The notes below the pieces were generated by a model. The model had not been told where the DNA came from and made no database searches. It was given only the letters and a program-made list of their open reading frames with translations. A stretch of DNA of 28,261 nucleotides, taken from the IMG/VR virus record IMGVR_UViG_3300028844_005976, positions 19,312 to 47,572 of that record; one strand, given 5' to 3'. A program made the position numbers and the translations under genes. How positions within the stretch are numbered: position 1 is the first letter of the stretch; every line of letters starts with the position of its first letter. The DNA is from a virus. Of the stretch, positions 1 through 28,261 are shown piece after piece.

Positions 1-2
1 TG

Positions 3-659
3 ACAACTATACAACATTTTGATAATTTACCTGAACACAATGGATTCAAACTAAAGAAGAGCACCACGGGTGATACACTATACGGACCTTCAGAATTAGG
101 AGATGGTATTACTAATATCAACGTGGGTCAATTGAGAGTGTTCACGACAGGAAAAAAAACAATTGAGGATCTCTTAGGCATTCCAGATGATGCAAGAGTT
201 CCCGGCAAGTCTTCATACTATAAAAATATTATACCGGAAGAATATAGCATAACGTATAGAACCGGAGTAACAATTCAAGATGGAGATGTAGTTGGTATAG
301 ATGCCCTTGCAAGTCAATATTGGCTAAATGACTATTATTATCCAGTACTTCCTAAGTTTAGCCAGTATGGTAGAGAAGTAGATGGCAGCGTACAATCTGA
401 TGGTGATGGAGAAAGGACTCCACTACCAAAGGATAATATACCTTGTTTGACCAATACAATTAATGATCCAGATCTACTAATTGATATTGACACAGAAGAA
501 ATAAATGACAGTGTACTGAGAGATCGCTCTGGTACAGGAACCGTTCCCATTATATTTGAGGATTACAAGTTAGATGTAAACGAAGACGATCAGATTGAAA
601 GATTTCCCCTCACACAAAAGATCACAATTGGCACTAGCGAACAAATGCAGGCTCTATAA
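3..659 (+). CDS. Virion (baseplate/tail) protein of unknown family, 5'-truncated by the window edge
   Basis: The reading frame is open from base 3 without a stop, so the gene begins upstream; 218 codons are visible. A GTG at 123 could be used as a start, but the upstream frame (..FDNLPEHNGFKLKKST..) reads like ordinary protein and has no stop, so I treat the gene as partial. The product is acidic and rich in Asp, Gly and Tyr, with no signal peptide or membrane segment. I do not recognise the family. The stop TAA overlaps the next start by one base (TAATG), so it is translationally coupled to the 1145-aa structural gene. A structural role is inferred only from this position. Confidence 0.75.
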   Translation, partial: TTIQHFDNLPEHNGFKLKKSTTGDTLYGPSELGDGITNINVGQLRVFTTGKKTIEDLLGIPDDARVPGKSSYYKNIIPEEYSITYRTGVTIQDGDVVGIDALASQYWLNDYYYPVLPKFSQYGREVDGSVQSDGDGERTPLPKDNIPCLTNTINDPDLLIDIDTEEINDSVLRDRSGTGTVPIIFEDYKLDVNEDDQIERFPLTQKITIGTSEQMQAL

Positions 660-3600
660 TGGCTTTACAACCTTACATATATGACGTTTACATCTACTCT
701 GGTAAAGAGCAAGTGTCCCAAATAGGCTATGTATCCGATGAAAGTAGACCGGGACTAGGAACATACACTAGTCTCCCAAACGAAGAATACAATGGAATAG
801 TTCATGATAATCTTAATAATCTTCAACAACAAAACATATGGCCTTTTGATGGAGTGAACTTATTTCTCAAGGGAATGGTAGTGAGTAATCAAGCAGATGA
901 CGGCGGTCGCGAACCAACCCAATATAGTCATATGTTGGAAATTTTTCTCTTTAATGGAGACAAGGCTGTTGTGGATGGAGAAGGCAATTACGTAGACCTG
1001 CTAGGACCCGTGAGTGGTGAGGACCTTCGAAGAGTATGCAGACACATTCCCAATAGACAAAAGCACGTAATTCACAGAGAGATTTACGCCTATAGATCTG
1101 CAGGAGATAATGAAACCGGTAAAAGGTTCTTAGGGAACGTTTATGAGCCACCTCAAGGTGAAGATGGTTGGAAGTATAGTTTTGTGCCTCTTTATAAGAA
1201 TGCTCCTCTATCAACGGCTGAGGTTACAGAAGCTAAAAGTGTCAATGCTCTTACTGGAAATGTAAACGGATTACCTCGTCGTAGAGGCATCCGGACGGAG
1301 AACGAGGTGTATGATGTTGGATTCAATCCAGAGTTTCCCAATCCTTATTCCGGTGCTTTAATGAATATTCCTCAAACAGTATCTTCATTAATACTAAACG
1401 GTGGACAACTGAGAAACACCAGTAATAATCTTTCTGATCTAGAATCCAATCCTGATGTTGGCTTTGAACCAATAGAGGTGTTTGGAACACCGGATGAATT
1501 TTCCACTGATATTAGAGGAGATGGTGGGTATGTAATGATAGTCAGAATGGGAGGACATGATACTTCAGATGGTGCTGGTTCGGCTTTTACTAGACGAAGA
1601 TCATACTATCGAGTAACGATTCCCAAGAAGATATTCTACAACTTGATAGCTAATCCTGGCTATGCTGGTGGTATGGCTGTTATGGAATGGAAGTTGTCTG
1701 GAGATTCTCGAAAGTTATCATATCATAATGAAGAATTTGGTATTGAGAATCGATATGACAGTGCAAATGAATTAGTACCGGGATTATACCTTCCTAATGG
1801 AGGAACTGACACTGGATATCAAGATGTACTCCAAGATAGTTCTTTGGATGTAGAGAATGTATTCTCCTCTGAGATTATTGATATAGGTAATAACGGAAAT
1901 ATAGAACAACTGAAGGGTGGATTATTTCCACAGACAGCCCCAGATCTATACAATGAATTCACAACTCCGTTTTATAAAATAGATGAGTACTCGGATAATT
2001 TGGTTGATGGCAATAATAGAGATCCAGCTTGGGCATTACGAGCTTTTCAGATAGCAGTAACGGGACCATCAGAGAGAGGTTACCGTATGTGGGAGAGCTA
2101 TCCCAATGAGGGAGGAACTGAGTTGGAGCGATATGGGTATATAGAGAATACTAGACGTATAGCTTCAATAAGTACTAAACAGCCCAGAACAACCAATCTA
2201 CAGGGAAATTTCAATCCATTAAAAACAGTGGATTATTTATCAGCAATGGGAACGTCAATACCACATGAATTTATTACTCCTGCAGGATTAGAAAATAGTA
2301 GATTTTTACAACCTCGTTATGAAGTAAATGGAGATATGTTTCCTATTTTTGCCTACAGTCGTACATCAGAGGAACCAGATTTGTTTAACGATTCTCCAAT
2401 AGCTAAAATTAGTGCAGATCAATATTGTAGAGAGGAATATAATGTAAATAGTGGCGCTGATATGTCGTTTGGATACACTTCAATATCAACGGGTAGAGAT
2501 ACAGAACCTCCTTTTTGGCAATATAGAGATGGTGCATGGACAACAGAATTTGATAATAACAATGAAGAGGGGTATGAGTTCTATTATTTCAATGACATTA
2601 AATGTCTTGAGGTTACAGGAGTAGATAATGGATTCTTGAACCCTCTGCCAGGACCAGAAGTGATAGAAGATTTCACACCACACGTTGATGTATTTGTAGG
2701 AGACGTTAATAATCCTAACAGTTGGACTAGTCTCCAAGACTATTACAATGTGGATACTCAACCAGAAGAATATCAAGCAGCTTCAGCTCTAAATGAAGTT
2801 CACGTTAGAATAACCAATAGAAACCAGTTGGGTGGTACAATGCTTTATCCTAAACTACCAATAGAGGATTCTGTATTGTATGATGGTTTGGAGGTAACAT
2901 TAAATGGGAATACTATTTTTTCCTATGATAGTACAAACGTCGCTGTATCAAGCAGGCTTGGGGTTTTAAATGCAGATGCCTTTTGTGAGACTAAAGGTTA
3001 CGACGCAGTTGACGCTCTAAGGAGCACAATGGTTAATCAGCCCATTGGACCAATACGATACGACATAGCAGGTAGTCCAATCTTAGCAACATCCACTATG
3101 TTTAGATGGGATACCATTCAATGTATAAACACGGTGGAACCGTTAAGTGAAGAAGAGTATATCTTTTCAAACTATAAGTATAAATTTAGAATAATGAGTT
3201 GGGGTGATGAGCCAGAGCTACAAAATTTAAACAGTGGTGAGATTGATAAACTACTAAGAGAGCAATATGAATCCATCAATACAACTAAGTATCCATATCA
3301 AGATGTCTACATGTATCCTGAGTCAGGAGAGTTCTCTACTGATCCCGCACCCATACAAACCATTTCTCATAGATATAGAGAGGGAGGATTATACCAAATA
3401 AGAGGATACGTCTTTAATTATATACAAGATGCAAGACGACCTGAGTTACAACAAGCAGTTAGGTGGAAATACTTTATCAGTACGATATACGTGAATCCTA
3501 CTAGTTATCAAGTAGAAGATTTTGGAGCACTGGGAGGTTATGATTTCACCACACTTCCATATTCCAATACTACGGGATTGACACCTACACCTATAGTTGG

Positions 3601-4096
3601 TGGTTTGAATAATAACTCTCAATACAATAGGTCTATAGACTCAATAAGGGAAGATGGACAATTTACAGCATCAGAGTTGGATGAGCTGTACAAGTTGAAT
3701 AAACTGAGTCAAAACGATGAATTTGGATCTCATGTAAATCAATTGGACTTGTATCAAATAAGAGTTTTTAAAAAAGGAAAGTTTGACATGGAACGGATAA
3801 CCGGTTTGAGTAAAGTAAGCACGCAAGTGGAATATACAAACACAACAGATACAAACAAACCAGCATCTTTGACGACTACTATACAAGATTCACTGGATGC
3901 AGAACTAAAAAGTTCTTGTAACTTGGAATTAAATTTAGACCAAACGGTCGCTGGAACTATTTTGGACAGTTCCGGTCAAGGTACGCTAGGTATAGTAGTA
4001 GGAGATTATAATTTATCTAAACCTTCCGGAGAAGATATCCAACGAGATGATAATATGAAACTACCTGAACAGGGTTCCTCTGATAATGCAATTTAA
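659..4096 (+). CDS. Very large virion structural protein (probable baseplate/tail component)
   Basis: 1145 aa, starting at the ATG that overlaps the previous stop. It is rich in Asn, Tyr, Asp, Gly and Pro and has no signal peptide or hydrophobic helix, as is typical of extended beta-rich phage tail or baseplate proteins. Around residues 897-950 there is a PKD-like stretch (HRYREGGLYQIRGYV) in which an H-x-Y..G-x-Y pattern resembles bacterial and phage Ig/PKD beta-sandwiches. I recognise no enzyme motif. It lies upstream of the 1750-aa tail protein and downstream of a partial gene, consistent with a baseplate/tail-fibre block. Function is inferred from size, composition and neighbours; a receptor-contacting or baseplate wedge protein are both possible. 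Confidence 0.75.
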   Translation: MALQPYIYDVYIYSGKEQVSQIGYVSDESRPGLGTYTSLPNEEYNGIVHDNLNNLQQQNIWPFDGVNLFLKGMVVSNQADDGGREPTQYSHMLEIFLFNGDKAVVDGEGNYVDLLGPVSGEDLRRVCRHIPNRQKHVIHREIYAYRSAGDNETGKRFLGNVYEPPQGEDGWKYSFVPLYKNAPLSTAEVTEAKSVNALTGNVNGLPRRRGIRTENEVYDVGFNPEFPNPYSGALMNIPQTVSSLILNGGQLRNTSNNLSDLESNPDVGFEPIEVFGTPDEFSTDIRGDGGYVMIVRMGGHDTSDGAGSAFTRRRSYYRVTIPKKIFYNLIANPGYAGGMAVMEWKLSGDSRKLSYHNEEFGIENRYDSANELVPGLYLPNGGTDTGYQDVLQDSSLDVENVFSSEIIDIGNNGNIEQLKGGLFPQTAPDLYNEFTTPFYKIDEYSDNLVDGNNRDPAWALRAFQIAVTGPSERGYRMWESYPNEGGTELERYGYIENTRRIASISTKQPRTTNLQGNFNPLKTVDYLSAMGTSIPHEFITPAGLENSRFLQPRYEVNGDMFPIFAYSRTSEEPDLFNDSPIAKISADQYCREEYNVNSGADMSFGYTSISTGRDTEPPFWQYRDGAWTTEFDNNNEEGYEFYYFNDIKCLEVTGVDNGFLNPLPGPEVIEDFTPHVDVFVGDVNNPNSWTSLQDYYNVDTQPEEYQAASALNEVHVRITNRNQLGGTMLYPKLPIEDSVLYDGLEVTLNGNTIFSYDSTNVAVSSRLGVLNADAFCETKGYDAVDALRSTMVNQPIGPIRYDIAGSPILATSTMFRWDTIQCINTVEPLSEEEYIFSNYKYKFRIMSWGDEPELQNLNSGEIDKLLREQYESINTTKYPYQDVYMYPESGEFSTDPAPIQTISHRYREGGLYQIRGYVFNYIQDARRPELQQAVRWKYFISTIYVNPTSYQVEDFGALGGYDFTTLPYSNTTGLTPTPIVGGLNNNSQYNRSIDSIREDGQFTASELDELYKLNKLSQNDEFGSHVNQLDLYQIRVFKKGKFDMERITGLSKVSTQVEYTNTTDTNKPASLTTTIQDSLDAELKSSCNLELNLDQTVAGTILDSSGQGTLGIVVGDYNLSKPSGEDIQRDDNMKLPEQGSSDNAI

Positions 4097-4100
4097 TTAA

Positions 4101-4108
4101 TATTTATT
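4101..4108 (+). promoter_or_regulatory. Candidate late-promoter-like element TATTTATT
   Basis: Sits in the 17-nt gap before the 1750-aa gene, 5 nt upstream of its ATG. It matches the TA[TC]TTAT[AT] element found in three other intergenic gaps. No good Shine-Dalgarno precedes this ATG, so if the element is a promoter the transcript would be nearly leaderless. An 8-mer this AT-rich is common by chance; only the repeated placement is suggestive. Confidence 0.25.
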
Positions 4109-4113
4109 AAAGT

Positions 4114-7100
4114 ATGGCAAAGCTAAAATACAATTACACTCAAGATAAACTGCAAGAAATTCAAGCGGCTGGTGATTCTAATGTAGGACTAAAGTTTAAT
4201 CCTATATCAATGGGTAGTGGAGGACCAGGTCACTTTGTTAGATTATCTGTTTTTGATAGTTCGGACAATTTTGTCCGAAGCTTTCTCACCAATGTATCCA
4301 ATGAGGGTGTACCGGTTATTTATGGATCAAATGCATCCACTCCCACTATTTATCAAAGTCCTCTTTCACCAGATGGTAAGCCAATACTTGCTGGAGTTGT
4401 ATCGGCGGGTGGTGTAACGGTTGATCCTGTAGGAACGTTATCAGCTATAAATTTTTGTAATGGGGAACAAGCCGATGTTGTTGATTCGCAACTTATAGCA
4501 TCTAATGCACAAATATTGGGTGGAGTGAATCAAATATCTTACTGGGATGATGGTTGGGTAGTAGAACAACGTGGTGTCATGATACCATCAGCAGTTTGGT
4601 CAAATATAACATGCATGAGTGTAGGAACAACCGACTATGAAGTCATAGGATCTCCTCAGTTAAACATCTACAGAACAATTAATGATGATAATGTAAATTT
4701 TTACTTTAAACCTACGGAAGCACTCTCATCAATAATTTTACCAACGGGAGATTATAGTCTACAGTTTGAGTTTTTGCGTAGCACGATAGACGTGCTTGCT
4801 AGTAGTATCGTCAATCCTAGATACATAATCAGAGAGATATCACCTAGCAGAAAAGAGATCCGGATAGGTCCTGGATCAGATGGACCAATACCTTTTGTTC
4901 TTAACAACTCAACGCAAGAGGGACAGTTAGGATTCCAACAAACATTTAAAAATTTACTAGAAAGTTCTTCTGATCCAACTGGGGTCTATAAATTTGATTA
5001 CGTGGTTGGACTACCTAAAGGTAGATCATTACCTGTAGTGAATTATGAATTTGATAATAGATCGAGCACATCTCCTACATTAATCATAAAGCTGGGTGAA
5101 GAATTACCCGCTGATATAGTGGTATTAAATCAGATCAGTATTGATCAACAAATTTTTACTACACAAACTGAACAAATATTTTACGAGTCTGATCTTCACA
5201 GAGAACAACAAACAGGAGCTGGCTTAGATGCACAACAATTTGGAGGCTTTTCTCAAGTAGAAGTAAGTGAGCAAATTAATAGTGTGGCTGAAGATCCTTT
5301 TCAAAGTGTAGCGGATCTTACTGGATCTTTGGTGGACACTTCAATATTAAGTTGGGTTAATTCTGGTAGTGGGTTTGGCGTTGATATTAACTTAAATATA
5401 AATTACAACGATTTTACAAATCACACCTTCTTTGGTTCAGCAGCATCAAAATTAGACAACTTTAAAAATAAACTAACTAATATAGAAAACCAATTGAGCA
5501 GGATAAGTCAGTCATTATCAAGTAGTTTTGTTAGTATGGATGGTGACTCAACATCACTAGTTAAATCAAGAAAAACTTCATTTGAAGAAATACAACGGAT
5601 CAAAGATACATTTACTCCATATGAAAGATTTTTATATTATGACTACCAAAGTAACAGCTCAGCATCAGCACCTGGTATAGGAGCTAATTTGGCTCACTCT
5701 AAACCAGTTACTGGTAGTTATACACAATTAACAAGTTATGGAGGATTCCCGCTAGTATACAAACATTCAGCTCCTGGAGCAGATGATGGCACTAGTGACT
5801 CACAACATAACGGCTTAGATTTGTTTAGAGGAAAATACAAAGCGGAAGACAAACCGTTCTTTAATTATAGTGGTTCATTATTTTTAAGTTTCTTATTAAA
5901 GGGTGATCATGATATAGGTGACTTCACGTTAGAAAATATTAACACGAGATATGATGAGTTTGAAAAGGGTAAATTACCCAATACAGCTTTAGGTAGTGGT
6001 TCTATTTTATCCGAGACGGTCACTGGCTCTGAATATAGACGATATATTTTTGAAGCTTCGCAATCTTTTTGGAGACCATATAGACAGCAACGACTAAACA
6101 TGTACAATTGGAATGATAATGCATGGAGTGACAATGTAGATTTTTATCAAATAGTATCTTCCTCAGAAGCACAGTCATCAGCATCTAACTCACCAAGTGC
6201 AAGCAATCCAGATTCATATGCTATTCAAGCTGCGGGTCAGTTTTACAAATCTATAGGTACTACATTCTTAACCGGTAGTACAGCATTATTTTCAGGATCG
6301 TTTATGCCTTCCGGTGAGCTGTTTAGAGTTTCAGCTTCCTTGAGAACAAGAGGAGGAGCCGTAGCTCCATCTGGTATAGCAGCTAACGTTACTTCATCGT
6401 TTATAACGGATGTAAGATTAACAACAAAAAATCCTATAGATGTGTATCCGTTTCATAGTATTTACAAAGTTAGTTCTACAGAATTTTCAAGTTGGTTTGA
6501 TGGTCTTAGAGCATCAGCATCAGCGTATGATGATAATAACATACACGCATTAGTCAACAATATACCAACAGCAATTAAAGAAGACTCTCAATCTACAGAG
6601 TTATTAAGTTTTATAAAATTAATGGGTGAGCAATATGATCTTCTAAGAAATTATATAGAAAATTTTGAGAAGCTATCGTCTAGATCCTATAACAGTCAAG
6701 ACGGCGTACCTCCTAACCTACTACCTATTTTAGGTAAGAATCTTGGTTGGGATTTCACTTCACCATTTACAGGTAGCTTATCTGAATACTTTGGTTCATC
6801 TCAAGAAAATATACGAGTGGGTGGTAGATCTGTAGAGGAAATAACTACTAATACGTGGCGTAAGATTCTAAACAATTTGGTACGAGTTTATAAAACAAAG
6901 GGTTCTGCAGCTAGTATATCTGCGCTATTGAATACTTATGGATATCCAGCGGATATTTTGACCGTGGCGGAGACGGGAGGTTCTTTAGAAGAACACAATC
7001 CTTCTATTATTTCTAATGATGTATCCACATTACTTTCTGGATTATCTGGTCAAGCTGATAACGTAAGTTTTATACAAACAACTGAAGAGTTCTTCTCATT

Positions 7101-9366
7101 TATAATTAACAACGATCCTAATAGAACTTTATCTCTCGATTGGTACACCAACGATGCGGATAATATTGAATCTTTGGAATTCATTATTAATCCAAACCCA
7201 TCTTCCAACAATCAAGTTATTTTTGAAAATAGTGGTTCTGGAGGAGAAACGCTATGGGACATAAGATTAAAAGCTGGATCGTCTACAGAAACACAGGGTC
7301 AGATAGAATTTAGAATTAACAATTCTCCAAATGGTTCTGGATCTATAGAAGACAATGCAGTATCAATGTCTGTTCCTACATCTGGATATAAGAGTGGTAA
7401 TGATTATTGGAATGTAATGCTTTCAAGAGTATCCAGTAGTGTAAGTGGGTCTGGTGTACAAGGATACAAACTATTTACAGGTTTACAGTCAGAAGATAAG
7501 ATAGTAGAATTTAACTCAGTATCTATGTCTATAAGTGGCACAGCTGTTATTAATGAAGTTAATTATAACATTAATTCTAACTGGTTCTCTACCGGTAGTA
7601 GAGCTAAAACTGATAATGGAAACTTGTTAGTGGGACGCACCTACACGGGCTCTATAGCAGAAATACGAACATGGCAAACACAATTGAGTGCAAGTAAATT
7701 TAAGCAACATGTATTAAATAAAAAAAGTACAGTAGGAAACAACGTCACGGCTTCCTTTTCAGAATTGGCGTATAGGTTTGCTTTGCAAGAAAATTTTACA
7801 ACTGGATCTGCTATGAAGATAGAAGATGCTAACCCTAATAAAATTAAAGATTATTCATTTACGCTACTAGCGGGCTCTAACTCTGGTTCAGTATTCTATG
7901 ATAGTGATTTAATAACATTAAATAAATTTAGTATAAGAACTGGAGGTACTGATCAACAGGATGGTAATAAAGTACTCATTAATCCTAAAGAAACGGTAGT
8001 TGGTAATTTAGATATAAATCAAACTAGCGTACGGACCATTTATGATAAAACTCACGAAAACAAAAGAAGTAGATCAAACAAACTTAATTTAGTTAAGTCT
8101 CCTTCTAAAGTTTTAAATGACTTTATAATTAACTCACTAGCTGATTATGACGTTTCCGGAAAATTTGCTGATCCTGAAAACGTATATAAAGATTCTTATG
8201 AGGAGTTAAATAAATTTAGAGAAGAATTATTTAATCAAAATAATATATCAATAGACATTAATAAATGGGTAGATGCTCAATCCAAAACTTTTAATCCTGG
8301 ATTGATATCATCAATTAAATCCAATCTTCCTGGTAGATCGACCGTTGAGAATGTGGGGGTAATGTTTGAGCCTACTATATTGGAAAGAAATAAATTTAAA
8401 CAACCTATAGCAACTAGTGATTTTACATCTAGTCATTATGAAATGAATGCTGATGTAAGTACTTTTTATTCAATACAAGATACAAAAATAGACGAATTAA
8501 TAACAGATACTATATCCGTAGATAAAGATATAAACAAAGAAGGATCTTTACAGACACTCATAAATACTGAAACACAAGTGACAAATGATATATTACAAAC
8601 GGCTACTAAACAAATCAGTTTAGATAGTGATGTGGATATAAACAGTGTAGTTATAGAAACTGCAAATAATGAAACATCCATAGAATCAATACAAGATATA
8701 AATAAATTAGTCGTTAAAGATGTCACCGTGGAACCGTTACCCTCTAGTAATTATACCGGAATAAGTAGTGGTAGTACAAAAAGTTATGTTGATCTTCATG
8801 GATCTTGGGGCATGACTGTAGGAGATACACAGTTTATTCATTTTGGAGCTCCCGGGAAAAATGGTTTATTTAATACGTTTGATATAGAAAAGAGAGTGAC
8901 ATTTGAAATTATAGGTGATGTAGAAATTATAGCTAGTCATACTAAAAAATTTATAACTGATGATAAAATATTAATAAATGATTTTAGATCATTAGGTACT
9001 ACGAGTACTAATATTGAATTTACAAATATAGAAAATTTTCATAATAGAGAAATTAGGGACGTGGATACTAATTATGTGTATAAGAGTTATGTTAATACGG
9101 TAGATAATGAAGAGGGTAAACAGAGTGGTAGACCAGTAGGAAAAACTTCTTACTTTAATACAGGCTCGGATGGTAAACTAACATATCCAAGTAATCATTG
9201 GAGTAATTTTAGTGACGATGCCTTTCATTCTAATTTAACAAAAGGTCACCAAAATATAGGTGGATCTTTTTTAAACCTTGAAAATAAAAATGATTTAAGC
9301 ACTGCCAGCTTTTATAGTGTAAATGTTAGTGGTGAAAATCAACTCACTGTGAGAAGAGGAAAATAG
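4114..9366 (+). CDS. Giant tail/baseplate protein with a P2 gpI-like region and a LamG-like domain
   Basis: 1750 aa. Features in order: a short coiled coil near residues 447-472 (LDNFKNKLTNIENQLSRI); a region at about 838-950 with the hallmarks of tail protein I of contractile tails (YDLLRNYIENF, LPILGKNLGWDF, then WRKILNNLVRVYKTKGS and LLNTYGYPADIL); a laminin-G/concanavalin-like beta-sandwich at about 1000-1225 (LSLDWYT ... LLVGRTYTGSIAEIRTWQ); a repetitive Ile/Thr/Asp-rich linker at about 1450-1540; and a C-terminal domain from about 1552 (GSWGMTVGDTQFIHFG). The gpI-type region normally joins baseplate to tail fibre and the LamG-like fold often binds glycans, so I infer a baseplate-to-fibre connector with a carbohydrate-binding module. 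The start is the first ATG after the gap; its ribosome binding site is poor. Confidence 0.8.
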   Translation: MAKLKYNYTQDKLQEIQAAGDSNVGLKFNPISMGSGGPGHFVRLSVFDSSDNFVRSFLTNVSNEGVPVIYGSNASTPTIYQSPLSPDGKPILAGVVSAGGVTVDPVGTLSAINFCNGEQADVVDSQLIASNAQILGGVNQISYWDDGWVVEQRGVMIPSAVWSNITCMSVGTTDYEVIGSPQLNIYRTINDDNVNFYFKPTEALSSIILPTGDYSLQFEFLRSTIDVLASSIVNPRYIIREISPSRKEIRIGPGSDGPIPFVLNNSTQEGQLGFQQTFKNLLESSSDPTGVYKFDYVVGLPKGRSLPVVNYEFDNRSSTSPTLIIKLGEELPADIVVLNQISIDQQIFTTQTEQIFYESDLHREQQTGAGLDAQQFGGFSQVEVSEQINSVAEDPFQSVADLTGSLVDTSILSWVNSGSGFGVDINLNINYNDFTNHTFFGSAASKLDNFKNKLTNIENQLSRISQSLSSSFVSMDGDSTSLVKSRKTSFEEIQRIKDTFTPYERFLYYDYQSNSSASAPGIGANLAHSKPVTGSYTQLTSYGGFPLVYKHSAPGADDGTSDSQHNGLDLFRGKYKAEDKPFFNYSGSLFLSFLLKGDHDIGDFTLENINTRYDEFEKGKLPNTALGSGSILSETVTGSEYRRYIFEASQSFWRPYRQQRLNMYNWNDNAWSDNVDFYQIVSSSEAQSSASNSPSASNPDSYAIQAAGQFYKSIGTTFLTGSTALFSGSFMPSGELFRVSASLRTRGGAVAPSGIAANVTSSFITDVRLTTKNPIDVYPFHSIYKVSSTEFSSWFDGLRASASAYDDNNIHALVNNIPTAIKEDSQSTELLSFIKLMGEQYDLLRNYIENFEKLSSRSYNSQDGVPPNLLPILGKNLGWDFTSPFTGSLSEYFGSSQENIRVGGRSVEEITTNTWRKILNNLVRVYKTKGSAASISALLNTYGYPADILTVAETGGSLEEHNPSIISNDVSTLLSGLSGQADNVSFIQTTEEFFSFIINNDPNRTLSLDWYTNDADNIESLEFIINPNPSSNNQVIFENSGSGGETLWDIRLKAGSSTETQGQIEFRINNSPNGSGSIEDNAVSMSVPTSGYKSGNDYWNVMLSRVSSSVSGSGVQGYKLFTGLQSEDKIVEFNSVSMSISGTAVINEVNYNINSNWFSTGSRAKTDNGNLLVGRTYTGSIAEIRTWQTQLSASKFKQHVLNKKSTVGNNVTASFSELAYRFALQENFTTGSAMKIEDANPNKIKDYSFTLLAGSNSGSVFYDSDLITLNKFSIRTGGTDQQDGNKVLINPKETVVGNLDINQTSVRTIYDKTHENKRSRSNKLNLVKSPSKVLNDFIINSLADYDVSGKFADPENVYKDSYEELNKFREELFNQNNISIDINKWVDAQSKTFNPGLISSIKSNLPGRSTVENVGVMFEPTILERNKFKQPIATSDFTSSHYEMNADVSTFYSIQDTKIDELITDTISVDKDINKEGSLQTLINTETQVTNDILQTATKQISLDSDVDINSVVIETANNETSIESIQDINKLVVKDVTVEPLPSSNYTGISSGSTKSYVDLHGSWGMTVGDTQFIHFGAPGKNGLFNTFDIEKRVTFEIIGDVEIIASHTKKFITDDKILINDFRSLGTTSTNIEFTNIENFHNREIRDVDTNYVYKSYVNTVDNEEGKQSGRPVGKTSYFNTGSDGKLTYPSNHWSNFSDDAFHSNLTKGHQNIGGSFLNLENKNDLSTASFYSVNVSGENQLTVRRGK

Positions 9367-9393
9367 AAATCTACAATTTTAACAATAACACGA

Positions 9394-9401
9394 TACTTAT
9401 A
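9394..9401 (+). promoter_or_regulatory. Candidate late-promoter-like element TACTTATA
   Basis: Lies in the 89-nt gap between the 1750-aa and 221-aa structural genes, 54 nt before the ATG. It differs by one base from TATTTATA at 12518 and 25237. I see no convincing terminator hairpin in this gap. Promoter function is inferred from recurrence in gaps only. Confidence 0.25.
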
Positions 9402-9455
9402 TATGAATAGAAACAGTTTTCGTAATAAATCTCATAAACTGCATAGGAGATATTA

Positions 9456-10121
9456 ATGGGATATTTAGATGGATCAACAATAACAGTAGATGCTGTACTT
9501 ACCAAGCAGGGTAGAAGATTACTTGCCCGAGGAGAAAGTCTTGGTGTATCATACTTCTGCTTAACCGACACCGGAGTGGACTATAGATTATGGAATCCAG
9601 ACCACCCAAGTGGTTCTGCTTACTATGGAGAGGCTATAGAAGCTTTGCCTCAAGTTGAAGCACTTCCTCAAGGTGAATACTTTATGAGAAATAAACTCGT
9701 AACTCTTAGAAGAGATGTAACAGCTATGCCTGTATTGAGTTTAAACTCTAGAAACATAACATTTTTAGAGAATGTTTACCAGCCACAGAGCATAGTAGTA
9801 AATACTCTCAACTATACGCCACAAGATACAATTATGGCTATAGTACCAAACTTTCAATTTCTCACACCAGTTCAACCAGCTAGTTATGTTGATATAGCGG
9901 GTGTGGCAAATCAATTTGTGTCACAACAAGAAATACCGTATGCTAAAATGGTAGAAGTTCAAGAGGGTACAGATGGAGCAACATTCTCGTTTAGACCTTC
10001 ACCGGATGATACGGCTAGAACAATGACAATAACCTTTATCAGTAAAAACACTGGTGCGTATGCATCTGCCACGGTAACTATACCAGCCATGACAGTAAAA
10101 TACGATGTCAAGACCACTTAG
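9456..10121 (+). CDS. Conserved phage virion protein (MGYLDGSTITVDAVLTKQGR type)
   Basis: 221 aa, with a strong Shine-Dalgarno AGGAGA at 9445-9450, five bases before the ATG. The N-terminus (MGYLDGSTITVDAVLTKQG) and the following HPSGSAYYGEAIE segment look like a small structural protein I recall from marine myophages, usually annotated only as virion structural protein. The C-terminal half is beta-rich (TMTITFISKNTGAYASATVTI) and could be an Ig-like domain. There is no signal peptide, membrane helix or enzyme motif. It sits between the large tail gene and a 431-aa structural gene, supporting a tail/neck location. Family recognition is from memory and not from a search. Confidence 0.75.
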   Translation: MGYLDGSTITVDAVLTKQGRRLLARGESLGVSYFCLTDTGVDYRLWNPDHPSGSAYYGEAIEALPQVEALPQGEYFMRNKLVTLRRDVTAMPVLSLNSRNITFLENVYQPQSIVVNTLNYTPQDTIMAIVPNFQFLTPVQPASYVDIAGVANQFVSQQEIPYAKMVEVQEGTDGATFSFRPSPDDTARTMTITFISKNTGAYASATVTIPAMTVKYDVKTT

Positions 10122-10127
10122 GAGTAA

Positions 10128-11423
10128 ATGATGTCTAGATGGATCAATACTAAAGTAGAATTTGTATGGGATGAAGCTACCCAACAATATAAAGAAGTGA
10201 ACGCTGAAGGATTTCATTATGATGGTCCAATGGCTGAAGCACAAGATGTGCCTAACGATAGAGAGGCTAGATATCCTAAAACACCATTTGGTGGCTCTCA
10301 AGTCAGCATAGATACCAGACCAGATGTTGGTGATGTAGTTACTGATACTCAAAAGGTAACTGCAGGATACTTTACTGGAGGTGGTGGAACTCTAAACGGT
10401 ACTGAAATGTATACAGGATCGTTGGCTGATAGTAACGAAAAATATTACTTTAATGTTACACAAACACATCCAGATTCTGCTAGTGCAGAAACACAATTTA
10501 GTGTAGCTTATGGTCATGCAGGAGGTTCTGGATCTAATGTGGATGGTGGTAATTTATACGGATCTACTCAAACCGTTTATGGTCAATGGGCTACCTCTTT
10601 ACTAGGTGAAAACGAAGTATCGGGTGGATTTAAAATATCAGCATTGGGTTCTAGTGGTGTACATGCAACAGCAAATGTTAGAGATGAAGATGTATACTTT
10701 CTAGTTGGAAGAAGAGAACGATTTAGAGATAGAATTAATAAGAAAAACGTCACTTTAGTATTTAGTGGTAGCACTAGTAATGGATTAAGTGGATCAGATC
10801 TCAGTCTAACAGACGATTCAGCTATTGTGAGTCCAACTTCTACTATAGTGGGTCCAAGATATAATTTGGTCAGTGGAGCTTTGGGATCAGTACACACAGC
10901 AGCTTCAACAAGAACATTTGGACACTTTTATCCTGAAATGGGAGTAATGGTATTTAGTGTTTCTGAGCTATCAGCTAGTATTCCAGGAGATGAAACTATA
11001 TCAACCATTACAGCTAGTTTTGCTAAAACCGGAACTACAGGAAATGGAGATTTTTTAAGTTCAAGTGGATTCACACCTAATCTAAGTGCACAAGGTGATC
11101 AGCAAAACGCATTAAAATTTGTAAATTGTCTCTCTAACGATGCAGCTAGCATTACACTAAGATCTGAAGAAGATCAAGTGTCTGTTAGTTACTTTTGTAG
11201 AGTTAAATCCAATCAAATGAATCATAGTAACAACCCTACCTTCACATCAGGATCTTTTAATGAATTAAGACATCGTAGTATGTGGGGCAATCCAACAGTA
11301 TTTGTTACTGGAGTTGGGCTGTTTAATGATTCAGGAATGTTAGTAGCTCAAGGTAAATTGAGTACACCTCTGAAGAAAAATTACAGTTCAGAAGCTACTG
11401 TCAAGGTTAAACTAACATACTAG
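10128..11423 (+). CDS. Virion structural protein, Gly/Ser-rich
   Basis: 431 aa from ATG 10128, or 430 aa from the adjacent ATG at 10131. The Shine-Dalgarno AGGAG at 10120-10124 is only 3 nt from the first ATG but 6 nt from the second, so 10131 may be the true start. The N-terminal sequence (TKVEFVWDEATQQYKEV ... FHYDGPMAEAQ) is of a type seen in phage structural proteins whose residues pack against the tail or head. The rest is Ser/Gly/Thr-rich beta-type sequence (FSGSTSNGLSGSDLSL) ending in a beta strand (EATVKVKLTY). No catalytic motif is visible. It follows the 221-aa gene after 6 nt, so they are probably co-transcribed. Exact role unknown. Confidence 0.72.
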   Translation: MMSRWINTKVEFVWDEATQQYKEVNAEGFHYDGPMAEAQDVPNDREARYPKTPFGGSQVSIDTRPDVGDVVTDTQKVTAGYFTGGGGTLNGTEMYTGSLADSNEKYYFNVTQTHPDSASAETQFSVAYGHAGGSGSNVDGGNLYGSTQTVYGQWATSLLGENEVSGGFKISALGSSGVHATANVRDEDVYFLVGRRERFRDRINKKNVTLVFSGSTSNGLSGSDLSLTDDSAIVSPTSTIVGPRYNLVSGALGSVHTAASTRTFGHFYPEMGVMVFSVSELSASIPGDETISTITASFAKTGTTGNGDFLSSSGFTPNLSAQGDQQNALKFVNCLSNDAASITLRSEEDQVSVSYFCRVKSNQMNHSNNPTFTSGSFNELRHRSMWGNPTVFVTGVGLFNDSGMLVAQGKLSTPLKKNYSSEATVKVKLTY

Positions 11424-11438
11424 TGAAGATGTCATGGA

Positions 11439-12506
11439 ATGCATGTATTTAAGCAGATCAATAGGAACGATTTTACACTATCCGAAACTAAGATACACAA
11501 ACAGCAATCTTTAAATTCAGCCTCGCTGGGCATAGTATCAGTTCAATATAGATCCGGATCAAAGCTCAATGATTATCAATATGATACATCAGGTAGTCAG
11601 TGGTCATCGTTACATAGTATGTTCTACGCAAGTGGAAGTACTGATGAAGATCAACTAAATCAACCCGCAGCAAGTTTAGGTCATTATAGATTACTTGATA
11701 GACAGTTTTTAAGTAAGTTTTATCCAACGGGTTCCGTATTATCAATACCTCAGCAATACTATGGAGAACGAATTAAACCCTCTTCTCTAAAAATAACAGA
11801 TACCCATAATCCCAAGAAAGAAATAATTATAATAGATGATGGAAATGGTAATCTATACAGCACCAATGCAACATTATCACAGTCACTGGGACCTTTGTCT
11901 TCATCTGACAATTACCTGGGGAATATTTTCTATGAATCTGGACTAATTATATTGGCCGAGACAGGATCTTCTCATCAAGAGGACTTTGAAGTAAAAAATG
12001 ATTTAGGTATAGAGTTGCCTGTAATAGAAACGGTATCTGGAGAAGATGGCGTCAATGTATTAATAGATACAGCTACTGTTAATGAAGACGGTACACCCAT
12101 TGATCTTGCACCATTTGTATTTTTAAAAGATGCAATGATAGACAAGTATAAAGTAGAGTTTGAATCTACTCAAACGGTATTTACTCAAGAGTATACGGTT
12201 AGAATAGATCCCAGTGAATACAACTCTACTATGAACCATACAGTAAGAGGTTTCCTGAGCGGAAGCTCTGAAAATTTACACACTAATACGCCATTTATAG
12301 GTCCCGACTTTACGGGATCCGGATGGACACCATATCTAACACAAATACACCTTTACAGTGACAAACCAACGGTCATGGGATCATTTGATAACAATCCTAA
12401 CGGAGACATACCCCTACAGGAACCAGTTATAATAGCTAATCTACCCAGAGCAATAAAGATGCGACCAGATATGGCAATGACGTTTAAATTAAGACTAGAT
12501 GTTTAA
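11439..12506 (+). CDS. Virion structural protein, 355 aa
   Basis: The start is the ATG at 11439: an in-frame TGA at 11424 rules out an earlier start, and the frame of ATG 11434 is different. The sequence opens MHVFKQINRNDFTLSETKIH and is rich in Ser, Gly and Tyr with scattered beta-type segments (GSVLSIPQQYYGERIKPSS; MAMTFKLRLDV at the end). There is no signal peptide or membrane segment. It closes the structural run that begins at the window edge; the next gene begins after 55 nt with a new ribosome binding site. A tail/fibre-associated role is inferred from composition and context; I do not recognise a named family. Confidence 0.7.
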   Translation: MHVFKQINRNDFTLSETKIHKQQSLNSASLGIVSVQYRSGSKLNDYQYDTSGSQWSSLHSMFYASGSTDEDQLNQPAASLGHYRLLDRQFLSKFYPTGSVLSIPQQYYGERIKPSSLKITDTHNPKKEIIIIDDGNGNLYSTNATLSQSLGPLSSSDNYLGNIFYESGLIILAETGSSHQEDFEVKNDLGIELPVIETVSGEDGVNVLIDTATVNEDGTPIDLAPFVFLKDAMIDKYKVEFESTQTVFTQEYTVRIDPSEYNSTMNHTVRGFLSGSSENLHTNTPFIGPDFTGSGWTPYLTQIHLYSDKPTVMGSFDNNPNGDIPLQEPVIIANLPRAIKMRPDMAMTFKLRLDV

Positions 12507-12517
12507 CTTGTCGTTGA

Positions 12518-12525
12518 TATTTATA
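12518..12525 (+). promoter_or_regulatory. Candidate late-promoter-like element TATTTATA
   Basis: Located in the gap between the structural block and the envelope-gene block, 36 nt before the ATG of the 11-aa peptide gene. It is identical to the element at 25237-25244. It would be positioned to drive the envelope cassette separately from the tail genes. Low information content, so only suggestive. Confidence 0.28.
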
Positions 12526-12550
12526 TCTGTAGCGTTTACTTTAACCTTAT

Positions 12551-12556
12551 AGGAGA
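12551..12556 (+). promoter_or_regulatory. Shine-Dalgarno AGGAGA that supports the 11-codon gene
   Basis: AGGAGA lies five bases before ATG 12562, the same sequence and spacing as at 9445 and at 12615 before the outer-membrane-like gene. A near-ideal ribosome binding site here is the main reason to believe the very short downstream frame is translated. Confidence 0.6.
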
Positions 12557-12561
12557 ATAAA

Positions 12562-12597
12562 ATGTGTGACTGTACAGATTGTGGCTGTGGCAAATAA
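12562..12597 (+). CDS. 11-aa cysteine-rich peptide MCDCTDCGCGK
   Basis: The frame reads MCDCTDCGCGK then TAA. Four of eleven residues are Cys in a C-x-C-x-x-C-x-C pattern, the kind of spacing that binds a soft metal (zinc, copper, iron) in metallothionein-like peptides. A strong Shine-Dalgarno and a stop followed shortly by another Shine-Dalgarno and the outer-membrane-like gene suggest it is the first gene of the envelope operon. Alternatively it could be a leader peptide whose translation, sensitive to cysteine supply or ribosome stalling, controls the gene that follows. No family known to me. The short length makes chance possible, but Cys codons are rare in the surrounding genes, which argues against it. 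Confidence 0.5.
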   Translation: MCDCTDCGCGK

Positions 12598-12625
12598 TAA
12601 AAAATAATTTAAATAGGAGAAACAG

Positions 12626-13906
12626 ATGTTAAAGAAAATTTTAATTGGACTATTATTGGTCTCATCTTTGTTTGGTGAAAACGAACTTTGGAAGTTTTTC
12701 AAATACTCTACAGCTTATGCAAGTTTTAGTATAAATGCCCCAAGACACCAAGATGATAGATTTGCTATTATAGGTGGACTATCTACGGGTAACTTAGTAT
12801 TTGAAAGAGATGAAAGAGAACTTAAACCGGATTTTCAAACTTCATTTGGTATAAGAAAAATTGGTAGATTCCAATATGAACCAAAACGAGGTGTTAAATC
12901 TGCTGGTAAGGGTGGAACTTGGTATGATGGTTCAGAACAATCAGCTAACGAGAATGCAACTTTTGGACCAGTTAAGGGTTGGGAATACTTACTAAAATTT
13001 TCCGAAGGTAGACAGTGGGGTGATGAGTACATAAATCAAGAGTATTGGTTGAGATATGTAGGAGAATGGTTTATAGCTAAGGGTGGATATACTGAACTTG
13101 GTTTAGAGGATGTTCAATATATGCAAGGTGACCTTAGAGTAAAGAAGTCTATAGGACAGTTTAACTTTAGTGCGGGTGTAAAGCACAGACAGCATCCAGT
13201 ATATGGTTTTGATGCTGCTATTCTAGATACGACATGGTACAAGGGTCAATGGTGGAAATTTGCTGAGGATGCATTTAACGTTGATGATAATATGTGGTAT
13301 GATCCGACAATGCAAGATGAAGATGGCAATTGGATTAAACAAGATTTATACGAAATAGATCCCAATACAGGTGAGATGAGATTGATAGAAGGCGAGGGTC
13401 CTTTTTGGAACGGTGATGGTCAGTATTGGGGACATGATTGGTTATGGAGAGATGCAGATGGTACTCTCTTTGCATACACCGATAGAGAATATTTTTTATA
13501 TCACTTTCCTGGTATGCTAGAAGAATATATTGAAGGTGTTAAGAACAATCTGGGGTATATGCACGAGACCTCTATAGTATTGGGAGGAGATTTTTATCAT
13601 TATGGTGACAATTGGTGGATACATGCTTGGGGTAATTGGCTACCTTATCATTATGGTCATGATATGTATTCTTATCATAATGCGCATTCATATAAAAAAC
13701 ATAAGGATGAAGGTAATCTTCCCCATGAATTTAAGTTTGCTAATGCTGGTTGGTCTGCATGGAATGATTATGACTTTGGTGCAATATTTGGAGTTAAATT
13801 AAAAGATAACTTGGGTGTATTTTCCGAAGGAAGATATCTATACTACTGGCAAAAACCAGCTTATGATATCAAGATGGGAATTAACTATCAGTTTATGGGA
13901 TTTTAA
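12626..13906 (+). CDS. Phage-encoded outer-membrane beta-barrel-like protein, Trp/Tyr-rich
   Basis: 426 aa with Shine-Dalgarno AGGAGA at 12615-12620. The N-terminus is a clear signal peptide (MLKKILIGLLLVSSLFG, cut probably after FG or FGE). The mature part is unusually rich in aromatics (22 Trp by my count, about 5%) and shows alternating beta-strand pattern, especially near the end (FGVKLKDNLGVFSEGRYLYY ... IKMGINYQF), finishing in a terminal Phe as expected for a BAM-recognised barrel. A central, loop-like segment (about residues 215-300) is acidic and His/Trp-rich. I infer export to the host outer membrane, where it could block or alter the receptor, or change permeability. It is followed after 1 nt by a lipoprotein gene. 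The family was not identified; an exported structural protein is less likely. Confidence 0.7.
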   Translation: MLKKILIGLLLVSSLFGENELWKFFKYSTAYASFSINAPRHQDDRFAIIGGLSTGNLVFERDERELKPDFQTSFGIRKIGRFQYEPKRGVKSAGKGGTWYDGSEQSANENATFGPVKGWEYLLKFSEGRQWGDEYINQEYWLRYVGEWFIAKGGYTELGLEDVQYMQGDLRVKKSIGQFNFSAGVKHRQHPVYGFDAAILDTTWYKGQWWKFAEDAFNVDDNMWYDPTMQDEDGNWIKQDLYEIDPNTGEMRLIEGEGPFWNGDGQYWGHDWLWRDADGTLFAYTDREYFLYHFPGMLEEYIEGVKNNLGYMHETSIVLGGDFYHYGDNWWIHAWGNWLPYHYGHDMYSYHNAHSYKKHKDEGNLPHEFKFANAGWSAWNDYDFGAIFGVKLKDNLGVFSEGRYLYYWQKPAYDIKMGINYQFMGF

Positions 13907-13907
13907 T

Positions 13908-14504
13908 ATGGACCATTATAAAATATATAACAATCTAAAACTATTTTGTTTAATAGGAATGGTGTCTTTATTTGCATTTAATTGTGATAATAGAAATGAA
14001 GAGCCATTAGTAGAAAACATTGAGATGTGGGTAAATGGTTCGGAGTTTAATGTCCGTGAGTACTACGAAAGTATTACAACATACGGAGCATCAGCAGTAC
14101 AATTAGATGGTTCTATAAAAAAGATATTTGTACTACACTTTCAAAGAGAAGATGGTAGAGTTACGCCTGAAAAGGAACACTACGCTTTGATTATGTATGA
14201 TAACAACGGACAGGATAATGGTCAACTAATAGATACTAAATTGTATTTAGGTGGTACACAAATGGATTCATTATTACTTGAAACTACAAGTGGTAGAATC
14301 ACATTAGAGATTGTAGGTTTATCTGATTTTACAGAATTTGCACAAGCCTCGATACAAAAGTATGAAGATGGCAAAGTTAGTGGTATTGCAGATGGATACT
14401 TTTTCAATCCATATAGAAATGAAATGCAACATGGTATAATTATTTTTGATAACTTAGAAGTGGGCACAGACCCTGAAGCTACGTTTTATCAAGGTGTCTA
14501 TTAA
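13908..14504 (+). CDS. Probable lipoprotein of unknown function
   Basis: 198 aa from ATG 13908, one base after the preceding stop. The frame is open further upstream, but that part overlaps the outer-membrane-like gene and lacks a signal peptide. The N-terminus has a basic/polar start, a hydrophobic core (LKLFCLIGMVSLFAF) and Cys26 followed by acidic/polar residues (CDNRNEEP), as in a lipoprotein signal. The lipobox is atypical (A-F-N-C; Asn at -1), so lipidation is likely but not certain. The mature domain is beta-rich (ALIMYDNNGQDNGQLIDTKLYL). Its position between an outer-membrane-like protein and a membrane-anchored coiled-coil protein suggests an envelope role; an outer-spanin-like role is an alternative. 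Confidence 0.65.
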   Translation: MDHYKIYNNLKLFCLIGMVSLFAFNCDNRNEEPLVENIEMWVNGSEFNVREYYESITTYGASAVQLDGSIKKIFVLHFQREDGRVTPEKEHYALIMYDNNGQDNGQLIDTKLYLGGTQMDSLLLETTSGRITLEIVGLSDFTEFAQASIQKYEDGKVSGIADGYFFNPYRNEMQHGIIIFDNLEVGTDPEATFYQGVY

Positions 14505-15137
14505 GTGAGTGAAAATGGAATCAAATTAGGTCAGTTGTTGTGTGATGAAGATGTTATCACAAAAAGACAACTAAGTAAAGCCTTACAAGAACAAGTCAAG
14601 GGTAAGAAAGGTACGCTTGGTGAAATTCTTGTAGATATGGGTGTTTGTTCATTTGAGGATATTACTGATGCTATGATGAACCACTCTTCCGATACTAAAA
14701 AGCACGAAGAAAAACACAACGAGATTCACAAAGAACCTACACCACAACCTGTAGTAGAAGAACCAAAGGTAGAAGAACCCACAGAACTTTCTGAAGAAAA
14801 GGTTATGGGGACCAAGTTCTCAATGTCAGTTCAAACTATAATAGGGTTGGTAACTCTCATATCTACAGCTGTAGGTGGTTATTATATGTTATTACAGGAA
14901 ATTGAAGAAGCAAAAAATCTACCTGAAATAAACGTAGAAAAGATTTTTACAGATGAGTATCCATCTAAACCCGATGGTCACAACTGGCCTCGTTCATACG
15001 AACAATATAAAAATCAAGTTGGTGGTTTGCAAGAAGATATGGATGCTGTTTATGATATGTTAGATGAGTATGAAGAAACTATTAAAGAGTTGGAAAAAGA
15101 CATTAAAGATTTAGAACGAAGAAAGAAGGATAAATAG
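14505..15137 (+). CDS. Membrane-anchored coiled-coil protein with N-terminal MshEN-like (type II secretion ATPase N-domain) motif
   Basis: 210 aa, GTG start immediately after the previous stop. Residues 7-30 (KLGQLLCDEDVITKRQLSKA followed by LQEQ) match the 24-residue RLGxxL..L..L..Q unit of MshEN domains, with Lys for Arg; residues 37-60 are a degenerate second unit (TLGEIL ... EDITDAMM). MshEN domains bind cyclic-di-GMP in some secretion ATPases, but here no ATPase follows. Instead there is a charged Pro/Glu linker (61-103), one membrane helix (about 107-130) and a Glu/Lys coiled coil (about 168-207). Topology would be MshEN in the cytoplasm and coiled coil in the periplasm. Possible roles: a signalling/anchoring protein, or an inner-spanin-like partner of the neighbouring lipoprotein. 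Confidence 0.68.
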   Translation: MSENGIKLGQLLCDEDVITKRQLSKALQEQVKGKKGTLGEILVDMGVCSFEDITDAMMNHSSDTKKHEEKHNEIHKEPTPQPVVEEPKVEEPTELSEEKVMGTKFSMSVQTIIGLVTLISTAVGGYYMLLQEIEEAKNLPEINVEKIFTDEYPSKPDGHNWPRSYEQYKNQVGGLQEDMDAVYDMLDEYEETIKELEKDIKDLERRKKDK

Positions 15138-15146
15138 GAGTCAGTT

Positions 15147-15521
15147 ATGAGATTTATTGTTACTTTATTATTATTTTTATCAGTAACATATGGGCAAATA
15201 AACGATAAGAACTTTAAAGAAAGGATTAATGGTGGAATTGTAGTTGCTATCTTTTCAGCAGAATGGCAAGATGCTGAATTTGATGAAAAACTTATTAAAG
15301 GTATAAAGGGATATCAAGATTGTGATATACTCTATATTAAAAGCGAGGAAGCTCCAAAGGTTGTAAAGAAACTTAGGTTTAGAAACTTTCCTTCTATGGC
15401 TCTTTTTTATGATGGTTCTAAGAAAGAAACCTGGAAAGCAGATATGGATGGTGAATTAGATGTCAGTAATAAAGAAATAAAATCGTCAATTGATGATGTA
15501 TTAGCTGAGGATGTATTCTGA
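15147..15521 (+). CDS. Exported thioredoxin-like protein lacking the CXXC active site
   Basis: 124 aa with ribosome binding site AGGAG before ATG 15147. It has a signal peptide (MRFIVTLLLFLSVTYG, then QIND). The mature part follows the thioredoxin fold: the strand IVVAIFSAEW leads to the active-site position, the strand DILYIKSEE follows, and the cis-proline region is recognisable (RFRNFPSMALFYDG, Pro82). Where thioredoxins have W-C-x-x-C this protein has W-Q-D-A-E, so it cannot do dithiol exchange. It may bind peptides or a partner as a chaperone-like domain in the periplasm. Its stop overlaps the next start (TGATG). Family assignment rests on pattern only. Confidence 0.62.
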   Translation: MRFIVTLLLFLSVTYGQINDKNFKERINGGIVVAIFSAEWQDAEFDEKLIKGIKGYQDCDILYIKSEEAPKVVKKLRFRNFPSMALFYDGSKKETWKADMDGELDVSNKEIKSSIDDVLAEDVF

Positions 15522-15850
15522 TGAGTGAAGATAAAAATGTAACTAAACAAAAATGGGATGGTGTCGAGAGAAGAAAGAATAAACCTGTAGATCAAAAAAA
15601 ATCAATGGAATGGTTGACAGGTCCTGATGAATTGCATGGTGGAGATGGTTTACCGGATTGGATGCAATTTTCCATCACATTGGGAATGTTTGGAATTTTA
15701 TATTGGGTTTTACATTTGTTGTTCCACCCAACATTAGAATTAGACGAAGTACATAGAGATTTATTAAATATTATCTTAGGTACATTCATTGCAACTTTTG
15801 GTAAGACAATAGACTTTTGGTTTAGACACTCAAAGAAGAAGGGTAAGTAG
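15521..15850 (+). CDS. Holin-like small membrane protein
   Basis: 109 aa, start overlapping the previous stop by one base. The N-terminus is hydrophilic (about 45 residues, KWDGVERRKNK). Two hydrophobic helices follow, about 47-69 (WMQFSITLGMFGILYWVLHL) and 80-101 (LLNIILGTFIATFGKTIDFW), then a strongly basic tail (FRHSKKKGK). The second helix ending in ..TFGKTIDFWF resembles the end of three-helix holins of phages and gene transfer agents, where FWFG is typical. That would make it the pore that starts lysis from the cytoplasmic membrane. No endolysin is seen in this window, so the lysis assignment is not confirmed by neighbours. Confidence 0.58.
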   Translation: MSEDKNVTKQKWDGVERRKNKPVDQKKSMEWLTGPDELHGGDGLPDWMQFSITLGMFGILYWVLHLLFHPTLELDEVHRDLLNIILGTFIATFGKTIDFWFRHSKKKGK

Positions 15851-15855
15851 TTATA

Positions 15856-16521
15856 GTGGATATAAACATAGCTACACTTGCAGGACATTTAGCATTTGGG
15901 CTAATAGCATTTTCTTTTCTTGTAAAGGATATATTATGGTTACGTCTACTCAGTATATTAGCAAGTCTATTCTCCGTTTTTTATAATTATTTTATTCCAG
16001 CTAATCCTATGTGGTTAGCTATAAACTGGAACATTATTTTTGTCTTGGTTAATGTATACCATGTAGCTGTCATAATATATGAAAAGAGATCAGTGGATAT
16101 GTCTCCCAAGTTTAAAGAATTGTATGAGACTATGTTTAAAGAACTCACTCCTGTAGAATTTTTAAAAATAACTAATGTTGCTAAATGGATAAAATATGAG
16201 ACTCCGGAACCAATTATAAAACAAAACAAACCAGTTAATGATTTAATTCTAATATACAATGGTACTGTAGATGTTATTGTGGACAGGAAGAAAGTAGCAG
16301 AATTAAAAGATGGTCAGTTTGTAGGAGAGATGTCATTTATCACAGAAAAACCAGCAACAGCTACGTGTGTAGTAAAACACAATACGGAGTGCTTAGTGTG
16401 GCCACAAGAAAGATTCAAGGATTTATTAAAACGTAATCCTTCATTATATTTTACAATACAATCGTTGCTAACTCAAGAAGTATCGAGTAAGTTAGTGACA
16501 TCAAGTAAGTCTAATGATTAA
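15856..16521 (+). CDS. Three-helix membrane protein with Popeye/CRP-like cyclic-nucleotide-binding domain
   Basis: 221 aa from a GTG start 5 nt after the preceding stop. Residues 1-75 form about three membrane helices (HLAFGLIAFSFLV, LLSILASLFSVFYNYF, LAINWNIIFVLVNVYHVAVI). Residues about 110-195 fold like a cNMP-binding domain: IYNGTVDVIVDRKKVAELKD and the phosphate-binding cassette GQFVGEMSFITEKPATATCV (153-172), then LVWPQERFKDLLKRNP. Three helices plus this domain is the architecture of Popeye (POPDC) proteins and their bacterial relatives. The Arg that grips the phosphate in CRP-type cassettes is replaced (PATAT instead of PRxAT), so any ligand may be non-canonical. It overlaps the next gene by 8 nt. 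A phage copy might tune host second-messenger or membrane behaviour. Confidence 0.75.
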   Translation: MDINIATLAGHLAFGLIAFSFLVKDILWLRLLSILASLFSVFYNYFIPANPMWLAINWNIIFVLVNVYHVAVIIYEKRSVDMSPKFKELYETMFKELTPVEFLKITNVAKWIKYETPEPIIKQNKPVNDLILIYNGTVDVIVDRKKVAELKDGQFVGEMSFITEKPATATCVVKHNTECLVWPQERFKDLLKRNPSLYFTIQSLLTQEVSSKLVTSSKSND

Positions 16522-17146
16522 GAAGATAAAAATTAATAGGAGTCCAAAGCCAAGCTGTGATAGAAAGTTAGCTGGTGAGTCTGATGCTCAGTGGAGAAAG
16601 CGATGTGGTCCAAGACCATTGGGATCCATAGGGATGGGTGAGAGTACAACGCGTAGTTCAAAGAAAGGGGCACCTGGAACACTCAAGGCTAAGATAAAAG
16701 GTCCCGTAACAATAGCAAAAGCAAAAGCTCTAAAAAATAGAAAAAATGCTACACCTCACGATAAAGCTCAAGCCAACTGGTTTATAAACATGCAACGTGG
16801 TAAGAAAAAAACCAACGAAGCTCTTGATTTAATTAGAGGCAACCTATGTATAGAGTGTGGATATCCAGTACATGAAGATTTAAAGAAATGGTTCAAACAA
16901 AAATGGGTAAACATAGGCAAGAAAGACAAATCGGGTAAACACCCAGAATGTGGAACTAGTGGAGAAAAGCGTGGCTATGCTAAATGTGTACCAGCATCAA
17001 AGGCTGCTGGGATGTCAAAAAAAGAAAAAGCGTCAGCGACCCGTAGGAAGAGGGCAGCTCAAAATAAAGCAGGTAGAGGTGGTAGAGGGAAACCGGGAAC
17101 TTGTTCCCAAGGTAAAAAACCAATAAAGGTGTCGACTGATGGCTGA
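16514..17146 (+). CDS. Highly basic Cys-containing protein with DUF5872-like region
   Basis: 210 aa, overlapping the previous gene by 8 nt and the next by 8 nt. It is Lys/Arg-rich throughout. Two cysteine-containing parts stand out: an N-terminal segment with C15 and C31 (DAQWRKRCGPRP) and a C-terminal segment, about 112-197, with CIECGYP, then LKKWFKQKWVNIGKKDKSG, HPECGTSGEKRGYAKCVPA and GKPGTC. The latter matches the DUF5872-type sequence (W.NIG..DK.G....CG......GY.KC.PA..A..MS) found in phages and large eukaryotic viruses. Zinc binding and nucleic-acid binding are plausible from composition, but no function is established here. It could be packaged with DNA, given the neighbours with capsid-targeting-like motifs. 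Confidence 0.7.
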   Translation: MIKKIKINRSPKPSCDRKLAGESDAQWRKRCGPRPLGSIGMGESTTRSSKKGAPGTLKAKIKGPVTIAKAKALKNRKNATPHDKAQANWFINMQRGKKKTNEALDLIRGNLCIECGYPVHEDLKKWFKQKWVNIGKKDKSGKHPECGTSGEKRGYAKCVPASKAAGMSKKEKASATRRKRAAQNKAGRGGRGKPGTCSQGKKPIKVSTDG

Positions 17147-18041
17147 TGAATATGTACTTCTACCAAGAGGAAAGACTAAAGTCTTACAGGCAGAGGATAA
17201 AAATTACAAACGAGGTTTGCTGGTCAGACTCAAGAAAGATGGTGGTTATAGAGTAGCATATTGGTACGAAGAACCTGATAAACCTAACGTCGTTGAAGTC
17301 TTGGTTGATGGTGAACGTATAAAAAAAGATGCTAGGGTGGTGGAATTTAAATTTCATCCACAAAATTATTATGAGGAGGACGATATAGTGGAAACTATAA
17401 ATGAAAAGATTACTTTATTTTTAGAGAAGAATGTTCCAACAGATGCTTCTAAGTGGTCATATTATAAATCACAGGCAAAGAAAAAATTTGATGTTTATCC
17501 ATCAGCATATGCAAATGGATGGGCAGCTAAGCAGTACAAAGCTGCAGGTGGTGGTTGGAAAAAATCTAAAACAGAAAATAAAGGTCTGTGGCATAATATA
17601 AATGCTAAAAAGAAGAGAGGTGAGAAATCATCTCCAAAGGGATCCAAAGCATATAAAGCAGCAAAAGCAGCTGGTGATAGACTCAATAGAAATGAAACCT
17701 ATACTAGCGAATACAATGTAGAGAATTACCACGATATAAAAGAGTTTGTTGAATTCATGACATCATATAAACCTGATATCAATGAAGCTGAGTACCAGGG
17801 AAGAAAGGTCAAACTTGGTAAACCAATGCAAGGTGATACAAAGAAATTTAAAGTATACGTAAAGAACCCAAAGGGTAATGTCGTAAAGGTAAACTTTGGA
17901 CAGGGTGGTGATGCTAAAGGCGGTACAATGAGAATTCGTAAAAATAATCCCAAGGCTCGAGCAAACTTTAGAGCTAGACATAATTGTGACTCACCAGGGC
18001 CAAGACATAAGGCTCGTTACTGGAGCTGTAGAAAATGGTAA
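17139..18041 (+). CDS. Basic phage protein with KKKFDVYPSAYANGWA motif and conserved Cys-Trp C-terminus
   Basis: 300 aa. The N-terminal part (1-95) is mixed beta (VLVDGERIKKDARVVEFKF). Residues about 105-142 carry WSYYKSQAKKKFDVYPSAYA and GWAAKQYKAAGGGW, a motif also seen in DUF5872-type viral proteins. The C-terminal part (about 212-300) runs INEAEYQGRKVKLGKPM ... KFKVYVKNPKGNVVKVNFG ... FRARHNCDSPGPRHKARYWS, ending CRKW; I recall this C-terminal block as widespread in marine myophage proteins of unknown role. The DINE/AEYQG step is a [IL]-x-E site of the type cut by prohead proteases of T4-like phages, so the C-terminal domain may be released in the head. Overlaps both neighbours by 7-8 nt. 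Confidence 0.72.
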   Translation: MADEYVLLPRGKTKVLQAEDKNYKRGLLVRLKKDGGYRVAYWYEEPDKPNVVEVLVDGERIKKDARVVEFKFHPQNYYEEDDIVETINEKITLFLEKNVPTDASKWSYYKSQAKKKFDVYPSAYANGWAAKQYKAAGGGWKKSKTENKGLWHNINAKKKRGEKSSPKGSKAYKAAKAAGDRLNRNETYTSEYNVENYHDIKEFVEFMTSYKPDINEAEYQGRKVKLGKPMQGDTKKFKVYVKNPKGNVVKVNFGQGGDAKGGTMRIRKNNPKARANFRARHNCDSPGPRHKARYWSCRKW

Positions 18042-18238
18042 AACTAAAAGACCTATTAAAAGAAGAAGAAGATGAAACCGCGCTTCCAATGATACAAGCA
18101 TTAAATGTATTGAGTGCTGATATCAGACGAGCAAACTATAAAAAACAATTAGAATATGGTAAAAAAAATTCCAAAGAGATGGCAGACATAATCAAAGCCG
18201 CTACCATGTTATCTAAAATTGTAAAGAGATTGAAGTGA
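18035..18238 (+). CDS. Small helical protein with N-terminal capsid-targeting-like motif MVKLKDLLKE
   Basis: 67 aa, overlapping the previous gene by 7 nt and the next by 4 nt (GTGA). The first ten residues, MVKLKDLLKE, are nearly the same as the start of the next two gene products and end in L-K-E, a [IL]-x-E site. The rest is predicted alpha-helical and basic (IRRANYKKQLEYGKKNSKEM ... KIVKRLK), like small DNA-binding or internal head proteins. I recognise no family. If the motif is a capsid-targeting peptide, the mature product would start at about residue 11 and be packaged in the head. Confidence 0.7.
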   Translation: MVKLKDLLKEEEDETALPMIQALNVLSADIRRANYKKQLEYGKKNSKEMADIIKAATMLSKIVKRLK

Positions 18239-18747
18239 TCAAACTAAAGGACTTACTAACAAAAAAAAAATCTCTAAAAGAAGAATTTACAAATAAAGAT
18301 TCTAATGAATATCGAGTAGAGCTTGTAGATCTCATAGGGAAGCCATCTTACGAAACCAGTGAGGAAGCTGGATGGATAGCACCAACGCTACCAAAAGAAT
18401 ATGGAACGTATACCATGAACATCACTAAAGTCGATAAGGTGTTCATTATAGATGAGTCAATACCTCACAGTTTTCCTGCAGATCATAGAGATTACGTATA
18501 TACACAATATGCAGTACCAGCTTGGCAGCAAAGCAAGGGTGCACATAATGTAGAGCCAGCTATGATCGCTGACTTTGCAAAGGTTACCGGATCTATAATC
18601 ATTGATCCATTGAAAGGCACTATCACAGCTCGTTGTGGAGATTTGGTGGCAAACGATAAAACTATACAGTTTGTCTTGGATGTTGTAGACGGAAAAGTTC
18701 AACCCACCAAAGAGGAATACTCTAATCGAATTTTAGATAAAAAATGA
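18235..18747 (+). CDS. Unknown 170-aa protein with N-terminal MIKLKDLL motif
   Basis: Starts at GTG 18235, overlapping the previous stop as GTGA and the next start as ATGA, so translation is coupled on both sides. The first eight residues MIKLKDLL repeat the start of the neighbours; the motif is followed by a lysine run and then SLKEEF, where L-K-E at 14-16 is a possible protease site. The remainder is an alpha/beta domain of about 150 residues (KVDKVFIIDESIPHSFPADH ... IIIDPLKGTITARCG ... IQFVLDVVDGKV) that I do not recognise. There is no signal peptide or membrane helix. Inferred to be co-packaged or co-expressed with the adjacent genes. Confidence 0.68.
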   Translation: MIKLKDLLTKKKSLKEEFTNKDSNEYRVELVDLIGKPSYETSEEAGWIAPTLPKEYGTYTMNITKVDKVFIIDESIPHSFPADHRDYVYTQYAVPAWQQSKGAHNVEPAMIADFAKVTGSIIIDPLKGTITARCGDLVANDKTIQFVLDVVDGKVQPTKEEYSNRILDKK

Positions 18748-19838
18748 TTAGACTTAGGGATCTAATTCTTGAAAATTGGTGGACTGATAAGAGCGTTGAT
18801 GGTCAAACCCAATACATAAGCTCACATCCCAAAACTCCTAAAAAAACAAACAAAGATAATCCATCTGGAAAAGAAGAGCGAGATGATAGCATTAACTGGA
18901 AAACGGGTAAAGATGGTTGGGAAATCCTAGACGACAAAAGAGCAAAGGTTACTAAGGTGAGAGATTATACGGAACAAGAATACCAAGAGGAGACCGATGA
19001 GTTTTTTGGTAATAGTGACTCTATCGCACCCGGTCTTGCAAAGTCCAGTAGTGAATTAGTATCGAAGATGAAAAATGCCCCCGTAAAATATTTTAGTTCT
19101 GAACAACTCCAAAACATGAATAATACAGACGTGGGTGAATTGCTAGATGCTTCCGATGATGGAGGAACAAATGCTATGTACAATCTTGGTAAGAAGAAGG
19201 CAAGTGAATATGGAAAGGATTGGAGTAGGTTGGAAAAGGGAATCAAAGATTTAGATAATAAAGAATCACTAGGAGTACCACCACCAATAGCTATCCAAGA
19301 TAAAAATAATGATTTACATTTAATGGCGGGTAACACTCGCATGATGTCCTTTACTGCAGCTGGTAAGAAATTACCACTCAAGGTTCTCAAATACAATGAT
19401 ACGTTTGATTATGATTCCTGGGACGTAAGAAATATAAAACAAGAAGGATTAATTAAACTTAAAGAGTTAATTGTTGAAAGAGTAGATTACATAGATACAG
19501 CCACTCGGTTAGTGAAAAAATATAAACTAAAATCTAAAGTAAAATTTAACTCTGGAACTAATCACGGAGACTATGACTGGGACACTGATATTATTTACAT
19601 TGACAAGTCCTTTTCATCGTTAAAAGAATTTTACATAACTGTATTGCATGAAATACATCATGCGGTACAACGAAAAAAAATGGGACCGGCTAAGTATGAA
19701 AAGAGATATACACAAGCGGGAAACATGGCGGTGAATAAAGGTCGGGACTTTTATAAAGATAATAAATACGAAACCAGAGCAGAAAATTGGGCTCAGAGCG
19801 AGTACAAGACACTGATCAGACGAGGAGAACTCAAATGA
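18744..19838 (+). CDS. Two-part protein: ParB-like domain and HEIHH zinc-metallopeptidase, each preceded by a capsid-targeting-like motif
   Basis: 364 aa; start ATG overlaps the previous stop (ATGA). Order of parts: MIRLRDLILE (1-10); a polar linker; a ParB/sulfiredoxin-like region at about 178-217 with the typical box LHLMAGNTRMMSFTAAG (191-207); a second motif LIKLKELIVE (236-245); and a zincin-like domain to the end, with HEIHH at 302-306 (two His plus Glu303 as catalytic base) and a candidate third ligand in AENWA (Glu347). The internal motif aligns with the N-terminal one at all ten positions with identities or conservative changes. This looks like two genes fused, or a precursor cut in the head at [IL]-x-E into two cargo proteins. 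Substrates of either domain are unknown. Confidence 0.75.
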   Translation: MIRLRDLILENWWTDKSVDGQTQYISSHPKTPKKTNKDNPSGKEERDDSINWKTGKDGWEILDDKRAKVTKVRDYTEQEYQEETDEFFGNSDSIAPGLAKSSSELVSKMKNAPVKYFSSEQLQNMNNTDVGELLDASDDGGTNAMYNLGKKKASEYGKDWSRLEKGIKDLDNKESLGVPPPIAIQDKNNDLHLMAGNTRMMSFTAAGKKLPLKVLKYNDTFDYDSWDVRNIKQEGLIKLKELIVERVDYIDTATRLVKKYKLKSKVKFNSGTNHGDYDWDTDIIYIDKSFSSLKEFYITVLHEIHHAVQRKKMGPAKYEKRYTQAGNMAVNKGRDFYKDNKYETRAENWAQSEYKTLIRRGELK

Positions 19839-20131
19839 ATAATCCATTAGCAACTTTCTATGCATGGCAGGTTAGAACATTACAACTTGATGGTTGGACT
19901 AGTTATCATATAGCAGCGGGTGCTTTTTTATGTAAAATATTCCAGTGGTTAAATTGGACACCTTTTTGGTGTGTCATGGGAGTATTTATAATAGGAGTGG
20001 CTTGGGAAATTTTTGAATATATAGTCGAACAGTGGTCACCATATAAAACCAAAAAGGGTTGGATTTATAACACGGCAGCAGATTTAATCGTCGAGACTGC
20101 AATAGCAGCCTGGATGGTATTACCAGTATAA
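19835..20131 (+). CDS. Small polytopic membrane protein (VanZ-like / DUF2238-like pattern)
   Basis: 98 aa. I chose ATG 19835 because it overlaps the previous stop (ATGA) and has a good Shine-Dalgarno AGGAGA at 19823-19828; the open frame upstream belongs to the overlapping gene. It has about three hydrophobic segments (YHIAAGAFLCKIFQWL, FWCVMGVFIIGVAWEIFEYI, DLIVETAIAAWMVLPV). The motif H..aG....(x)n..WEIFEY....NTaaDL is reminiscent of VanZ-like and DUF2238-type membrane proteins, where His, Glu and Asp lie at helix ends. Function unknown; superinfection immunity or a membrane-modifying role is possible but unsupported. Confidence 0.68.
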   Translation: MNNPLATFYAWQVRTLQLDGWTSYHIAAGAFLCKIFQWLNWTPFWCVMGVFIIGVAWEIFEYIVEQWSPYKTKKGWIYNTAADLIVETAIAAWMVLPV

Positions 20132-20140
20132 GGAAGAAAA

Positions 20141-20362
20141 ATGAGCTTAGAAGAGAAGTATTTGAAAGGAGGCGGTAGCATGCTAGGTCCAGGTACAACT
20201 ATACCTAGAACAAACCCAGCAGCAGGAGCCTCAAAGCAACCTAGAGGACCATACGATACTGCATTTGCTGCAGCTAATAAACTATTTAGTTTGTTTGGAA
20301 GGAAGAAAGATTCAAAAATTAGTAATCTTGATATAGATATAGATCCAAAGAGATACAAATAA
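20141..20362 (+). CDS. Small basic hypothetical protein, 73 aa
   Basis: Starts at ATG 20141 with AAGGAAG nine to five bases upstream. The sequence opens MSLEEKYLKGGGSMLGPGTT and is Gly/Pro/Ala-rich in its first half, then has a short amphipathic helix (AFAAANKLFSLFGRKKDSK) and an acidic-basic end (NLDIDIDPKRYK). No cysteine, signal peptide or membrane helix. The low-complexity N-terminal half suggests a flexible linker or scaffold-type peptide. I do not recognise it; its neighbours are the membrane protein upstream and the RuvC-like gene downstream. Confidence 0.6.
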   Translation: MSLEEKYLKGGGSMLGPGTTIPRTNPAAGASKQPRGPYDTAFAAANKLFSLFGRKKDSKISNLDIDIDPKRYK

Positions 20363-20373
20363 TAGGATAACAA

Positions 20374-20889
20374 ATGGTTTTAGGTTTAGACGCATCCACG
20401 AGCTGCGTAGGTTATAGTTTTACTAAAGGCTCCGATATTATAGAAATGGGCTTTATTGACATCATAAAAATTCGTGATATCAACGAGAAAGCTCTTTACG
20501 TATATGAAAAACTCTCCGAGAATCCACTCATACAAGAAATAGAATGTATGTATATAGAAGATTCGCTAAGTGGCTTTGCTAGAGGTCGCACTAGTATTCA
20601 GACAATTATCAAACTAGCTCAATTCAATGCAATTATTAGATTTATTTTTACATTTACAGCTACCATAAAAGTCATAGGAGTAAACCCCAACACAGCTAGA
20701 AAAGCTATCTTTGGAAAAGCTAGAGTGAAGGGTAAAACTTCAAAGCAATTTGTAAGGGATGAATTAGAAAAACGTTATGATATGACCAAGTGGATAAAAA
20801 TTAACAAAAAAGGAAACTTTGATCAAAAAAACCTTGACGCATATGATGCTACGGTAGTAAGTTTGTATCATAACTCAAACTCAAAGTAA
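20374..20889 (+). CDS. ruvC: RuvC-like Holliday junction resolvase
   Basis: 171 aa, with Shine-Dalgarno AGGA six bases before ATG 20374. The RNase H-like fold of RuvC is visible with all four catalytic acids: D6 in VLGLDASTS, E62 in YIEDSLSGF, and D155 and D158 in LDAYDAT, matching the D-E-D-D order and spacing of RuvC. The protein cuts four-way junctions that arise in recombination-dependent replication and must be removed before packaging. T4 uses endonuclease VII instead, so this phage has the RuvC type common in other phages and poxviruses. It is followed directly by the primase gene (stop TAA abuts ATG). Confidence 0.9.
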   Translation: MVLGLDASTSCVGYSFTKGSDIIEMGFIDIIKIRDINEKALYVYEKLSENPLIQEIECMYIEDSLSGFARGRTSIQTIIKLAQFNAIIRFIFTFTATIKVIGVNPNTARKAIFGKARVKGKTSKQFVRDELEKRYDMTKWIKINKKGNFDQKNLDAYDATVVSLYHNSNSK

Positions 20890-21810
20890 ATGGATACACA
20901 AAAGGTTTTAGATCTCATACAAAGGGGTATAGCATCACCGCGTTCTATTAAGAATGGTGAAGCTGTATTGTTTTGTCCAAACTGCTCGCATCGCAAGCCC
21001 AAGTTTCAAATAAACTTATCGTCTGGCAAGTCTCACTGTTGGGTATGTAATTTTTCTTCACATACACTAGCTCAACTTTTTAGAAAACTATCGGTTAATC
21101 CGGAACTGATAAAGGAAGCAGCATCTTTATCAGGTGATAGACTGAGAAAAGGTAGTAAACAAACTGATAACAAGTTATTGAGGTTACCAGCTGAATTCAC
21201 TCCACTGTGGGTACTTGCCTCGTCGCAAAGTTATCTACGTAAGCATGTAGTGACTTATCTCATGGAAAGAAATATTAGAATGGGTGATGTAATTAGATAT
21301 GGTATTGGGTACTGTGAAGAGGGTCCATATGCTAGAAGGGTTATAATACCAAGCTATAACAGCTCCGGTCAATTAAATTATTTTGTAGCCAGAGATGTGT
21401 TTCCTGATAGTAAAATGAAATACAAAAATCCACCAACATCAAAAAATGTTGTTATGTTTGAGTTATTAACGAATTGGAACGAACCTATAGTTTTGTGTGA
21501 AGGAGTTTTTGATGCAATAGCAATTAAAAAAAATGCAATACCATTGTTAGGTAAGTTTCCAAGTACTGAACTTATGAAGACTATGATAAGCAATAGAGTA
21601 AAGAGCGTATATTTAGCATTAGATAATGATGCTGTAGCTGATGGATATAAATTAGTAGACGAGTTTACTAAATTAGGCATCGAATGTAATTTTATAAAAT
21701 TAACAGATCAAGATCCTTCAGATATGGGGTTTAAAAAATTTTGGGAAACTGCTCTTGACAGCAAGCCTACAAGTTTTTCTGATATGATTAGAGGAAGATT
21801 ATATGTCTAG
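20890..21810 (+). CDS. DnaG-type DNA primase (zinc finger plus TOPRIM), no helicase domain
   Basis: 306 aa. A CHC2-like zinc finger is at residues 29-53 (FCPNCS ... HCWVCNF; Cys 29, 32, 50, 53). The catalytic TOPRIM domain follows: VLCEGVFDAIAI with Glu204, YLALDNDA with Asp245 and Asp247, and DPSDMG near 275-280. Length and content fit the single-domain phage primase role (T4 gp61), which makes RNA primers for lagging-strand synthesis with a separate helicase; no helicase lies in this window. The gene starts right at the stop of the resolvase gene and overlaps the nuclease-ATPase gene by 8 nt, so replication and recombination proteins are made together. Confidence 0.9.
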   Translation: MDTQKVLDLIQRGIASPRSIKNGEAVLFCPNCSHRKPKFQINLSSGKSHCWVCNFSSHTLAQLFRKLSVNPELIKEAASLSGDRLRKGSKQTDNKLLRLPAEFTPLWVLASSQSYLRKHVVTYLMERNIRMGDVIRYGIGYCEEGPYARRVIIPSYNSSGQLNYFVARDVFPDSKMKYKNPPTSKNVVMFELLTNWNEPIVLCEGVFDAIAIKKNAIPLLGKFPSTELMKTMISNRVKSVYLALDNDAVADGYKLVDEFTKLGIECNFIKLTDQDPSDMGFKKFWETALDSKPTSFSDMIRGRLYV

Positions 21811-24800
21811 AGAGATAAAAACTATAGCTCACCTGAGCGACATTCACATTAGAAAACTGCATAGACTAAAAGAATATAGAGAAGTATTTGATCGTTTGTA
21901 TGTAAAACTTAAAGAGATTAAGCCCGATTTGATATACTTGGGAGGTGACATAGTTCATGGAAAATTAGATACGTCTCCAGAGGAAACTCGACTGGTTTCA
22001 GACTTCTTACTAAATTTATGTAGTATAACGGATACTATCTTGATTACCGGTAATCATGACATGAATATACAAAATAAAGGAAGAGAGGACGCTCTATCTC
22101 CAATAGTAGATCTTGTACGACAAATTAATCCAAAGCTGCATTACTGGAAGGCTTCAGGTAAATATTCTATAGGTAATGTAGACTTTAGCTTGCTGAGTGT
22201 ATACGATATAGACAAGGATGGCAATCAATCTTTGGATAATTTTGTACCAGCAAGTGCTATTAATAACAAACATAAGATAGCTCTCCATCATGGACCCGTA
22301 GATAGTTTTGAGGTCGATAATGGCTTTACAATGAAAAACGATAGAGTACGGGTTGGGTTATTTGATGGCTTTGATATAACAATGTTAGGTGACATACACA
22401 AGAGACAGTTTTTAAATGAGGAAGAGACTATAGCATACTGTGGAAGTTTAATTCAACAGGGTTTTGCAGAAGAACCATCAAAAGGCTTTCTATTATGGAA
22501 TGTAGAAGATAAAACTTCAAAATTTATTCAAGTTGAAAATGATTATGGATATAAAACAATAATTGTGAAAGATGGTGTAATAGAAAATAAAATGAGGTTC
22601 GTTCCTCCAAAAGGTAACATCCGAATAAAATATTGGAATACGACGTATAAACAACTCCAATCAATACAAATCAAACTTAGAAAAAAATATAGATCCGTAA
22701 AAGAAATCAAAGCGGAAAAGCAAGATGTGTTGTCTAAAACTGGACAATCTGTTAATAGAATTGATATAGGCGACGTTCGTGACATGAAGTTTCAAAATAC
22801 TTTATTGCGTGAATATCTTCAAAATACTGTAGAAAATATGGACCCTAGTACTTTGGAGAGAATCATTAATATTAACGAACAACACAACAACGTTCCAGAG
22901 ATCCAAAATGACGGTATGGCTCGTCATGTTAATTGGAAGCTAAAAGAATTTTACTTTGATAATATGTTTAGCTATGCAAAAGACAACCACGTACGGTTTG
23001 ATAAGCTCAAGGGTATAGTAGGATTAGTTGCTCCAAACCATAGCGGTAAGTCTTCTTTGTTAGACGCGGTTTCATATACTATATTTGATCTATGTAGTAG
23101 AACTACCAGAGCTATTGACGTACTGAATAAAAAGAAAAGTTCTTTTTTATCTAAACTAAATATTGAAGTAAATGGTAATGATTATTGGATAGAACGAATA
23201 GGTACCAAGAGGACTCGTAGACATAAAAATAATGAAACTACTACAACGTGTCCTGTAAAAGTAGATTTTTATATGTATGATGATGCAAATGAAAAGGTGG
23301 ATCTTACTGGAGCAGCTAGACGCAATTCACAATATGGAGGAGGTACTAACGAGGAAATACAAAGTGTTATAGGTAATTTTGATGATTTTATTTTAACTTC
23401 ATTGTCGTTACAACAAAACGGTACTAATTTTTTAGAAAAGAAACAATCAGAACGTAAACAGATTTTATCAAAATTTATGGATGTTGGTATCTTTGATAAA
23501 TTATATGATTTGGCACGTGAGTCTTCTAATGAAGATCGAGCATTGCTCAGAAGCTTAACAAAGCGAGACAGCTATACGGAATTAGCTACTGTGGATGAAA
23601 GAGTATCCAAGTTAATGAGTGAAGAGCAAATTGTTAAGGATACGTTAGATAAATTAATTAAAGAAGAAACTAATTTATCTGAAGAAAAAATGACTCTAGT
23701 GAAGAAAAAGTGGAACATTCAAAACGGTGATCTTGATATAGAAAATCTACAATCTAATTTTAAAAAAGTTGAATCTACGCTCCAAGATACAATAAATACA
23801 CTTGATGATGATACTTCTTATAAAGAAAAATTACGTCCTCTCTATCTACAATATCACTCAAAACTAAATGTTTTAGATGAAGATGATATACGATCTAGAT
23901 ATACAAAATTCACAAAGAATAAGCACACAATACAATCGTTACAAAATGAATTACAGAGCCTAACAAGAGAAAGAAAATCAATTAGTCATTCTATGAGGGA
24001 ACTGAATAAATACAAATATGATAAAGAATGTCCACTATGCTTGGGTAATGCAGATGAACACATAAAACATCAAACGGAATATAATAAAAAACATAAGGAA
24101 CTCACAAATAAGATAGACTCATCTACAGATGCTATTGAGGTGTTGGAAGAATCATTGATACAATTAGCAAGTGCAGAGGAGCAGGATAAACTTTATCACG
24201 GTCTAATAGACGAACTCAATAGAATAAGTCAGGATGCTATAAAGGTTGGTGGTAAGATAACAACAGCTACAGAAAAAGTAAAATTACACAAAGAAGAGCT
24301 GAAGAGATTACAAAACCAAATAGATCAGTATTATGACAATGAGGCTAAAATTAATACTAATAAGGACATAGATTCTCAAATATTAATTGTAGAGCAGGGA
24401 ATCAACCAAGTCGATAAGGATAAAAATATACAACAGGATTTGCACAGAAGTGTGTTGAATAAATTAGCAGTAGCAAAAACTAATAAAGAGCAGTTAGAAG
24501 AAACAATTAAGCAAATTTCAAGTTTAGAACAACGAATATTGGATTATGATATATACATGTCTGCTATGTCCAGAGATGGTATATCATACGATCTAATAGG
24601 GAAAACTGTAGAATCTATAGAAGCAGAAATCAATGAAGTGTTAAACAATATGATGGTGGGATTCACTATAAAGTTGTTAATGGATGGAAAAAATATAGAT
24701 ACTTTCATATGTTATGGAGATGATATGTGGTCTTTAGATCTAGCTTCTGGAATGGAAAAATTTGTGAGTAACTTAGCTATTAGAGTGGGACTCATAAACG

Positions 24801-25018
24801 TATCAACACTTCCCAGACCTAATTTTTTGTGTATAGATGAGGGGTTTGGTACACTGGATGGAGAGTCTATAGTAAACATGGAGGGGGCTTTCAACTATTT
24901 GAAAACACAATTTGATTTTGTCCTAATTATTACCCACTTGGATTCAATTAAAGATTATGTAGACCACTTGATACCTATAGACGTTATCAACGGATACAGT
25001 AATATTAAATTTTCGTAG
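21803..25018 (+). CDS. sbcDC: Fused Mre11-like nuclease and Rad50-like ATPase (T4 gp47-gp46 / SbcD-SbcC equivalent)
   Basis: One uninterrupted 1071-aa frame. The N-terminal third is the calcineurin-like phosphoesterase Mre11/SbcD: SDIHI (D13, H15), LGGDIVHG (D49), ITGNHD (83-86), LHHGPV (161-166) and GDIHKR (196-201). From about residue 378 comes the Rad50/SbcC part: Walker A APNHSGKSS (S414-S417), long coiled coils on both sides of a zinc hook CPLC (743-746), signature LDLASGMEKF (978-987), Walker B LCIDEG (D1012, E1013) and H-loop ITHLDS (H1045). The complex resects DNA ends to start recombination-dependent replication. In T4 the two are separate adjacent genes in the order 47-46; here that order is kept within one chain. 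The Walker A loop has His where Gly is usual (PNH for xNG). Confidence 0.93.
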   Translation: MSREIKTIAHLSDIHIRKLHRLKEYREVFDRLYVKLKEIKPDLIYLGGDIVHGKLDTSPEETRLVSDFLLNLCSITDTILITGNHDMNIQNKGREDALSPIVDLVRQINPKLHYWKASGKYSIGNVDFSLLSVYDIDKDGNQSLDNFVPASAINNKHKIALHHGPVDSFEVDNGFTMKNDRVRVGLFDGFDITMLGDIHKRQFLNEEETIAYCGSLIQQGFAEEPSKGFLLWNVEDKTSKFIQVENDYGYKTIIVKDGVIENKMRFVPPKGNIRIKYWNTTYKQLQSIQIKLRKKYRSVKEIKAEKQDVLSKTGQSVNRIDIGDVRDMKFQNTLLREYLQNTVENMDPSTLERIININEQHNNVPEIQNDGMARHVNWKLKEFYFDNMFSYAKDNHVRFDKLKGIVGLVAPNHSGKSSLLDAVSYTIFDLCSRTTRAIDVLNKKKSSFLSKLNIEVNGNDYWIERIGTKRTRRHKNNETTTTCPVKVDFYMYDDANEKVDLTGAARRNSQYGGGTNEEIQSVIGNFDDFILTSLSLQQNGTNFLEKKQSERKQILSKFMDVGIFDKLYDLARESSNEDRALLRSLTKRDSYTELATVDERVSKLMSEEQIVKDTLDKLIKEETNLSEEKMTLVKKKWNIQNGDLDIENLQSNFKKVESTLQDTINTLDDDTSYKEKLRPLYLQYHSKLNVLDEDDIRSRYTKFTKNKHTIQSLQNELQSLTRERKSISHSMRELNKYKYDKECPLCLGNADEHIKHQTEYNKKHKELTNKIDSSTDAIEVLEESLIQLASAEEQDKLYHGLIDELNRISQDAIKVGGKITTATEKVKLHKEELKRLQNQIDQYYDNEAKINTNKDIDSQILIVEQGINQVDKDKNIQQDLHRSVLNKLAVAKTNKEQLEETIKQISSLEQRILDYDIYMSAMSRDGISYDLIGKTVESIEAEINEVLNNMMVGFTIKLLMDGKNIDTFICYGDDMWSLDLASGMEKFVSNLAIRVGLINVSTLPRPNFLCIDEGFGTLDGESIVNMEGAFNYLKTQFDFVLIITHLDSIKDYVDHLIPIDVINGYSNIKFS

Positions 25019-25184
25019 GTAGTAAATTTAATTTTTTTTTATCCAATGCTCCCTGGGCTTGATAGTACTCATACAATATTCTAGCTAGATTTGCAGAAAC
25101 CGTTAAACCTCTAGCAGTAGAATCTTGTTTGAGTTGATTATCAATACCACTAGTCAAGCTAACGGATCGTATAACTCTATTCAT
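25005..25184 (-). CDS. Small ribbon-helix-helix-like DNA-binding protein
   Basis: 59 aa on the minus strand, the only credible minus-strand gene in the window; it reads MNRVIRSVSLTSGIDNQLKQ, then DSTARGLTVSANLARILYEY, then a short basic end. The pattern is that of an Arc/MetJ/CopG repressor: a beta strand (RVIRSVSLT), helix A (GIDNQLKQDSTARG), the turn G-L-T-V-S, then helix B (ANLARILYEYYQAQ). Such proteins are dimers whose strand pair reads palindromic operators. Its 3' end overlaps the fused nuclease gene tail-to-tail by 14 nt. I see no clear Shine-Dalgarno. A perfect palindrome lies one base upstream of its ATG, suggesting autoregulation. Confidence 0.68.
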   Translation of the reverse strand: MNRVIRSVSLTSGIDNQLKQDSTARGLTVSANLARILYEYYQAQGALDKKKLNLLPTKI

Positions 25185-25185
25185 A

Positions 25186-25199
25186 TTAATAATTATTAA
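25186..25199. promoter_or_regulatory. Perfect 14-bp palindrome TTAATAATTATTAA, candidate operator
   Basis: Every base pairs across the centre. It lies one base upstream of the start codon of the minus-strand ribbon-helix-helix gene, in the region between divergent genes. RHH repressors bind such sites and often control their own gene. AT-rich DNA makes palindromes more frequent by chance, so this is a candidate only. Confidence 0.4.
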
Positions 25200-25236
25200 C
25201 TTTTAGTAATTTTATACCGGTTTCTGTTTAGTTGCA

Positions 25237-25244
25237 TATTTATA
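25237..25244 (+). promoter_or_regulatory. Candidate late-promoter-like element TATTTATA before the fibre gene
   Basis: 20 nt upstream of the fibre ATG on the + strand, and identical to the element at 12518. Read on the minus strand it is TATAAATA, the exact T4 late-promoter core, which would point towards the regulator gene at 25184. The other copies sit only in front of + strand genes, so I favour the + orientation, but both are possible here. Confidence 0.3.
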
Positions 25245-25245
25245 G

Positions 25246-25257
25246 CTAACTAGTTAG
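25246..25257. promoter_or_regulatory. Perfect 12-bp palindrome CTAACTAGTTAG overlapping the fibre-gene ribosome binding site
   Basis: The palindrome ends within the Shine-Dalgarno AGGA (25256-25259) of the fibre gene and starts two bases after the TATTTATA element. A protein bound here would cover both elements. It differs in sequence from the palindrome at 25186, so the two may not share one binder. Confidence 0.35.
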
Positions 25258-25264
25258 GACATAT

Positions 25265-28261
25265 ATGGCATATCCTCCACAATTTGGTGGAACTACACCT
25301 GAATCGCAAGACCCAAATAGATTGTATAGTAATGTTTACAATTTAGATCAATTAGACGTTCTGGTCGAAGACAATCCATCCAATCCACAATTCTTTAGTG
25401 TAGTTGGTTTACCTCAACAGCTTTCGTATGGAAAGACGTACTTCACTATAGCATTTAACGATCCCGAGGGATCTCCATACAGACTTCGTGAAGGGTCAGG
25501 TTTACTATTTGAATTTAAAGATGCTGGAGGTATAGTTGTATTTAGCGATCTCACTACTTACGAGGATGTAAATGGTGCAGCCGTTGCTTATGTATGGATT
25601 AAGAAAGATCCACTGAGAACTTTTGATGAGTTAGAAGAGGGTAGAGGATCACTTACTATTGTTGGTGAATTAGAAAACGTATCTCCTCAATACCAAAATG
25701 TATATAACGTAAGACTCACTGTTCCTATTGATATACGAACTGATCTTCCCAACAATACTCCAATATTATTTCAAAGCTCATCTAGAATTCAAGAATCACT
25801 AGTTATATCAGAAAGTGTAGAATTTGATGCTAATAGCGAAACGTATAAGAGGAGTATTCTAAACGTAAGTGCCTCAAACCTAGACACGTTTGGAGGCCAA
25901 GTAAAATTTTTAGAACTAAGTTACAATGAGAATGAATCAAGTGCAGATCAGTTTAGATTTTTAACGGAATACGAAATAAGTGGTTCTGGAGAAGAGTTTG
26001 AGATAAGTAGTAGTGCATCCACAGGACTTAACCCAGTAAGTAATTTTTATAAAATGCCAATGCCCAGGGAGGTCAGGCGAGGTTCTAATATAGTATTTAG
26101 GTTGAGATTTAAGAATGGATCAGGACAAGTAGCCCAAGATCCTAGCATAGGACAAGACGTCATACTTAGTGCAAGTGCAACTTTTCAAGGTACACCTCTA
26201 GTCATAGAAAAAGATGATAACTTAATGACGGGTTCTGTAAGTGTTGGAACGGGAGTAGGTAAGGGCTTTAAAATGTCAGGAGAATCTTCCGCATATATAG
26301 CTTCTGCAGATTATAGAGGATTTACTAGTGCTTCTGCGGGATCCGGATCGGGCATTATTTTATTCAGCGGATCAGTATTTGGAGATATCACTGACGATTA
26401 TCAAAATGGAGGTGTTGGTTTTGAAGTGGTGTCGGATAGCAGCAGCTTTTTACGATTTAGGTCAAACCCATCAGAATTAGATATACGCGCTGATGCATTC
26501 TTTGTAGGTTCTACAGCAACACAATTTATAAGTGCATCTACGGGAATCATAGAAATATCATCGAGCAAATTTCATCTAGAGCCGGACGGTGATGTCACAC
26601 TAGCAGGTACCATAACAGCCGAAGCTGGTTCAATTGGTGGATTCCTAATAGAAGAAGGTAAACTTACGGCTGGTACAAATAACAGTGCCATGACGATGAG
26701 TGGTGCGGATAGATTGTTGAGATTTGGAAGTGGTTCGAGCTTTTCTACTGATAATGTCGATGGTATTCTTATAGGACAGGATAGTGATGGAGTTTACAAA
26801 TTTGCAGTGGGTCAACCTAATTCTTACATAGTATTTGACGGACAAACGGTAAGTATTAAATCTGACGATCTAGTAGTAACGGCTTCTAACTTTACCATTG
26901 ATTCAAATGAATTTAAGTTGGCTACTAGCACGGTATTTATCAGTAGTAGTGGAGTGGGAGAAATAGGTCTAGGTAGTCCTATCCCAACCGGAATATCTGC
27001 AGCAGGTAACAAAGGATTTTTTGTTGATGGTAACGGAAATGTTCTAATAGGAAATTCTACAGCCTCACGTATACAATTTGACGGTACGGATCTTACACTG
27101 AGCTCATCTAAATTTTATTTGGGATCTGTATCTCAGTACATTAGTGGAGCACTTGGTAACATAGAGATAAGTTCTTCTAATTTTCACCTAGACAACACAG
27201 GCAATGTTACCTTGGCAGGTACCGTAACCGCCAATGCAGGAACTTTAGGTGGTTTTGATATCTCACAAGATGCGATAACATCTACAAATTTTTTTATTAG
27301 TGGTGCCGCTACAGACAATGAATATTTTATTTCTGCATCCAGTGGACCTTCACAGTTTTTCAACGTTAGAGCTTCTGGAGACGTAACTGCTTCCAGTTTA
27401 TTATTAACAGGAGGTCAGGTAGCTGGTAATACTGTCACACGGGACAGAATATCTTTTGAAAAAAACTGGGCTATATCAGCTTCCGATAACCCAGTAGAAT
27501 ATTTTATTAGTGCTTCAAGGTTTCAAGTATCTCAACAAGGTGATGTTACGGGATCCCAAGTATTATTTACGGGTGGTGATATTGGTGGAGCTACTATAGA
27601 TGAAAATAGTTTTGCCTTTGGAGACATATCTAAAATATCAGCCTCATCAAATCCAGTAGAAATATTTATTTCTTCCTCACGGTTTAAAGTTAAGCATGAT
27701 GGTCAAGTAACAGGTAGCGAGTTTCTTTTTGGAGATAAAGCTGGAGGTAACTTTGCACAATTCACAGGTGATACTTTAACCGTTGAAGGTGACATTTCCG
27801 TAAACTCTATTAAATCTCCAGCTCAAATAGCTGGAGCTGCAGCAACAAATGAAAATGCTTCTGCATCTATATCAGCAGGAGGACACGCTACATTCAAATC
27901 CGCTTCTATAGGAGGATTTGTAGTAAATCCAATATCTATACAAGATTCTAATAGCAATCTCGTATTAAACGCATCTGGTCAGATAACGGCATCAGCAGTC
28001 TCAATGTCAGGAACTGTAACAGCTACATCTGGACAGATAGGTGGCTTTGCAATAGGTAACGACCTCTCATCTAACGCCGGTACGTTAAATCTCAAAGGAG
28101 CAAGTGGACAAATAACAGCTTCAGCCGTTAGCATGTCGGGAACAATTACAGCTACATCCGGACGGATAGGTGGATTTGCAATAGCAAACGATTTATCTTC
28201 AAATCTTGGCACGCTAAAACTTAAAGGAGCTAGCGGACAAATCACAGCTTCTAATGCTCTA
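25265..28261 (+). CDS. Long tail-fibre-like protein with IGGF repeats, 3'-truncated by the window edge
   Basis: Starts at ATG 25265 with AGGA five bases upstream and stays open for 999 codons to the window end. The N-terminus (MAYPPQFGGTTPESQDPNR) is followed by a beta-rich region, then from about residue 430 a Ser/Ala/Gly-rich repetitive shaft. Units such as FHLEPDGDVTLAGTITAEAG and FHLDNTGNVTLAGTVTANAG lead into an I/L-G-G-F step; IGGF or LGGF occurs at nt 26633, 27245, 27908, 28037 and 28166. Such repeats build trimeric fibre shafts in phages of this type. The gene follows the replication genes and faces the small regulator, away from the other tail genes upstream. The receptor-binding tip would be beyond the window. 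Confidence 0.85.
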   Translation, partial: MAYPPQFGGTTPESQDPNRLYSNVYNLDQLDVLVEDNPSNPQFFSVVGLPQQLSYGKTYFTIAFNDPEGSPYRLREGSGLLFEFKDAGGIVVFSDLTTYEDVNGAAVAYVWIKKDPLRTFDELEEGRGSLTIVGELENVSPQYQNVYNVRLTVPIDIRTDLPNNTPILFQSSSRIQESLVISESVEFDANSETYKRSILNVSASNLDTFGGQVKFLELSYNENESSADQFRFLTEYEISGSGEEFEISSSASTGLNPVSNFYKMPMPREVRRGSNIVFRLRFKNGSGQVAQDPSIGQDVILSASATFQGTPLVIEKDDNLMTGSVSVGTGVGKGFKMSGESSAYIASADYRGFTSASAGSGSGIILFSGSVFGDITDDYQNGGVGFEVVSDSSSFLRFRSNPSELDIRADAFFVGSTATQFISASTGIIEISSSKFHLEPDGDVTLAGTITAEAGSIGGFLIEEGKLTAGTNNSAMTMSGADRLLRFGSGSSFSTDNVDGILIGQDSDGVYKFAVGQPNSYIVFDGQTVSIKSDDLVVTASNFTIDSNEFKLATSTVFISSSGVGEIGLGSPIPTGISAAGNKGFFVDGNGNVLIGNSTASRIQFDGTDLTLSSSKFYLGSVSQYISGALGNIEISSSNFHLDNTGNVTLAGTVTANAGTLGGFDISQDAITSTNFFISGAATDNEYFISASSGPSQFFNVRASGDVTASSLLLTGGQVAGNTVTRDRISFEKNWAISASDNPVEYFISASRFQVSQQGDVTGSQVLFTGGDIGGATIDENSFAFGDISKISASSNPVEIFISSSRFKVKHDGQVTGSEFLFGDKAGGNFAQFTGDTLTVEGDISVNSIKSPAQIAGAAATNENASASISAGGHATFKSASIGGFVVNPISIQDSNSNLVLNASGQITASAVSMSGTVTATSGQIGGFAIGNDLSSNAGTLNLKGASGQITASAVSMSGTITATSGRIGGFAIANDLSSNLGTLKLKGASGQITASNAL
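27842..28261 (+). repeat. In-frame tandem repeats, 129 bp (43 residues), in the fibre shaft
   Basis: Units begin at 27842 (diverged), 27971, 28100 and 28229 (cut by the window end). The units at 27971 and 28100 differ at only 5 of 43 residues; both carry SGQITASAVSMSGT and SG[QR]IGGFAI. The spacing of IGGF is exactly 129 nt between 27908, 28037 and 28166. Synonymous differences are frequent between the two close copies, so they are not a very recent duplication at DNA level. Confidence 0.85.

Follow-up and report, generated by a model that had tools for sequence, protein, structure and literature searches.

Four consecutive genes in the viral record IMGVR_UViG_3300028844_005976, coding for a predicted outer-membrane barrel (A), a lipoprotein (B), a bitopic coiled-coil protein (C), and an exported thioredoxin-fold protein (D), form what is well supported as a real, previously undescribed, and horizontally moving envelope module. 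They lie in a window of 28,261 nucleotides, the whole stretch of DNA analyzed here (Table 1), and are followed by two genes, E and F, that occur and evolve independently of them. A first-pass annotation had described all six as consecutive, and they are same-strand open reading frames at 12626-16521 with gaps of +1, 0, +9, −1, and +5 bp; homologues of each are present in tens of independent viral contigs. The protein types it assigned (barrel, lipoprotein, coiled-coil, thioredoxin-like, and cNMP) hold for A, B, C, D, and F, but its single six-gene envelope set holds only for A to D, which stay adjacent and co-diverge, E and F being separable.

Table 1. Features of the six-gene stretch (positions are those of the window).
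Feature	Coordinates	Strand	Evidence
micro-ORF, Cys-rich metallothionein-like 11-aa peptide MCDCTDCGCGK	12562..12597	+	Shine-Dalgarno TATAGGAGAATAAAATG
A, beta-barrel protein of the outer membrane with signal peptide and 12 predicted strands	12626..13906	+	
B, lipoprotein, beta-rich body	13908..14504	+	lipobox Cys alignment
C, bitopic: MshEN-like domain, one TM, coiled coil	14505..15137	+	profile matches, hydropathy
D, exported protein with a thioredoxin fold, lacking CxxC and retaining cis-Pro	15147..15521	+	profile matches
E, small holin-like protein, two TM-like stretches; passenger	15521..15850	+	
F, Popeye-like, three TM helices and cyclic-nucleotide-binding-domain fold; passenger	15856..16521	+	Pfam

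C lies immediately upstream of D in all 64 distinct D loci, and within six genes upstream of D we find A in 62 of these and B in 45; in the other 19 B is missing upstream while C and D persist. Pairwise distances among the four proteins are correlated (rho 0.41-0.63), whereas their correlation with the backbone gene o4 is slight at most (rho −0.03 to 0.19), showing that the block travels as a unit. The genes A, B, C, and D stay side by side even where the phage backbones have diverged; these four, not all six, make up the conserved unit. The carriers, whose records in the survey are mostly fragments, are uncultured, mostly marine, T4-like phages. Among the 50,697 phage genome records of INPHARED there are zero matches to A or C, and F has a single weak match, limited to its cyclic-nucleotide-binding domain (CNBD).

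E and F partly show the scattering that is not found for A to D. Of 45 distinct F loci, 18 have no D or E among the six genes upstream of F, E is directly upstream of F in 12, and F distances do not follow those of D (rho 0.03); a comparison of distances likewise shows that E is not conserved together with the block. E comprises two subfamilies sharing the motif GxFxxxFxKxIDFWF, and its holin match is weak (PHROG 689 at 3.8e-4) and confined to the sister subfamily. The Pycsar system consists of a cyclase and a CNBD effector. F, whose nearest known counterparts are POPDC proteins and Pycsar CNBD effectors, has three TM helices and a CNBD; it matches the PADLOC PycTIR CNBD at 1.7e-13, Pfam cNMP_binding at 6.5e-16, and Pfam POPDC1-3 at 3.1e-16 (60.2 bits against a cut-off of 28.1). 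However, the motif GEMSF(L/I)T(E/D)(K/R)xATA, present in 62 of 63 F proteins, departs from the canonical GE...PRxA cassette, and none of the 63 has the phosphate-binding arginine at the key position, so F fails as a canonical cNMP-binding domain. POPDC cAMP effectors combine three TM helices with a Popeye domain carrying DSPE and FQVT (PMC6952887), and because these two motifs occur in none of the 63 proteins F is rejected as such an effector despite passing the Pfam cut-off. Among the neighboring genes that carry an annotation, no cyclase appeared. The one F match in bacterial genomes is in a Phycisphaeraceae MAG (37%).

A has a signal peptide, an even number of strands closing a barrel, and an aromatic C-terminus, as expected of outer-membrane beta-barrel proteins, the barrel being that of an AlphaFold2 model with a mean pLDDT of only 67.6. 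VIA-align scores this 12-stranded model at Z 13-16 against the 12-stranded barrels EstA, KdgM, NalP, and NanC; no secretin is among the fold matches listed, and A is probably not one. It has an insert of ~120 aa (residues ~192-310) and ends in ...NYQFMGF, with a C-terminal F or W in 63 of 79 A proteins. Relatives occur at about 148 viral loci, and of the core genes A is the best conserved, with a median identity of 0.73 between loci; it is located directly 3' of divergent tail-region genes in most relatives. A PDB search with the whole sequence gave no matches, and a two-pattern scan of bacterial genomes, a weak test with narrow patterns, matched 51 stretches of which none was confirmed as a homologue. 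Lambda Lom and the PA-2 LC porin are phage-encoded outer-membrane proteins, and A resembles them as a virus-encoded outer-membrane barrel, but no sequence similarity was found and A differs in its twelve strands, its insert, and its membership of a four-gene block.

Alignment of B with 20 relatives replaces the originally annotated GTG start at 13815 with the ATG at 13908. The signal peptide of B contains the lipobox cysteine of bacterial lipoproteins, and this residue (Cys26) is invariant in 21 aligned members, mostly within the context (S/N/A/G)C(E/D)D. For the AlphaFold2 model (pLDDT 83) Foldseek gave no match at E < 0.001, and VIA-align returned only LpqH, with a Z of 7.9 that is near background. 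The acidic residues after the lipobox and Gln after signal peptides hint at a Bacteroidota/FCB host, as does a sub-cut-off T9SS tail domain in a second cassette, although Shine-Dalgarno motifs before most genes speak against this.

The N-terminus of C (~residues 7-60) likely has an MshEN fold, since its sole hmmsearch matches with E < 0.01 are PilF (8e-10), PilB (3e-7), and MshE (2e-3). A Pro/Glu linker, one TM segment (~105-123), and a coiled coil follow, and the predicted topology places the MshEN-like domain in the cytoplasm and the coiled coil in the periplasm. MshEN domains are found outside pilus ATPases too. Motif I is mostly kept, with G9, L12, L23, and Q30 in 68 of 68 sequences, R replaced by K in 57, and G by D in 67. 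Motif II, the second c-di-GMP half-motif, is degraded, with R replaced by T, S, K, or A in nearly all and the final Q retained in 3 of 68, a deviation also seen in the non-binding GSPII-A domain of PilF (PMC12002112). D matches thioredoxin profiles with E down to 3e-15, but does not qualify as a thioredoxin oxidoreductase, since the CxxC active site is lacking in all 68 members, which without exception retain the cis-proline (Pro82).

Downstream of the block, many relatives carry three or four type IV (pseudo)pilin genes, an association that, like that of the micropeptide described below, is absent from the first-pass annotation. Prepilin genes (PF07963) are present in 25 of 50 viral records. 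In 11 of 30 loci a prepilin gene is located no more than 5.5 kb downstream of D, and in none of the 30 is one upstream; among loci lacking D, 3 of 80 have one. There is no prepilin among the nine genes downstream of D in 29 of 45 D loci, and none in IMGVR_UViG_3300028844_005976, an incomplete record of 47.6 kb. Phage-encoded prepilins are already catalogued as morons (PHROG 3433), but here they come in tandem and are tied to A-D. The resemblance to type IV pilus and type II secretion systems (T2SS) includes class III-signal (pseudo)pilins encoded next door as well as C, which pairs a cytoplasmic domain like the N-domain of PilB/MshE with a periplasmic coiled coil of the PilN/PilO type. In contrast to PilB and MshE, the MshEN-like domain of C is fused to a TM anchor rather than an ATPase, and its predicted counterpart in the outer membrane is a barrel of 12 strands rather than a secretin. 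Neither Peptidase_A24 (prepilin peptidase) nor a T2SSE ATPase scored above cut-off in 26 records, which are fragments; as far as these records show, the prepilins do not amount to a type IV pilus or T2SS, and the relatives would have to rely on the host's enzymes.

The first-pass annotation placed a promoter-like element in the gap upstream of A, but sites of this kind number 23 where chance predicts 21.1, which is no excess, and the coding strand of the gap lacks a T4-late-type box. It does contain a Cys-rich micro-ORF preceded by a Shine-Dalgarno sequence, whose start coincides with the coordinate at which the first-pass annotation began the cassette. Micro-ORFs of this family, encoding 9-26 aa, occur in 73 viral contigs and flank 28 of 79 distinct A genes against 7 of 1,515 genes other than A (Fisher p 8e-33). 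The micro-ORF precedes A in 8 loci and follows it in 20, and no locus has one on both sides. A chance origin is rejected by a composition-matched reversed-pattern control, which gave 0 matches where the real pattern, with identical spacing, gave 21, and a Cys-codon attenuator (uORF) is unlikely because the micro-ORF is mostly downstream of A and precedes different genes. With its C-x-C and C-C spacing and very high Cys content the peptide resembles metallothioneins, and probably binds soft metal ions, but it is far smaller than cellular metallothioneins and phage-borne. In other phage groups it adjoins a TM/coiled-coil gene.

Our preferred reading, to which we give a probability of roughly 0.4, is that A-B-C-D engages host type IV filament or T2SS machinery; the MshEN-like domain of C and the pilin neighbors favor such an envelope assembly over lysis or second-messenger signalling. 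Counting against it are the lack of prepilins in the record analyzed here and downstream of D in many loci, the occurrence of MshEN domains beyond pilus ATPases, the degraded motif II of C, and the lack of any secretin, PilM/N/O/P, or GspL homologue among the proteins recognized. Lysis, also suggested in the first-pass annotation, is an unlikely but live rival, in which C and B would bridge the periplasm as a spanin-like pair, E or a neighboring three-TM holin would permeabilize the inner membrane, and A would weaken the outer. C has i-spanin-like topology and adjoins a lipoprotein much as Rz adjoins Rz1, E and a holin family (PHROG 3427, 5e-27) lie near the block in several relatives, and the micropeptide's neighbors in other phage groups are also in keeping with it. 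However, C has a cytoplasmic domain, B at ~200 aa is far above classical Rz1-type o-spanin size and is optional where C and D persist, the genes next to the block include no recognized endolysin, E is conserved independently of the block, and the barrel and the thioredoxin-fold protein are not known from lysis cassettes. The same annotation's superinfection control is a live alternative too, though a rather doubtful one: A would act in the host outer membrane, assisted by B, C, and D, to mask receptors so that later phages fail to adsorb or inject, following the logic of Lom, Cor, or Llp. The export, barrel shape, conservation, and position of A after tail-region genes are consistent with this, but the searches turned up no sequence similarity to exclusion proteins already known, and the inseparable C-D pair and the following pilins are left unexplained.

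The proposal that the genes remodel or signal across the envelope stands insofar as A to D are a dedicated envelope-spanning set, but its signalling part is weak. F sensing a cyclic mononucleotide and C sensing c-di-GMP, so as to relay the state of the host through the envelope or to act as a sponge for Pycsar/CBASS-type signals, would fit the CNBD matches of F and the MshEN matches of C, but we consider it very improbable, and the residues at the binding sites lead us to reject it as the principal explanation: F lacks the arginine and POPDC motifs, motif II of C deviates as in the non-binding domain, and F neither co-diverges with the block nor stays adjacent. A chance neighborhood of unrelated moron genes agrees with the independent coming and going of E and F and holds for these two, but is scarcely credible for the whole and largely refuted for A-D by the constancy of C-D and A and by co-divergence that does not follow the backbone gene o4.

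If the block does engage host filament or T2SS machinery, A and B would be placed in the outer membrane, as localization predicted from sequence and models suggests, with D a redox-dead protein in the periplasm, and C would present from the inner membrane a domain otherwise carried by the assembly ATPases PilB and MshE. The (pseudo)pilins of relatives could then use the host ATPase and prepilin peptidase, the likely outcome being that host pili or secretion are taken over or jammed, perhaps for excluding other phages or for using an exit route. It is also conceivable, if rather unlikely, that from barrel, lipoprotein, MshEN-anchored coiled coil, and pseudopilins the phages build a trans-envelope apparatus of their own that plugs into the type IV filament machine of the host or replaces some of its components, and that the block also carries a micro-metallothionein of 9-26 residues; this would be a novel type of viral envelope machine.

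The block is present in viral records from many metagenomes, yet A and C are matched by none of the INPHARED phage genomes, and the ultra-small Cys-rich peptides, easily missed by gene callers, recur in several unrelated phage groups. If filament takeover proves true, these phages would offer an example, open to experiment, of how a lytic-type phage rewires the pilus or secretion machine of its host from inside.

The six genes that the first-pass annotation read as one envelope cassette are real, lie on one strand and are closely packed (see table), but only four of them form a co-inherited set: A (an outer-membrane barrel), B (a lipoprotein), C (an MshEN-like bitopic protein) and D (an exported thioredoxin fold). 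IMG/VR scans recovered ~148 loci with relatives of A, 99 of D and 96 of F, all gathered by sequence similarity to the window proteins, so that very divergent versions are missed. C immediately adjoins D in all 64 distinct D loci whose upstream sequence was long enough, and A and B lie no more than six genes upstream in 62 and 45 of them, respectively. Across these 64 loci the pairwise distances of A, B, C and D intercorrelate (rho 0.41-0.63), whereas A-D distances compared with those of the backbone gene o4 give rho of only -0.03 to 0.19; median identities are 0.73 (A), 0.63 (C), 0.54 (D) and 0.49 (B), versus 0.33 for o4. These neighbor counts and distance correlations show that A-B-C-D is inherited as a unit moving between phage backbones, with E and F as passengers and not part of the core.

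Coordinates of features in the window and in retrieved relative loci (L-numbers)
Feature	Coordinates	Strand	Description
Micropeptide	12562-12597	+	ATGTGTGACTGTACAGATTGTGGCTGTGGCAAATAA; in gap before A, preceded by TATAGGAGAATAAA
A	12626-13906	+	outer-membrane barrel
B	13908-14504	+	lipoprotein; ATG start set by alignment
C	14505-15137	+	MshEN-like, TM helix, coiled coil
D	15147-15521	+	thioredoxin fold
E	15521-15850	+	two TM-like stretches
F	15856-16521	+	three TM helices + CNBD
G	16514-17146		KWFKxKWVNIGKK-type domain (PHROG 23735, 7e-18); often near E in relatives
MxKLKDLLxE protein	18035-18747		small protein
Second cassette	L267:2-6589; L257:2211-5183		analogous to A-D block, in another phage group
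Tandem barrels	L074:2766-5355		A-type pair, 72% and 46% identical to A
Tandem type IV (pseudo)pilins	L070:3625-5125; L159:10058-11965; L067:7863-9931		in phage genomes
Relative of F	L170:5001-5660		Phycisphaeraceae MAG, 37%
DnaK-like chaperone and peptide deformylase	L171:2285-4180 and L171:795-1520		phage genes; tblastn matches annotated DnaK

Separability of F is evident from its positions: it directly follows D in 11 of 50 loci, in 18 of 45 distinct F loci the six genes upstream include neither D nor E, and its distances do not track those of D (rho 0.03). It is single-copy, and is located elsewhere in some genomes also carrying A. F exceeds the Pfam POPDC cut-off; its sole bacterial relative found is in a Phycisphaeraceae MAG. 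E is small, and a sister subfamily weakly matches a holin PHROG.

The window spans positions 19312-47572 of a virus record 47,572 bases long. The record includes a T4-like baseplate wedge gene, for which the closest named relatives come from Microcystis phage Mel-JY01 and Flavobacterium phage immuto (30-35%); downstream of the six-gene stretch lie RuvC-like, primase and gp46/SbcC-like genes. Small proteins beginning MxKLKDLLxE are encoded by 113 distinct genes among the loci fetched, and this start may serve as a head-targeting leader, as in the internal proteins of T4.

Export of A, B and D and the bitopic topology of C are predicted by sequence or model. A has a signal peptide, and its AlphaFold2 model (pLDDT 67.6) shows twelve long strands plus an insert of ~120 residues and groups with 12-stranded barrels by VIA-align (Z-scores: EstA 16.2, KdgM 15.3, NalP 14.8, NanC 14.7). 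The second barrel gene of the tandem pair in L074 falls in a divergent subfamily (L173, L175). In B the lipobox cysteine is invariant and is followed by E/D-D in most members; a GTG start at 13815 was rejected. At E below 0.01, C matches PDB sequences only in the N-terminal domains of PilF, PilB and MshE; in C, this domain is followed by one TM helix and then a coiled coil. D retains the cis-proline in 68 of 68 members but CxxC in none of the 68, and is therefore, judged by these residues, not a conventional redox enzyme.

The module is wider than the first-pass annotation saw, as a micropeptide and pilins belong to the picture. Promoter-like sites in the gap before A, where a promoter-like element had been proposed, occur at chance level, and the gap instead contains a Cys-rich micro-ORF. 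Of 79 distinct A genes, 28 have a comparable micro-ORF beside them, which lies upstream in 8 cases and downstream in 20 and is never present on both sides; the same holds for only 7 of 1,515 other genes (Fisher p 8e-33), at least three of these seven belonging to the same family. The peptides of the family are 9-26 aa long, and loci with one next to A include L001, L025, L067, L111, L113, L117, L230 and L249. Scanning IMG/VR for an SD plus M-C-x-C-x2-C-x-C gave 73 contigs, in 66 of which the peptide ends at 9-23 residues; the reversed pattern, of identical composition, gave 0 hits versus 21 real ones at that spacing. Among similar micropeptides, Cys codon changes are 18 synonymous and 12 nonsynonymous, a higher synonymous share than at other codons (39 and 101). 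The micropeptides look metallothionein-like, with metal binding predicted, and sometimes lie beside a phage NifU/IscU-like gene (e.g. L286). Hits fall in several recurrent, unrelated phage contexts, one being a second envelope cassette, ordered as an exported 877-aa protein, a 289-aa protein that has a signal peptide and resembles an outer-membrane protein, the micropeptide, a TM/coiled-coil protein weakly matching C's profile, a lipoprotein and an exported protein. The 877-aa gene has a below-cut-off T9SS sorting-tail match.

Directly downstream, many relatives extend the block by a pilin-like protein of 208-222 aa and as many as three proteins with a class III signal (KGFTLIELIMVTIILGILAAVAIPRY; PF07963, 7.6e-8 and 1.7e-8). 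Of 50 viral records, 25 contain PF07963; pilins encoded by phages are in themselves already catalogued (PHROG 3433). A prepilin is encoded no more than 5.5 kb downstream of D in 11 of 30 loci, none of the 30 has one upstream, and of 80 loci lacking D only 3 contain one. The window's own record has no prepilin, and neither a prepilin peptidase nor a T2SSE ATPase scored above cut-off in the 26 records searched.

A-D may make up an envelope-spanning assembly, in which the MshEN-like domain of C would dock onto host type IV filament/T2SS parts, with the pilins added by relatives presumably processed through host enzymes; the outcome would be that this machinery is taken over or jammed. Rival explanations are an elaborated lysis set, in which B and C would be spanin-like, and outer-membrane exclusion. 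Second-messenger signaling is weakened as a third, because motif II of C deviates (R to T/S, Q to H/S), as it also does in the non-binding PilF GSPII-A domain (PMC12002112, PMC5013675), and because F is without binding residues (PMC6952887), the phosphate-binding Arg and DSPE/FQVT both being absent from all 63 distinct members. Whichever role it plays, A-B-C-D is a real, conserved phage envelope module that is, to our knowledge, undescribed in the literature searched.

Follow-up and report, generated by a model that had tools for sequence, protein, structure and literature searches.

Why does one phage protein carry the same ten-residue motif twice, once at its N-terminus and once in its interior? 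The protein, P0001, is encoded in the window, by which we mean the whole stretch of DNA analyzed here, 28,261 nucleotides of an IMG/VR virus record (IMGVR_UViG_3300028844_005976, positions 19,312–47,572). A sequence-only reading of this DNA had held that a second copy is hard to explain unless two targeted proteins were fused or the precursor is processed, and had suggested a head-delivered polyprotein giving a ParB-like protein and a zinc peptidase. The features of the locus are collected in Table 1.

Table 1. Features of P0001 and of its surroundings (positions in the window)
Feature	Position	Strand	Basis
Neighbor gene starting MVKLKDLLKE, same N-terminal motif class	18035..18238	+	ORF translation
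Neighbor gene starting (GTG) MIKLKDLLTKKK, motif without Glu at position 10	18235..18747	+	ORF translation
P0001, two-module candidate cargo precursor (ParB-like half and zincin half)	18744..19838	+	ATG start, 364 aa
N-terminal capsid-targeting-like MIRLRDLILE, residues 1–10	18744..18773	+	candidate cut after Glu10
WWTDKS..Q..Y...HP short module, residues 11–30	18774..18833	+	recurs in relatives
ParB/sulfiredoxin-like domain, residues 50–217, AGNTR at 195–199	18891..19394	+	homologs, confident model
Low-confidence linker, residues 218–235	19395..19448	+	pLDDT below 50 at residues 227–236
Internal copy LIKLKELIVE, residues 236–245	19449..19478	+	fusion joint, candidate cut after Glu245
Zincin (gluzincin-like) metallopeptidase module, residues 246–364	19479..19835	+	model, structural neighbors
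HEIHH zinc-binding/catalytic motif, residues 302–306	19647..19661	+	H-E-I-x-H invariant in alignment A4
Glu343, likely third zinc ligand	19770..19772	+	invariant in A4; on C-terminal helix of model
RuvC-like, primase and gp46/47-like genes, marking synteny downstream of the zincin gene	20374..25018	+

The interior of P0001 holds a second copy of its N-terminal motif

The two copies show identity or conservative change at all positions past residue 1, which is Met in one and Leu in the other. Compared to a self-score of 41, the internal and N-terminal 9-mers reach a BLOSUM62 score of 28; none of 5000 shuffles of the P0001 interior reached this value, the mean best score being 11.9 and the maximum 27. 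Translation, score and shuffles together confirmed the second copy that had been noticed by eye. In its strict form the motif is internal in only one of 959 ORFs (at least 120 aa, related loci), that of P0001. The loose rule (hydrophobic residues at 4, 7 and 8, Glu at 10) is unspecific by itself, because one more internal window of P0001, residues 294–303, also satisfies it. Codon 236 is TTA; the internal copy is therefore not a normal translation start, and internal initiation at this codon was ruled out. The internal copy resembles the starts of standalone zincin genes, for example MIKLKSLLVERIDY in L296.

The motif class is typical of protein N-termini. We scanned IMG/VR with a DNA pattern for I-K-(L/F)-K-(D/E)-(L/F)-hydrophobic-x-E, and 77 of the 87 in-frame matches were located at gene starts, upstream of many unrelated proteins, the position expected of a capsid-targeting sequence; in L142 and L178, exact IKLKELIVER opens an unrelated gene. 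T4 IPII and IPIII start with MKTYQEFIAE, which has hydrophobic residues 4, 7 and 8 and Glu10 in common with both P0001 copies. In T4 IPIII, targeting is governed by residues 4 and 7 and processing by residues 8 and 10, and Asp10 prevents processing (PMC9026906); both P0001 copies possess hydrophobic residues at 4 and 7 as well as the processing residues 8 and Glu10. Judged from these residues, the motif is likely to target P0001 to the head. T4 gp21 (S77) cleaves after L/I-x-E, and the candidate cut positions of P0001, ILE10 and IVE245, both fit. The residue after Glu245 is Arg, whereas Ala follows the T4 IPII and IPIII sites; in the relatives, N-terminal copies of the motif are followed by many different residues, Arg and Lys among them.

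A protein of L070 starting at 4786 contains internal YSSWLVDQILLTE (residues ∼395–408) before the GG module described below. It resembles the N-terminal MNELSQYLVNQLLLEE of L013, and YSSWLVDQILLTE appears to be a further, almost complete internal copy of an N-terminal signal specific to its lineage.

The internal copy lies between two folded modules

In the model of full-length P0001, confidence is high for residues 50–217 and for most of the zincin part, and pLDDT is below 50 at residues 1–45 and most of 227–240. From this low confidence against the confident flanks, the internal motif is placed between the domains. The proposal of two targeted parts would have suffered had residues 236–245 been an integral strand or helix of one continuous domain; they form a low-confidence stretch belonging to neither core.

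The ParB-like domain is 57–58% identical to the corresponding domain in giant proteins of L001, L002, L013 and others, and its Arg199 is near-invariant. Its matches to Srx, ParB and Osa structures are modest, with Z-scores of at most 4.8, and no Pfam ParB model matches the first half at E ≤ 0.1. The label ParB-like given to this half is reasonable, the likeness to ParB/sulfiredoxin proteins being weak. The WWTDKS module directly follows the N-terminal motif in P0001 and in L122 (MIKLKQLINE↓D, the arrow marking the candidate cut), and in L043 and L067 a module of this type (WWxDxS..HP) comes directly after an internal LITE↓D site. There are 44 distinct copies, preceded mostly by [LIV]xE[DN]; by its distribution, the WWTDKS...HP stretch is itself a mobile module, a point that the sequence-only reading had not made.

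The full-length alignment A3 misplaced the zincin rows, and the separate alignments A4 and A5 were folded instead. The zincin model (seven sequences) has a pLDDT of 88.9, with the core mostly above 90. It contains, in order, a helix, three strands and C-terminal helices; HExxH, a Glu on a later helix and three strands flanked by helices, the features of a zincin, are all found in the C-terminal half of P0001. His302, Glu303, His306 and Glu343 are invariant among the zincin relatives. The best structural neighbors are PprI/IrrE (Z-score of 8.4, 3.7 Å over 93 residues); ArdC, an antirestriction protein, is listed too (Z-score of 6.8, 3.5 Å over 90 residues). MPTase-PolyVal (PF18818) matches seven of seven zincin members at E ≤ 0.05, the P0001 zincin staying under the curated cut-off (22.3 versus 27.5 bits). 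Foldseek against the PDB gave no match below E 0.001 for either P0001 model. The metallopeptidase label that had been read from HEIHH is reasonable given the zincin-like structure, and structure prediction of residues 246–364, proposed earlier as a check on the fold and on the third zinc ligand, returned a zincin-like fold with Glu343 as the likely ligand. The conservation of Glu-Arg-x-Asp at the zincin start could have structural reasons, since in the model a single helix passes through it.

Both halves occur as separate genes

A first scan of viral contigs with a single zincin sequence gave no match; relatives were found through a DNA motif scan and through the alignment built on its finds. 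The 59 distinct zincin modules comprise 18 standalone genes and 41 modules located behind other sequence; the fusion partners include NUDIX and nucleotidyltransferase-like modules. Single-linkage clustering of the N-terminal partners lumped nearly all of them through shared modules. The standalone genes start with MIKLKxLLxE↓RxD, for example MIKLKDLLKE↓RIDYQDTA and MIKLKSLLVE↓RIDYEDTA. The sequence-only reading had proposed to look for a separate second half starting with MIKLKELI, and separate zincin genes were found, beginning MIKLK(D/N/S/H)LLxE. The ParB-like half stands alone in L117 and L183, and standalone ParB-type genes begin with MIELKKILFE or MIKLKELISE. In L201, a ParB-type gene (start MIKLKELISE) and a zincin-containing gene share an 8-nt overlap, an arrangement that looks one step short of fusion.

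Because the halves occur separately, each starting with the motif, P0001 nearly certainly arose by the joining of two genes, both of which had a targeting motif of their own. Since zincin and ParB-type genes stand alone, we further regard the boundary between the halves as a fusion joint that retains a site of the T4 gp21 type, L/I-x-E↓. The suggestion of fused targeted proteins and/or a processed precursor is thus supported by the separate genes.

Fusion and separation of the zincin module have happened repeatedly. Parsimony on the zincin tree gives at least 11 changes between the alone and fused states, 4 of them forced by starred branches; the tree has few columns and its deep forks are uncertain. 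By path on this tree, the row nearest to P0001 is a standalone gene. The exact ParB and zincin fusion was seen once, and the same zincin module is fused to other partners in dozens of contigs, with a near-complete internal motif also in the fusions of L299, L306, L313 and L154. Loss of the internal motif in homologs that keep the flanking domains had been named as evidence against a targeted fusion, and the outcome is divided: the amphipathic Lys/Leu part is gone in most other fusions, whereas the terminal hydrophobic-x-Glu is kept in all, with Glu at P1 and Leu, Ile, Val or Met at P3 in 59 of 59 zincin modules. Searching the 'phages' collection with tblastn gave no match for whole P0001, either half or a standalone zincin, and no cultured relative was found.

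Motif-bearing genes adjoin a prohead protease gene in a related record

Six of 16 related records, among them those of L130 and L117, encode a prohead protease of family PF03420, against none of 14 control genomes; the protease gene of the L130 record is at G002:C1:15569-16021. At L371, in the record of L130, four MIKLK genes are located between a gp21-type prohead protease gene and a scaffold-like gene. No prohead protease was found in the window's own record G000, a 47.6 kb fragment without head genes. Downstream of P0001, a cassette of RuvC-like, primase and gp46/47-like genes marks the synteny, and a similar primase/gp46-47 cassette follows the zincin gene in L128, L130, L131 and L150.

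Three further frames of the window, all on the plus strand, were observed. The multi-module-looking neighbor at 17139–18041 contains DINE↓AEYQGRKVKLG, with I-x-E before a stretch ending in RARHNCDSPGPRHKARYWSCRKW, which is found again in neighbors of L130 and L222. The gene at 15856–16518 encodes a cyclic-nucleotide-binding domain protein (Pfam POPDC1-3, E 3e-16; cNMP_binding, E 6e-16) with hydrophobic N-terminal segments, which is unusual in a phage. The frame at 25265–28261 is 999 aa in length and is open at the 3′ end of the window; it contains a repeat at 28004–28251 with a period of 129, and its product is probably a tail fibre-like protein.

Proposed cleavage sites at module borders

From these comparisons, we consider it probable that P0001 is a head-targeted cargo punctuated by prohead-protease sites, fused from two T4-type internal-head (ejection) proteins, and as such a T4-type form of the polyvalent proteins. 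One ancestor would be a ParB/sulfiredoxin-like protein and the other a small zinc peptidase, both with an N-terminal capsid-targeting sequence. Through the first copy the precursor would reach the prohead core; the second would be the former N-terminus of the zincin gene, surviving, as we propose, mainly because its final L/I-x-E is a recognition site of a gp21-type prohead protease. As the head matures, this protease would cut behind Glu10 and Glu245, and a ParB-like protein of ∼235 residues and a zincin of ∼119 residues would be packaged separately and injected with the DNA. We infer that P0001 is located in the head, is indeed cut and acts inside the host; by analogy with polyvalent proteins (PMC5512222), its products likely serve counter-defence or host takeover.

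This design of modules with L/I-x-E↓ between them would be scaled up in the giant relatives of the ParB-like domain, which are 1094–1968 aa in size and contain NMN-adenylyltransferase-like, DUF5661 and other modules. Like polyvalent proteins, P0001 (ParB-like and zincin) and these relatives combine dissimilar domains in a single polypeptide. Unweighted homology breakpoints were noisy, and supported breakpoints from 65 non-redundant proteins were used instead, with the GG border left out and with residue and spacing controls. At module borders [LI]xE is enriched 3.9-fold and hxE 2.9-fold, compared to ∼1.6-fold for hE, hxxE and hxxxE; hxD, at 0.8-fold, shows no enrichment. Leaving out the GG-module border did not abolish the enrichment, which in residue and in spacing matches the specificity of gp21.

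Of the 75 distinct borders before the GGAxGHMxHPFD (GG) module, 60 have [LI]-x-E and the other 15, exceptions to the rule, have Met or Cys at P1 instead of Glu (LLLM, LLLC). The Met/Cys borders were observed in L052, L064, L077, L079–L081, L083, L086, L095, L097, L102, L104 and others; cleavage may either have been lost there or its site moved. As a second exception, several giant proteins have no site directly after the ParB module. Around KLGESINEDIT, L014/L015 differ from L024 by a whole module inserted between ESINE and ESVNE, the proteins being otherwise very similar; here the gain or loss of a module at sites of this kind is seen directly.

The zincin half might cut its own linker, the internal motif being substrate or relic, and Iyer et al. 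proposed autoproteolysis for P1 DdrB, a ParB and MPTase protein processed before packaging to a 76 kDa form (PMC5512222). We regard this as unlikely for P0001. Most multi-module relatives are without HExxH, yet 72 of 89 such proteins keep h-x-E directly before the GG module; the zincin is therefore not required for the border pattern, and self-cleavage was rejected as a general explanation. The border rule also fits the specificity of gp21, including the rejection of Asp. Improbable to a similar degree is that P0001 is packaged and injected uncut, with the internal motif as a decaying, functionless leftover of the fusion. The N4 virion RNA polymerase is packaged unprocessed, and only some fusions keep the near-complete internal motif; however, a pure relic should decay, whereas hydrophobic-x-Glu persists in every zincin module despite repeated fusion, and the borders of unrelated modules are enriched for [LI]xE.

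We give little credence to the reading that the motif is the first helix of its domains, or an amphipathic helix binding membrane or protein, and no head signal. Lys and Leu make the motif amphipathic, and in the zincin model a single helix runs from before the internal motif into the domain. However, model confidence is low in the motif and above 90 in the domain, the motif opens many proteins with unrelated downstream sequence, it is freely replaced in fusions except for its last part, and motif genes adjoin the prohead protease gene. Chance resemblance or an assembly error is scarcely credible even with the exact fusion seen once, for the shuffles never reached the match, the module has other partners in dozens of contigs, and a single sequencing error is insufficient because TTA differs from ATG at two positions and the frame stays open across the ∼18-residue linker.

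Comparison with known systems and significance

If P0001 is cargo punctuated by prohead-protease sites, its closest parallels are T4 IPII, IPIII and Alt, substrates of gp21 (Peptidase_S77), which are alike in the ten-residue motif and the L/I-x-E↓ site; an S77 protease is encoded in records related to that of P0001. T4 Alt also has a second, C-terminal gp21 site (LTE-619). Different from P0001, in which a second copy or candidate site lies between two folded modules, the T4 proteins compared carry the targeting sequence at the N-terminus only. The relatives of P0001 also chain many modules, unlike the T4 internal proteins.

The polyvalent proteins are the other close parallel, P1 DdrB above all. 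P1 DdrB, like P0001, combines an N-terminal ParB-like part and a C-terminal MPTase-like zincin in one multi-module polypeptide. Iyer et al. (2017) likened polyvalent proteins to RNA-virus polyproteins freed by embedded peptidases (PMC5512222); release of the P0001 products is predicted to occur in trans, by a head protease at L/I-x-E, and not through an embedded peptidase. Compared to P1 DdrB, the first half of P0001 lacks a Pfam ParB match, and the head system of the P0001 lineage is of the T4 type and not of the P1 type. In SPN3US and phiKZ, several head and ejection proteins are cut by a gp21-related protease (PMC5694885, PMC10052503); these cuts remove propeptides, whereas the predicted cut in P0001 would part two functional modules. 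We found no description of prohead-protease-punctuated polyvalent proteins in the non-subscription literature searched.

We lean slightly towards a broader statement: that environmental T4-like phages, as a widespread group, carry a head-delivered polyprotein cargo in which prohead-protease sites that descend from targeting sequences divide the modules, the modules being exchanged, fused and unfused there and one protease both maturing the capsid and releasing a multi-enzyme payload. If so, fusion at a cleavage site already in place would let polyvalent proteins grow and shrink, and the head protease would release the parts in trans. L/I-x-E borders and MIKLKxLLxE starts would then predict the head-carried, injected proteins of uncultured T4-like phages together with their cut pieces. 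The pattern points to many candidate injected enzymes, among them ParB-like, zincin, NUDIX and nucleotidyltransferase modules, and it suggests how multi-enzyme cargo might be loaded into phage heads by a natural route.
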